DNA from: a virus
Length of the DNA stretch: 49,019 nt
Reading direction: 5' to 3' (one strand)
IMG/VR virus record: IMGVR_UViG_3300044624_000287
Span: 1 to 49,019 of that record
Part shown: positions 1-49,019 of the stretch, in pieces
Numbering within the stretch: position 1 is the first letter of the stretch
Layout of the letters: every line of letters begins with the position of its first letter
Made by a program: the position numbers and the translations under genes
The notes under the pieces: generated by a model
Seen by the model: only the letters and a program-made list of their open reading frames with translations
What the model was told of the DNA's origin: nothing
Databases searched by the model: none

Positions 1-3000
1 CACCAGTTGGGCCTGTTGGGCCAGCAACACCTGGAACGCCTTGTGCGCCAGCAGAACCGGTTGGGCCTGCTACACCTGTAGGACCTGTAGGACCGGCGTC
101 ACCTTGAACACCTTGCGAACCTGTGGGGCCAACGATACCCTGAACGCCTTGAGTGCCTGTGGGGCCTGTAGGACCTTCAATACCTTGGATACCCTGTGCA
201 CCGGTAGGTCCAGTGGGGCCAGTAATGCCAGAGGTTCCTGTAGGACCGGTAGGTCCGTGGTCACCTTGTATACCCTGAGCACCGGTTGGGCCTGTGGGGC
301 CGTGATTACCGGCAGTACCCGTCGGACCAGTAGGTCCGTGGTCACCTTGGATACCTTGAGCACCGGTCGGACCAGTTGGGCCCGTATTGCCAGTAGCGCC
401 TGCGTTACCTTGGATGCCCTGAGTACCCTGTACGCCCGTGGGGCCTGTTGGGCCCGCCACAGTAGAAGCCGCGCCTGTAGGTCCAGTTGGGCCTGCTACA
501 CCCTGAGCGCCGTCAAGATTGACTGTCCAATCAGCAAAAGTACCAGTCCCTGTATTATGTGTAGAGTCAAAAACTAACACACCTGTAGATCCGTTATATG
601 AAATAACAGGACCTTTCATGTGGGTAACATTATCACCGTTGTAACTGACAATAATATTTTGGTCTTCACTATAACTAAGCCCGGTTTCAACTGTTAATGT
701 ATGTGTATTATTATTAACAGTAAGAGACGTTGTACTAGTAGTTTTATATCGGTCACCATTTAGACCAGCGGTACCAGTAGGACCTGTTGGGCCAGTTAAA
801 CCTGTATTTCCCTGAACGCCCTGAACGCCTTGTGCGCCGGTCGGACCAGCAACGCCTTGAGTTCCTTGAGCACCAGTTGGACCAGTTGGACCAGTTGGGC
901 CATGGTCTCCTTGAATACCAGTTGGGCCAACGTCACCTTGGATACCCTGGGAACCTTGCGCACCAGTTGGGCCTGTAGGTCCGTGATCGCCTTGGATACC
1001 AGTAGGACCAACATTACCCTGAATGCCTTGTGCGCCAGTTGGGCCAGTAGGACCAGCTACGCCCTGAATACCTTGAGTGCCGGTGGGGCCAGTAGGACCA
1101 GTTGGGCCGACATTACCCTGAGCACCTGTGGGGCCAACAGAACCGGTAGGGCCAGGAACAGTAGATTCATTACCTGTTGGGCCTTGAACGCCCTGAATAC
1201 CTTGAGGGCCAGTTGGACCAGTAGCGCCTACGTTACCTGTAGCACCAGTTAGACCTTGAGCACCGGTAGGTCCTGTATTACCTTGAATACCTTGTGCGCC
1301 AGTTGGGCCAGTTGCGCCAACTTCGCCTTGGATGCCTTGAACACCCTGAATACCTTGTGCGCCAGTTGGGCCTACATTACCTTGAATACCCTGCGTACCG
1401 GTCGGACCTGTATCTCCAGTAGCGCCGGTCGGGCCTACATTACCTTGAGTACCTTGAATGCCGGTAGGTCCGGTAGGGCCTGCAACACCTTGGATACCTT
1501 GTGCGCCAGTTGGGCCGACAATACCTTGAGTACCTTGAACACCGGTAGGCCCTGTGGGGCCTGACAAACCTGTTGGGCCGGTAGCACCGGTATCACCTGT
1601 GATACCTTGAATACCCTGAATACCTTGAGCGCCAGTTGGGCCAACTACGCCTTGAATACCTTGAATACCTTGAGCGCCGGTGGGACCTGTCGCTCCCGCA
1701 CCTGTGGGTCCTGTTGGGCCGTCACCTTTTAATGCGCGAACAACAATTGAATGCCCGGAAGCAGGCGCAACTACAAAGTTAAGTGTTGTTCCCGAAACAG
1801 TAAAGTTCGTTGTTGGTCTTTGTGCAACGCCGTTTAGGAAGACAAAAATATTCTCAGTAATGTATCCGGAGGCAATCGTAAACGTTGTCGTAGTGCCGTC
1901 GCCAGTAAACGCAAATGTAGTTGCTGAGAATGGAAAGCCTGTACCAGCAGCACCAGTTGGGCCAGTAACAGAGGGACCAGTTGGGCCTAATGCACCAGTA
2001 GGGCCTGTAGGACCAGCAACAGTTGAATCAGCACCAGTTGGACCTGTGGGTCCGGTAACACCTTGAATACCTTGGACACCTTGAATGCCCTGAACGCCTT
2101 GAACACCCGTAGGACCTTGAACGCCTTGTTCACCAGTTGGACCTGTGGGACCAGTTACACCCTGAATACCTTGTACACCTGTCGGGCCTACCGCACCAGT
2201 AGGGCCAGCTACTGTTGAATCTGCACCAGTCGGGCCAGTCGGGCCAGTAACAGCGGGGCCAGTCGGGCCTAATGCGCCTGTAGGGCCAACAACGTTAGAC
2301 GCTGCACCAGTTGGGCCAGTTGGACCTTGGACACCTTGAGCGCCGTCAAGATTGACTGTCCAGTCTGCGTACGTACCAGAGCCCGTAACATTAATAACAT
2401 CAAAAACTAAAACGCCGGTGATGCTGCTATAAGAAACGACAGGACCATGCAAATGCGTTGAGGTATCACCGTTATAGCTAACGATAATGTTTTGAGCTTC
2501 TGAATACGACAGCCCTGTACCAATAGTTAATGTTTGGTTTGTACCTGTTGCAACAGCCAACGAGGTTGTACTAGTAGTCCTATAGCGGTCACCTGCGGCA
2601 CCTGTCGCGCCTGTCGCGCCTGTAGGGCCAACAATACCTTGAGCACCAGTTGCACCCGTAGGGCCAACAATACCTTGGATACCTGTGGGACCTGTTGGGC
2701 CAGCAATAGTAGAAGCTGCGCCCGTTGATCCTGTGGGGCCAGTAGCGCCAACAAGGCCTTGAATGCCTTGAGGGCCTGTGGGTCCAGCGACGCCTGTAGG
2801 GCCAACGATACCTTGAACACCTTGAACACCTTGAGGTCCTGTAGGGCCTAATGCCCCAGTAGGGCCAGCTACGCCTGTCGGGCCAGTTGGACCAACAACT
2901 TTTCCAGCGTTAATCCAAGCAGATCCATTCCAAGCATACAAATTCCCGTTAGAAACTACAACGTATGTATCACCCGTAGTATTACCAGAAATAGGCAAAT

Positions 3001-3100
3001 CGTTGACGGTTGGAACAGTGCCTTTAATTGTAATACTAGTGCCTACTGCACCAGTTGGGCCTGTTGGACCGGAAAGGGGGCCAGAGTCAATCCATGGCAT
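1..3100 (-). CDS. Giant collagen-like tail fibre/virion protein, 3' end beyond the window
   Basis: An uninterrupted frame of 1033 codons starts with ATG at 3100 ([14 protein letters not shown]) and has no stop before the left edge. Most of it is Gly-X-Y collagen repeats rich in GPTG, GVQG and GIQG units. A short N-terminal region (residues about 1-75) may anchor it to the virion. Non-collagen modules interrupt the repeats at 2344-2593, 1722-1945 and 511-757; the first and third are copies of each other. Collagen-like segments in phage fibres form trimeric stalks, so a receptor-binding or virion-surface fibre is inferred. The start overlaps the stop of the upstream gene (TAATG). The many short frames on the other strand here are by-products of the repeat. 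The C-terminus is not visible. Confidence 0.9.
511..757 (-). repeat. Non-collagen fibre module, copy 2
   Basis: This segment of the collagen-like fibre encodes a roughly 83-residue globular-looking module beginning [12 protein letters not shown] and ending ADWTINLDGAQG. It is homologous to the segment at 2344-2593 in both protein and DNA. It is flanked on both sides by Gly-X-Y repeats, so it looks like a knob inserted in the stalk. The two copies differ by scattered substitutions, consistent with an older duplication. Confidence 0.8.
2344..2593 (-). repeat. Non-collagen fibre module, copy 1
   Basis: First copy of the duplicated module of the collagen-like fibre, reading [17 protein letters not shown] at its start and [12 protein letters not shown] at its end. 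Shared landmarks with the second copy are the blocks [16 protein letters not shown] and TGVLVFD. A different module with a beta-rich look ([10 protein letters not shown], then [18 protein letters not shown]) sits between the two copies at about 1722-1945. Confidence 0.8.
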
Positions 3101-3345
3101 TATGTATTACTCCAGATATAGATCTTGCCTGTTGCAGCAACAAACACTGTTTGCCCTGGGCTGCCTGTAGCAGGTAAATCTGCAACTGTAGCTACAGTTT
3201 CATCAATTCCTAAACCAGCGCCTTGAGGACCGACAGGCCCTTGTGGCCCTACAGTGACAACTTCAATAATTGTAGGAGCAAGAGGCGTGTCCTCGACAAT
3301 AAGACTTGTATCAGACCCTATTTCTTCAACAACTGTGTAGCTCAT
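3100..3345 (-). CDS. Small fibre-associated protein with short collagen segment
   Basis: An 81-residue protein directly upstream of the collagen-like fibre, overlapping its start by TAATG. The middle carries a short collagen-like stretch ([13 protein letters not shown]). The C-terminal third reads [25 protein letters not shown]. That segment resembles the N-terminal module of the neighbouring fibre ([19 protein letters not shown] followed by LYAWN). It may be a separate chain of the same fibre assembly or an adaptor for it. The product is probably a virion structural protein; no enzymatic motif is visible. Confidence 0.75.
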
Positions 3346-3692
3346 CGAGTTACCTCTCTAGAAACTTCAACATCCCCGTACAACAACCGTATAACGGTAC
3401 CTGTAGAAGACATTAATTCTAGATCGTATTTACCCCGCTGCCAAGTAATAGCACCAGTATCAGCTGCAGCAACCAATAATTGTATTTTTCCCTCTGCGGG
3501 AGTAATAATAATTCGGTTATTAAGGGTTGTCAGCTCCAGCAAAACTGTGCTAGAAGACACCGTTTGCCTAATTTGCATACGAGCGGTATAGCCCGACAAA
3601 TTTATTACAACACCAGCGTTGTTTTTCCAGACAAATGTTTTGTCTAGCGTTGCACCTTGCTCAATAACAAAATCATATGCAGCGGCGGTCAT
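3342..3692 (-). CDS. Phage tail-region protein, BppU-like N-terminal type (tentative)
   Basis: A 116-residue protein starting MTAAAYDFVIEQGATLDKTF and containing NLSGYTARMQIRQ, then a DLELMSSTGTVIRLLYGDVEV ending. This pattern, a compact beta-sandwich domain, recurs in phage structural clusters next to fibre genes and resembles the N-terminal domain of baseplate upper proteins. A linker between tail and fibre is inferred. Its stop overlaps the start of the next gene by 4 bases, and its own start overlaps the preceding gene by 4 bases, so the cluster is translationally coupled. Confidence 0.7.
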   Translation of the reverse strand: MTAAAYDFVIEQGATLDKTFVWKNNAGVVINLSGYTARMQIRQTVSSSTVLLELTTLNNRIIITPAEGKIQLLVAAADTGAITWQRGKYDLELMSSTGTVIRLLYGDVEVSREVTR

Positions 3693-4336
3693 ACAAACCT
3701 TTGATATTCAATTTGGACAGAAGCACGGGTCAATCCTTTGGCCACGCGGGTACGAACTTCGTTCATGCCGTCGCTGAATCGTTTCAAATACAACTGGGCT
3801 GACCTAGGATCGTAGTATGGTTGATCAGGCGTATCATACAAACGCGCACGTGCACCCAAGGTAATGAATTCGTAATAACGTTCAAAAATTTCTTCGTCAA
3901 TTACAGAGGAAGCACGTGACGGTACAACGGCAACACGCAATTTTATTTGTGCATACTCAGAAGTTTGTGGCTTAGGAACCAAAGTAATTTCTTGCGTGCG
4001 GCTACGGAAATAGTAGTACGGGTTACCGTCCAAATCATTCCAATTGGATGTACGGTAAATGCGGGTAAGTTCTTCAACAGCTTTAGGAATTAGCAACTGA
4101 TCGCCATACCATGCTTCCATGATATCAACGACTTTATACCCAACATCAGGTTCAAACGGATAAACTGAAACACCAACTATGCTGTTCATAGGAGTAAGTT
4201 CAGTCTGCAACACCCGAGTTTTTTCACAAAACTGAATAGCCGCGTTGCGAATAGCTTGCACGGCTACGATTTCAGGTACGTCTTTAACGAACTGAACAAC
4301 GTCAGGTAAAAATGCCTCGTAAGATACGTCGCTCAT
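3689..4336 (-). CDS. Head-tail adaptor-like protein
   Basis: A 215-residue protein (MSDVSYEAFLPDVVQFVKDV). An N-terminal helical part is followed by beta-rich sequence (SVYPFEPDVGYKVVDIMEAWY; QEITLVPKPQTSEY; KLRVAVVPSRAS) and a C-terminal helical segment. The shape and position, two genes after the capsid and before the fibres, fit the adaptor or tail-completion proteins that sit under the portal of short-tailed phages. It overlaps the upstream adaptor gene by 4 bases (ATGA). The assignment rests on size, order and sequence flavour rather than a diagnostic motif. Confidence 0.65.
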   Translation of the reverse strand: MSDVSYEAFLPDVVQFVKDVPEIVAVQAIRNAAIQFCEKTRVLQTELTPMNSIVGVSVYPFEPDVGYKVVDIMEAWYGDQLLIPKAVEELTRIYRTSNWNDLDGNPYYYFRSRTQEITLVPKPQTSEYAQIKLRVAVVPSRASSVIDEEIFERYYEFITLGARARLYDTPDQPYYDPRSAQLYLKRFSDGMNEVRTRVAKGLTRASVQIEYQRFV

Positions 4337-5019
4337 GTTTGTGATCCTGGAATAGACACGTTACGTGGGTTCAATGCATTAACTGGGTCATTCGTTGCTT
4401 CCGTGGTTGCCTTACCCTGCAAAGCAACAGTAAATGTAGTTAAATAACCCTGTGCCAACTGAAGGCCTGGTGCGTATTCAGCATCTTTACTACATGCACG
4501 GTACAAAATGTAATCAACCAATGCGGATTGGAAGACATCAAAAAGAGGAATAACCTGAGACTCGGATGTCAGGTTAGCTGGTTGAGCTGAATAGTTCAAC
4601 TCAATATATTGGGTCCCAGTGTTGGGAGGATATACGTAAAACGCTAGCTGGTCTTGTATGTCGTAAATAAAATTCTTGACTTCAACTTTTGGAATCCCAG
4701 TATGCCAGTACGGGTCAAACCCATCGAGCACCTCACGAGACACAATACGAATTGCACGACCGGGTGTTGTACCGTTAGTGCCCATATTGCGATAAATTTG
4801 TAACAACAACCAACCATCTGAAGGAAGTGTCTGCCGTGTTCCAGCAGTCAATAACTTCGAGACGGTGGTCGATGAAGCACTCGGTTGCATGGTTACGATT
4901 TGACGCATACCATCGTTTAACCAGCTGAGTAACTCAGCACGGGTCCAACGAACATTAGCAATATCAGTTAACTGAATTGCCGCTTTGTTAATAATGGTTT
5001 GAGCGGTTACCGTACCCAT
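4333..5019 (-). CDS. Phage adaptor protein (DUF6682-like, tentative)
   Basis: A 228-residue protein starting MGTVTAQTIINKAAIQL. It has the features of the phage adaptor family: an N-terminal helix pair containing WTRAELLSWLNDGMRQIV, a beta-rich middle (RQTLPSDGWLLLQIYRNMG; IQDQLAFYVYPPN), and a helical end with ALVDYILYRACSKDAEY. Proteins of this type ring the portal and connect head to tail. It lies between the small repeat protein at 5028-5270 and the second adaptor-like gene, which it overlaps by 4 bases. Confidence 0.7.
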   Translation of the reverse strand: MGTVTAQTIINKAAIQLTDIANVRWTRAELLSWLNDGMRQIVTMQPSASSTTVSKLLTAGTRQTLPSDGWLLLQIYRNMGTNGTTPGRAIRIVSREVLDGFDPYWHTGIPKVEVKNFIYDIQDQLAFYVYPPNTGTQYIELNYSAQPANLTSESQVIPLFDVFQSALVDYILYRACSKDAEYAPGLQLAQGYLTTFTVALQGKATTEATNDPVNALNPRNVSIPGSQT

Positions 5020-5027
5020 AATCTACC

Positions 5028-5270
5028 TTATGGAGTTACAGCGAGAGCTGCAACAATTGCGGGGACTTGTGTGCCAGACCACAAACCCTGAACAACCAAG
5101 TTGTCAGAAGTTGCAGTACCTGCATCAAGGCCAGTGATACCTAGAGCTTGTGTGTAAGTAAAACCTGCAGATACCAAACCGTCAATGTTGGCAGTAGTGT
5201 CTTCAGCAATTACAGCCTGCGCTTGGGGCAGGGACAAACCACTAGAAATGAGATCGTCAATAATGGCCAT
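5028..5270 (-). CDS. Small three-repeat protein downstream of capsid
   Basis: An 80-residue protein built almost entirely from three related units of about 25 residues. They begin DDLISSGLSLPQAQAVI, DGLVSAGFTYTQALGI and DNLVVQGLWSGTQVPAI. The ATG at 5270 follows an AAGGAG ribosome-binding site. The gene lies just after the capsid gene, separated from it by a hairpin terminator. A minor capsid, decoration or head-completion role is possible but cannot be shown. No match to a named family is recognised. Confidence 0.7.
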   Translation of the reverse strand: MAIIDDLISSGLSLPQAQAVIAEDTTANIDGLVSAGFTYTQALGITGLDAGTATSDNLVVQGLWSGTQVPAIVAALAVTP

Positions 5271-5294
5271 GGTGTTCTCCTTAGGTTAATAAAT

Positions 5295-5314
5295 GGCAGG
5301 GCCGAAGCCCCGCC
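5295..5314 (-). terminator. UUCG-tetraloop hairpin after capsid gene
   Basis: On the minus strand the sequence is GGCGGGGC-TTCG-GCCCTGCC followed by ATTTATTAACC. It is an 8-bp stem with one G-T pair, closed by the very stable UUCG tetraloop, 16 bases after the capsid stop codon. The following U content is modest, so it may be a partial terminator or an mRNA 3'-end stabiliser that raises capsid expression over the downstream genes. Confidence 0.6.
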
Positions 5315-5329
5315 TTCTCCGGTAGGAGT

Positions 5330-6352
5330 TTAACCCGCAGCGACCAACAATGCCAGACCGTTTGGTTGTACGACGCTAGTGCCGTACACGTTCAAGCCGC
5401 GAACCAATGTACCGAAGTCATTGGGGTTCTGCAAGCTCTCAACTTTGGCGATCTGTGATGCAAAAGTGATGGCAGACTTGTGACCGGCAATCACAGCGTG
5501 ACGCTTAACTGCACTAGTCAAGTTAGCATCAGAGTTGGTATTGGGGTTCAACCAAGTTTTGCCAGCAGCGCCACGTGGAACCAAGTTAGACACATACACT
5601 GTGAAACGGTCGATCATGCCGATCTTGCCGTTACGCAAAACGCTAGCAGAGTCGCCCATGAACTGAGCTTGTGCCAAGTTAGATTGCATCAGGATCTGAC
5701 GCTCTGTGGGGGTGATGATCAACCAGCGGTCTGTTTCAGGAACGTTGGCTTCATCCAACACGCTAGACAAAGCAGTGATGCTAGTCAAGATGTTAGAAGC
5801 TGTCAAAGTAATCGCAGCCAAGTCAGTACCGAGGTTGTAGCCGCCGGAGATAGCACCAGCAGTAGCACCTTGGTTAGAAGCAGAACCTTGGTTAAAGTTA
5901 GTATACAGAACGTCGCGGTCGATCTGAATCTTCATCTGCATAGCAGCGTCATTGGTGAACATGTCCATCAATTTAGGCTTGGCTTGCAACTCGAGAACGT
6001 TGTTCACGTTCACGCCGAAGTATTTACCTTTGTTGATGACCAGCTGCAATGTGCTGGGGGCAGGAACTTCATAAGCCAAGTTTTGGCCGATAGAGTAGTT
6101 GTTGATGGTGATGGAAGGGATCGTGTTGATGATCACTGTGTCACCCATGCCGGTGATGTCACCTTGCCAATCAGTATTGGCGATTTCACCAAAAACTGTG
6201 GCGGCATAGAATTTCTGGGCCAGCTTGCCAGACCAGAGAGCGGGGATGAAAGAACCGGAGTAAGCGGTTCCAGAATAGGCAACCTGACCGCCGGGGGTGT
6301 TAAAACCACCGGAGTTAATGGGATAGGCTGCTGCTGCGGTAATTGTAGACAT
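5330..6352 (-). CDS. Major capsid protein
   Basis: A 340-residue protein (MSTITAAAAYPINSGGFNTP) directly downstream of the scaffold candidate, as is standard for a capsid gene. It contains blocks typical of podovirus coat proteins of the HK97 fold: DTVIINTIPSITINNY near residue 70, INKGKYFGVNVNNVLELQAK near 105, QIDRDVLYTNF near 143, DRWLIITPTERQILMQS near 208, and a C-terminal HKSAITFASQIAKVESL. An AAAAAAGGA ribosome-binding site precedes the ATG. It forms the icosahedral head. No immunoglobulin-like decoration domain is present. Confidence 0.88.
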   Translation of the reverse strand: MSTITAAAAYPINSGGFNTPGGQVAYSGTAYSGSFIPALWSGKLAQKFYAATVFGEIANTDWQGDITGMGDTVIINTIPSITINNYSIGQNLAYEVPAPSTLQLVINKGKYFGVNVNNVLELQAKPKLMDMFTNDAAMQMKIQIDRDVLYTNFNQGSASNQGATAGAISGGYNLGTDLAAITLTASNILTSITALSSVLDEANVPETDRWLIITPTERQILMQSNLAQAQFMGDSASVLRNGKIGMIDRFTVYVSNLVPRGAAGKTWLNPNTNSDANLTSAVKRHAVIAGHKSAITFASQIAKVESLQNPNDFGTLVRGLNVYGTSVVQPNGLALLVAAG

Positions 6353-6410
6353 GGTCTAGTCCTTTTTTAAAAAACAAAATTAAAATTTGACCGCTACAAT
6401 TTTGGCATTC

Positions 6411-7367
6411 TTAGCGAATTCGGCCTTCGTTGATAGCGGCATGGATATCTCTCTCAATTTGCACCGCTTCTGCCTCATCGATCATTCCCCGTCTCCATTC
6501 AGCGTAAAACGAATCAATATCCGATGTGGTATAGACACGTTTGTCAGCTGTCGAAGTTGTAGGAGCAGGCGACGTATGCGAGCGGGTCGGTGCTACTTGA
6601 CGCTGAAGTTCCCGGTTAGCTTGTGGACGTGGAGTTGGAGCAATCGTGGCTTTATACTGCTTGAAGATCGTTGCAGTACGGTTCGCGTCTAGCGACTCAT
6701 ACGCATTGGTCAAAGCGTACTGGCGAGGCATCCCATAAACTGGGTCTACTTCAGCCAACCATGCCAGGAAACCTTGATCAATGTTCATGGCTTCCCAATC
6801 TGGAACTTGTGCACCTAGAGCAGCTTCGTAGCGATCTTTATCAGATACTCCTTGGCGCTCGGTTACATTTCCCAGCTTACTTTTCAACTCATTGATTTCG
6901 GCACGGAGCTGGGTTTCAAGGTCACGGTTACCCGCTAACTTCTGCTCAGTCGCACGGTCAATCAAATCCAACAAGTCAGAGCCAAATGCTTCTTTGTCTT
7001 GTTCAGTGATAAGAGGTTTCGCCGTAATTGGCTCCTGTCTGGGCTGCTGTGCTTTGGCTGTAGCCGCTTCTGCAATGAGACTTTGAACTTGTTGGTTCAT
7101 CTCACGCATCTGCGAATGCAAACGTGGCACTTCAGCGTCATACATGCCTTTGAGCGTCAGGTACTTACGTTCCCAAGTTTCTTCCGGCACTGGTGCTGGT
7201 TTCGGTTCATTCTCTTGCGAGACGGGCTGTGTCGGTGTATCGGGGTCGGGCTGTTGTTCTATATCAGTTCGGGGCGCAGTCTCCGTTTGATCGGTCTGTC
7301 CTGTCATCTGGGCTACAAAAGCGTCAGCTTGTTCAACTTGTTCCTGAATTACACGTGGCAATGCCAT
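6411..7367 (-). CDS. Capsid scaffolding protein
   Basis: A 318-residue, charged, Gln/Glu-rich and mostly helical protein. It has a proline-rich low-complexity stretch (PDPDTPTQPVSQENEPKPAP) near residues 42-61, predicted coiled coil at about 65-165, and a basic C-terminal helix (YAEWRRGMIDEAEAVQIERD). Composition and position between portal and capsid genes match scaffolding proteins, which guide procapsid assembly and then leave. There is no protease motif, so removal by exit rather than cleavage is inferred. The start ATG follows AAGGAG. Confidence 0.8.
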   Translation of the reverse strand: MALPRVIQEQVEQADAFVAQMTGQTDQTETAPRTDIEQQPDPDTPTQPVSQENEPKPAPVPEETWERKYLTLKGMYDAEVPRLHSQMREMNQQVQSLIAEAATAKAQQPRQEPITAKPLITEQDKEAFGSDLLDLIDRATEQKLAGNRDLETQLRAEINELKSKLGNVTERQGVSDKDRYEAALGAQVPDWEAMNIDQGFLAWLAEVDPVYGMPRQYALTNAYESLDANRTATIFKQYKATIAPTPRPQANRELQRQVAPTRSHTSPAPTTSTADKRVYTTSDIDSFYAEWRRGMIDEAEAVQIERDIHAAINEGRIR

Positions 7368-7492
7368 ATCTCTATCTCCTTCGCTCCGACTACGCTTTGG
7401 GACTCCGACTTTACGGTCAGTCTCTATTCGCTTACGGTCTGCTACTGTTAAATTAAAAATTTAGGTTTGCGCTCCGACTTAACGGTCTGCGC
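7368..7492 (-). repeat. Intergenic repeat region before scaffold gene
   Basis: This 125-base gap contains three copies of AGTCGGAG (minus strand; plus-strand CTCCGACT near 7384, 7402 and 7471) and three copies of a GACCGTAAG/GACCGTTAAG element, arranged around an AT-rich core (about 7448-7463). Nothing protein-coding is visible. The repeats could form a structured leader, a processing site or an operator for the scaffold and capsid genes. Confidence 0.5.
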
Positions 7493-7723
7493 TTACCTGC
7501 GGATTTTGGCGTACAGCACTTCTGCTTGGTCCACCATCTCAAGGAATTCCTTGAGTTCGAGGTTCCGGCCTTGCAGCCGAGACTTCATTTCTTCACCTTG
7601 AACGTCCCCAAGTCTTTCTAAAGTTTCTTGGCGACGACTCTTCAAAAATTCTATCAATGGTTGCATCTCGGGAGAGCGCAGTAACCCTAGGCACCGCGCA
7701 ACTCTTTCATCGACACGAACCAT
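7493..7723 (-). CDS. Small helical protein of the head cluster
   Basis: A 76-residue, highly charged, almost wholly helical protein (MVRVDERVARCLGLLRSPEM, ending EVLYAKIRR). The start lies immediately after the preceding stop (TAAATG). Its place between portal and scaffold suggests a head-assembly or accessory role. It has no membrane segment and no recognised motif. Probably a real gene because of its tight spacing and coding-like composition. Confidence 0.65.
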   Translation of the reverse strand: MVRVDERVARCLGLLRSPEMQPLIEFLKSRRQETLERLGDVQGEEMKSRLQGRNLELKEFLEMVDQAEVLYAKIRR

Positions 7724-7912
7724 TTACTTGCACATGCCGTCTGTTTTTGCAGACTCTTGAGCAACTTCAGCACCACCACGCTTCAATGTAGCGAAGATGT
7801 TACCGTTGTCGCCGCCGCCACCGACTGAGCCGCCTTTAGACATGCCGTCTGTTTTTGCTGATTCTTGAGCGTACTCAGATGAGCGTGACTCTTTTGGGTT
7901 AATTGCTTGCAT
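7724..7912 (-). CDS. Small glycine-rich protein with duplicated AQESAKTDGM motif
   Basis: A 62-residue protein starting MQAINPKESRSSEYAQESAK. The decapeptide AQESAKTDGM occurs twice, at about residues 15-24 and 51-60, each followed by a residue pair ending in Lys. Between them lies a Gly-rich linker (SKGGSVGGGGDNGNI). AAAGGAG precedes the ATG. It follows the promoter at 7937-7964, so it is the first gene of an internal transcript that reads into scaffold and capsid. Function unknown. Confidence 0.6.
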   Translation of the reverse strand: MQAINPKESRSSEYAQESAKTDGMSKGGSVGGGGDNGNIFATLKRGGAEVAQESAKTDGMCK

Positions 7913-7936
7913 TTGAATGCTCCTTTAATAAACGAA

Positions 7937-7964
7937 ATGATATACCGGAAAACAGTGTTGTCAA
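7937..7964 (-). promoter_or_regulatory. Sigma-70-like promoter for the capsid sub-operon
   Basis: On the minus strand, TTGACA (7964-7959) and TATCAT (7942-7937) are separated by 16 bases. The -35 box is a perfect consensus match and the -10 box matches 5 of 6. It overlaps the end of the portal gene, whose TGA stop lies inside the TTGACA. It points at the genes 7912 to 5330. It has the same geometry as the promoters at 12307-12334 and 24558-24585. Confidence 0.65.
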
Positions 7965-10093
7965 CTACCAACACCAGGGATTGCTGCAAAATTATTTGTC
8001 ACGGGAGCACCGTTCTCAAGTTGCGCACCGGGACTGGGGTTTGGTGGTGTACCACCTGCTTCGACTTGACCAGTTGCTTGGGCAAGCTGTTGCTGCTGAG
8101 CGAGTTGCGCGGCTTGCGCCTGCGCCATACGCTGCTTAATGATTTCCACTGGGGGAACAATCCGGTCAGGGTTCATATCCAGAGTCTTCGCGCCTTGGCG
8201 GAGCAACTCGGCAATACCTTCAATACCGATAATCTGCTGGGCAGCGGGGCTGGTCAATGCAATCTGCAAGAACTGGTTCTGGCGAACTTGCGCCTGCTCT
8301 TTGACGATCAGAGAAACCGCGCCGCGTGCGATGATGTTGACATCGCCCTTCAAGTCGGGATCAGTGCCGTAGCGCATGTTGTAATAATACAACCGGTCAA
8401 TAACAGGAGAGATAACATTGGTGTCAATATTGGCAACAACCTGTTTAATGGCTTTACCAGCATTGCTCATCAACATACTCATACCAGAAGCAGTACGACC
8501 TGCGCCACCTGCAGGACTGTCGCCAGTCATGTAACGTGGGATACCTGTGTACTCATCAGCCAAGACACTGAACTTCTCAAACACTGCCATGAGCTCTTGT
8601 GACAACGAGCTAGGCTGGAAGAACTGCATGGGAGGTGCAGAACCGTTGAGCGGATCAGAAGTAACCTGCCATACTTTCCATGGGTACATCTGTGTGATGT
8701 TCTCGCCCTGCGGCAAGCGGTCGATGTTGTAAACCACCTGAGGACCAGAGGCAATAGACATGTTGTTCACCAGTGCGCGTGCAGTGGCATTACAAACGTC
8801 CTGTGCGTCGCGGCAAAGGTCAGCTACAGAGTTACCCCAGTACGCACCGGGAACTTCTTCGTAGGAGGCTTTGTAGTAAGGACGACGGCCCAGTGGATCG
8901 GGATTGATAACTGCTTTGATAACCCAGTCAGCGATGATCCATGCTTCAACAGGATACTCTGCAAGGGGATCAGGTATTTCGTCTTTAGACATACCCCAGT
9001 CAAGCAACAACTGGCCTTGCACGCTACCCCAGAACTGCAGAGCGTCAATCAGTTTAGAAGGATTCTGCTGAACGCCCATTGTGGACTTACCTTCAGCAGC
9101 GGCCTTGTTCATATCAACGTAAATCCAGTCACGCAGACCGCCTTTACCATATAACTCAAGCACCGCACGAATAGCACCTTCGCTGTAACCTTCAACGCCA
9201 ATCATGGCTTGCAAGTCAGCACGAGAAAGTTTATGCCGCTCAATCAAATCACCCTGATTAACATCCGACGCATCAGCAGATGGATAGATGTTGAATGGAT
9301 CAACACGCTCCCACTCCATCACCAATTCTTCTTGCTGATCTAACGTATATTGTCCGTCTGGAGTTGGAATCCATTTCAGTTTCGGACGCTTACGAATGAT
9401 GGGACCTTTGATGAACGCTGATGGAAACGTTGTAATATCATCAAGAAATTCTGAAAACGCTTTAGACCAATTGCCTTCTTGCAACTGATCTTCCATCTTT
9501 ACTTCCATGCGCTCTGCTGTGCGCTTGGCTAAGTCCTGCAGATGAGACAGTGCCATGTCTTTCATCTCGAGCAAACGCTCACGCACCTGCTGATCTGTCG
9601 GTGGCGTGCCGTTCATATACAACGCTTCGACTTCTGCCTGCGCTTGAGCCATGATGCCCTCTACCTCGTTAGGAGGTAAATCAGGCAGTGCTGTGGGAGT
9701 AATGGTCCAAGGCTTGTCGTCTGACGCTGTTACCAATGTATCTCGTAGCCAGCTCGATGCCGCACGGCATTTGTTCGATGTGATCATCATGTAGATGGTC
9801 GAACTACCCTGCTCACGCAGCTGAGCTAACTTATCAGGATCGTATTCACCGCGACGTGCCCGCACTGACTTGAGCATCTTAATCTCAGAGGTCATCTGCT
9901 TGGCCATCATAGATGACATCCACTGCTTACGGATATAACCGTTTAACGCTTGTACAACAGGCTGTGAATTGGCTTGCTGTGCATTAGCACGTTCTTCTGC
10001 CATCGCTTTGAGCGATTTAATAGTGACAAGGCCACCGCCCGCCGAGATAGTCCCCGGTGCGGCAGAATTCGTCATGTTCAAGCCAAGTTGCAT
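7961..10093 (-). CDS. Portal protein
   Basis: A 710-residue protein, large as in short-tailed phages, directly after the large terminase. It begins MQLGLNMTNSAAPG; a second possible start is Met7. Landmarks include MTSNKCRAASSWLRDTL near residue 105, EWERVDPFNIYPSADASDVN near 262, a conserved YTGIPRYMTGDSPAGGAGRT near 520, and a long C-terminal helix ending in Gln/Ala repeats. Twelve copies form the vertex channel through which DNA is packed and ejected. The C-terminal AQAAQLAQQQQLAQ stretch is probably the barrel or a coiled coil. An AAGGT site precedes the ATG. Confidence 0.9.
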   Translation of the reverse strand: MQLGLNMTNSAAPGTISAGGGLVTIKSLKAMAEERANAQQANSQPVVQALNGYIRKQWMSSMMAKQMTSEIKMLKSVRARRGEYDPDKLAQLREQGSSTIYMMITSNKCRAASSWLRDTLVTASDDKPWTITPTALPDLPPNEVEGIMAQAQAEVEALYMNGTPPTDQQVRERLLEMKDMALSHLQDLAKRTAERMEVKMEDQLQEGNWSKAFSEFLDDITTFPSAFIKGPIIRKRPKLKWIPTPDGQYTLDQQEELVMEWERVDPFNIYPSADASDVNQGDLIERHKLSRADLQAMIGVEGYSEGAIRAVLELYGKGGLRDWIYVDMNKAAAEGKSTMGVQQNPSKLIDALQFWGSVQGQLLLDWGMSKDEIPDPLAEYPVEAWIIADWVIKAVINPDPLGRRPYYKASYEEVPGAYWGNSVADLCRDAQDVCNATARALVNNMSIASGPQVVYNIDRLPQGENITQMYPWKVWQVTSDPLNGSAPPMQFFQPSSLSQELMAVFEKFSVLADEYTGIPRYMTGDSPAGGAGRTASGMSMLMSNAGKAIKQVVANIDTNVISPVIDRLYYYNMRYGTDPDLKGDVNIIARGAVSLIVKEQAQVRQNQFLQIALTSPAAQQIIGIEGIAELLRQGAKTLDMNPDRIVPPVEIIKQRMAQAQAAQLAQQQQLAQATGQVEAGGTPPNPSPGAQLENGAPVTNNFAAIPGVGS

Positions 10094-10123
10094 AGTGCTA
10101 CCTTACCAATATTTTGGGATGTG

Positions 10124-11524
10124 TCAAGTCCACGCGTAATCGACGCGTTTAACTTCAACGGCTTTTCTCTGCCACGTATCCCCGGTTACGTTTCCATCCG
10201 CATGTAAACATGCATACTGATGCGCATCAGCAATGTGGGAATGCGAGTTTTTCTCGGGCTTATCATCAGCCTCGCCGTTCTGCCTGATTTTATACCTATA
10301 TCCGCCCCGAAGGGAAGCAATTAAATTTGTACAACACGGATCAATTAGATGACCTGGTTTGCCATCTACCGTACGTGTGAGCATCTTATCGACTGCATTG
10401 ATACGTGCAACAACACTGTTGGATTTAGCCGATATGACTCTAAATCCCTCTTGACGCAAGATATCAAACACTGATCTCTCGTCTGTCTGCGCTCTCTGCT
10501 GCCCAGCCGGGTCGCCAATAATCAGCACATTCATACCAGCAAATCTATTTGCCAACAGCGGTTTGAGCTTCTCACGGCAGAACCGAAGTGTCCCCATACC
10601 GTCCGATACTAGGTCTGCAAACGTGAGCAATCTACCCTGCGCATCCACCTGATTGATCGTGCAAGCTGGGGTTAACCCGAAGTCCATACCAATGATAAGC
10701 GGATGGGTCTGTAATTTAATGTGGTTAAGCGTCTGCTTGGCTACATGCGTCTCTTTGTTAAACGCTCTGAACACTGGCTGACCTGAGAGTGATTTACCAA
10801 ACTCGCCATGAACGTAGACGTCAATCCAGTCTTCTGACTTACCTTCGCACAAGTTCTCGTAGTATCCGTCCGGCAAAAACTGCACCCAGTCAGCTTCTTG
10901 AGACAGACCGGATGGCTGGATGGTCACGTGCATATTGTCTGGCGGCTCTGTCAAGAGTTTTTCCCAGAACGTATCACCATCGGGCGGATTGGTAGCACCC
11001 CATACTTTGTGAATTTGCTTGCCATCATCTGTGCAGGCACCCACACCGTTCATGGTTTTATCAGGGTATCTACCTAGACGACCAGTCAGCGCGTTGTAAA
11101 TATCGGGATTAATCTCACGAAACTCGTCCATTACGCCAAATGTCAGCTGCAATGACAACAGACGTCTAACGTCATTGGCATCATCAAGTCCACGAAACAG
11201 AATCTCGCACTCAACGTCGTCAAACTTAAGCAAAAATTTACTGTTGGTTTTTTCCAACAGACCAGCTTCACCGTCTGGAAACCACTTCAAAAAGTCTGGA
11301 ATTGTCGTGTCCCAGAGCATCTGACGGGTGTTACGAATCACAGCACATCGGCTGCGCCTGATTCCATCGGGGGACGCTTTAATCCGTTTTGCCTCGTAAC
11401 CAATCTTGATAAGGCTTGCTGTTGTCTTAGTAGAACCCACAGGCCCTACGATGAAGTTAGCAAACTTGTCCGCCGATAAAAACGGAACTACTGATACCGG
11501 CGGTGTATATACAAGATTAGCCAT
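10124..11524 (-). CDS. terL: Terminase large subunit
   Basis: A 466-residue DNA-packaging motor. Residues 27-35 (GPVGSTKTT) form a variant Walker A, VMDE at 131-134 is Walker B, and GATNP near 176-180 is the coupling motif. The nuclease domain shows acidic residues in IIGMDFG (D281), IIGDPAG (D338) and HIADAHQYA (D433), as expected for the RNase H-like fold that cuts concatemers. The length is normal for short-tailed phages. The start overlaps the small-subunit stop by 8 bases. The TGA stop lies within a TTGACA sequence that could act as a weak promoter for the portal gene. Confidence 0.95.
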   Translation of the reverse strand: MANLVYTPPVSVVPFLSADKFANFIVGPVGSTKTTASLIKIGYEAKRIKASPDGIRRSRCAVIRNTRQMLWDTTIPDFLKWFPDGEAGLLEKTNSKFLLKFDDVECEILFRGLDDANDVRRLLSLQLTFGVMDEFREINPDIYNALTGRLGRYPDKTMNGVGACTDDGKQIHKVWGATNPPDGDTFWEKLLTEPPDNMHVTIQPSGLSQEADWVQFLPDGYYENLCEGKSEDWIDVYVHGEFGKSLSGQPVFRAFNKETHVAKQTLNHIKLQTHPLIIGMDFGLTPACTINQVDAQGRLLTFADLVSDGMGTLRFCREKLKPLLANRFAGMNVLIIGDPAGQQRAQTDERSVFDILRQEGFRVISAKSNSVVARINAVDKMLTRTVDGKPGHLIDPCCTNLIASLRGGYRYKIRQNGEADDKPEKNSHSHIADAHQYACLHADGNVTGDTWQRKAVEVKRVDYAWT

Positions 11525-12002
11525 CTATTGTCACAGGTGTGGGTTGTTGATTTGGAAAGTTAATCGTGATACTGAACTTCGGTGCAGCATTCGTAGCTAC
11601 TTCCGCTTGCTTCTTATCAGGTTTGAGCCCAGCCACGTCTACCAAAGAATTGAAGACGCTCATCTTTTGCAAGATCGTACTGTCGTTTGATATAGCCTGC
11701 TTGAACATCTGACTCATCATCTCGTCGGCCATTAGACCTGCTTTGAGACGAAATGTTATTCCGTTCCTCGCAAATTCCGCACGCTGCGTTTGTACTGCGG
11801 TGATGAATGGGTCCCACTGTGATAAACGCTCCCACTTATCGCCTTCAAAACCAAACCTGGCTGCGATCACCACTGGGTCTTCTAATCCTGCAGCGCACTC
11901 CCAGACTAGCTGGGGTGGGATATCTAAAGTGACATGAGGTTCTTCTGACGCTGGAGCCAACGCAAATTCTGAATGATTTTTGTGAATCAGATCACCATTC
12001 AT
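11517..12002 (-). CDS. Terminase small subunit (probable)
   Basis: A 161-residue protein immediately upstream of the large terminase and overlapping it by 8 bases. The middle (residues about 38-60, ECAAGLEDPVVIAARFGFEG) looks like the helix-turn-helix that small terminases use to recognise the packaging site. The rest is helical and could form the oligomeric ring, with a beta-rich tail (KFSITINFPNQQPTPVTIDG). The assignment depends mainly on position and size. Its ATG overlaps the stop of the ribbon-helix-helix gene (ATGA). Confidence 0.75.
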   Translation of the reverse strand: MNGDLIHKNHSEFALAPASEEPHVTLDIPPQLVWECAAGLEDPVVIAARFGFEGDKWERLSQWDPFITAVQTQRAEFARNGITFRLKAGLMADEMMSQMFKQAISNDSTILQKMSVFNSLVDVAGLKPDKKQAEVATNAAPKFSITINFPNQQPTPVTIDG

Positions 12003-12124
12003 TTTTTGATGTACTCCATCAATGCCATTCTGATTATCTCAGCCAACTTAATACCCGTGCGTGCTGACTCGGCCCGTAGGGCTTCCAACAGGGGCTCGGG
12101 TAAATGGAAATTGTAACGCTTCAC
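11999..12124 (-). CDS. Mini ribbon-helix-helix (CopG/Arc-type) DNA-binding protein
   Basis: A 41-residue protein with a GTG start at 12124. The sequence KRYNFHLPEPLLEALRAESA is followed by TGIKLAEIIRMALMEYIKK. The pattern of a short beta strand, a helix, a turn (TGIKLAE) and a second helix is that of CopG/Arc repressors, which bind DNA as dimers. It is coupled to both neighbours: the GTG overlaps the upstream stop (GTGA) and its TGA overlaps the small-terminase ATG (ATGA). It could autoregulate the late promoter 180 bases upstream or help recognise the packaging site. Confidence 0.7.
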   Translation of the reverse strand: MKRYNFHLPEPLLEALRAESARTGIKLAEIIRMALMEYIKK

Positions 12125-12273
12125 TTCTTCTTAGCCGTCTTAGCGGACTTGATGAAGTCCATCTTGCTAGGGGCACCTTTGTCACCGGGCTTTCTCATTT
12201 TTTCTTTTGAACCAGCGGCTATGCGCTCTTTCTTTGCGTTGATGTTTGCATAGAGTCCGGGTTTAGTAGCCAT
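12121..12273 (-). CDS. Short basic protein, first gene of late operon
   Basis: A 50-residue, Lys/Ala/Gly-rich basic protein starting MATKPGLYANINAKKERIAA and ending SAKTAKKK. Short proteins of this type, with the MATKPGLYANI start, are common in tailed phages; their function is not known to me. GGAG precedes the ATG. It is the first gene after the strong promoter at 12307-12334, with a leader of roughly 30 bases. Its TGA overlaps the GTG of the ribbon-helix-helix gene. Confidence 0.75.
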   Translation of the reverse strand: MATKPGLYANINAKKERIAAGSKEKMRKPGDKGAPSKMDFIKSAKTAKKK

Positions 12274-12306
12274 GTCATTCTCCAATGAGGGTTGATGTTG
12301 GTGTGT

Positions 12307-12334
12307 ATGTTATGTGGGTTTTTAAATTTGTCAA
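12307..12334 (-). promoter_or_regulatory. Late-operon promoter, TTGACA-N16-TAACAT
   Basis: On the minus strand, CACTTGACA (-35 TTGACA, 12334-12329) is followed after 16 bases by TAACAT (12312-12307) and then ACACACCA. The same composite, including the flanks CAC before and ACACACCA after, is at 24555-24593 on the plus strand. It lies about 34 bases ahead of the first late gene and is the best candidate for the main packaging/structural promoter. Confidence 0.75.
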
Positions 12335-12915
12335 GTGCAGTAATGGGTAAGAAGCTCGCCTGCCAATTCGTTGAACCCTAATTTGAAAACCAGAAAAAAT
12401 TAGATTCTTCGTTCCCATTGCGCTGGTTTAACAACTGCACGCTTTGATTGTAGAGTGGAAAAGGTGTGGCTAACGTGTGTATGTATAGAAAAATGGGACT
12501 TGTTGTATGAGCAATAGGTAAATATAGGGCCCCCGTCCCGATCCATTTGGTCCACCCCTCCCCCCTCACCCGCCTTGTCGGGTCAAAACCTATGGTGTAG
12601 GGCATCGTATCCCTCAACTCCACGCTCTTTAAAAAGCAATATCGGTTCAATGTGTCGCTGACTTCGCGGTTCATGCTCTCAGAGTATCGGGCTCAAGTAT
12701 GCGGACAAACACATCGCATCGGTATGGATGTTTGATCATTAAAAATTTAATAGCGTTTTCGCGGTTTGGGTGAAGTAACCGCGCGGTGAATCCGTCTCTT
12801 TAACCTAAACCGCAAGGCATGGTTTAAACACGCAAAGCAACCCGTGGGAGACGGTTTTATGGAGTGCATTACATGGTGTAGTGTATTCCTCGAAACTAAC
12901 TTATTGGAGAAATCT
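12335..12915. promoter_or_regulatory. Divergent intergenic control region
   Basis: No convincing gene lies here; the frames present have no ribosome-binding site and poor composition. The region separates the leftward late operon from the rightward early operon. It holds a pyrimidine-rich tract on the plus strand (about 12530-12570), an AT palindrome ATTAAA-AA-TTTAAT (12738-12751), a hairpin CGCGGTT/AACCGCG (12760-12783) and a hairpin TAAACC/GGTTTA (12806-12826). A weak rightward promoter candidate, TTGTTG-N17-TATAGG, lies near 12498-12526. An operator or replication function is possible. Confidence 0.55.
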
Positions 12916-13320
12916 ATGTCCACCGAAATCGCAATCATTGACTCATCTGCTTCATTCACAATGTCTGTGAAAAAGCCTGAAAAGACTGGCTCACTGGCTC
13001 GTGCGATTGCCTTCGCTGACTCTGCTTCACGCAAGGGTTTGGCTAACGCAATCTACACTAAGCAATTGATCAATGGTCAATTCCGCCCCTTGGCTCGTGA
13101 CATTATCGACACACTGGTTCCCAAATCAGCGCAACCTTATGTCATGGGTTTAGTGCCCGCAAGTGGCCCAATGAATCGTGCAAACCTGATCAGCTTGTGC
13201 TCTGCTGTTAAATCTGCAGTTGACCTCAAAGGCAAGGAACTCAAAGGTCAAAAGGCTTTCATGTTCAACTTGGTTGAGCGCATCATTTACTCTAGCGAAG
13301 CTGACATCATTGAGCAGTAA
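12916..13320 (+). CDS. First early gene, unknown function
   Basis: A 134-residue soluble protein. The ATG at 12916 is chosen because TTGGAG lies 7 bases upstream; the longer frame from 12844 lacks a good ribosome-binding site and would extend into the hairpin region. The sequence MSTEIAIIDSSASFTMSVKK is followed by a helical part (ARAIAFADSASRKGLANAI) and a Lys-rich end. Being first in the early block, it may be a host-takeover or regulatory protein. No recognised family. Confidence 0.7.
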   Translation: MSTEIAIIDSSASFTMSVKKPEKTGSLARAIAFADSASRKGLANAIYTKQLINGQFRPLARDIIDTLVPKSAQPYVMGLVPASGPMNRANLISLCSAVKSAVDLKGKELKGQKAFMFNLVERIIYSSEADIIEQ

Positions 13321-13321
13321 T

Positions 13322-13534
13322 ATGACTACACACATCTTGCCACGCGGTGTCCACATCGCTCCAATGCCTAGGCTCCGTGATGGTGAGGTTGGTCGCAAGG
13401 TTCAAGGCGGTTTACCGCCTGAGCCGTATCGTTCAGCCAACTGTCGCCTCACTGCCATGCACTCACGCAACCCAACGCGGTTGACCAAGTATCACAAATC
13501 CACACACGCAACCATAACTTATCGTGTGAAATGA
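13322..13534 (+). CDS. Small basic protein
   Basis: A 70-residue basic protein starting at the ATG two bases after the preceding stop (TAATATG), MTTHILPRGVHIAPMPRLRD. It is rich in Arg, His and Pro, with MHSRNPTRLTKYHKSTH near the end. No membrane segment or known motif is seen. A longer in-frame extension from 13220 would overlap the first gene by 100 bases and is unlikely. Directly after its stop comes the long inverted repeat of the AATATTCC cluster. Confidence 0.55.
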   Translation: MTTHILPRGVHIAPMPRLRDGEVGRKVQGGLPPEPYRSANCRLTAMHSRNPTRLTKYHKSTHATITYRVK

Positions 13535-13875
13535 ATATTCCGTGTGGTTGCCACGGAATATTGTCTGGAAAATTCATAAGTTGTTGATTTCATTGAGCAA
13601 TCTTAATTGAATTTTCAAATTTTCAAATATTCCATATAAATAATGCACACACACGCGAGCACGTGTTCATGTGTATCAATGTGTCTAATGATCTCATTAC
13701 ACATACATCTCATAAAACCTGTCTGACCCTCAGACTTTCACGGAATATTTGAATATTCTACCTGTATATCCATACAGCACCCGAAATACGTGTCAACCAC
13801 ACAGACTCGTAGGTAAGGAACCACTAACATGAATATTCCACGACACCTGCACATTGGAATATTGTCGGAATATTC
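13533..13875. repeat. AATATTCC iteron-like cluster (candidate origin or operator)
   Basis: Eight copies of AATATTCC or its complement GGAATATT occur in 343 bases: 13534-13541, 13555-13562, 13626-13633, 13742-13749, 13751-13758 (GAATATTC form), 13832-13839, 13856-13863 and 13867-13875. The first two are arms of an 11-bp perfect inverted repeat, AATATTCCGTG/CACGGAATATT with a 7-base loop (13534-13562). A second inverted repeat, TAATGA-tc-TCATTA with outer TGTG/CACA, lies at 13680-13703. An AT-rich stretch follows the first repeat (about 13563-13640). Iterons, palindrome and AT-rich DNA together resemble a replication origin or a multi-site operator. Confidence 0.75.
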
Positions 13876-13912
13876 ACCACCACTAGGGATACTTGACTAT
13901 CAGAAGTGGTAA
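13829..13912 (+). CDS. Possible 27-codon peptide inside the motif cluster
   Basis: An ATG at 13829 opens a 27-codon frame (MNIPRHLHIGILSEYSPPLG...) ending at TAA 13912. AAGGAA lies 9-14 bases before the ATG. Three of the AATATTCC-type motifs lie within it, so it may simply be regulatory DNA that happens to be open. Alternatively it could be a leader peptide. The evidence is only the ribosome-binding site and the frame. Confidence 0.25.
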   Translation: MNIPRHLHIGILSEYSPPLGILDYQKW

Positions 13913-13954
13913 CAACAACTCACTTATTCAACCAAAACACGGAGCACACCTATC

Positions 13955-14134
13955 ATGGCACACACGCACCTGATGTACTTGCACTTGGATTCCCTCATCG
14001 TTGAACCATCGTACACCGATGCACTTGACGACACACCTTACGTCTTTGAATTCAACGGGACTGACAACCCCATGGATGCTGACGACCCTGAGACCGCACT
14101 TCGCCACTATTACAAACAAGTTAGGGGTAACTAA
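13955..14134 (+). CDS. Small acidic protein
   Basis: A 59-residue acidic protein, MAHTHLMYLHLDSLIVEPSY, with DDTPYVFEFNGTDNPMDADD in the middle and ALRHYYKQVRGN at the end. CGGAG lies about 11 bases before the ATG. It begins a chain of tightly packed small genes (13955-15865). No known family. The opposite-strand frame over the same DNA lacks a ribosome-binding site and runs against the operon. Confidence 0.6.
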   Translation: MAHTHLMYLHLDSLIVEPSYTDALDDTPYVFEFNGTDNPMDADDPETALRHYYKQVRGN

Positions 14135-14135
14135 C

Positions 14136-14300
14136 ATGCAATCCATTCTGTACGCCATTGGCTTCACTGCAGGCTTCTTTGTATGCGCATTCTTTGGTTG
14201 GTCTGACACATCCACACCACTGAATAACTTAATGCTCATGTTCTCAGGCTTCTGTCTGGGCGGCATGGCTGTATGTGTATTCGAGAACTGGGATAACTGA
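14136..14300 (+). CDS. Small two-helix membrane protein
   Basis: A 54-residue protein starting MQSILYAIGFTAGFFVCAFF, with a second hydrophobic segment MLMFSGFCLGGMAVCVF. It is predicted to span the membrane twice with a short polar loop. It begins one base after the preceding stop and its TGA overlaps the next ATG (TGATG). Early small membrane proteins of phages often affect host envelope or superinfection; here the role is unknown. Confidence 0.6.
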   Translation: MQSILYAIGFTAGFFVCAFFGWSDTSTPLNNLMLMFSGFCLGGMAVCVFENWDN

Positions 14301-14518
14301 TGAATGAAGAACATCTGCCCATATGTACCTGTTGCTATGCAGTCAGGGTAGAGCCACACCGAGCAAAGAATCCACGGCCTACCTGTATGGCATGTGGAGA
14401 GAAGCTCGCCAAAGAACGCAAGCACACCATCGTGCCCATGCCCAAATCAAACTACATCGTGGTGACTGACATGTCGCTACTGGTCAACCTTAACTCAAGC
14501 CACAAAGGAGGCAAATAA
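14300..14518 (+). CDS. Small zinc-ribbon protein
   Basis: A 72-residue protein with two CxxC knuckles: C9-T-C-C12 and C29-M-A-C32, separated by a basic stretch (RVEPHRAKNPRPT). This is a treble-clef or zinc-ribbon pattern. The C-terminal half is mixed (KHTIVPMPKSNYIVVTDMS). Its start overlaps the previous stop and its stop overlaps the next ATG (TAATG), which suggests coupling. A nucleic-acid- or protein-binding adapter is inferred. Confidence 0.65.
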   Translation: MNEEHLPICTCCYAVRVEPHRAKNPRPTCMACGEKLAKERKHTIVPMPKSNYIVVTDMSLLVNLNSSHKGGK

Positions 14519-14775
14519 TGCAAACATGGGAAGAATTCAATCGAATGAGCATGTCCGATAACTTCTACGGATGTGTTGGGCCTGATGGGTTGTGGTTCGA
14601 CTCTGGCATGACATACACAACTGCAGTAACCCACTGCTGTTATCGCGAAGGGAAGTTCGATCTGTCAACAAAGGGCGAAGCTTTGTGGATGAATGACGAA
14701 GGGGCAAAGCTTGGGTACTCTGTTATCCATTCATCAATGATTAAACAGATGTATGAGAAGGGGCTAATCAAATGA
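14518..14775 (+). CDS. Unknown small protein
   Basis: An 85-residue protein starting MQTWEEFNRMSMSDNFYGCV. GGAGG precedes the ATG at 14518, which overlaps the previous stop. It is aromatic-rich (W, Y, F) with a Cys-Cys pair (THCCYREG) and has a compact alpha/beta look. The stop overlaps the start of the next gene (ATGA). No family is recognised. Confidence 0.6.
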   Translation: MQTWEEFNRMSMSDNFYGCVGPDGLWFDSGMTYTTAVTHCCYREGKFDLSTKGEALWMNDEGAKLGYSVIHSSMIKQMYEKGLIK

Positions 14776-15023
14776 AAGTGCGTAAGAACAAACACAAGAT
14801 ACTCGAGCGCATGGCAAACCCACCTTGGTGTAGCTCAAATACCATGTGGTTTATGCGTCACATAAAACCATGCAGAACTTATGAGAAGGGTTGCCCTGAT
14901 TGTGATGCTGTCATGTTCCGCAAAGAACATGGGCGGTTTCCATACTCGCAAGATGAATGGTTTGCCTACTGTACGAAGGATATTAAATTCAAGGAGGACA
15001 CATGTGGAATTATCGAATCGTGA
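14772..15023 (+). CDS. Small cysteine-rich basic protein
   Basis: An 83-residue basic protein, MKVRKNKHKILERMANPPWC, with cysteines in KPCRTYEKGCPDCDAV and near the C-terminus (YCTKD, DTCG). The arrangement C-x6-C-x2-C could bind zinc. Its last 22 bases overlap the next gene, whose AAGGAGG ribosome-binding site lies inside this coding region. Function unknown. Confidence 0.55.
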   Translation: MKVRKNKHKILERMANPPWCSSNTMWFMRHIKPCRTYEKGCPDCDAVMFRKEHGRFPYSQDEWFAYCTKDIKFKEDTCGIIES

Positions 15024-15226
15024 ATGTTAAATCTGAGAATGGCGGTGACGATTGGTACTGCCTGCAAGAGGTCTATTACAACGAAGAAGGCAAGCCCTAT
15101 GGGTTTTGCAATCCATGCATGGGTTCTGAGACATACGAAACCATGCAAGGCGTATTAAAGATGATGCAGGAGGCAACTGTTCTACCGCCACTGCAAGAGG
15201 AAGATATCAATGCTAATGCAGGATGA
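15002..15226 (+). CDS. Unknown small protein
   Basis: A 74-residue acidic protein, MWNYRIVNVKSENGGDDWYC, with a beta-strand-rich first half and a helical end (YETMQGVLKMMQEAT). A near-perfect AAGGAGG site about 6 bases before the ATG supports this start despite the 22-base overlap with the preceding gene. No recognised family. Confidence 0.65.
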   Translation: MWNYRIVNVKSENGGDDWYCLQEVYYNEEGKPYGFCNPCMGSETYETMQGVLKMMQEATVLPPLQEEDINANAG

Positions 15227-15305
15227 ATGCGAAGGCTATGAAATACAACGGCTGAGCAAATGGTTTGCCAGTCGTATCGACGCAAGACACACACTAAGGA
15301 CTAAC

Positions 15306-15578
15306 ATGACCACACTCACATCACTTACATACAGTTTCTACTCAGATCCAGGACACGGCTGGTTACATGTCAAGCTAGACGAGCTTGTAGAACTTGGCAT
15401 CCAAGATAAAATCAGTCACTACTCTTATATAAGAGGCAACGATGTATACCTAGAGGAAGACTGCGACATGTCAACCTTCATGAACGCCATGGAAGCCAAA
15501 GGCGTACAGATAAAACTAGCGTACATCAACGAGCGTGAGAGAGACTCATTCATTAGGACATTGCGAAAGTACCCATGA
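15306..15578 (+). CDS. Unknown small alpha/beta protein
   Basis: A 90-residue protein, MTTLTSLTYSFYSDPGHGWL, containing VKLDELVELGIQDKISHYSY, an acidic segment (VYLEEDCDMSTF), then KLAYINERERDSFIRTLRKY. The ATG at 15306 is chosen because AAGGA lies about 8 bases upstream; a longer frame opens at 15210 but has no good site and overlaps the previous gene. Its TGA overlaps the next ATG. Function unknown. Confidence 0.65.
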   Translation: MTTLTSLTYSFYSDPGHGWLHVKLDELVELGIQDKISHYSYIRGNDVYLEEDCDMSTFMNAMEAKGVQIKLAYINERERDSFIRTLRKYP

Positions 15579-15865
15579 GCAAACGAGCAGAACAATATGA
15601 GCAAGACGAACGTGCCAAAGCAAAAGCACGAGTACATCAATCACCTATCACGGAGGCAACCAATGTACACACACTGGGAGAAATTCGAGCGAGTACTAAT
15701 AGTAATAGCACTGGCGATACTGGCGTTAGACATATGGTATTGGAGACCATAGCGCGGATGCACGAAGCCCAACGCAACGAACTGGCATACCTTGAAGTCA
15801 TGTCTATACTCAACAAGCAGTGGGCACTGATGCAAGTCAAACGCAGGTTCGATCAAAGTCACTAG
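15575..15865 (+). CDS. Small hydrophilic protein (overprinted)
   Basis: A 96-residue hydrophilic protein starting MSKRAEQYEQDERAKAKARV and ending NKQWALMQVKRRFDQSH. It is coupled to the previous gene by ATGA. The middle (residues 30-58) is low in information and coincides with another frame at 15663-15752 that has a strong ribosome-binding site and encodes a membrane peptide. It may therefore be one long gene or an N-terminal gene plus a downstream one from an internal ATG at 15759. Confidence 0.5.
   Translation: MSKRAEQYEQDERAKAKARVHQSPITEATNVHTLGEIRASTNSNSTGDTGVRHMVLETIARMHEAQRNELAYLEVMSILNKQWALMQVKRRFDQSH
15663..15752 (+). CDS. Candidate overprinted single-span membrane peptide
   Basis: A 29-codon frame (MYTHWEKFERVL then IVIALAILALDIW) lies out of frame inside the gene at 15575-15865. 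CGGAGG precedes its ATG at good spacing, and the product has one clear hydrophobic helix followed by YWRP. Such overprinted membrane peptides are common in phages. Evidence is the ribosome-binding site plus the transmembrane pattern. Confidence 0.45.
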   Translation: MYTHWEKFERVLIVIALAILALDIWYWRP

Positions 15866-15873
15866 GACCGACT

Positions 15874-15994
15874 GGGCCAACTGGCCCTCTCACTAAATTC
15901 TAGTGAGCCATCACAAGCTCACGACGTGAGCCTCAACTTCCCTAATATATTGAACACAAGCGTAGAACTTGTGAGTATCCCCGTGCGCAAGCAC
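15874..15994. repeat. Array of five consecutive inverted repeats
   Basis: Between the small-gene cassette and the ATPase gene lie five hairpins in a row: GGGCC/GGCCC (15874-15887), CTCACTA/TAGTGAG (15889-15907), GCTCAC/GTGAGC with a 3-base loop (15917-15931), CACAAG/CTTGTG (15955-15973), and GTGC-GCAA-GCAC with a GNRA-type loop (15983-15994). GTGAGCC occurs in two of them. None has a U-tract, so simple termination is unlikely. The gap 15866-16014 holds no gene. Confidence 0.65.
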
Positions 15995-16014
15995 ATAACT
16001 AACTGAAAGCAACC

Positions 16015-17019
16015 ATGAAATACTCAGATATCAAACGATCTGCCCTAGCTAACTTTGCCAAGGGTAACCGACTTGTCCCCTACATCACTGGCAAACCTGG
16101 TGGCGGCAAATCTGCCCTCTGCCGTGACATCATCAAAGAACTTGGCATCTCACCCGAGCGCGTAACGGAGTTCAATCCATCATTGCGTGACCCAGTGGAC
16201 ATTATGGGTGTGCCTCGTACTGACAACGATGTAGCCAAGTGGATACCAATGCCTGAGTTCTATCGTATTCGTGACGATGGGACTGACCAACCATGTGCAT
16301 TGATTATCGAGGAGCTATCCGATGCACCCCAACCGATGCAGAACCCAATGTGTCGGGTCATCTTGGACAAGTGTGCTGGCGAGCTCAAGCTTCACCCCAA
16401 GCTACACATCATTGCATCAGGTAATCGTACAGCGGACAAGTCTGGTGCCAATCGCATGACTACCAAGCTATCCAATCGTATGCAAGAACTGCAGTATGAC
16501 GAGAACCTAGACGACTGGTGTGCATGGGCATTGGAGAACAACATCGCAGTTGAGCTCATACAGTTCATTCGCTTCAGACCCAACCTATTGTCTGACTTCG
16601 ACCCCAATCGCAACATCAATCCAACACCACGGACTTGGGAGTTTGCCAATGAGGTAGACACGAGCCTGCCCTCTGATCTGTACTTCAGCAACATTGCAGG
16701 CTGTGTGGGTGAGGGTGCCGCGGCTGAGTACACAGGCTTCAAGCGTATCTTTGAGAACCTGCCAAACATCGATGGCATCTTATTGAACCCAAGCAAATCG
16801 AATGTGCCAAGTGACCCTGCAGTTCTGTATGCGTTAACTGGTGCATTAGCACACAAAGTATCCAAGGATAACTTTGACCGAGTCGCTGAGTATGTTGACC
16901 GCATGCCTGCTGACTTCCAAGTGATGTGTATCTTCGATGCACAGAAACTCAAGCCCGAGATTCGCAACACCAAGGCATTCATGCAGTGGGCTGTGAAGAA
17001 CGCAAACGTTTTACTGTGA
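16015..17019 (+). CDS. MoxR-type AAA+ ATPase
   Basis: A 334-residue ATPase. Walker A is GKPGGGKS at residues 26-33, Walker B is ALIIEE at 95-100, and sensor 1 is IIASGNRT (N137). The stretch VTEFNPSLRDPVDIMGVPR before Walker B, and the specificity for a peptide-remodelling role, fit the MoxR/RavA branch. These ATPases work with von Willebrand A partners to remodel or mature protein complexes. The partner is encoded at 19119-20231, four genes downstream. The leader contains the hairpin array. The size is typical for the family. Confidence 0.85.
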   Translation: MKYSDIKRSALANFAKGNRLVPYITGKPGGGKSALCRDIIKELGISPERVTEFNPSLRDPVDIMGVPRTDNDVAKWIPMPEFYRIRDDGTDQPCALIIEELSDAPQPMQNPMCRVILDKCAGELKLHPKLHIIASGNRTADKSGANRMTTKLSNRMQELQYDENLDDWCAWALENNIAVELIQFIRFRPNLLSDFDPNRNINPTPRTWEFANEVDTSLPSDLYFSNIAGCVGEGAAAEYTGFKRIFENLPNIDGILLNPSKSNVPSDPAVLYALTGALAHKVSKDNFDRVAEYVDRMPADFQVMCIFDAQKLKPEIRNTKAFMQWAVKNANVLL

Positions 17020-17026
17020 GGCAATC

Positions 17027-17473
17027 ATGGGATACAGAACTGATGGCTTATGGCTGATACGCGGTACTGTTGATGACATAACTGCCGCAATGGTGAGCGC
17101 ACGAATGAACCATCCATCTCCCGAAAGGGAGTTTGATATGGACTTCAGTATCTTTGAAGTGTATGAAGCTAGGCATAACAACGATGTAGTTGGCTATATC
17201 AAGCTCGAATTTCAGGGCTGGAAATGGTACACAAGTTACTCAGACGTTCAGTGGTTAGAGCGTCTGTGGGCGTATTGGAGAGAGGACCCTAAGTTATCGG
17301 GAACTCGTATCCATACTGGTGAGGAGGAGAACGATGTTGAAGTAGACAGATTTGGGGATGACCCAACTGATGTGTACATCACTCGTGAAATAGTAGTGGG
17401 TGAAGCCACTACGGGTAATTACTTATTTAACACAGAGGAGAGCAAACATGCAATTAACAACACTGGCAGATAA
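17027..17473 (+). CDS. Unknown protein of the MoxR module
   Basis: A 148-residue acidic protein, MGYRTDGLWLIRGTVDDITA, with aromatic-rich beta-like sequence (LEFQGWKWYTSYSDVQWLERLWAYW) and an acidic loop (EEENDVEVDRFGDDPTD). GAGG precedes the ATG, 7 bases after the ATPase stop. Its last 26 bases overlap the next gene. It resembles small phage proteins that sense or mimic something by a single alpha/beta domain, but no family is recognised. Confidence 0.65.
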   Translation: MGYRTDGLWLIRGTVDDITAAMVSARMNHPSPEREFDMDFSIFEVYEARHNNDVVGYIKLEFQGWKWYTSYSDVQWLERLWAYWREDPKLSGTRIHTGEEENDVEVDRFGDDPTDVYITREIVVGEATTGNYLFNTEESKHAINNTGR

Positions 17474-18350
17474 AGCAATGTTGGTCAAGCTGACCACACG
17501 CAGAGCCAATCTATCCACACGTGACATGATGGCAGAGGAGTATCTCCAATCTGAATTGGGTGACACTGCATTTGTCGTGAACAAGAAATTGTTTCGTGAC
17601 CCTAGCAATCCAATCAGTAGGTTACTAGCGCAGGCTAGTGAAATATATACCTATCATAAATCGCGCACACTGCCGTACATTGACAAAGGCCCACGGCTAC
17701 TGCCTAACGATCAATACTTTGAGTACACACAGAACATGCGTGGACTCATGAACAAGGTTGACTCGATGATGGCACTGCTCATGCCTAAGTATGATGACTA
17801 TGTACAGCTTGATGTGCAGTCGAGACTACTGGCCGATACAGGTAAGGTTAAGCCTGCCAAGTATGTAGCACCGAGCGCATCGGACTATCCAACTGCGGAA
17901 GAATTCCAAACACGCATTGGACATGACCTACGCTTTACCCCACTGCCACAAGCAAGCCACTTCTTATTCGATATCAGTGATGAGGATAAGCAAGCATTCG
18001 AAGCATCAATGAATGATGTTGCTGTTCGTGCTCGTAGTGAAGTCATCAAGAAAATGATGGAGCCACTCAAGCACTTGGTTGACAAACTGAACAAGCCCAT
18101 TGGTACCGATGGTGCAATCTTCAGGGACTCAGCCATACAGAACGTCATCGAGGGTGTCGAGATGGCTAAGCGTCTCAACGTTGGTGGAGATACTGACGTA
18201 GTTGAGATGGCTAGAGTTATCGGGGACGCGGTGTCACTGTTCGCACAGAACAAGGAAGTATTGCGTGAGTCACCAATCGTTCGTGAACAAGCCGCTAAGA
18301 AGCTTGACTACATTGCACAGCAGATGGGTGCACTATACGGACAACCATGA
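17448..18350 (+). CDS. Unknown 300-residue helical protein of the MoxR module
   Basis: The ATG at 17448 (MQLTTLADKAMLVKLTTRRA) has GAGGAG upstream and is preferred to the longer frame from 17400. The protein is mostly helical. It has a middle section of YPTAEEFQTRIGHDLRFTPL and a long C-terminal helical half (KKMMEPLKHLVDKLNKPIG; VVEMARVIGDAVSLFAQNKE). It lies between the ATPase and the vWA gene, so it may be a substrate or partner of that pair. ATGA overlap with the next gene. Confidence 0.7.
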   Translation: MQLTTLADKAMLVKLTTRRANLSTRDMMAEEYLQSELGDTAFVVNKKLFRDPSNPISRLLAQASEIYTYHKSRTLPYIDKGPRLLPNDQYFEYTQNMRGLMNKVDSMMALLMPKYDDYVQLDVQSRLLADTGKVKPAKYVAPSASDYPTAEEFQTRIGHDLRFTPLPQASHFLFDISDEDKQAFEASMNDVAVRARSEVIKKMMEPLKHLVDKLNKPIGTDGAIFRDSAIQNVIEGVEMAKRLNVGGDTDVVEMARVIGDAVSLFAQNKEVLRESPIVREQAAKKLDYIAQQMGALYGQP

Positions 18351-18556
18351 TGTTATCAGACTTTGAACTACTACTATTCGGTGCGTTTGCGGGTATTGCA
18401 ATCATGTATTTCAAACAACGCATACGCAACGAAGTACAGGAAGAGTTTCTTTATCACCTATCACGCATTATTGCGGGTGTGGCTGACAAGGAACTCACTG
18501 TTAGGCGAAACACTAAAGACACAATTGAAGTCATTAAAACGGAGGATAGCAAATGA
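18347..18556 (+). CDS. Small membrane-anchored protein
   Basis: A 69-residue protein with one N-terminal hydrophobic helix (FELLLFGAFAGIAIMYF, residues 6-22), followed by basic and then charged helical sequence. Two adjacent ATG codons are possible starts. It overlaps both neighbours by 4 bases (ATGA twice). Probably an inner-membrane protein with a cytoplasmic tail; function unknown. Confidence 0.6.
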   Translation: MMLSDFELLLFGAFAGIAIMYFKQRIRNEVQEEFLYHLSRIIAGVADKELTVRRNTKDTIEVIKTEDSK

Positions 18557-19116
18557 GCATACACAACCAAAACATGAGTTACTGGGATGTTGCCCGACTC
18601 ACTAAGATTCCTGGGGCCACAGTGACTACATATGTAGACCCTGCAGGGTGGACAGTTAGGATGAAGAACTCAGTCAAGCGAATGATCGTGGAAGGCGTAG
18701 CACGAGGTGGGTGGTCATCGGTGGCTGTTGTTCTAACCAAGGGACTGGCTGACTACCATAACATGCCGATTCGCAGAGAGTATGGGACCAACGATGCCAA
18801 GGGTGAGAACTTAACTCCCGCACAAGTAAATCAGATACATGAACTCATCATGGGTGACTTTGCGGTGTATCGTATGAACAATCCTGAAGCTAGTCAGCAC
18901 TGGATGACTCGTAGGTCTGAGAGTGTTTCCCAAGAGATAGAAAGGTTGCTCGACAAGCACTCATATGACTACCATTTCTTCTCTGTTGCCAATGCTAAGA
19001 AGGCACGAGCAATCACACCACTAATAAGAAGCCAAGAAGACTTGGACAAAGCGTATCTGATTTGCGATGCAGTTGATCGCAATGAAGTATTTACATTCAG
19101 CGTAACTAGAGGTTAA
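18553..19116 (+). CDS. Unknown 187-residue protein of the MoxR module
   Basis: Starts MSIHNQNMSYWDVARLTKIP after GGAGG. The middle holds VRMKNSVKRMIVEGVARGGW and a segment with EYGTNDAKGENLTPAQVNQI; the C-terminal part (HFFSVANAKKARAITPLIRS) is helical. It is two bases before the vWA gene. No catalytic motif is obvious. Its strict packing within the module suggests a co-expressed partner. Confidence 0.65.
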   Translation: MSIHNQNMSYWDVARLTKIPGATVTTYVDPAGWTVRMKNSVKRMIVEGVARGGWSSVAVVLTKGLADYHNMPIRREYGTNDAKGENLTPAQVNQIHELIMGDFAVYRMNNPEASQHWMTRRSESVSQEIERLLDKHSYDYHFFSVANAKKARAITPLIRSQEDLDKAYLICDAVDRNEVFTFSVTRG

Positions 19117-19118
19117 AC

Positions 19119-20231
19119 ATGTCAAACAAAATTGATAAAGCAAAAGCGCAGATCGTTCTCGATCATCCATTCTGGGCAAGCATCTTACTCAAACGCCCAT
19201 TGGTTGAGACACGTGATATACCAACACTGGCAGTCGATGGTCGGGCTCGTATCTATTACAACCCTGACTTCATCGAGAAGCTACCTGTACCACAAGTGGT
19301 ATGGGGTCTATGCCACGAGGTCGGTCACGTTATCGGTCAGCATGCACTGCGTGTCGGTAGTCGCAATCGTAAGAAGTGGAATTATGCAGGTGATGCATGG
19401 ATTAACGACATGCTAGATGATGGCAATGTCGGTCAGCGTATCCCCAACTGTGTGGATATCAAAGGCTCCAAAGACGATACAGTCGAGAACATCTATGACT
19501 CATTGCCTGACAATGAAGACGGTGGTGATGGTCCTCCCAACGATGGCACTGGTGACGATGTGATCTATGGTGATGGTGGCAAGGAGATGACCCAAGACGA
19601 GATTCGTGAGATGGAGGGTCAGATCAAAGTCGAGATCGCTCAGGCAGCACAAGCCGCCAAGATGCGCGGTAAGTTATCCGCTGCTTTGCAGGATATGGTT
19701 GCAGGTATGCTCGAGTCCAAGACCCCATGGTATGAGATTCTCGAGAAGCACTGTGTGTCCCGTGTCAATCAAGGTCAGTCATGGCGTAGGCCTAACCGCA
19801 GGTTCGCTGATGTGTACTTGCCTAGCGTAGATAAGTTGCCACAGATGGGTGAACTTGTTGTGCAAGTCGATGTGTCTGGATCTATCTCTAAGGTTGAGCT
19901 TGATCACTACAACGGTCACCTATCACGCATCATCGAGCAATGCAGACCATCCAAGGTTCATGTCTTGTACACCGACACTGCTGTAGTTAAGCATGAAGAG
20001 TTTGATTGCGGCGAGGAAGTTGGGTTGACCTTCTACTCAGGCGGTGGTACTCACATGCCTGCAGGCTTTGACTACTGTGCAGAACATGGCATTGACCCTG
20101 AAGTGTTTGTGTGTCTGACTGATGGCTATACAGACTTCGCTGAAGCTCCTAGCTTCCCAGTGGTGTGGTGTATCAGCAGTGAGATTGAAGCACCCTATGG
20201 TGAAAATGTCCACTTCGAACTCGAGTCTTAA
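19119..20231 (+). CDS. vWA-like protein with metallopeptidase-type domain (DUF2201 type)
   Basis: A 370-residue two-domain protein. The N-terminal part has the zinc-peptidase-like HEVGH (H66, E67, H70) in VVWGLCHEVGHVIGQHALRV. A low-complexity acidic linker (DNEDGGDGPPNDGTGDD) follows. The C-terminal von Willebrand A-like domain carries the metal-binding DxSxS in VDVSGSIS (D251, S253, S255) and a late CLTDGYTD loop. This architecture pairs with MoxR ATPases in bacteria; the ATPase is at 16015-17019. A chaperone or protein-maturation function is inferred, target unknown. Confidence 0.85.
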   Translation: MSNKIDKAKAQIVLDHPFWASILLKRPLVETRDIPTLAVDGRARIYYNPDFIEKLPVPQVVWGLCHEVGHVIGQHALRVGSRNRKKWNYAGDAWINDMLDDGNVGQRIPNCVDIKGSKDDTVENIYDSLPDNEDGGDGPPNDGTGDDVIYGDGGKEMTQDEIREMEGQIKVEIAQAAQAAKMRGKLSAALQDMVAGMLESKTPWYEILEKHCVSRVNQGQSWRRPNRRFADVYLPSVDKLPQMGELVVQVDVSGSISKVELDHYNGHLSRIIEQCRPSKVHVLYTDTAVVKHEEFDCGEEVGLTFYSGGGTHMPAGFDYCAEHGIDPEVFVCLTDGYTDFAEAPSFPVVWCISSEIEAPYGENVHFELES

Positions 20232-20586
20232 TCGGGTCATAAGCGAACAACAATTCAGTGATGCGAGAGCAAAGACTGCGGTGCTGTACAAGTTAACCAA
20301 GGTCATGCTCCGCATGGGTTCGTTCGATCATCTCTTTAAGCTACAACTGGCAGGCATGAATGTCATCCATACAGTTACTGCTAAAGATATTAACTACTCC
20401 AACCCAACAGGGAAGGACGCAGAGAAAGTCATTAAGCTAGGTTTGAACAACGCTTCAACACCAAACCTTAGTGGCTACTATGACGGGCAGTGGGTGCACT
20501 ACACCCCAGAGATGCGTATGAATCTTTACAAAGATACTGCCCTAACAGCTGGAATGTCTCTTGTCAGGCATTCAATTTATTATTAA
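20206..20586 (+). CDS. Unknown 126-residue protein
   Basis: Starts at ATG 20206 (MSTSNSSLNRVISEQQFSDA), overlapping the end of the vWA gene by 26 bases; the frame opens earlier at 20122 but without support. The protein is basic and mixed (KTAVLYKLTKVMLRMGSFDH; VIHTVTAKDINYSNPTGKDA). It appears to be the last gene of the MoxR/vWA cluster. No family recognised. Confidence 0.55.
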   Translation: MSTSNSSLNRVISEQQFSDARAKTAVLYKLTKVMLRMGSFDHLFKLQLAGMNVIHTVTAKDINYSNPTGKDAEKVIKLGLNNASTPNLSGYYDGQWVHYTPEMRMNLYKDTALTAGMSLVRHSIYY

Positions 20587-20655
20587 TCTTGGGGTTAGTC
20601 CCTATTGATTATCACGGATAATGACTTAAACTTACTAACTAAACGGAGCAACAAC

Positions 20656-21306
20656 ATGGCTTATGTAGCAATTAGCAACCAACTGATGGAAGAAGTACGC
20701 GGCAAGATCAGCCGTATGCGAGAGGCAGAACTCAATACTTTACCGCCATCAACTGAGAATCTGTCGTTCAGCTATATCCCACAAGACTACGAGGTAATGA
20801 TTTGGGGTGACCACTTGCATCTTAAGAGTGTTATCCCTGATACGTGGAAACGATATGTCGATGAGGTACGGGGCACAGCAGAGTACATACACAATGAGCG
20901 ATCACACAAAGCACACTTGTATGTCAAGCTTGGCAACAAAGTCGCAGCTCCTCCAATCCCCAATGCCAGTAGTTATCGTGCTGACATTGTTATGCCTAAC
21001 ACACACCCCGACATGGTGGCTGTCATTGAGCGTAACAAACAGTCAATAGATATTACTGACAAGTGGAGCGCGTTGAGCAATAAGATTCGCGACTTCTTGA
21101 ACAACTGTAAATCGCTTAATGAAGCAGTCAAGCTGTGGCCTGATGTACGGGTCTACATTCCTGAGTCCTACATGAAGCGTATGTTGGCTAAGTCTGAGCG
21201 CACTGCTGAGAAAATCAGCAAGGCATCGGAGTTTCTTAAACAGATTGACACTGACCATGCTATTGCAGCGGCAGTCAGTGCACGTATGGCAGGAGCCAAA
21301 CTATGA
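20656..21306 (+). CDS. Conserved-looking phage protein, unknown function
   Basis: A 216-residue protein starting MAYVAISNQLMEEVRGKISR at ATG 20656, with CGGAG upstream; an in-frame ATG at 20605 lacks such a site. The N-terminal half contains YEVMIWGDHLHLKSVIPDTW, and a C-terminal helical half follows (SERTAEKISKASEFLKQIDT). The type is familiar from phage replication regions but has no assigned role. ATGA overlap with the following gene. Confidence 0.7.
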   Translation: MAYVAISNQLMEEVRGKISRMREAELNTLPPSTENLSFSYIPQDYEVMIWGDHLHLKSVIPDTWKRYVDEVRGTAEYIHNERSHKAHLYVKLGNKVAAPPIPNASSYRADIVMPNTHPDMVAVIERNKQSIDITDKWSALSNKIRDFLNNCKSLNEAVKLWPDVRVYIPESYMKRMLAKSERTAEKISKASEFLKQIDTDHAIAAAVSARMAGAKL

Positions 21307-21476
21307 CAGAGTACCAACTCATGCGCAAAGCAATCACCACATTTAAATCATACAAGGTAGACAAACATGTTAAACGCAATTACCAACGCCAGTGGATTCT
21401 TTCGATCAAAGCCCTCGGGGACAAGTGGAAAGGAATCCAACAGGTCAAGCGACTCGATCAGCCTTTCCCTTATTGA
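21303..21476 (+). CDS. Small basic protein, overlapping the next gene in another frame
   Basis: A 57-residue basic protein, MTEYQLMRKAITTFKSYKVD, ending KGIQQVKRLDQPFPY. It starts in the ATGA overlap with the preceding gene. From 21367 on, its DNA is also read in another frame by the gene 21367-21561. Both look plausible, so about 110 bases may be dual coding. A nucleic-acid-binding role is possible from its charge. Confidence 0.5.
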   Translation: MTEYQLMRKAITTFKSYKVDKHVKRNYQRQWILSIKALGDKWKGIQQVKRLDQPFPY

Positions 21477-21561
21477 GAAACGATTGGCAAGGATGGAATC
21501 CCGCCTTGTCCAACTGATGATTCATTTAGAACTAGACCCCAAAAGGAAATCATATGAATAA
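21367..21561 (+). CDS. Small coiled-coil protein
   Basis: A 64-residue protein, MLNAITNASGFFRSKPSGTS, with a Ser-rich first half and a heptad-like helix at the end (LIEKRLARMESRLVQLMIHL). AAGGT lies about 8 bases before the ATG. The 3' end overlaps the DUF3310 start by 8 bases, which fits the operon spacing. The first 110 bases overlap the previous gene in a different frame. Confidence 0.55.
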   Translation: MLNAITNASGFFRSKPSGTSGKESNRSSDSISLSLIEKRLARMESRLVQLMIHLELDPKRKSYE

Positions 21562-21799
21562 ACCACTAGCCAGTGAAACACAGATCGGTGGTGAACACTA
21601 CCGAAGTAAAGATGTTCAGCCGTGGACTGCCATGCAGTCATGGATGAGCGCAGAAGAGTTTGAAGGATTCTTGCGTGGCAACGTCATCAAGTACATTGCT
21701 AGATACAAGGATAAAGATGGTGTTCGGGATGTGCTCAAAGCCCGTCACTATCTTGAGCGTTTACTAGAGCACATTGACCGCAACAACGAAGGAAAATAA
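21554..21799 (+). CDS. DUF3310 (SaV-like) protein
   Basis: An 81-residue protein with the conserved pattern of the SaV-like DUF3310 family: GGEHYRSKDVQPWTAMQSWM, then FLRGNVIKYIARYKDKDGVR, then LKARHYLERLLEHI. These small proteins are common in phage replication regions and have been annotated as nucleotide-kinase-like. The exact reaction is not shown by the sequence. AAAAGGAA lies upstream of the ATG. Confidence 0.85.
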   Translation: MNKPLASETQIGGEHYRSKDVQPWTAMQSWMSAEEFEGFLRGNVIKYIARYKDKDGVRDVLKARHYLERLLEHIDRNNEGK

Positions 21800-21801
21800 T
21801 C

Positions 21802-22101
21802 ATGCCAGACTTAAGGAGCGAACTCATGAAATTAGATAACTTGCAATTCGATGACGATGTTCAAGCAACACCTATCATTGACAAAGCCGAGCAAAAACGT
21901 TTGAAGCAACGCGAGTACAACGCACGTTACATTGCCAAGAAGAAACTGCTCGCGGCAGGTAAACCGCCTACAACCAAGACCAAAGTAAAACCCAAGCCCG
22001 TGGCCACTGGTAAGTCTGATGCATCCATTGTGATTAGTCAGATGCCAGTTATGTTGGCTAAGGAAGTGTATCTTGAACTCAAGAAAGTATTTGAGTCGTG
22101 A
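21802..22101 (+). CDS. Small Lys-rich protein
   Basis: A 99-residue protein beginning MPDLRSELMKLDNLQFDDDV, with a basic helical middle (EQKRLKQREYNARYIAKKKL), a Lys/Pro/Thr linker (KPPTTKTKVKPKPVATGK) and a hydrophobic helix at the end (LAKEVYLELKKVF). A second possible start is the Met at residue 9, which has AAGGAG upstream. It may bind nucleic acid. Its TGA overlaps a GTG start of the next small gene. Confidence 0.6.
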   Translation: MPDLRSELMKLDNLQFDDDVQATPIIDKAEQKRLKQREYNARYIAKKKLLAAGKPPTTKTKVKPKPVATGKSDASIVISQMPVMLAKEVYLELKKVFES

Positions 22102-22193
22102 CCAACTGGCCTTTCCCTGACGAGCCGCCCGAGCATGAGCCACTAGACAAACTACCCTTTAACCCTGACAACGAGGAAGAGGCACCCATATGA
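22098..22193 (+). CDS. 31-residue acidic peptide gene with GTG start
   Basis: A GTG at 22098 overlaps the preceding stop (GTGA) and opens a 31-codon frame (TNWPFPDEPPEHEPLDKLPF, then acidic NPDNEEEAP). Its TGA in turn overlaps the next ATG (ATGA). Perfect coupling on both sides and a strongly biased acidic/proline composition support a real gene. Function unknown. Confidence 0.5.
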   Translation: MTNWPFPDEPPEHEPLDKLPFNPDNEEEAPI

Positions 22194-22387
22194 AAAGTAG
22201 CGGACTGGATTGTTGTACCTATGATTGCACACAAGGGCGAGACTGTCCGGTCCGCCAACGTAAATTGGAAGAAGTAAATGAAAAGCAACCACAATATTAT
22301 TCGAGACTTATTGCAAGAGTATCCCGATGGCTTAAAGTCGAGCGACATAGCAAGGCTAACGGGGATAAACAATCGTTCAGTGAATAA
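22190..22387 (+). CDS. Small cysteine-rich protein
   Basis: A 65-residue protein, MKSSGLDCCTYDCTQGRDCP, with a CC-x3-C-x5-C cluster that could bind metal, then a basic helical tail (SRLIARVSRWLKVERHSK). The start is in an ATGA overlap. The 3' 110 bases overlap the following gene in a different frame, so the conserved part is probably the first 30 residues. Confidence 0.5.
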   Translation: MKSSGLDCCTYDCTQGRDCPVRQRKLEEVNEKQPQYYSRLIARVSRWLKVERHSKANGDKQSFSE

Positions 22388-22553
22388 GTCATTGGAGAGT
22401 GTGTTTGGTGTCTACATCGATAGATGGGAAAAGTCTACGTATCGAAATAACTTAGCCGCTATATGGGTCATCGTTGAGGTGCCCGAGAACTGCCCTAAAC
22501 CCAACAACACTGGAAGGAGGTCACGTGAGCGGATTCGTACAGAAGAGGATTGA
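22278..22553 (+). CDS. Small winged-helix-type DNA-binding protein
   Basis: A 91-residue protein, MKSNHNIIRDLLQEYPDGLK. The segment LKSSDIARLTGINNRSVNKS fits a helix-turn-helix, and the following YIDRWEKS could form a wing. GGAAGAAG precedes the ATG. A transcription-regulating or replication-accessory function is inferred. Its 5' part overlaps the Cys-rich gene and its 3' end overlaps the next zinc-finger gene. Confidence 0.65.
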   Translation: MKSNHNIIRDLLQEYPDGLKSSDIARLTGINNRSVNKSLESVFGVYIDRWEKSTYRNNLAAIWVIVEVPENCPKPNNTGRRSRERIRTEED

Positions 22554-22704
22554 TATTGGAAGCAAGCAACCCATTCACCAACTTAGGCTTTGCGACAAAT
22601 GCCAACAAGAAAAACCCCCCGAGGGAGGCATACACATGAGCCCAACCAGATGGCACTGTGCGTATTGTTGGACAAAGCGCGTAACAGTTAGGAACATAAA
22701 ATGA
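22525..22704 (+). CDS. Small zinc-finger protein, GTG start
   Basis: A 59-residue protein read from GTG 22525, chosen because AAGGAGG lies 5 bases upstream; an ATG at 22474 would overlap the preceding gene further. Cysteines CDKC and CAYC, separated by 24 residues (EKPPEGGIHMSPTRWH), form a CxxC...CxxC zinc ribbon. It ends 4 bases into the polymerase gene (ATGA), so it is coupled to it and may act in replication. Confidence 0.6.
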   Translation: MSGFVQKRIDIGSKQPIHQLRLCDKCQQEKPPEGGIHMSPTRWHCAYCWTKRVTVRNIK

Positions 22705-24551
22705 AGTACATCACTCTGGACTTCGAGACCTATTACTCAAAAGAGTTTAGTCTGTCCAAGATGACGACCGAGGCGTACATACGGGACCCGCAGTTTGAAG
22801 TCATTGGCTTCTCATACAAGGTGGGCAACGAGCCTGCCAAGTGGGTCACTGGTTCTAATGGCGAGATCGCTATGGCACTGGAAGAACTGGACATACCAAA
22901 CAGTTATCTGATTTGCCATAACATGGCGTTCGATGGAGCCATCCTTGCATGGCGCTTCGGCATCATTCCGAAATACTATCTAGACACACTGTCAATGTCA
23001 CGACCCATTACAGGCCTAACTGTCGGTGGTTCACTCAAAGCACTGGCGGAGAAATTTACCGATGGGCATAAGGGTACTGAGGTAGTTAATGCACTGGGTA
23101 AACGCAGAGGTGACTTCGATTCCCGGGACCTTGCCAAGTACGGTGACTACTGTAACAACGATGTAGAACTTACTTGGACTCTGTATAACATTCTGAAGAA
23201 GGATAACCCTCCCAAGGAACTGTACATACAAGACCTGATGATTCGTATGTTCACTGACCCAGTGCTTGAGTTGGACAGAGATGTTCTGATTGCTCACCTG
23301 AACAATGTGCAAGACAAGAAGGCCAAGCTGATGGAGCGTATTGATCTGTCCATTGGCAGAGACGCACTCATGTCCAACCCACAGTTTGCTGAGGTGCTAA
23401 AGAAGCTAGGCGTTGAGCCGCCAGTTAAGACAAGCCTGCGCACTAACAAGGAAGCATATGCGTTCAGCAAAACCGACTACGAATTCAAAGCGTTACTCGA
23501 GCATCCTAATACAGCAGTGCAAGCCGTCGTTGCTGCGCGTCTCGGCATCAAGTCTACGCTTGAGGAAACCCGCACCGAATCATTCTTGGGTATTTCTGAG
23601 CGTGGGGCGTTACCGATTCTCTTGAACTACTGGGGCGCACACACTGGTCGTGCTAGTGGTGGCGACAAGATGAATTTGCAGAACTTACCAAGGGGTGGTG
23701 CATTGCGTAGATCAATCAAAGTACCCGATAACCATGTACTTGTCGCAGTTGACTCTGCACAAATTGAAGCACGTGTCGTGGCGTGGCTGGCCGGTCAAGA
23801 GGACTTGCTTGTTGACTTCCGCAACAGTGTGGATATTTATTCTAAGTTTGCATCCATCGTATACGGCAAGCCTGTAACCAAAGCAGACAAGGTTGAACGG
23901 TTTGTTGGTAAGACCTGTATCTTGGGCCTAGGCTACGGCATGGGACCTGATAAGTTCCAAGGTACTTTGAAGATTGGTCAAGGTGGTATCTCAGTTGAGA
24001 TGGATGCGGGTGAAGCCAAACAGACAGTAACCACGTACCGAACTAAGTACGCCAAGATTGCTGAACTGTGGAAGGATGCACAGAAAGCACTGGACAAAAT
24101 GTCGCAGGGCTATGAAACAACTTTCGGTGTTGGCATCGAGTTGCACTGTACACCTGAAGGCATTCACTTACCTAACGGCACAATGATTCGTTACCCTGAA
24201 CTGAGTAAGAACGGTGACGGATACGAATACAAAGGTCGCTATGGTCCTGTCAAGATATACGGTGGTAAGGTAGTTGAGAACGTAGTCCAAGCACTGGCCC
24301 GTATTGTTGTGTTCGATCAGATGGCGAAGATCGACATTGAGATGCGCAAGAACGACAACCCATTAGCTGATTGCAGATACAAGGTAGCCTTGACTGTGCA
24401 TGACGAGGTGGTTTGTGTAGTTCCACGAAGTGCCTCGCAGTGGGCACTGGAGTTCATGACAAGCACAATGTCTGTGCCTCCGAAGTGGTGTGCCAACTTG
24501 CCAGTGTCGTGTGAAGGAGACATTGGAAATAATTATGCAGATGCTAAATAA
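22701..24551 (+). CDS. Family A DNA polymerase with 3'-5' exonuclease
   Basis: A 616-residue replicative polymerase without a 5' nuclease domain. The N-terminal DnaQ-like exonuclease shows LDFETYYS (D7, E9), CHNMAFDG and YCNNDVELT. The polymerase domain shows motif A as VAVDSAQIEARVV (D351), the O-helix as RFVGKTCILGLGYG (R400, K404, Y412) and motif C as LTVHDEVV (D568). At the site equivalent to E. coli Pol I Phe762 the residue is Leu408. This site controls nucleotide discrimination and varies among viral polymerases. Coupled to the zinc-finger gene by ATGA. Confidence 0.95.
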   Translation: MKYITLDFETYYSKEFSLSKMTTEAYIRDPQFEVIGFSYKVGNEPAKWVTGSNGEIAMALEELDIPNSYLICHNMAFDGAILAWRFGIIPKYYLDTLSMSRPITGLTVGGSLKALAEKFTDGHKGTEVVNALGKRRGDFDSRDLAKYGDYCNNDVELTWTLYNILKKDNPPKELYIQDLMIRMFTDPVLELDRDVLIAHLNNVQDKKAKLMERIDLSIGRDALMSNPQFAEVLKKLGVEPPVKTSLRTNKEAYAFSKTDYEFKALLEHPNTAVQAVVAARLGIKSTLEETRTESFLGISERGALPILLNYWGAHTGRASGGDKMNLQNLPRGGALRRSIKVPDNHVLVAVDSAQIEARVVAWLAGQEDLLVDFRNSVDIYSKFASIVYGKPVTKADKVERFVGKTCILGLGYGMGPDKFQGTLKIGQGGISVEMDAGEAKQTVTTYRTKYAKIAELWKDAQKALDKMSQGYETTFGVGIELHCTPEGIHLPNGTMIRYPELSKNGDGYEYKGRYGPVKIYGGKVVENVVQALARIVVFDQMAKIDIEMRKNDNPLADCRYKVALTVHDEVVCVVPRSASQWALEFMTSTMSVPPKWCANLPVSCEGDIGNNYADAK

Positions 24552-24557
24552 AAGCAC

Positions 24558-24585
24558 TTGACATACGCTATGGATGCCCTAACAT
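24558..24585 (+). promoter_or_regulatory. Internal early promoter, TTGACA-N16-TAACAT
   Basis: CACTTGACA (-35, 24558-24563), 16 bases, TAACAT (24580-24585), then ACACACCA. It matches the late promoter at 12307-12334 in both boxes, in spacer length and in the flanks. It lies just after the polymerase stop and 44 bases before the Cas4-like nuclease. It should give a leader of about 36 bases for the nuclease/helicase genes. Confidence 0.75.
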
Positions 24586-24596
24586 ACACACCATCA

Positions 24597-24618
24597 CCTG
24601 AGGTTTTTACCCCTCGGG
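24597..24618 (+). promoter_or_regulatory. Leader hairpin before Cas4-like nuclease gene
   Basis: CCTGAGG-TTTTTACC-CCTCGGG forms a 7-bp stem with one T-G pair and an 8-base loop, starting within a few bases of the expected transcript 5' end. The ATG at 24629 has no recognisable Shine-Dalgarno sequence. The hairpin may protect the mRNA end or replace the usual initiation signal. Confidence 0.5.
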
Positions 24619-24628
24619 CGCAACCCCT

Positions 24629-25282
24629 ATGACAATACCCGCTTGGACATACAGTCAGCTTGAGAAATTCGAAACATGCCCTAGGCAGTTTTACCATGTG
24701 CGTGTCAAACGAGACATAGTAGAGCCTCCCACGGAAGCCACGCTATGGGGTGGGCGGGTGCATGAAGCTATGGAATATCGTATCAAAGATGGCACGGCTT
24801 TACCAGAGGGCATGACCCAGTGGGAAGGTTTGGCTAACAAGATTGCGAACATGGCGGGTGAGAAGTTCTGTGAAGTGGAGATGGCACTGGATGAAAATTT
24901 CCAACCTGCTCCATGGGGTAAGGCTTGGACTCGAGGTATCGCTGACCTGCTCATCGTTAACGGTGACAAGGCTGTCAATCTTGATTACAAGACGGGCAAG
25001 CGAAAGCTGACCCATCAACTGATGCTGTATGCGGGGTATACCTTTGCCCTATACCCACAAGTTAATACAGTAGTGACTGGCTTTGTGTGGATGCGTGACA
25101 AGAAGATAGACAAGGAAACGTATACACGTGACCAAGTACCTATCATTTGGCAAACATTTATTCCAAAGGTGCGTAAGTTGGAATCGGCTTACGAGCGGGA
25201 TGCTTGGCCTGCACGACCCTCGGGGTTATGCAAGGGATGGTGTCCAGTTAAAACGTGTGAGTTCTACAAGGATAAGCGATGA
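24629..25282 (+). CDS. Cas4/RecB-like PD-(D/E)XK nuclease with Fe-S cysteines
   Basis: A 217-residue nuclease. Active-site residues are visible as H45 (GGRVHEAME), D106 (GIADLL), D119 and K121 (LDYKTGK) and Q130 (HQLMLYA). Four cysteines, C17 plus C201, C205 and C210 at the C-terminus, match the 4Fe-4S arrangement of Cas4 and AddB nucleases. It probably processes DNA ends in phage recombination or replication; no CRISPR genes are nearby. It follows its own promoter and overlaps the VRR-NUC gene by 4 bases. Confidence 0.9.
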   Translation: MTIPAWTYSQLEKFETCPRQFYHVRVKRDIVEPPTEATLWGGRVHEAMEYRIKDGTALPEGMTQWEGLANKIANMAGEKFCEVEMALDENFQPAPWGKAWTRGIADLLIVNGDKAVNLDYKTGKRKLTHQLMLYAGYTFALYPQVNTVVTGFVWMRDKKIDKETYTRDQVPIIWQTFIPKVRKLESAYERDAWPARPSGLCKGWCPVKTCEFYKDKR

Positions 25283-25584
25283 CTCCTGAAGGTAAAGTTA
25301 AAGAAGCCGTGAAGAAAGAACTAAAGAATCGCAATATTTGGTTCTTCATGCCTATGCAGAACGGTATGGGTGTAGTCGGTATACCTGACTTTATCTGCTG
25401 CGATCGTGGTCAGTTTATTGGTGTAGAGACCAAGGCCCCAGGTAAGCGGGGATGTACAACTGCAAATCAGGAACGTACATTAGAAGCTATCTTTACCCAC
25501 GGTGGATGGTCTATCGTGGTGGATGATGTTCAACAACTTATTGATTTCTTGGAGGTAAAGAATGAACAAAGGCGGACCAACTAA
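25279..25584 (+). CDS. VRR-NUC domain nuclease
   Basis: A 101-residue minimal VRR-NUC protein. E4 in MTPEGKVKEA, D37 in GIPDFICC, E50 and K52 in GVETKAPGK and Q64 in NQERTLEA form the PD-(D/E)XK-type active site. Stand-alone VRR-NUC proteins of phages are thought to be Holliday-junction or structure-specific nucleases. It overlaps both neighbours (4 bases upstream, 23 downstream), so it is co-expressed with the Cas4-like nuclease and the SNF2-like helicase. Confidence 0.9.
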   Translation: MTPEGKVKEAVKKELKNRNIWFFMPMQNGMGVVGIPDFICCDRGQFIGVETKAPGKRGCTTANQERTLEAIFTHGGWSIVVDDVQQLIDFLEVKNEQRRTN

Positions 25585-25825
25585 AGCGGCTTACGACAAG
25601 GCGTATAACGCACGCCCTGAACAAGTTGACAAGCGCGAGATGCGCAACAAAGCACGTGCTGAAATGATGCGCGATGGCAAGGTAAAAAAAGGTGATGGTA
25701 AAGACGTAGACCACAAGAAGATGCTTGATGGTAAGGGCACAAACGCTAAGTCAAACTTGCGTGTGGTAGATAAAGAAAAGAACCGTGGCTGGAGAGGAAG
25801 TAATGGAAATGCATATGGAAAGTAA
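25562..25825 (+). CDS. Small HNH-like basic protein
   Basis: An 87-residue, very basic protein. The C-terminal half, GKDVDHKKMLDGKGTNAKSN followed by LRVVDKEKNRGW, has the DH...N...N spacing of minimal HNH endonucleases. The N-terminal half is a charged helix (DKREMRNKARAEMMRDGKVK). It may cut DNA or be an inactive DNA-binding relative. GGAGG lies upstream of its ATG. Its stop directly abuts the helicase ATG. Confidence 0.65.
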   Translation: MNKGGPTKAAYDKAYNARPEQVDKREMRNKARAEMMRDGKVKKGDGKDVDHKKMLDGKGTNAKSNLRVVDKEKNRGWRGSNGNAYGK

Positions 25826-27391
25826 ATGTTAGTTAGACAAGACAAGAGGGCGCTGATCCTCAAATTAAAACATCCAACGAGAGTAACAACACCGATACCA
25901 ACCGCAAAGTTGGTAACGCACAAAGGGCAGACATTAGTGGCTGTTCCTCACAGACCTGATGAAGTTAAGGTACTGCGAAACTTGGGCTTTAACCCGCCTG
26001 ACCCGATGACTTATTACTATAAGTGGCCCGGTCGTTTCAAACCTTTTGCTGCACAGATCGAGACTGCTAACTTCTTATCGATGAATGAACGTGCGTTCTG
26101 TTTGAACAGCATGGGCTTGGGTAAGACAGTTACATCGCTATGGGCCTTTGACTACATGCGTGACTCTAAACTGGTCACACGTGCATTGGTTATCTGTCCA
26201 CTGTCCACGATGGAGCGCACTTGGGCGGATGAGATATTCCGAACCTTTCCCCATTTGGATGCCACTGTTGTGTATGGCTCACGCGAGCGTCGCAAGAAAC
26301 TGTTAGCCCAACCCGCTGATATCTACATTATCAATACCGATGGTATTCGAACGATTCAAGACGAGTTAGCCGATAGACCCGACATCAATTTAATTATTGT
26401 TGACGAGATTGCGATGTTCCGAAACGCCAGTACAGAGCGTTGGAAAATCCTGAACAAGATATGCAACAAGCAGTCGCACAGACGTATATGGGCTTTGACT
26501 GGTGCACCCACACCACACGAACCTACAGACGCATGGGCACAATGCCGAATCGTATGTCCAACCAACCCCGATGTACCCAAGTACTTTGGTCAGTTCCGCG
26601 ACTCAGTCATGAAACAGATCACACAGTTCAAGTGGATACCACGGGTAGACGCAGTCGATACAGTTAAGAAGATCATGCAACCCGCAGTTCGGTTTGCCCT
26701 CGATGACTGTATTGATTTGCCCGAACAGACGTTCATCAACCGCGATGCCGAGATGACGGATGAACAAAAGGCGGCCTACAAGGGTATGCTTGAGAAGCTG
26801 ATTACTGAATACGATGGTGGTGAGGTCCTTGCTATCAATGAGGCAGTTAAAGCCAACAAGCTTGTTCAGATTGCTTGCGGAGTTGCCTATGGCAAAGACG
26901 GCGAACACATCTACATTCCAAACAAGCCACGCATCGATGTACTTAAAGAGTTAATCGAGGGTTCAGAAGGCAAAGTCATTGTGTTCGTTCCGCTGACTGG
27001 AGTGCTAGAACAACTGGTGCAAGAGCTGTCAAGTGAATGGTCAGTGGCGGCAGTCCATGGTGGCACAAGCAAGGCCGAGCGCGATCAGATTTTTGGTGAA
27101 TTCCAAAACGGCACAGACCTTAGGGTACTGGTGGCAAACCCTGCGACCATGTCTCATGGCCTGACATTAACAGCGGCAACCAACATCGTTTGGTTTGCTC
27201 CTATCCACAGCAACGATATCTACGAACAGGCTTGTGCACGAGTGCGAAGACCTGGGCAGACTAGAACGACAGTGATTGCTCACATTGCTTGTTCAGATAT
27301 TGAAAGACGCATTTACACCCGCTTACGCACCAAGCAGAAACTGCAAGGTGCACTACTTGAAATAATGAAAGGAATTGAATCAGATGAGTGA
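25826..27391 (+). CDS. SNF2-family DEAD/H helicase
   Basis: A 521-residue superfamily 2 ATPase. It has an upstream Gln motif (PFAAQIETANF, Q77), Walker A MGLGKT (96-101), motif II as DEIA (193-196), motif III LTGAPTP, motif V SHGLTLTAAT and motif VI ARVRRPGQT. Motif order and the second RecA domain fit the SNF2-like helicases often found in phage replication cassettes. DEIA instead of DEAH or DEAQ is mildly unusual. It probably remodels or anneals DNA with the adjacent nucleases. ATG directly follows the previous stop. Confidence 0.92.
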   Translation: MLVRQDKRALILKLKHPTRVTTPIPTAKLVTHKGQTLVAVPHRPDEVKVLRNLGFNPPDPMTYYYKWPGRFKPFAAQIETANFLSMNERAFCLNSMGLGKTVTSLWAFDYMRDSKLVTRALVICPLSTMERTWADEIFRTFPHLDATVVYGSRERRKKLLAQPADIYIINTDGIRTIQDELADRPDINLIIVDEIAMFRNASTERWKILNKICNKQSHRRIWALTGAPTPHEPTDAWAQCRIVCPTNPDVPKYFGQFRDSVMKQITQFKWIPRVDAVDTVKKIMQPAVRFALDDCIDLPEQTFINRDAEMTDEQKAAYKGMLEKLITEYDGGEVLAINEAVKANKLVQIACGVAYGKDGEHIYIPNKPRIDVLKELIEGSEGKVIVFVPLTGVLEQLVQELSSEWSVAAVHGGTSKAERDQIFGEFQNGTDLRVLVANPATMSHGLTLTAATNIVWFAPIHSNDIYEQACARVRRPGQTRTTVIAHIACSDIERRIYTRLRTKQKLQGALLEIMKGIESDE

Positions 27392-27448
27392 AAACACTTA
27401 ACACAGACACACCAAATGAGAGTAAGCTAACACCCCCTTAGGACAAAC

Positions 27449-27829
27449 ATGAAAATATCAGAGTTAGTAGCAAAATACGTTGAAGTCCGCGACAAGAAAG
27501 CTCAGATGAAAGCTGAGTACGATGGCAAGATAGCCAAGGTCGATGAAGTACTGGACAAGATCGAGGCAGCCCTGCTCAAAACATTTGAGACCACAGGCAT
27601 GGATTCTGTACGCACAGAGTTCGGTACAGCCTACACATCCACAAAGACTACTGCATCCATTGCAGACCCCGATGCGTTCATTACATTTTGTAAAGAAAAC
27701 AACGCATGGCATATGTTGCAAAAACGTGTGGCGCAATCCGCAGTTGAGCAATATAAAGACGAACACGAAGTCCTGCCCCCAGGTATTGACTGGCGTGTTG
27801 AGAAGACAGTAAACATTCGTAGATCATAA
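27449..27829 (+). CDS. Conserved small replication-region protein
   Basis: A 126-residue protein: an N-terminal coiled coil (VRDKKAQMKAEYDGKIAKVD), a middle GTAYTSTKTTASIADPDAFI, and a C-terminal LPPGIDWRVEKTVNIRRS. The pattern is seen in phage operons next to single-strand-binding proteins and recombinases, with unknown role. TAGGA lies upstream of the ATG. It is followed 19 bases later by the ssDNA-binding-protein candidate. Confidence 0.7.
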   Translation: MKISELVAKYVEVRDKKAQMKAEYDGKIAKVDEVLDKIEAALLKTFETTGMDSVRTEFGTAYTSTKTTASIADPDAFITFCKENNAWHMLQKRVAQSAVEQYKDEHEVLPPGIDWRVEKTVNIRRS

Positions 27830-27848
27830 TTTTTAACTGGAGAACCAC

Positions 27849-28727
27849 ATGAGCGAAATCATTCCATTCGATGGCAACCTGCCTGCATACTTAAAGAACC
27901 AAAACGTTGAGAACTTGAACGGTGATTTGATATCAACCGTTAGTACGGGTTTTCCCGTAGTGTCCATCAAGGGCAAAATCTTTGCGATTGTTCGTGGCGG
28001 TGACCGCACCACGATGATGAACCCTAAAGACCCTGACAGTCCCGCAACGTCTATTGATGTGGTGTTGCTCAAAGGCAACAAGGGTGTGTCTAAGGTGTAC
28101 TACGCCAAGGGATACCAAGAAGGCAGCGAAGATCAGAAGCCTGACTGCTACAGTAACGAAGGTATTAAACCTGAAGACAACTCCAAGAACCCTCAGTCCA
28201 AGCAGTGTTCTACCTGCCCACACAATCAGTGGGGTAGTAAGATCGGTGACAATGGCGGTAAGGGTAAGGCTTGCCAAGACTCCAAGCGTTTGGCTATCGC
28301 AGCCGCTGGGTTAATCAATGACCCGTACTTGTTGCGTGTTCCTCCTGCTTCTATCAAGGCGTTAAGTGAGTATGCCGCAGCGTTGCAAAAACGCAACTTG
28401 CACTATTCGCAAGTGGTTACTAAGATTGCTTTTGAAGCTGAAGCCGCCACACCGAAACTGACATTCAAGGCTATGGGCTATTTGCCTGAGGCCGCTTACA
28501 ATGAAGTCAAATCAGTCGTGGAAACTGAGGTAGTCGCGTCTATCCTTGGCACTGGTGTCGTTGCAGTTGACGATACTGTTGCCGCACTGGACAAGCCTGC
28601 TCCTGTAGTTGAGAAGCCAAAAGCTATAGCCAAGCCTAAGGCAGAGCCAAAGCCTGAACCCAAACCCGTAGTAGTTACTGAGCCTGAAGTCGATCTGAAT
28701 CTAGATGACTTGAACTTCGACGACTAA
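27849..28727 (+). CDS. Probable single-stranded DNA-binding protein with acidic tail
   Basis: A 292-residue protein starting MSEIIPFDGNLPAYLKNQNV. A beta-rich core (VVSIKGKIFAIVRGG; ATSIDVVLLKG; KLTFKAMGYLPEAAYNEV) is interrupted by a Cys cluster (C100, C120, C123, C142) that could hold zinc. A Pro/Lys/Glu linker leads to the acidic terminus DLNLDDLNFDD. Acidic tails of this kind mark phage and bacterial ssDNA-binding proteins, where they recruit polymerase and helicase. The fold cannot be proved here, but the position between helicase and primase fits. Confidence 0.75.
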   Translation: MSEIIPFDGNLPAYLKNQNVENLNGDLISTVSTGFPVVSIKGKIFAIVRGGDRTTMMNPKDPDSPATSIDVVLLKGNKGVSKVYYAKGYQEGSEDQKPDCYSNEGIKPEDNSKNPQSKQCSTCPHNQWGSKIGDNGGKGKACQDSKRLAIAAAGLINDPYLLRVPPASIKALSEYAAALQKRNLHYSQVVTKIAFEAEAATPKLTFKAMGYLPEAAYNEVKSVVETEVVASILGTGVVAVDDTVAALDKPAPVVEKPKAIAKPKAEPKPEPKPVVVTEPEVDLNLDDLNFDD

Positions 28728-28813
28728 TTTAACGGGGGGAAAGCCGTGCAAAGGTTTTTCGGAAGCTTGCGATTGAGCGGTTAGTACCCCCACCTTCTTG
28801 TATTGGAGTACAT

Positions 28814-29065
28814 ATGTCATATCAAATAGATCAGAGAAAAGTTGTCGGGGTTGTGCTGGAAGCCAACGGTGCCTTGAACGACAAAGGATTCAACCATGGT
28901 GAAGTTATCTTGGGACTTGCAGAGCTTATTGGACGCGTCATTGTCGAGTCCGCTGAGACTTCTGTTCAAGCCAGTGAACTTCTAAACGTGGCTGTTGCCC
29001 ATATGGGTAAGACCATCAAAGTTGGTGCAGAAGCACAAGACAAGCGAATCATCACAGGGGTGTAG
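28814..29065 (+). CDS. Unknown small protein before primase
   Basis: An 83-residue, mostly helical protein, MSYQIDQRKVVGVVLEANGA, with GEVILGLAELIGRVIVESAE. TTGGAG precedes the ATG. The 86-base gap upstream contains GGGGGG and CCCCC runs that could pair and a possible small hairpin. It ends 3 bases before the primase-helicase gene, so a replication role is plausible. No family recognised. Confidence 0.6.
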   Translation: MSYQIDQRKVVGVVLEANGALNDKGFNHGEVILGLAELIGRVIVESAETSVQASELLNVAVAHMGKTIKVGAEAQDKRIITGV

Positions 29066-29068
29066 TCC

Positions 29069-32035
29069 ATGAACACGCTCAAGTTCCTGCAAACAATCCT
29101 TCCTGAGGAGGGGTTTAAGTTCGTAGGGTTGGGACGTGTTGGACGCGATGGCATTGCACACAAAGCCTATGAGTCACTTGAACTCATGGCGCAAGCTATT
29201 GAATCTTATGATGCACAAAGCAACCTGATTGTCTACCATGCGTGCTGTTCGTATAAGGCACCAAGCTACGAAGCTGAGGTAAATGGGGAGATCAAAACCA
29301 AATACCGAGGCGCACAGAACTGGGACAAGGCCAAATCATTTTGGATTGATATCGACTGCGGTGAAGACAAAGCCGCTGAAGGTAAGGGCTATCTGAATAA
29401 AACAGAAGCCGCTAAAGCAATCCTTGGATTCTGCCAAACACACCAATTCACTAAACCCATGCTTGTTGACTCAGGCGGTGGACTACATTGCTATTGGCCT
29501 TTGACTAAACCCATCGGCCCTAACAGTTGGCGATCTATTGCCAATGAATTCAAAGCCGCGCTTAATGCCGCTGGACTGCTGGTTGACCCAACCCGCACTG
29601 CTGACTTGTCTTCTATCCTGCGACCTGCAGGCACTCATAATCGTAAAGCCGGACGTGAAGTCCGTGAAGTCAAGGTTAAGAACGAACCTACATTCGTTGA
29701 ACCACAAGAATTCGCAGCCGCAGTCTCACGCGCCGTAAAAACGCTTCAAGCTCATGTGCCAAGTTATTCAACAGCGCCTGGTTTAAACGATGACTTAATC
29801 GTAGCTTACGACGGGCCCACTTACGAGTCTTCAGCACGCATCATGGCAGACCACTGCCAACAAGTGATGTTCATGCGTGACACCAAGGGTGATGTTGACT
29901 ACGATACATGGCGTGGTGTGATTGGCCTTATTAAGCACTGCGCTGAAGATATCGACCTAGCCTACGAGTGGAGTGCAAACCGTGCTGACACTGGGCATTC
30001 CAACACTGATGTGGAGACACGTTATGAGTCATGGGATTCCGGTCCAACGACTTGTGCGTTTTTTGAGAAAAGCAATTCAGCCGGATGCGTTGGTTGTTCC
30101 CACAAAGGGAAGATCAAGACCCCTATGGTATTAGGTAGGGTTATCCCTGAGCCTGCTGAGCAAGTGCTTGAGGTTGTGGACGAGGAAGTAGTTGTTGAGA
30201 CTGTTGTTCCCGCCCTGCCTGAAAGCTATGAGTATCAGAACAACCGGATGATTCGATTCATCAAAGACAAGGATGGTGTAAACCAACCCTTTACATTCTG
30301 CTACCAACTGTTCTACCCTATACAGCGCATCAAGAAAGCTGATGGGGCGTTTGCATTCACGATTCGGATGCACCTGCCGGACAAGCGTATCAGGGAATTT
30401 GAAGTTGATACAGCCGCTATCGCTTCGTCAGCCGATCTTCTCAAAGCCATGTCCAAGTATGAATTAATGCCTTCTAATAATAAGGACGCAACTATGCACC
30501 TGACTGCGTACATTCGTGATTCCATTACAAAGCTCATGACTGAGCAGAGGGAAGTTGACACACTGACTTCGTTTGGTTGGCGCGAGAACATGTCAGGGTT
30601 TCTACTAGGTGACCGCCTGTACCATACTGATGGCTCTATTCGTAGGGTCTACGTTGGTGGAGCAGCCGCCACGTACAAGAACACATATCCTGTCCCACGT
30701 GGAACCATTGAGGGTTACGCTGAAGCTGTTAACTTTATATACAACCGCGAGAGCAGTGAAGCCGCCCAGTATGTTTTCTGCAATGTGTACGGCTCTATCC
30801 TGACTCCGTTTGGTGAGGACAGCTACAACGGTGCGTTGGTTGCAGTTAACTCTGGCGCATCCGGTAAAGGTAAAACCTCAGTGTGGCGTGCAGCACTGTA
30901 CGGTCTCGCTGATGCCAATAAGTTGATCTACGCTGGTAAAGATGGTGCAACTCGCAATGCTCGTTGGGCTATCGTAGGCGCTCACCAAAACATGCCAGTT
31001 GTCTTTGACGAGATGACCGACATGGACGCAGCTGAAGTAAGTAGTTTTGCGTACACCGTATCCCAAGGTACTGACCGAGCCCGACTCACATCCAGTGGCG
31101 GTAAGGTTGGATTCGCGGAACAACACACTTGGAAAGCTGTCGTGGGTATCACAGCCAACGAGGACATGCATGCCAAACTAGCTTCGCACAATGCCAACAC
31201 TCAGGCAGAAGCGGTGCGTATGATTGCCATCAACTTCTCCAAGTACAACGTACCCATCTTCGAGAACGCCATTGAAGTATCTGATGCGATTGACAAGATG
31301 CGGGACAACATGGGTTGTGCAGGCGATGCGTTTATCAAGTATGTGGTTACACACCAAGATGCCGTAGCCAAACTGTGGGCTGAGACTGAAGCGAAGTTGA
31401 GTGTCATTCTGCCCCAGAGTGAGTACAGGTTCTTCCGAAGTCACGCTACTGCAACTCTAACTGCAGCCAGGATACTGCTTGACTTACAGGTTATCTCATT
31501 TGACTATAACAAACTTGTTGAGTTTACGACCATGCTGATGGGCGATCTGACTGAGGCAATCGTGGCAGGCAACATGACTTCCCCTGCGGATGCCTTGAAC
31601 CGTATGATTCGCGACTTATCCAACCGCATCATAGTGACAACTGAGTACCGTGACTTGCGTACAGATAGCCGTGGACCTGAAGATTCAATCTCTAGAATCA
31701 TGGGAACCCCCGCGGGTCGACGCATCATTGGTAATCAGACTACCAAAGGTAAGGACAAGTACATCGGTAAGCTGTTCCTTGCTAAGAAGGAATTTGGTGA
31801 CTGGTGTTCTAAAAACCGTATGGAGCCTAAGGAAATGATTAAGTACGCCACCGATAACGGATGGATTATTCCTTGGCAGGAGAAGTTCAATATGGGAAGG
31901 GGTACAGCCTACTCAACCGGTAGCTGCACATGCTTTGCGTTTGACTTTGCTGCCATGGAGGGTACTGTAGAGAACACTAGTGGCCCTGTGACACTTGTGC
32001 AAACTGAGGAAAGTGCAGTATCATCTGCGCACTAA
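29069..32035 (+). CDS. Primase-helicase fusion (AEP-type primase + P-loop helicase)
   Basis: A 988-residue replication protein. The N-terminal domain has the archaeo-eukaryotic primase/polymerase metal motif in FWIDIDCGED (D94, D96) and the downstream His in GGGLHCYWPL (H140). A zinc-like CVGCSHKGK is near residue 345. The C-terminal half is a DUF927-type helicase with Walker A SGASGKGKT (K602) and Walker B VVFDEMTD (D647, E648). It probably primes and unwinds the replication fork. No separate primase or DnaB-type helicase is present in the window. It is the last early gene before the terminator. Confidence 0.9.
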   Translation: MNTLKFLQTILPEEGFKFVGLGRVGRDGIAHKAYESLELMAQAIESYDAQSNLIVYHACCSYKAPSYEAEVNGEIKTKYRGAQNWDKAKSFWIDIDCGEDKAAEGKGYLNKTEAAKAILGFCQTHQFTKPMLVDSGGGLHCYWPLTKPIGPNSWRSIANEFKAALNAAGLLVDPTRTADLSSILRPAGTHNRKAGREVREVKVKNEPTFVEPQEFAAAVSRAVKTLQAHVPSYSTAPGLNDDLIVAYDGPTYESSARIMADHCQQVMFMRDTKGDVDYDTWRGVIGLIKHCAEDIDLAYEWSANRADTGHSNTDVETRYESWDSGPTTCAFFEKSNSAGCVGCSHKGKIKTPMVLGRVIPEPAEQVLEVVDEEVVVETVVPALPESYEYQNNRMIRFIKDKDGVNQPFTFCYQLFYPIQRIKKADGAFAFTIRMHLPDKRIREFEVDTAAIASSADLLKAMSKYELMPSNNKDATMHLTAYIRDSITKLMTEQREVDTLTSFGWRENMSGFLLGDRLYHTDGSIRRVYVGGAAATYKNTYPVPRGTIEGYAEAVNFIYNRESSEAAQYVFCNVYGSILTPFGEDSYNGALVAVNSGASGKGKTSVWRAALYGLADANKLIYAGKDGATRNARWAIVGAHQNMPVVFDEMTDMDAAEVSSFAYTVSQGTDRARLTSSGGKVGFAEQHTWKAVVGITANEDMHAKLASHNANTQAEAVRMIAINFSKYNVPIFENAIEVSDAIDKMRDNMGCAGDAFIKYVVTHQDAVAKLWAETEAKLSVILPQSEYRFFRSHATATLTAARILLDLQVISFDYNKLVEFTTMLMGDLTEAIVAGNMTSPADALNRMIRDLSNRIIVTTEYRDLRTDSRGPEDSISRIMGTPAGRRIIGNQTTKGKDKYIGKLFLAKKEFGDWCSKNRMEPKEMIKYATDNGWIIPWQEKFNMGRGTAYSTGSCTCFAFDFAAMEGTVENTSGPVTLVQTEESAVSSAH

Positions 32036-32079
32036 TGTGGTTGCCCTCGTTAGTGTTTTGCTCTCCTAAGTTGGATTTA

Positions 32080-32110
32080 CCCCCTAGCCTAAAAACTAGG
32101 GGGTTTTTTT
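32080..32110 (+). terminator. Rho-independent terminator of early operon
   Basis: CCCCCTAG-CCTAAAAA-CTAGGGGG (32080-32103) is a perfect 8-bp GC-rich stem with an 8-base loop, followed by seven T (32104-32110). It lies 44 bases after the primase-helicase stop. The T-run overlaps the last codon of the convergent gene at 32109. On the minus strand there is no T-run after the stem, so it mainly stops rightward transcription. Confidence 0.9.
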
Positions 32111-32363
32111 AACACTTCCAAGCACGCAGTGATTTGTTAATACGTGAGTTCGGATCGTTAGCCGTTTTCTCACTTGTCAACTTCTTTTTCATACCTTCCA
32201 TGCGTGCGCAAAAAGAATCCTTGCGCGAACCGCCTTCAGGTTGTGGTGCTTTAAGCCCGGGCTTGCCGGGGTTTGCTTTGTTGTAAGATGCACGACCCTT
32301 GGCGTTCAATCCGCCTTCAGGGTTCTTGCCTTCTTTGCGTTGCCAAGCTGGTGACTTTGCCAT
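32109..32363 (-). CDS. DUF6321-like small basic protein
   Basis: An 84-residue basic protein, MAKSPAWQRKEGKNPEGGLN, with AKGRASYNKANPGKPGLKAP, then SFCARMEGMKKKLTSEKTAN and SRINKSLRAW. This pattern is shared by a small phage family known to me as DUF6321. Such proteins are widespread in phage structural regions; a DNA-binding or virion role is guessed. It is the last gene of the late block and faces the early terminator. Confidence 0.8.
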   Translation of the reverse strand: MAKSPAWQRKEGKNPEGGLNAKGRASYNKANPGKPGLKAPQPEGGSRKDSFCARMEGMKKKLTSEKTANDPNSRINKSLRAWKC

Positions 32364-32365
32364 GA

Positions 32366-32647
32366 TTATTCACCGTAAAAAATAGTCACGTTGTAACCAG
32401 TCGGCATGGAAATATAGCAGCTCGTAGCAAACAAAATTCCTGGAGCTGGAATTTCCAAGTTAGTTGCGTTGTTCGCATTTCCTGGAACATCTATTTGCAA
32501 AAGAATAGGGCCTGTAGCACCACCGTCACGGAACGTCAACATACCTGCGGTAGTTGCGCCTAAGCAGTTAATGCTTTTTAAATAACTAGCACCTGTGAAC
32601 AGAGTGCCGGTAGTGGCACCACTTAGGTGAGCTGATTGAATATTCAT
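32366..32647 (-). CDS. Small virion-type protein
   Basis: A 93-residue protein with a Ser/Thr/Gly-rich beta pattern: MNIQSAHLSGATTGTLFTGA, TTAGMLTFRDGGATGPILLQ and a FATSCYISMPTGYNVTIFYG end. AAGGAG precedes the ATG. It resembles small beta-barrel virion proteins of short-tailed phages. It sits between the giant virion protein and the DUF6321-like gene. Confidence 0.65.
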   Translation of the reverse strand: MNIQSAHLSGATTGTLFTGASYLKSINCLGATTAGMLTFRDGGATGPILLQIDVPGNANNATNLEIPAPGILFATSCYISMPTGYNVTIFYGE

Positions 32648-32657
32648 GATTTTCTCC

Positions 32658-35600
32658 TTAAGAACCTGAGCTTACTTGCTCGACTAACTTACGATTTGAT
32701 TTAGTGGTTTGTACGCCACCCACAACACTTTGCTCACGCTTACGCGCTTCAGCTGGTGCACGGAACAACTCAGACATTGACTGACGCTTGTATCCGTTCT
32801 TAACTCTCGACTCCTGCAATTTCTGCCAGTCATCACGAGCCTCAGCCATCGCTGCTGCATCGCTCTGTCGAGAGCCTTCCACATACATCGCTTTGATTTC
32901 GCCTGCACGAGATGCATAGAACTTGTCAAATTCCGCAACCACTTTCTGAGTGTATTGCCTGTCAGTAATGGTCGAAGTGGGGAGACCAACAGCTTGGAAA
33001 GCAGCATCAATCATGCTGATATCTTCCGGCTTCATCACCAAGTCCCCATTGCGCATCGTAATGCCTTCAGTGGCGAAGCGGTACGCCTTCATCGCATTGC
33101 CAATACCATTTGGCAACGCCAACTCTAAGCCCTTGTAGTAGTTACCCTTGGCCATCATGCCAAGCGCGTCAACGAACTTCAGTCCCAAACCGACTGCTGG
33201 GCCCATCATCCCCACAATCATCTGAGCCGCATCTGCACGAGATGTTAAGTTGAAGTCAACGAATGGACCAAATGGCGACGCAACGTTTTCCATAGACAGA
33301 CGCTTACCAATAGATTCGAGTCCAAGCGCGGCAGGTACGCCACGAAGCACCAAATCAGCTACAGCATCATTACCTATCATGCGTCGTAACTTGTACTCAT
33401 AATCGTCGGGCTCATCCTCGTCACCAAACACGCTAGACAAAATGCTTGCAGCTTGAGACACAAACGGTACACCCAAAGCACCACCAAGCACAGCCATGTG
33501 CGCAGTAATGTATTTCAACGATGCACGAGCAATAGCTCTTTCTTCTGCACTAGCGCCTTTAAACGAAGTGTGGATCAGCTTGGCAAGCATGGACAGCTGA
33601 ATGATCTGGAAGCGTTTGAATTGCAGCAAGACCTTAGCACCACCGCTCTGGAGGATACGAGGTGTGTTGAATCCATCGTAGTTACCATGCGTGTTGGATA
33701 CCACGTCGGCAGCAAAGCGGATAGCGTCACCGCCAGTAGCACCTTTGTATCGCTCAAGGTATCCACGGTAAGCCGCGATGGCAGCTGTAGCACGGTTGAT
33801 TGATTCAATACGTGTATTGATACCTTGCAGCTTGAACATCACTTTGCCAAGCGCACCTTGCTCGTCTGTACGGGCTTTGGCATCAGCGTCAATACCAATA
33901 TCAATCTTGCCCATGCGGACCAGTTCTTTAAGCATGAAGCGTACATCAGGATGTGCTTTGTCAAAGTCAATATGGTCGTTGATATCCAGACCCGCTACGA
34001 GGTAAGACATGTCGCCGTAAGCACGCTTGATTGCACGAGCTGAACGGAAGTAACCAAGACGGCCTGCCATGTATGGCAAGGACAACACAGAAGTCTGAAG
34101 CACCTGCTGGAGATAGTACGCAGGGCTAGTGGACAAGTTCCACAGTGTTGACATACGCAAAAGGTTCTGCGCCAACACGCTTGGCTGGGAGTACTCCATG
34201 CTATCCGCGTAACGAGTGTACAGTTCGTTGTACAGAGGCATCGCGTCCTTGCGGTTGTTCCGCGCCTCGTTGCGCATGGCTTCTAGTGCATCATTGAGTT
34301 CGTCACTGTGTTCCATCGTAGCCAAGAAGTGTGCATCGGCACGACCACTGGTAGCCAAGTTGCGCATCATGTTCTTATCTGCACCAGAGACATTCTTGCG
34401 TTCAAGTTCAGAGCGACGTGCACTGGCTTCCGCTACAGTCATCAAGTACAGATCAGAAATAGCTTTCTCTAGCTTACCGTCCGTGGATTCGGTCTGGCGT
34501 TGGGCCAAGTTACGCAAGCGGGCCACAGCCATGTGAACATCTGAACCACCGGCGTAAGAAGCATTTGCTTCTTTAATACCAGCGTCTTCGGGCTGTACAT
34601 CATACTGACCAGTGGCTTGTAGTTCAGCAGCAATGTCATCAGCCTCACCTTGTGTCTCAGCAAACTGGACTACGTAGTGGAGCGGATTGGACACATTGTC
34701 TTGCAACCAGTTCTTGGCTTGCTGTGGGTCGCCAACGATAGAGTCGCCTCTTGTGCTAGACCGCGTGCCTGTAGCAGCTTCTTCGTAAGCAATGAACTCT
34801 TTGGACTTGGCAACCACGACATAGTCACCATAGCGACCAAGGTATGCATACGGGTCAGACACATTCACGTTACGCAAGCTGGTAATACGCTTGAGCATCT
34901 GACGCTTTTCTTTGTTCAAGCTTTGCAGTAAGTCTGCATCGTTACCAGCAGCTTTAATACGTGAGTCAAACTCGCGGTTCACTGCGTTTTCAGCAGCCAT
35001 CTGCTTCAGTCTCAGGGCTTCGTAGCCATGCTGAAATACTTGTTTGATCAACCGCTGGGCAGCAGGCGGGAATGCATCAAAGCGTTCTTTAAAGTCTGGG
35101 TCAACTTCAAACAACTTAGTGCCTACTTGTTGCTCACCAGGATAGTAGCCCCACTTCTTCTCGCGAGTGGAATCATGGATGTATTCGTTGACACTGCCCT
35201 TACCTTCACCTTTGAGGTTGGCGGGTAACTTGTCGAACGAGGACAAAATGTCTTCAATACGCTTTTCAAATTCCAAGCGTGTGCCTTGACGGGCATACTG
35301 AGCTTGCAGGTACTTGGCAGCAGAAGGCATGTACTTCTTAGCCATACCGATAACGTCTTCTGTAATTGCAGAAGCATACAAGCCACGTTTGGCTAGAGTC
35401 TTGATGTTAGTCCACTGGCTGCGAGCCGAAGACTGCAACGGTTTGGGCAGTGAGCCAATTACTTGGTCGGCTGTGAACTCTCGGCCTTGGCCGAGTCTGT
35501 TGACTGGTCCTTCATTTGCTTGTCTATTTCCGCCATAAACTTCAGCCGCCCGTTGATTGCGGCGGGCGGTATATCGATTACGGAAGTCGATGGCTCTTGT

Positions 35601-38600
35601 TGCTGCAGTTGTGCTCTTCTGGACTTGAAGCGCTGTCGTTGTGCGAATGTCATTGATTACCTCTTCCAAGAAAGTAGCAGTCTTGGGCGCGACTGATGCG
35701 ATGTAGTCTGTGTACTTTGGGTTTGTATAGATAGAGAAAATCTGTGCAAACAGTTCGCTCTCAATTTTGCCATTGGTGTCTAGGTCAGTGTGGACTTGAA
35801 TGTTGAATGGGTAGTCAAGGAAGGTTGTGAATGATTTGTTAGTCTGGAACAACTCAAACATTTCCTTAGCAACTTCGCCAACAGGAACAACTTTACCATT
35901 CTTGATCTCCACATTCATTTCGAGCTGGTGTGAATACACACCGCCATGTGGGGTCATATCAACTGCGTGGGCAATTTCGTGGCGAGCTGTTTCCGCTGCG
36001 TATGCAGGGTTTGACATTTTGGCAAGATTCAGTACACCAATGTACCTGCCATTCTCGGTCTTGAGTTGTCCATGGAATGCGTCTTTGGAACGGTCAGTAA
36101 CAACTTGCCAATCAGACACAAAGTCTAGGGCGTTCTCTATATCCATGTCCGCAAACTGTTCACGAACATCACTGATACCTTTGACTTCATCTTCAAGGTC
36201 AGAGAACTCCATGAACTTGGCGCTCTTGCTGTTTACCGCTTCAGCAGTTCCATCAGTGCCCGTTGTCTCAGGCTTTTCGTTGGCCAATGTTGCGCCAGCA
36301 GGTTGAGGCTTCTCACCGACAATTTTGACAGCAGCCGCAAGGTTAGCTTGTCCACGACGGACGAGATCATCCCAGCGAGTTTTTTCATCCTTCTTAAGAA
36401 CGTCATAAGGGGGTAACTCCGGTGCAAATCGAATTGCGTATGCCCACTCTTCAGCGGGTGTCTTTATTTCTTCGGACTTGGCTTCTTGCTTGGGCTCTGG
36501 CTTGACTTCAGTTTTTCCGGCAGCTTTGCCCCTTTTGGCGTTTCCTTTGCCCACCTTTTTGCCACCTCCGGCTCCTTCGCGAACAGGAACTTCCTCTGCG
36601 CTTGGCTCTTGAACGGCATTCTCTTCCCCTTCTTCAACGGTAGTGGACTCAGCCTTCTCTAGGCTGGCTTGTTTCTTAGCGTACTTATTCCACAAAGCAG
36701 CAAGCTGCTCTGCTTTAGCTGTGTACTCTGGCGTACCAACTTCTAGTTTGGCTAAGTCGTTCTGCAGTTTTTCGGCTTGGTTAAACAGAGACGTTGCCTG
36801 TGTACCCACAGCACCTTGGCTTCCGCCACCAGTAGCGACAGTTCCAAAGCCAGCTTCTTCCAACTGTTCAGCAGTAGCTGCACCCATTTCCTTGGCTTGC
36901 TGGTCTGCTGCAGTTTCTTTGGTAGAAACATTTCGGTCATGGCTATACAAGTAAATAATTTCGCCTGCGCCAATACCATCGGGAAACTCGGGTGAACGGT
37001 AAGCTTCACCAGCGTCAAGTAACAAGTCGTCAAAGGCTTTACCACCTTCAACTGGGTCCATACCATAAGCTCTACCAGCGGATTTATACAGCTCGTTAAG
37101 GCGACTAACCAAGTTGGCAGTTTCCTCAACAGGAAGCTCTGCAGTAATTGCTTTAGATACAGCAAACTTATCTGCCGTAGTATTACGAGTACCAGCAGGG
37201 ATGCCTAGGCGCTCTTCAATAGAAGAAACTTCACCTTGTTGTGCTTCGGTAAGACGAGGCTTAATGACAATCCCCAACCGCTCAAGCTGTTTCTGAATTG
37301 TGGACTCAGGAACTTTCAAACGATCGGCAATATCCGCATGGGAATCTCCGGCGCTAAGCGCCATCATCACCATCTCAATTCGTTGCTCAAGGGTCATTGC
37401 CCCTTTGCGTTCTTGCTTGGGAGCAAGGATTGCGCGAATTAAGTTGTTTCGGATTTCGACTCGACGGGTCGAGCTGATGTGGCTGAGGTCTGTGGCGTAG
37501 TAAGGGATTTGGGGGTTGTAGACTCGCGGGCCTGCGCCTTCTGCCACAGTTGGCTCAACCATGGCTGGAACGCTGGGCTGTCCGGACTCACCAACTGTTG
37601 CTTGGACGGCTTGTTCATTGGGTGCTCCAATTACTTGCGACGGCGCGTTACCACCGACAACATCGGATACTCCACTGGTGCCAGTCCGTATTCCTTCTGC
37701 TGTCTGCTGTCCAACTTGGAGGCCAAGCGATCCTTCAGGGAGACCTCCTGTCCCGAGGGATTGAACTCCGCTGGGTTGTACATTCCCATCATTTCCTGCA
37801 TTTGCTTGCTCTGTTCCGCCTTGGATTGGAACTGTTCCCATCCCGGTAGTTGTTTGCAATTTTCCATCTTTAGCTCCTTTTTCTGCCTTAGTGGCTTGTG
37901 CTGCTGTAAAACCATCTGTGTCTTGGCCGGTCAAAGCTTCGTAGATGGCGTTGAGTTGCTCCAGTTGATTACCTTTGGTAGTCGTCGAGAGTTTGTTGAG
38001 AATCTGTACGGCCTCATCTTTTGATTGCACGTGGTCAATCTGAAACTTGGTCATCACTTTACCAAGGGCTGCAACAGCTTTATCTGCTGAAGGCACAGGG
38101 TTGTTAGCATTGAAGCTAAAACTAACCAAGGGACTTGGCTTCTCAGGTGTAGCAAACGCGTTGTTTGCTTGTGTAATTGCTTGGGCAATTTCCTGAACGT
38201 GCGGGGGCAGTGTATTAAATACTGCAGCGAATCGATCACCAAACGGTGCAACACGTGGGCCTTCAATGTTCTGACCAAAGATGTTTAACGACGTTGGATT
38301 GGCAGGGTCGTACTGTGTGGCAACTTTACCAAAGACGTCTTCACGCTTGACTAAGTTTTGTTGTGCTTCTTGTACTTGTTGGTTTTCTGCTGCAGCTGCT
38401 TGTGTTTGTTGAGCAATGTCTGTCGTCCCACCTGTTACAGCAGGAGGCGAAAGAGTAGCGGCTGGAGGTGTGGGAGGCGGTGTTACAGGCGGAACTACAT
38501 TTGTAGTAGGTGTACCACTGACGTTTGGTTGGCTAAAGGCTTGTTGGATATCGTTGCCACCTTCAACTGGACGCTCACCAGAAATAGAAGCCAAACCACC

Positions 38601-39443
38601 ACGGACGACACCACCACCGATACCGCCTTTGATCATGGCTAAGCCATATTCATTAAGAGCTTCATCACCGGTTAACGGTTTGTAGGCACCATAACGCTCT
38701 ATTCCAGTTTGGACACCCTCGGTAAGAGATTCAGTTCCAACACCAATAGCTGTTTGTTTACCAACATTCTTGAGTAAACTTGTACCGGCTTCACGAGCAA
38801 GAATGTCAGAGCCCTTGGTAAGAAACTTATTTACAACACGCTCAGCACCAAACGCTGTATCCAATACAGCAGAACCTGCACCAGCAGCAGCTGCACGGCC
38901 TTTGTCCTCAATACCTTGTTCGCGTTGTTCAGCGCGGATACCACCATATGACTGGGCTAAGTTACCAAGGTATGTGCCCGCAGCACCACCGATGGCTTGA
39001 CCTGCAACAGTACCGCCAGGGCCTGCAAGAGAACCAATAGCGCCACCGACAAAGCGACCTGCCATACCGGCACCAAGAGACGTTCCAATCTGTGGAATAA
39101 TTTCGCCGACAGATTCACGAATGGTAGTCAGTGGACTACGAACAGCTTCACCAACAGTATTGATCTGCGAGGGGTTGCGGTATGCAACATCTTCCCCATA
39201 ACCTTCAACGGCTTTACCAATAGTAGGCAAACCAAGATCACGCGCAGTTGAACCAATCGCACCAATCGCTTGGCCAGTTCCACGTTTAATGTCCGACATG
39301 AACCCGGGCTTATTAAACTTAAACCCAACTTCGTTAGCAATTTCAGCTGGGTCAATACCAAACTGCTTAGACGCCATTTTGATAGCGTCTGAGTCAGACT
39401 CAGCAGTGGGAAAATATGCCCGAAGCTGTGCAAGTGTTGCCAT
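32658..39443 (-). CDS. Giant internal virion protein, 2261 residues
   Basis: The largest gene. The N-terminus has a glycine-zipper-like hydrophobic stretch (residues about 120-160, MAGRFVGGAIGSLAGPGGTV) that could insert in membranes. Low-complexity linkers follow. A helix-turn-helix-like segment is at about 683-725 (SHADIADRLKVPESTIQKQL). A zinc-protease motif HEIAH is at 1155-1159. The C-terminal 500 residues are helical, resembling the large polyvalent-protein domains of phage ejection proteins (LYNELYTRYADSMEYSQPSV; VLLQFKRFQIIQLSMLAK). It is probably ejected into the host with the DNA. The exact domain names are tentative. Confidence 0.8.
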   Translation of the reverse strand: MATLAQLRAYFPTAESDSDAIKMASKQFGIDPAEIANEVGFKFNKPGFMSDIKRGTGQAIGAIGSTARDLGLPTIGKAVEGYGEDVAYRNPSQINTVGEAVRSPLTTIRESVGEIIPQIGTSLGAGMAGRFVGGAIGSLAGPGGTVAGQAIGGAAGTYLGNLAQSYGGIRAEQREQGIEDKGRAAAAGAGSAVLDTAFGAERVVNKFLTKGSDILAREAGTSLLKNVGKQTAIGVGTESLTEGVQTGIERYGAYKPLTGDEALNEYGLAMIKGGIGGGVVRGGLASISGERPVEGGNDIQQAFSQPNVSGTPTTNVVPPVTPPPTPPAATLSPPAVTGGTTDIAQQTQAAAAENQQVQEAQQNLVKREDVFGKVATQYDPANPTSLNIFGQNIEGPRVAPFGDRFAAVFNTLPPHVQEIAQAITQANNAFATPEKPSPLVSFSFNANNPVPSADKAVAALGKVMTKFQIDHVQSKDEAVQILNKLSTTTKGNQLEQLNAIYEALTGQDTDGFTAAQATKAEKGAKDGKLQTTTGMGTVPIQGGTEQANAGNDGNVQPSGVQSLGTGGLPEGSLGLQVGQQTAEGIRTGTSGVSDVVGGNAPSQVIGAPNEQAVQATVGESGQPSVPAMVEPTVAEGAGPRVYNPQIPYYATDLSHISSTRRVEIRNNLIRAILAPKQERKGAMTLEQRIEMVMMALSAGDSHADIADRLKVPESTIQKQLERLGIVIKPRLTEAQQGEVSSIEERLGIPAGTRNTTADKFAVSKAITAELPVEETANLVSRLNELYKSAGRAYGMDPVEGGKAFDDLLLDAGEAYRSPEFPDGIGAGEIIYLYSHDRNVSTKETAADQQAKEMGAATAEQLEEAGFGTVATGGGSQGAVGTQATSLFNQAEKLQNDLAKLEVGTPEYTAKAEQLAALWNKYAKKQASLEKAESTTVEEGEENAVQEPSAEEVPVREGAGGGKKVGKGNAKRGKAAGKTEVKPEPKQEAKSEEIKTPAEEWAYAIRFAPELPPYDVLKKDEKTRWDDLVRRGQANLAAAVKIVGEKPQPAGATLANEKPETTGTDGTAEAVNSKSAKFMEFSDLEDEVKGISDVREQFADMDIENALDFVSDWQVVTDRSKDAFHGQLKTENGRYIGVLNLAKMSNPAYAAETARHEIAHAVDMTPHGGVYSHQLEMNVEIKNGKVVPVGEVAKEMFELFQTNKSFTTFLDYPFNIQVHTDLDTNGKIESELFAQIFSIYTNPKYTDYIASVAPKTATFLEEVINDIRTTTALQVQKSTTAATRAIDFRNRYTARRNQRAAEVYGGNRQANEGPVNRLGQGREFTADQVIGSLPKPLQSSARSQWTNIKTLAKRGLYASAITEDVIGMAKKYMPSAAKYLQAQYARQGTRLEFEKRIEDILSSFDKLPANLKGEGKGSVNEYIHDSTREKKWGYYPGEQQVGTKLFEVDPDFKERFDAFPPAAQRLIKQVFQHGYEALRLKQMAAENAVNREFDSRIKAAGNDADLLQSLNKEKRQMLKRITSLRNVNVSDPYAYLGRYGDYVVVAKSKEFIAYEEAATGTRSSTRGDSIVGDPQQAKNWLQDNVSNPLHYVVQFAETQGEADDIAAELQATGQYDVQPEDAGIKEANASYAGGSDVHMAVARLRNLAQRQTESTDGKLEKAISDLYLMTVAEASARRSELERKNVSGADKNMMRNLATSGRADAHFLATMEHSDELNDALEAMRNEARNNRKDAMPLYNELYTRYADSMEYSQPSVLAQNLLRMSTLWNLSTSPAYYLQQVLQTSVLSLPYMAGRLGYFRSARAIKRAYGDMSYLVAGLDINDHIDFDKAHPDVRFMLKELVRMGKIDIGIDADAKARTDEQGALGKVMFKLQGINTRIESINRATAAIAAYRGYLERYKGATGGDAIRFAADVVSNTHGNYDGFNTPRILQSGGAKVLLQFKRFQIIQLSMLAKLIHTSFKGASAEERAIARASLKYITAHMAVLGGALGVPFVSQAASILSSVFGDEDEPDDYEYKLRRMIGNDAVADLVLRGVPAALGLESIGKRLSMENVASPFGPFVDFNLTSRADAAQMIVGMMGPAVGLGLKFVDALGMMAKGNYYKGLELALPNGIGNAMKAYRFATEGITMRNGDLVMKPEDISMIDAAFQAVGLPTSTITDRQYTQKVVAEFDKFYASRAGEIKAMYVEGSRQSDAAAMAEARDDWQKLQESRVKNGYKRQSMSELFRAPAEARKREQSVVGGVQTTKSNRKLVEQVSSGS

Positions 39444-39454
39444 GTTGTACTACC

Positions 39455-40900
39455 TTAATTGGCTTTCATACGAGACTCACCTTTGCGAGCGTCTAGCTCA
39501 GCTTGGGCTTCTCGTGCTTCTGCAGTACTTGTACCGATAGCCCGTTTAGTCATGCGAAGAAGTTCCGCATTGGTTTTATTATAGAAAGGACGACCCTCTA
39601 CAGCTGGTTCGGTAGGTTTAGCTGGAGCGCCCGCCAAAGCTTTATCCAAAGCAGATTGTCCAAACACGCCAGGGTACTTAGCTTTAATAGCCGCCAACGC
39701 GTTAGGATCAGTTCCAGCTTCTGAGTACTCTTTATACGCAGCTTCCTTGAGTTTTGGATCGATCTCAGGCGCTTGTGACTTATCAGGTTTCTTCAAGACA
39801 TTTAGGATGCCAGTGATGTCGCCTGTTTTCTTAGCCGCAGCTACCGCACCGTCAATCAGGATTTGTGGGCCCTTTGTGGCTTTCTCATCATCAGATAAGG
39901 CTTCGTATTTAGCCAAGGCATCTTTAACTGCAACACCAGCTTCTCTGTTTTCGTTGGCCAACTTAATCATGTTTTTATACACGCCAGCGTGGGCATTGGC
40001 TTGGTTAGCACTTGCAAGAGCACTCTTAGTCTGAGCACCTTTGAGCGCAACTTCCGCCCCAAACAAACCTGCTGTAATTTTTTGTTTTAGTTCAGATGCA
40101 CTAGTCTCAGCATTTGTAGCAGCAGCTTTAGCAGACGTCTCTGCAGCAGCTGTTTTGCGTTCGTCCAACTCGTATGTCTTTGATTTCCAGAAGTTCTCTG
40201 GGGTCGACGAGCGCATCATCTTGTCTTGCGTATACGTGGTCAACTGCTGCAAAGTTTTCAAGTCAGCAGGCAATGTTTCTTGCTTGCCATCTTTGTACGT
40301 AATCAAAATGCTTTTGCCATCACCCATAGCGCTGGGGACAAGCTTTGCTCTACCGCCGTCTTTAAACCCGTCAAGCTTATCGTCGTTGTACAGTGGAATA
40401 AAACGATTTTCGATGACCGTTGCAGCATCACCATTAGCCGCAGTTAGATCTTTGATAATTGAGTCGTTAAATCCAAGCGCAAGTTCTTGGTTTTTTGCGT
40501 AGCGCGCGTTGCGTTGTAATTCACCAAGTTCCAAAGCACCTTTTTCATACTGTTGGGCTTTGCCAACATCAAGACCACGCAAGCGTCTTAAATAATCTTG
40601 CTGTGCCTGCTCCGCTGTGTACATTTTGGCAGGCGCAGTAGCAATGTCGGAACGTAAGGCAGTCTGTGCGGCTTCAGGTTGAGGGCCCATTTCCCCACCT
40701 AAATATTCTACGGGCTTGCCTTCCATGCCAAGAGTTTCAGCCCCAGCAGTACGTATATCGTTTGCAAGTTGGCGTTCCGCACGTCTAGCTTCAGCTTCTT
40801 CTCGTGCAAACTCTTGCTGTTCTTTTGCAATTTTCATACGCTGCGAAGAGTCGTATATGTCTGCTCCCATGCGGAAGCCTGCGGAAAATGCGCCTGCCAT
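39455..40900 (-). CDS. Internal virion protein, coiled coil
   Basis: A 481-residue, largely helical protein with an N-terminal charged coiled coil (MKIAKEQQEFAREEAEARRA), a mixed middle (PSAMGDGKSILITYKDGKQE) and long Ala/Lys-rich helices. Size, composition and its position directly before the giant protein fit the second ejection protein of short-tailed phages. No enzymatic motif is seen. The stop lies 11 bases before the next ATG. Confidence 0.7.
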   Translation of the reverse strand: MAGAFSAGFRMGADIYDSSQRMKIAKEQQEFAREEAEARRAERQLANDIRTAGAETLGMEGKPVEYLGGEMGPQPEAAQTALRSDIATAPAKMYTAEQAQQDYLRRLRGLDVGKAQQYEKGALELGELQRNARYAKNQELALGFNDSIIKDLTAANGDAATVIENRFIPLYNDDKLDGFKDGGRAKLVPSAMGDGKSILITYKDGKQETLPADLKTLQQLTTYTQDKMMRSSTPENFWKSKTYELDERKTAAAETSAKAAATNAETSASELKQKITAGLFGAEVALKGAQTKSALASANQANAHAGVYKNMIKLANENREAGVAVKDALAKYEALSDDEKATKGPQILIDGAVAAAKKTGDITGILNVLKKPDKSQAPEIDPKLKEAAYKEYSEAGTDPNALAAIKAKYPGVFGQSALDKALAGAPAKPTEPAVEGRPFYNKTNAELLRMTKRAIGTSTAEAREAQAELDARKGESRMKAN

Positions 40901-40912
40901 ATTTTTTACTCC

Positions 40913-41938
40913 TTACAGTTTTGCGTAGTCAACAGCATCATAATGACCGTCAATGCCGTTTTGGATATACGCTTCAGGGCGAACCACTTGCACTTCGTCG
41001 GCCATAACACCAAGCATTGTAGGACCGCCAGCTTTATAGCGGTAGCTGTACACAGGTAGCCCGTTGTCTAAAGTACCAACTTGTTTAATGTCTGTCTTAA
41101 GGCGACGATCAGAGCCCATAGCTTTTGCAGTTGCAACACCAGTAGCAGCGCCAATGATTGTGTTCCATGGGTTTGCATTAGAGCGTGCAGTGTACGCGTC
41201 AATGTCAGCTCTATATTTACCAACACCAATGTTGCCCACTTGACTCCAGCCTTGCATAGCCGATCCAGCAGCAGCATTAGTTGCGCCGCTTGCTCCCATA
41301 GTAGCATTTTGAGCTGTTTGACCTGCGGCAAGACCTGCAGCACCTGCGTTTACTGCAGCGCCAGATTGTTGTAACGATTGCATTGGAAGGCCTGCAGCCA
41401 TATTGTATACGTTAGCTTGTTTCTGTAAACCAAGTTGCTTAGCAGCTTCGCGTGTTTGAGTTGCAGCACTGGCTTTGGCCAAAGCAGCTTGTACGTTGTT
41501 TGCGTTAGCAGCACCGGCAGAGCGACCAGACGTTGGGTCAATACCATAAGCACGATCTCGCATAGCTTGATCTTGGCGAGCAACTTCTTGTGCAGAGGCA
41601 ATATCGCCAATAGCTTGACCAGCCATCTGTTCTTGGTAGCCTGCGGTGTTGTATAGATCAGCATCTGCTTTGAGTTTGTCCATCGCAGGAATAGCTGTTT
41701 CTTCATAACGCTTGGTTGACTTCTTCGCTTGCTCAAGATTGAAGTCAGCAATTTCTCTATCTTTAGCCCATATTTCATCGGCGCGTGACTCTGCTTTTTT
41801 AGTTTGTGCAAGCAGGGTTGGATAAATGTCGTTCTTAAACGTGTTCCACTGTTCAGTAGACAAGTCCGCCAATTGTTTTTGTGCGATCCCAATATTGGGG
41901 TCAGCCACCGGCTTAGCGCCACCTCCGGTCCATCCCAT
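40913..41938 (-). CDS. Virion protein with C-terminal S74 chaperone-like domain
   Basis: A 341-residue protein. The first 150 residues are helical (RADEIWAKDREIADFNLEQA). The centre is Ala/Gly/Gln-rich (QQSGAAVNAGAAGLAAGQTA). The last 70 residues form a Peptidase_S74-like intramolecular chaperone: SDRRLKTDIKQVGTLDNGLP, then TMLGVMADEVQVVRPEA. S74 domains normally cleave themselves from trimeric fibres via a Ser-Lys pair, and S and K are present in SDRRLK. Its presence on an ejection-type protein is unusual. TAATG overlap with the previous gene. Confidence 0.75.
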   Translation of the reverse strand: MGWTGGGAKPVADPNIGIAQKQLADLSTEQWNTFKNDIYPTLLAQTKKAESRADEIWAKDREIADFNLEQAKKSTKRYEETAIPAMDKLKADADLYNTAGYQEQMAGQAIGDIASAQEVARQDQAMRDRAYGIDPTSGRSAGAANANNVQAALAKASAATQTREAAKQLGLQKQANVYNMAAGLPMQSLQQSGAAVNAGAAGLAAGQTAQNATMGASGATNAAAGSAMQGWSQVGNIGVGKYRADIDAYTARSNANPWNTIIGAATGVATAKAMGSDRRLKTDIKQVGTLDNGLPVYSYRYKAGGPTMLGVMADEVQVVRPEAYIQNGIDGHYDAVDYAKL

Positions 41939-42390
41939 TATTCGCCCCTTATAAATTCATCAAAAGAATCGTTGGCAGCAGAGCATGTCCACCCCAACAA
42001 CGACGCTTTGCGTGCATCAGCAATACTGCCTGTCATGGCAACACACAGCACGACCAAGTTAATAAACTCTTTGCGCAACGTATAGCCGTGCGCTTTGCTT
42101 TCAGGTGTCTCATCAATTGCATTCGACGTATGCCATGAAGTAATAATAACAACCAACATGCCAGCTAAAGCTGCGTAGTTATGCTGATAAAACCTATTTG
42201 CAGGCAGCTTAATCAATAACTGAGCAAATACATTGTGGATATCATCCACAGAGATGCGGTTGTCTTTGTCAACAATGTCATCCCAAGTCTCAATAGCGTT
42301 GTAAACCAGCGTCAGAAACTCCAATACTTCTGGGTCTTTTACCGACTCAGTTATCCATGCGGCTAACGGCTGAAGTGTATGGTTACTCAT
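41938..42390 (-). CDS. Unknown 150-residue virion-cluster protein
   Basis: Read from ATG 42390 (MSNHTLQPLAAWITESVKDP); the open frame reaches 42606 but that part lies inside the fibre gene and lacks support. It contains LEFLTLVYNAIETWDDIVDK, a hydrophobic helix MLVVIITSWHTSN, and a helical C-terminus ending DEFIRGE. It may be a tail-associated or host-interacting protein. Its stop overlaps the next ATG. Confidence 0.65.
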   Translation of the reverse strand: MSNHTLQPLAAWITESVKDPEVLEFLTLVYNAIETWDDIVDKDNRISVDDIHNVFAQLLIKLPANRFYQHNYAALAGMLVVIITSWHTSNAIDETPESKAHGYTLRKEFINLVVLCVAMTGSIADARKASLLGWTCSAANDSFDEFIRGE

Positions 42391-42449
42391 GGGGCTGTAT
42401 CTTACAGGGTTTGTGCAAAAAAAGTAGTATTTTTGTATCGGACTAAAAA

Positions 42450-44420
42450 TTATGCTCGGAAAACTCTCCATACAACGGTACAAAATCCTGATCGGCCAAA
42501 AATTCGAATAGTAGGAAATCCGTCTAGCGACTGTATCACGGGACCTGCGTACCCAGCAGTAGCTAAAGTAAACCTGCCTACGCCATAAATAGGCATTGTT
42601 TGCCAATCACCAATAGAGCTTGCACCACAATTACTAAGAATGCCAAAATTTATTCCATCAGGAAATCCTCCTATAGCGGTACAAACAAGGCCGTTAACAT
42701 CACTATTGGTACTAGTAACCGGTATAGTTAATTCATAGTAGTAGGAACCAGCCGGAAAATAAGAAAAAGATGCACCAGCTTCTATCACCCCGAAAGTATT
42801 GTTTATAGGCGAATCATCCATCAAAATATAGGTCCAATCAGAAACCCCTATTGTGACAGTTCCGGAACCTGTGTAAGCTCGAATATAGCCCGGCAAAGTC
42901 GCGCCGCCTAGCATGTTCTCAGCAGCAACGACGTTACCGTTTAGCTTTAAGGTGGTTCCGTTAAAAGTAACATTGGTTGCGCTATTACCAATAGCAAATG
43001 TACCTGTGGGATTAATAAGTGCCCCGTTGCCAGTCATGGTAGTACCACTGATTGCGGGGCTACCGCCAACTACTAACTGACCCCCAAACACTGCATCACC
43101 AGCAGTATTTATATAAAAAGTAGTGTTTCCATTTTTTCGGCCTAAAAGACCAGTACTACCAAAATACACACCATTATTTGTATCGCTACCGGCAAACATA
43201 CCATCTGCAACAGCAAACGTAATTCGTCCAGTGACTGTATCGCCTGCTCTAGATAACTTACTATTAGCCGTAGATAAAGCCGTGTTAGCAGTTGAACTGG
43301 CAGAATTAGCAGTACCCTGAGCTGTGCTGGCAGCTGAACTGGCAGAGTTAGCAGTATTTTGAGCGGTGCTGGCAGCTGAACTGGCAGAGTTAGCAGTGTT
43401 TTGAGCAGCAGTGATACTGGGTGTAAGCGCGGAATTAAGCCAGCCGCTGTCTGGAGTTATATATGAGTAGTTAAGCGCAGTTCCTGCAGCAAGAATGACT
43501 ACACCATTGGCGTCTTTAATTGACAAACCACGGGAATCAATCTGGCTAGCAGTGATCTGCCCACGAATAACGGCTGCGCCAAACTCTGCAACACCGTTTC
43601 CGCCAATGTACCAGCCATTAGTACCACTGGAAAACCCAGTAGATTGGATGTACTGCCCAACATTGATAGAACCAGCAGTAAGTTTGTTAACCGCCAAGTT
43701 GGCAATTTTGGCATCATCTACAGCAAGGTTAGCAATTTTTGCATTGGTCACCGCAAGGTTGGCAATAGCAGCGTTACCTACAGCAAGGTTGGCAATCTTG
43801 GTAGTCGTGATGGCGGCGTCTTTAATCTTGCCAGACTCGACTGCATCAGCCGCTAGTTTAGTAGCGTCAACAATCAAGGGGCCAAGGTCAACACCACCCA
43901 CAAGACCGGTCCCACCAATGGTGCCGGTAGAACTATTGTAGGGCCCAGCAACGTCTGCTTGAGAGACAAAGCGAATCCAGTAATAATAGGTTTTACTAGT
44001 ACCAACGGGGTCAGAGAAAACCGCTCCGGGCGCAAATCCTTGAAGTACTGCGTTTCCAAGAACATTGTTAACAGAACGCCAAATTTCCGTATACGCATAA
44101 TTAAGAAACGTTCCGGACGCATTGGGATCATCCCAACTCAAAAGGATATTTGTAAAACCTGAACTAATACTAAACCCTGTAGGCGTAGGAGGGGGCGTAT
44201 AGTCCGTTGTACCATCATAAATATTTGTAATGGTTAAGTTATTTGAAATAGCAGGGTTAAGTCCGCCTGTAACTACGGTTCCGTTTGGTAAGGGATTACC
44301 CGATATAGCACCGCCTAAAATCTCAAGACTTTCTTTCATAGGGCGGAGAATCGCCGCTATAGTTGTATCCTTAACCGAGGTAATTGAGGGTATACCCGGA
44401 AGCTTTGGTAGATCAGACAT
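42450..44420 (-). CDS. Tail fibre/central tail protein with FNIII and repeat modules
   Basis: A 656-residue protein: an N-terminal virion part, a fibronectin-III-like domain (residues about 75-160, TPTGFSISSGFTNILLSWDD), then tandem IANLAV repeats (about 205-245). A DUF1983-like region, a Ser/Ala/Thr/Asn-rich coiled coil of 14-residue units (TANSASSAASTAQ) and a beta-rich C-terminus follow. This architecture is that of host-recognition fibres. The C-terminal tip (GFPTIRIFGRSGFCTVVWRV) is probably the receptor-binding end. TAATG overlap with the upstream gene. Confidence 0.8.
   Translation of the reverse strand: MSDLPKLPGIPSITSVKDTTIAAILRPMKESLEILGGAISGNPLPNGTVVTGGLNPAISNNLTITNIYDGTTDYTPPPTPTGFSISSGFTNILLSWDDPNASGTFLNYAYTEIWRSVNNVLGNAVLQGFAPGAVFSDPVGTSKTYYYWIRFVSQADVAGPYNSSTGTIGGTGLVGGVDLGPLIVDATKLAADAVESGKIKDAAITTTKIANLAVGNAAIANLAVTNAKIANLAVDDAKIANLAVNKLTAGSINVGQYIQSTGFSSGTNGWYIGGNGVAEFGAAVIRGQITASQIDSRGLSIKDANGVVILAAGTALNYSYITPDSGWLNSALTPSITAAQNTANSASSAASTAQNTANSASSAASTAQGTANSASSTANTALSTANSKLSRAGDTVTGRITFAVADGMFAGSDTNNGVYFGSTGLLGRKNGNTTFYINTAGDAVFGGQLVVGGSPAISGTTMTGNGALINPTGTFAIGNSATNVTFNGTTLKLNGNVVAAENMLGGATLPGYIRAYTGSGTVTIGVSDWTYILMDDSPINNTFGVIEAGASFSYFPAGSYYYELTIPVTSTNSDVNGLVCTAIGGFPDGINFGILSNCGASSIGDWQTMPIYGVGRFTLATAGYAGPVIQSLDGFPTIRIFGRSGFCTVVWRVFRA
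43321..43404 (-). repeat. Tandem 42-bp repeats in tail fibre gene
   Basis: Two nearly identical 42-base units (43321-43362 and 43363-43404) encode the coiled-coil repeat TANSASSAASTAQ; a diverged third unit lies at about 43282-43320. Changes in copy number would lengthen or shorten the fibre stalk by 14 residues. A second tandem set, the 33-base IANLAV units, lies at about 43690-43805. Confidence 0.8.
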
Positions 44421-46093
44421 TAAGCTTGCTCCAGCTCATCCACAGATGTAGCCACTGTAATACGTCGTACAGGGACGTTACCAACGGCCTCAATTTCCCA
44501 ATAGTAAGAACGCGTAACAGGCGGTATACGCACCGGTTCATCCCCAGTCATATTAATCGTCAGAACACCTTGGCCTTCTGCGTACAGATTAAGAGTTAAG
44601 TATGAACCAGGGTTAGCTGCCATGTAGACATAGTCCGCATGCACTTGGACCGCAGCATACGTTGTAGGGCGGTTATGAATAAACTTTTTGGATTTCCACG
44701 TAAATACAGTTGTCGCTGCCGTGTTGGTGTCCAAAGAATAGATTTTGTTATCTGCTGCGGATAAAAAGAACACCGTGCCTGTCACAGGTTCCACAAATCT
44801 GGCTTTGGCATTGGAGTCAAATGTAGCCAAGGGCGGGTTGTCCCCGCGAAGGATAATGATGGACTTACGAGCACCAGCAAGCGTCTGGTAGAACCCAAAG
44901 TACATGTTGTTGTAAATCGCACCTATCATTGTTGACGGATTTACTTCTTGCCATTCTTCGCGTGTGTACAACGCATTAGACATGACTTCTTGATTGCCGG
45001 GAGAAATAGATACTAAGCCGTTAGGGCTGGCGTACAGAACACCATACTCGTCAGATACGATGGATTTCTTGGACACACACGGCTGGACTAAAGACAGCTT
45101 TTCTTGCGCCATACTGGACGGTGTTGTACCAGTAACCATATAAGGGTTGCGCGTTGTGCCCACGAACAACGAATTACCAAACACACCCAGCCCGACAATC
45201 GGGTACTCTGTGGTGATCATGTATGTTGACGGCCACGCATGTGGCAGGTAAGGCTCACAGAACCAGATTTGATTGCCTGTAAACCCTGCCAGCATGCCGT
45301 TTGGCATAGCAACAATACCCTGCAGCGTCGAGGGGGGCGGCGTGAAATACAGTGAAGTCATTGCGCTGCCAAGTTGGGCAACAGTCTTGGTATCTACATA
45401 CGAGGATGTAGCAATAGGAATCTCAGCCACAAGAACATATGAAGCTGTTGTCGCTCCAATAATGGACCTGTAGATTCGGCGGTATTGAAAGTTATAGTTC
45501 CCAGACGGCGGCGTGGAAAACCCTGTAATAGTTACAGCGTCACCGGTTGTGTTGACCGTAATGTTTGTGGCTGGGCTGGGAGCCGATTCCTCAGAGACCG
45601 TCCCAAACACAGTGACATGGGTATATACGTACGCACGGTCTTCAGTAGGAGCAGAGCCTGTACCGGCTTTAGATAAAGCTGGAGCGCCAGTAGGTGCAGG
45701 AACACCCATCTCGTAATAGTTGTTTGGGTACGGGGCCACACCAGCATTGTTGCTTGAAGCTAAAGCCCAGTTGGTTTTTCTAGGTGCAAACCCTGTACTG
45801 GTGTAGTACAAACGAAAATCTGTCAGATCGGCCACGGGGCCTGGAACTATGTCAGCGTCAAAGTTAAACTCTAACCAGATCGGAGTTGTACCAGTTGGCC
45901 CTGTAAATTTAAAAATACTTTGAACACTAGCCCCACCACTAGGGGTATATACCAATGTTGGAGTTCGCCATGGGCGAATCTCAAGAGATGTCAGCTTGGC
46001 ATTGTTTGCAATTTGCGCTTGGTTTCCCTCGAGCGCAGTGGGACCAGTCCTCGGTACGATACCGGAAAAACTTTCAATACGTAAACCGGGCAT
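44420..46093 (-). CDS. Tail hub/tubular-like protein
   Basis: A 557-residue beta-rich protein, MPGLRIESFSGIVPRTGPTA, containing ALEGNQAQIANNAKLTSLEIRPW near the start, FNTEESAPSPATNITVNTTG-like domains, and multiple WLEF, MVTGTTPSSMAQEKLSL and YWEIEAVGN blocks. It resembles the tail nozzle/tubular proteins of short-tailed phages that extend the portal channel. The assignment is by size, order and sequence style. Confidence 0.7.
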   Translation of the reverse strand: MPGLRIESFSGIVPRTGPTALEGNQAQIANNAKLTSLEIRPWRTPTLVYTPSGGASVQSIFKFTGPTGTTPIWLEFNFDADIVPGPVADLTDFRLYYTSTGFAPRKTNWALASSNNAGVAPYPNNYYEMGVPAPTGAPALSKAGTGSAPTEDRAYVYTHVTVFGTVSEESAPSPATNITVNTTGDAVTITGFSTPPSGNYNFQYRRIYRSIIGATTASYVLVAEIPIATSSYVDTKTVAQLGSAMTSLYFTPPPSTLQGIVAMPNGMLAGFTGNQIWFCEPYLPHAWPSTYMITTEYPIVGLGVFGNSLFVGTTRNPYMVTGTTPSSMAQEKLSLVQPCVSKKSIVSDEYGVLYASPNGLVSISPGNQEVMSNALYTREEWQEVNPSTMIGAIYNNMYFGFYQTLAGARKSIIILRGDNPPLATFDSNAKARFVEPVTGTVFFLSAADNKIYSLDTNTAATTVFTWKSKKFIHNRPTTYAAVQVHADYVYMAANPGSYLTLNLYAEGQGVLTINMTGDEPVRIPPVTRSYYWEIEAVGNVPVRRITVATSVDELEQA

Positions 46094-46109
46094 GATCCCA
46101 CCTTTTTAA

Positions 46110-46343
46110 TTAAGCTTCGGGAGCGGCTTCAACAGGAGCTTCGGCTTTCTTGGCTTTTGTTGCTTTTTTACCACCGGCTTCAATTTCTTCAGCCAATGCT
46201 TTGCCATCGTCGTTCAGGTTGAAAACACCGTCGTCATCTAAGCTACCGACTTTTTTACGGTCAGCCATAGCGCCAACAATAATATTGCCAGCGACTAAGT
46301 CAGCGCCAGTTGCTTCCATAAATTGATCAAAACTAATTGCCAT
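46110..46343 (-). CDS. Small acidic/Ala-rich protein
   Basis: A 77-residue protein: MAISFDQFMEATGADLVAGN, then DDDGVFNLNDDGKALAEEIE, then a Lys/Ala/Glu tail (KKATKAKKAEAPVEAAPE). AAGGAG lies before the ATG. A head- or tail-accessory role is possible. It lies between the endolysin and the tail hub gene. Confidence 0.6.
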   Translation of the reverse strand: MAISFDQFMEATGADLVAGNIIVGAMADRKKVGSLDDDGVFNLNDDGKALAEEIEAGGKKATKAKKAEAPVEAAPEA

Positions 46344-46369
46344 GTCGGCTCCTTGAAAGTTGTTAAAAC

Positions 46370-46383
46370 GGTCTGATTAGACC
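46370..46383 (-). terminator. Weak hairpin after endolysin gene
   Basis: On the minus strand GGTCT-AATC-AGACC is followed by GTTTTAACA. The 5-bp stem and four T make a weak candidate terminator or attenuator between the endolysin and the next gene. Confidence 0.3.
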
Positions 46384-46399
46384 TACACACATTTTGCCA

Positions 46400-46996
46400 T
46401 TAAGCACTTAATACTTCAAGAGCATGGTTGATATGTTTAATTCTGTCATCCAGACCAATTGTGCCACCGTTAATTTTCTTGGTCATATTGATAAAGTCGC
46501 GGGCATCTGCAAAACGGTTGAGCTTGTGGGTATTCCAAAACCATCCAGCCGTAAGCGCAGCATACATAGGCGTAGCGACAAGATCAGGCTCCATGACAAA
46601 ATCAACGCCAAGGGCTTGGCCTGCATGGTAGTAATTTGCATGCCCGGTCAGCTGAATCGCACCCCTGCCGCGGAAACGGTACCCATCTCCAGACGCTTCA
46701 TCCCTGTTGCCCATACGTGAGCTGTAAACAGTATTGGCAATAAGCTTCGGATTACGGGCGCATGCTTGTGCTTTGGCAGCATCAAAACGTTTAGGCCATA
46801 ACTTCTGCAACGCTTCTGCACGGTAGTTTAGGTTTTCTTCGAGTATTTTAAAGTTACCACATTCATGTCCGCACTGCCCAATAAAGCATGCTTGGCGTAA
46901 AGGCGTGGAAATATCAAAACGCTCAAAGGTAGCGTTTAACGCATCAACCCATTCAGGGCCGATGTGTAGTTTTTTAAGTTGTTCACTTGTTACCAT
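46400..46996 (-). CDS. GH19-type endolysin
   Basis: A 198-residue glycoside hydrolase family 19-like lysozyme without a signal peptide. The catalytic Glu45 is in FIGQCGHECGNFK, and YRFRGRGAIQLTGHANYYHA is the typical downstream block. It cleaves peptidoglycan at lysis. Lacking an export signal, it needs the holin candidate at 47480-47971. Its first 14 bases overlap the Rz-like gene, so the lysis genes are coupled. Confidence 0.92.
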   Translation of the reverse strand: MVTSEQLKKLHIGPEWVDALNATFERFDISTPLRQACFIGQCGHECGNFKILEENLNYRAEALQKLWPKRFDAAKAQACARNPKLIANTVYSSRMGNRDEASGDGYRFRGRGAIQLTGHANYYHAGQALGVDFVMEPDLVATPMYAALTAGWFWNTHKLNRFADARDFINMTKKINGGTIGLDDRIKHINHALEVLSA

Positions 46997-47480
46997 TTAG
47001 CAAGTCTCTCATCTGGTTGTACGAGTCCACGCACGCATTGAGCGCAGCAGTATTCCTATCCCCTTGGGCAACTATTTCTGCGATGGCTTGGAGGGTTGCT
47101 TGCTCGGCATCAGAAGCTGTGTCAGTCGGTCTGTCAGGTTCACTGGTTGCTTTTGTATCTGCGGGGGCAGGGGCGGCACTTGCGGGGGCTTGTACACAAC
47201 TGGCGGCGGGGAGGCGCACCCTACCAGCACGAATGGCAGCATCCAAAGCACTTTGTTTTTTGTTGACAACATCGTTAACCTCCAAAAGTTTACCAGCAGT
47301 AGCGTTTAATTGTTCGTTAAGTTTCTGTTCAGTCTGACGAGATTCCTCATTCTTCCTGGCAATTTCAATCTGCATTTCTTTGTCACGATCACTCCAGCCA
47401 AAATGGTAGCCACCTCTGTAAGTTCCAAATAAGGTTATACAAAGAACCACCAGAACCCAAGGGAGTGGTATGCCAAACAT
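46983..47480 (-). CDS. Inner-membrane spanin (Rz-like)
   Basis: A 165-residue protein with one N-terminal transmembrane helix (WVLVVLCITLFGTY, residues 8-21) followed by a long charged coiled coil and an Ala/Pro-rich middle. This is the form of i-spanin Rz, which disrupts the outer membrane with an o-spanin. The o-spanin candidate is embedded in another frame at 47072-47272. Start overlaps the stop of the holin candidate. Confidence 0.85.
   Translation of the reverse strand: MFGIPLPWVLVVLCITLFGTYRGGYHFGWSDRDKEMQIEIARKNEESRQTEQKLNEQLNATAGKLLEVNDVVNKKQSALDAAIRAGRVRLPAASCVQAPASAAPAPADTKATSEPDRPTDTASDAEQATLQAIAEIVAQGDRNTAALNACVDSYNQMRDLLNGNK
47072..47272 (-). CDS. Outer-membrane lipoprotein spanin (Rz1-like), embedded
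   Basis: A 66-residue frame inside the Rz gene. It begins MLSTKNKVLWMLPFVLVGCA: positive N-terminus, hydrophobic helix and lipobox LVGC, with C19 as the lipidation site. The mature part is very proline-rich (SPPPVVYKPPQVPPLPPQIQ), as in Rz1. The embedded Rz/Rz1 arrangement is classic for lysis cassettes of phages of Gram-negative hosts. Confidence 0.85.
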   Translation of the reverse strand: MLSTKNKVLWMLPFVLVGCASPPPVVYKPPQVPPLPPQIQKQPVNLTDRLTQLLMPSKQPSKPSQK

Positions 47481-47971
47481 TAGCTCACCTCTTTTCGGGC
47501 CATGGCCAACTGTTGACGCTCGTGATCAGCTTCTAACAAATCAGGCGGTGTTGTTGGAGGAGGCGGTGGAGTCCATGATTCATCTAGATCAGGATTCTTA
47601 AAGTTCAACCAGTTAGGTGCTGACCCTGTTGAAGTCCATGTAGAAGTAGGCGTTACAGACGCTTGAACTACTGGGGGAGGGGTAGGGCTAGGGCTAGGAG
47701 TTCCTTGGATGGCGTTTAAAGCTGTTCCTACACCCTTCTTACCGATAACTCCACCGATGCCACCAACAATCAACAGAACAATGTCGTTCAGCATCTTGGT
47801 ATATGCCATATCAATCGGGGCCATGGTCTTGATTGGCTGCGTCACAAAGGTAACTGAGTACAGCAAAGCAATAACAATAAAGCAAAGAATCAATGTGACC
47901 ATGACGACCACAAAGCCCCACACGTAGGTTTCTACTTCTTCAATTGTTGGTCTTTGTTTCTGGCGGGACAT
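47480..47971 (-). CDS. Holin candidate
   Basis: A 163-residue protein from ATG 47971 (MSRQKQRPTIEEVETYVWGF), preferred over 47989 because of AAGG upstream. It has two membrane helices (about 19-41, FVVVMVTLILCFIVIALLYS; and about 60-77, MLNDIVLLIVGGIGGVIG) and a long Pro/Ser/Thr-rich tail. Position next to spanins and endolysin suggests a holin, though the long tail is atypical. Confidence 0.65.
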   Translation of the reverse strand: MSRQKQRPTIEEVETYVWGFVVVMVTLILCFIVIALLYSVTFVTQPIKTMAPIDMAYTKMLNDIVLLIVGGIGGVIGKKGVGTALNAIQGTPSPSPTPPPVVQASVTPTSTWTSTGSAPNWLNFKNPDLDESWTPPPPPTTPPDLLEADHERQQLAMARKEVS

Positions 47972-48149
47972 CGTTAACCTTCTTTTCAAGAATTGGAGCT
48001 ACCAAGTATTCAGGACAAGTCTGGGTAAACAGACACTTAGGCTTTTGACAACTAGTGTGAACAAAGTTATCAGGGTTCTGGCAGAAGTACCGATAGCGGT
48101 CTTCGCAGCCAGCTAAGAACAATACTGATACTAAAAAGATATATTTCAT
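47940..48149 (-). CDS. Small lipoprotein
   Basis: A 69-residue protein: MKYIFLVSVLFLAGCEDRYR shows a signal peptide and lipobox LAGC (C15). Five further cysteines follow in the mature part (YFCQNP, SCQKPKC, TCPEY), so disulfides are likely. A lysis, superinfection or receptor-blocking role is possible. Overlaps the holin candidate by 32 bases and is linked to the upstream gene by ATGA. Confidence 0.7.
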   Translation of the reverse strand: MKYIFLVSVLFLAGCEDRYRYFCQNPDNFVHTSCQKPKCLFTQTCPEYLVAPILEKKVNDVPPETKTNN

Positions 48150-48310
48150 GCGTACACATCCACAGAGTTAGGTCTTGCCCATTTTTGCTGTTGGATCTGC
48201 TGCTCTTTCTGGTGGTTCAGCCTTTGCAATTCTTGCAAGTTCTTTTGGTGAATAACCTGTTGGGCTTCTTTAAGCATGTTGGCATTGGCCTGATAAGGAG
48301 TAATTTTCAT
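48146..48310 (-). CDS. Small Gln-rich coiled-coil protein
   Basis: A 54-residue protein, MKITPYQANANMLKEAQQVI, continuing with HQKNLQELQRLNHQKEQQIQ and ending NSVDVYA. It is a single, very Gln-rich helix. Its ATG overlaps the preceding stop and its TGA overlaps the lipoprotein ATG (ATGA on both sides), supporting a real gene. Function unknown. Confidence 0.6.
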   Translation of the reverse strand: MKITPYQANANMLKEAQQVIHQKNLQELQRLNHQKEQQIQQQKWARPNSVDVYA

Positions 48311-48462
48311 TTCCCAAGCCCCACCTTTCCAAGTAATAGATTGACAATCCGGTCCGACAAGTCATCAGGCAAAAATCGGAGCAGACCTAGTAGCCACCAG
48401 ATGACCAATAGGTAAACAAACACCTTCAAAAACATGTCGAATTGTTTTTGGTACTCATTCAT
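48307..48462 (-). CDS. Small membrane protein
   Basis: A 51-residue protein, MNEYQKQFDMFLKVFVYLLV, with one strong hydrophobic segment (VYLLVIWWLLGLL, residues 16-28) and an amphipathic helical end. It is tightly coupled to its neighbours by short overlaps. It may be an antiholin, pinholin-like or other lysis-timing protein; this is inference from position only. Confidence 0.6.
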   Translation of the reverse strand: MNEYQKQFDMFLKVFVYLLVIWWLLGLLRFLPDDLSDRIVNLLLGKVGLGK

Positions 48463-48544
48463 TGCTCAACTTTGGATAAACAACTATCCAGAAAAAATAG
48501 TTTAAAGGAACAGCAGCCCAAAGTAATACATCAAAGTATGTCAT
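48455..48544 (-). CDS. 29-residue membrane peptide
   Basis: A 29-codon frame, MTYFDVLLWAAVPLNYFFWI followed by VVYPKLSNE, is hydrophobic over most of its length. The ATG overlaps the TGA of the preceding gene (ATGA), with AGGAGGATG just upstream in that gene. Coupling and the membrane pattern support a real micro-gene, probably part of the lysis cluster. Confidence 0.5.
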   Translation of the reverse strand: MTYFDVLLWAAVPLNYFFWIVVYPKLSNE

Positions 48545-49019
48545 CTTCCGCATCCTCCTTTAGGACACAAGCTCATCAACTCGTTAATGCCAATAAACAC
48601 AAGAAGTAAAACAAAAGCAACACCACCAATGATCATGGCGATCTCATTCATTTCTTGTTCTTTTTCCTTGGCCTTCTTTTCCTCGGCTCTCAATGCTGCC
48701 ATCTCCTTGGCATCATCCCTGTCCATCTCAGCTTGACGGGCCTTGATTTTGTTCCAGACATCGATCTTGCCGGTCTGCATAAAGAGCATTTTTAGCTCTT
48801 CCTCAAAGGCTCTGGCTTGCTCTAGCGCCATTTCAATCTGCAGGGCTGCTCCCATGTTGGAGCCTTTTTTCTCCCTCTTGGCCTGAAGCATGGCCTTCGT
48901 TGCTTGACTCTTAGCGTCAAACATCTTACCAATCATAGGAGCAAGACCGCCTAAATCATTGGCGACTTTGCTGGCCTTTTTGACCATGCTGATGGCGCTT
49001 TGCAGGCCATTTAGCGCCG
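48541..49019 (-). CDS. Coiled-coil protein with C-terminal membrane anchor, 5' end beyond window
   Basis: The frame is open to the right edge: 158 residues are visible, the first ATG being at 48987 (MVKKASKVANDLGGLAPMIG). The middle is a long charged coiled coil (MDRDDAKEMAALRAEEKKAK). Near the end is one membrane helix (IAMIIGGVAFVLLLVFIGIN), followed by a Cys/Gly-rich tail. Upstream in-frame residues LNGLQSAIS suggest the true start lies outside. If the window were circular, the frame would be continuous with the collagen-like fibre. It probably belongs to the lysis/membrane cluster. Confidence 0.7.
   Translation of the reverse strand, partial: ALNGLQSAISMVKKASKVANDLGGLAPMIGKMFDAKSQATKAMLQAKREKKGSNMGAALQIEMALEQARAFEEELKMLFMQTGKIDVWNKIKARQAEMDRDDAKEMAALRAEEKKAKEKEQEMNEIAMIIGGVAFVLLLVFIGINELMSLCPKGGCGR

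Follow-up and report, generated by a model that had tools for sequence, protein, structure and literature searches.

The window analyzed here is a whole 49,019-nucleotide stretch of DNA, positions 1 to 49,019 of IMG/VR virus record IMGVR_UViG_3300044624_000287. At 13532-13876 it carries a cluster of short repeated boxes, listed with associated features in Table 1. The exact box, AATATTCC, occurs seven times, always within 13534-13874 and nowhere else in the 49-kb window; dinucleotide shuffling gives 1.17 copies per whole window by chance, and none of 100 shuffles reached seven or more. The initial annotation had counted eight copies, of which seven are exact and the eighth, GAATATTC(T) at 13751-13758, matches the box at only 7 of 8 positions. 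It had missed the rest of the order, which includes degenerate copies (GGAAAATT at 13567-13574 and AATTTTCA at 13610 and 13618). With these added, boxes at 13610, 13618, and 13626 form a left tandem with an exact 8-bp period, boxes at 13742 and 13750 form a right tandem, and the two arrays point toward each other with 108 bp between them. Each array is flanked by three single boxes, one rightward and two leftward. Among the other features described earlier, the 11-bp perfect inverted repeat (13534-13544/13552-13562) is present, the nearly contiguous pair at 13742-13758 proves to be a tandem in the strict sense, its period being 8 bp, and the second inverted repeat, at 13680-13703, exists but is imperfect, with a two-base bulge. 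The gap had also been called noncoding, which does not quite hold, since a 70-amino-acid (aa) open reading frame (ORF) at 13322-13534, kept in near relatives, reaches into the first box with its stop codon.

Table 1. Features of the box cluster and of the proteins considered as its readers (window coordinates)
Feature	Position	Strand	Remarks
RHH protein overlapping putative terS	11999-12124	-	Judged unlikely box reader
Left outer iteron box AATATTCC	13534-13541	+	Overlaps stop codon of ORF 13322-13534
Left outer iteron box	13555-13562	-	11-bp inverted repeat with 13534-13544
Degenerate iteron box GGAAAATT	13567-13574	-	From sequence; exact box in relatives L010 and L014
Perfect IHF consensus AATCAACAACTTA	13577-13589	-	
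Least stable 60-bp segment of window	13585-13644	.	GC 0.18; candidate unwinding element
Left tandem array, three boxes (AATTTTCA, AATTTTCA, AATATTCC)	13610-13633	+	8-bp period
Spacer between facing arrays, 108 bp	13634-13741	.	Dyads 13647-13674, 13679-13704, 13721-13735
TATAAAT, -10-like/AT-rich element directly after left array	13635-13641	+	Kept in relatives
Conserved block AAAACCTGTCTGACCCT ahead of right array	13714-13730	+	Most of box classes A, T, and G
Right tandem array, two boxes (GGAATATT TGAATATT)	13742-13757	-	8-bp period
Right outer iteron box	13832-13839	+	
Two right outer iteron boxes	13856-13863 and 13867-13874	-	
Proposed initiator, 988 aa: AEP primase (1-330), DUF927/AAA+ helicase (about 409-804), predicted winged helix (about 901-959)	29069-32035	+	

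When all 60-bp segments of the window were ranked by stability, the segment at 13585-13644 came first of 48,960. In the window this AT-rich weak point coincides in part with the left array; in Pseudomonas phage KPP25 it is found between the arrays. The spacer folds more strongly than shuffled sequence (z score of -3.1). A hairpin between the arrays is significant in several lineages but missing from others, and it was dropped as a conserved feature for that reason. The TATAAAT element inside the cluster may have a regulatory role, alone or beside an origin. No DnaA box (TTATNCACA) was found in the window. GC skew in the window tracks gene direction only, so it is uninformative about an origin and was rejected as evidence for one. 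On the minus strand at 12337-12442, just upstream of the leftward RHH/terminase operon, there is a match to the Rhizobiales small RNA family Atu_At1 (Rfam RF02496; 69.3 bits, cut-off of 60), and relative L007 has one as well (79 bits). Judged by this sequence match, it may be a leader RNA for the late operon and may say something about the host. Farther along, the gene at 19119-20231 has the PHROG label HNH endonuclease; its sequence and the annotation of its syntenic counterpart in RHph_TM3_14A point instead to a metallopeptidase/VWA-like partner of a MoxR-type ATPase (window 19119-20231 and 16015-17019).

Searches with the window proteins gathered more than 100 related contigs; comparing the DNA of the window region with annotated phage records gave no match. 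Related contigs that cover the region generally have a cluster at the same gap, and relatives of the same gene order, dozens of contigs in all, keep it at the syntenic position; the loss of the cluster in relatives, which the initial annotation had named as refuting its reading, was thus looked for and did not appear. When loci were scanned with no box assumed in advance, 54 of them showed facing tandem arrays, compared with 0 of 60 shuffled loci. The two-array model fits 31 of 41 clusters, with a median inner spacing of 115 bp (interquartile range, 109 to 118), near eleven helical turns. Of 44 clusters, 31 contain a perfect IHF consensus, where 1.34 sites would be expected. For 15 of the 17 loci tested, KPP25 included, the 60-bp segment of lowest stability in the locus falls inside the cluster. 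More distant phages have tidier arrays, such as three copies of AATATTCC facing two of GGAATATT. The box is AATTTTCC in some lineages, GAATTTG in others, and ATTATCC farther out. The farthest relatives, with TerL identity below 50%, carry ACAATCTA/AATAATCTA-type boxes, with a 9-bp period in several, and these clusters hold the same position, about 2 kb upstream of terL. From lineage to lineage, the box sequence changes while the spacing and the IHF sites persist.

Some clusters contain or adjoin other repeated elements. In the distant relatives L237 (2100-2560) and L236 (900-1310), a second repeat, AACTTTAC/GTAAAGTT, is interspersed with AATCTA boxes in the same cluster. An element of the form GGCGGG..CATGGACAC.GAGTCCATG..GCTTGGGCTTGGCGAACCCTTAA adjoins the cluster in L003, L005, L007, L015, L045, and L028 and is absent from the window; it resembles a structured RNA, and no Rfam family matched it. 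No repeat clusters were found in the parts of Rollin that were scanned.

The same grammar was found in a phage isolate. In Pseudomonas phage KPP25, TGTTACGA arrays flank a strongly AT-rich spacer at a distance of 109 bp from each other. This facing-array cluster, at 26390-26830 of NC_024123, is apparently unannotated. The KPP25 TerL has no match to the window TerL, yet the cluster grammar is present; the KPP25 primase-like protein is a DUF5906 rather than a DUF927 protein; and no KPP25 protein matched RHH_1 at the family cut-off, with the grammar kept all the same.

From the sequence comparisons, we consider it probable that the cluster is a phage replication origin, consisting of two facing arrays of 8-bp iterons about 110 bp apart. 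Earlier it had been described as either an iteron origin or the operator of a cooperative repressor. The former is now the better supported, and an operator for the RHH protein is disfavored by the lack of coupling between that protein and the box. The cluster follows the replication module, in that it persists without the RHH protein and, in KPP25, with an unmatched TerL.

Modeling and profile comparisons point to the 988-aa primase-helicase as the likely reader of the boxes. The remark that no initiator of a known family lies beside the cluster was literally true, but 15 kb downstream the same early block encodes a protein of initiator type, which was detected in 16 of 17 genomes. It contains a DUF927 domain, and a profile of its helicase half, searched against PDB sequences, matched only the SCCmec Cch (5dgk; 9.5e-22) and SaPIbov1 Rep (8tch; 1.6e-16) proteins, a match confined to the AAA+ part. 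For the N-terminal model the matches are AEP primases (1.7e-7), and this part has invariant DxD and SGxGxH motifs. The C-terminal model (mean pLDDT of 80) ends in a beta-alpha-alpha-beta-beta winged helix; its top Foldseek match is again SaPIbov1 Rep (8tch; E value of 3e-4), a likeness in structure only and of low TM-score (0.35). Between class A lineages and class G, divergence of the protein is even except in residues 832-967 and a linker, and it is in this C-terminal segment that phages with the most different boxes have diverged furthest. When six lineages were compared over the segment, class G alone clearly stood out. Codivergence with the boxes was clear with four lineages and shrank with five, the fifth being one more same-box lineage; one class A lineage is almost as far from its own class as from class G. 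Other proteins, including 20605 and 28814, show a between-class excess similar to that of the primase C terminus. Because the excess shrinks with an added lineage and other proteins behave similarly, we regard the sequence codivergence as suggestive of box reading by this domain.

A mechanism for initiation can be proposed on this basis. The primase-helicase would bind the boxes via its C-terminal winged helix, and one hexamer would assemble on each array. IHF would bend the DNA between the outer boxes and the array, and the adjacent AT-rich segment would melt. The two hexamers would then be loaded in opposite directions and would prime with their own primase domain, so that bidirectional synthesis by the family A polymerase of the phage could start, its direction and timing being part of the proposal. 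The scheme is proposed by analogy with the SaPI Rep helicases, which recognize their iteron origin with the C-terminal domain and appear to bind as two hexamers (PMC7581432).

The cluster might instead be an operator, with the RHH protein at 11999-12124 binding the tandem boxes and shutting the rightward early promoter (TATAAAT, 13635-13641) late in infection, assisted by IHF-mediated looping between the arrays. RHH repressors of the MetJ/Arc type bind tandem 8-bp boxes, and the protein is a true RHH_1/RHH_3 member, 1.4 kb from the cluster, linked to the terminase and kept beside terS. The contact strand is not the same in many class A (RYNF[H/Y]L) and class G (RYNFFL) phages, and an 8-bp period prevails among lineages with RHH, several lineages without it having a 9-bp period. 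This protein, one of those named in the initial annotation, was favored at first on account of the 8-bp period and of the H/Y-to-F substitution in its contact strand. Against it, the strand RHNFFLP occurs with four boxes (AATATTCC, AATTTTCC, GAATTTG, and ATTATCC), and the ATTATCC box occurs with two strands (RHNFFLP and RWNLYLP). In twelve distant genomes, no RHH_1 protein was found at the family cut-off, the only two subthreshold matches lying inside large proteins, yet most of these genomes retain repeat clusters, as does KPP25. No boxes were found ahead of the RHH protein's own operon. Because the contact strand is uncoupled from the box and the cluster survives without the protein, we rejected RHH as the box reader and think an operator of this kind improbable. 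The two other binders proposed earlier fared no better. The 134-aa protein P134 (12916-13320) gives way to unrelated genes in phages that still have the cluster, and it was rejected as the reader on its absence from several of these, one with AATATTC boxes; the protein at 22278-22553 was undetected in distant relatives that have the cluster.

Less probable still is a packaging site (cos or pac), at which TerS or the RHH protein would bind the boxes together with IHF and a conserved GTCTGACCCT block would be cut. In phage lambda, gpNu1 and IHF bind cosB, which the IHF sites and repeats recall, and in most relatives terL follows about 2 kb downstream of the cluster. Contig ends also concentrate around the cluster: of 12 circular assemblies, 6 or more are cut no farther than about 0.8 kb from it. 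These ends fall on either side of the cluster instead of at a single base, and the circular contigs carry a 127-nucleotide assembler overlap. The putative TerS differs between box classes no more than it does inside a class, none of the distant clusters that were read showed the GTCTGACCCT block, and KPP25 has the grammar with a TerL unmatched to that of the window. Packaging is disfavored because no fixed end is apparent in circular assemblies, TerS is not linked to box class, and the KPP25 TerL is unmatched; with ends scattered and assemblies circular, it was rejected. The enrichment of ends is real, involving G004, G005, G006, G022, G023, G028, and others, with a genome of about 55 kb, and nearby hypervariable genes (through assembly branching) or packaging may be its cause. 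Unlikely, though less so than an operator, is an origin read by another phage or host protein, such as an unrecognized small early protein, to which the primase-helicase would be recruited secondarily. The suggestive character of the C-terminal codivergence and the like divergence of 20605 and 28814 between classes would allow this, but 20605 has no detected DNA-binding domain and 28814 has no Pfam match, and homology to SaPI Rep supplies a direct precedent for a helicase C terminus that reads iterons (PMC7581432).

An origin read by the primase-helicase remains our preferred reading, and it invites a broader one that we offer only tentatively. The two-armed iteron origin might be a trait shared across a wide group of tailed phages, with two or more different self-loading initiator helicases as its readers (DUF927 and perhaps, in KPP25, DUF5906). 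Together with the initiator C-terminal domain, its box would have been rewritten many times at constant geometry, perhaps as an escape from satellites or competing relatives that would use the same origin. If this is true, a PICI-type replicon with an initiator like SaPIbov1 Rep also lives in that wide group of tailed phages, which bears on whether the islands took their replicon from phages or the reverse. Fixed geometry with changing boxes across lineages is a natural experiment in joint change of initiator and origin specificity, and KPP25, a cultured Pseudomonas phage with the same grammar, makes the origin reading testable.

Several known systems share parts of this arrangement. The iteron plasmid origins of R6K and pSC101 combine direct repeats, an IHF site, and an AT-rich element. 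The same three components occur here, but with facing arrays instead of one array and with no DnaA box in the window, and no plasmid RepA-type initiator was reported among the early proteins scanned against Pfam. In lambda, cosB combines short repeated R sites with an IHF site close to the terminase genes; the likeness lies in repeats and IHF near terminase, whereas here the arrays face each other with an 8-bp period, no fixed genome ends were seen, and the cluster persists with a different terminase in KPP25. The alpha protein of phage P4 is a fused primase, helicase, and origin-binding protein that reads short iterons, with P4 using two separate cis sites (ori and crr); the 988-aa protein resembles it in its predicted fused domain plan.

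To our knowledge, the two-armed iteron layout has so far been reported only for small genetic islands that parasitize phages, and among the open-access titles and abstracts returned by searches on DUF927 phages and on iteron sets, a scope outside which most subscription papers fall, none describes such an origin in free phages. PICI/SaPI-type origins are defined by two iteron sets flanking a spacer (PMC6092414), and two sets of short iterons likewise flank a spacer in this cluster. Further likenesses are the primase encoded with or fused to the initiator and, from sequence and modeling, a DUF927/AAA+ helicase of self-loading type with a predicted C-terminal winged helix, as in SaPIbov1 Rep. 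Unlike those origins, the cluster has IHF consensus sites and outer single boxes, and its box varies widely by lineage. The island type has an AT-rich melting region between its two sets; the weak point here overlaps the left array in the window and in KPP25 lies between the arrays. The islands are satellites, and this cluster occurs in apparently full-size phages. Their origin is found directly 3' to rep, but here it lies at 13.5 to 13.9 kb, about 15 kb upstream of the gene at 29.1 to 32.0 kb, and because of this position we do not count the cluster as a member of the PICI/SaPI origins. In layout and in type of initiator, as far as sequence can indicate, it appears to work like one.
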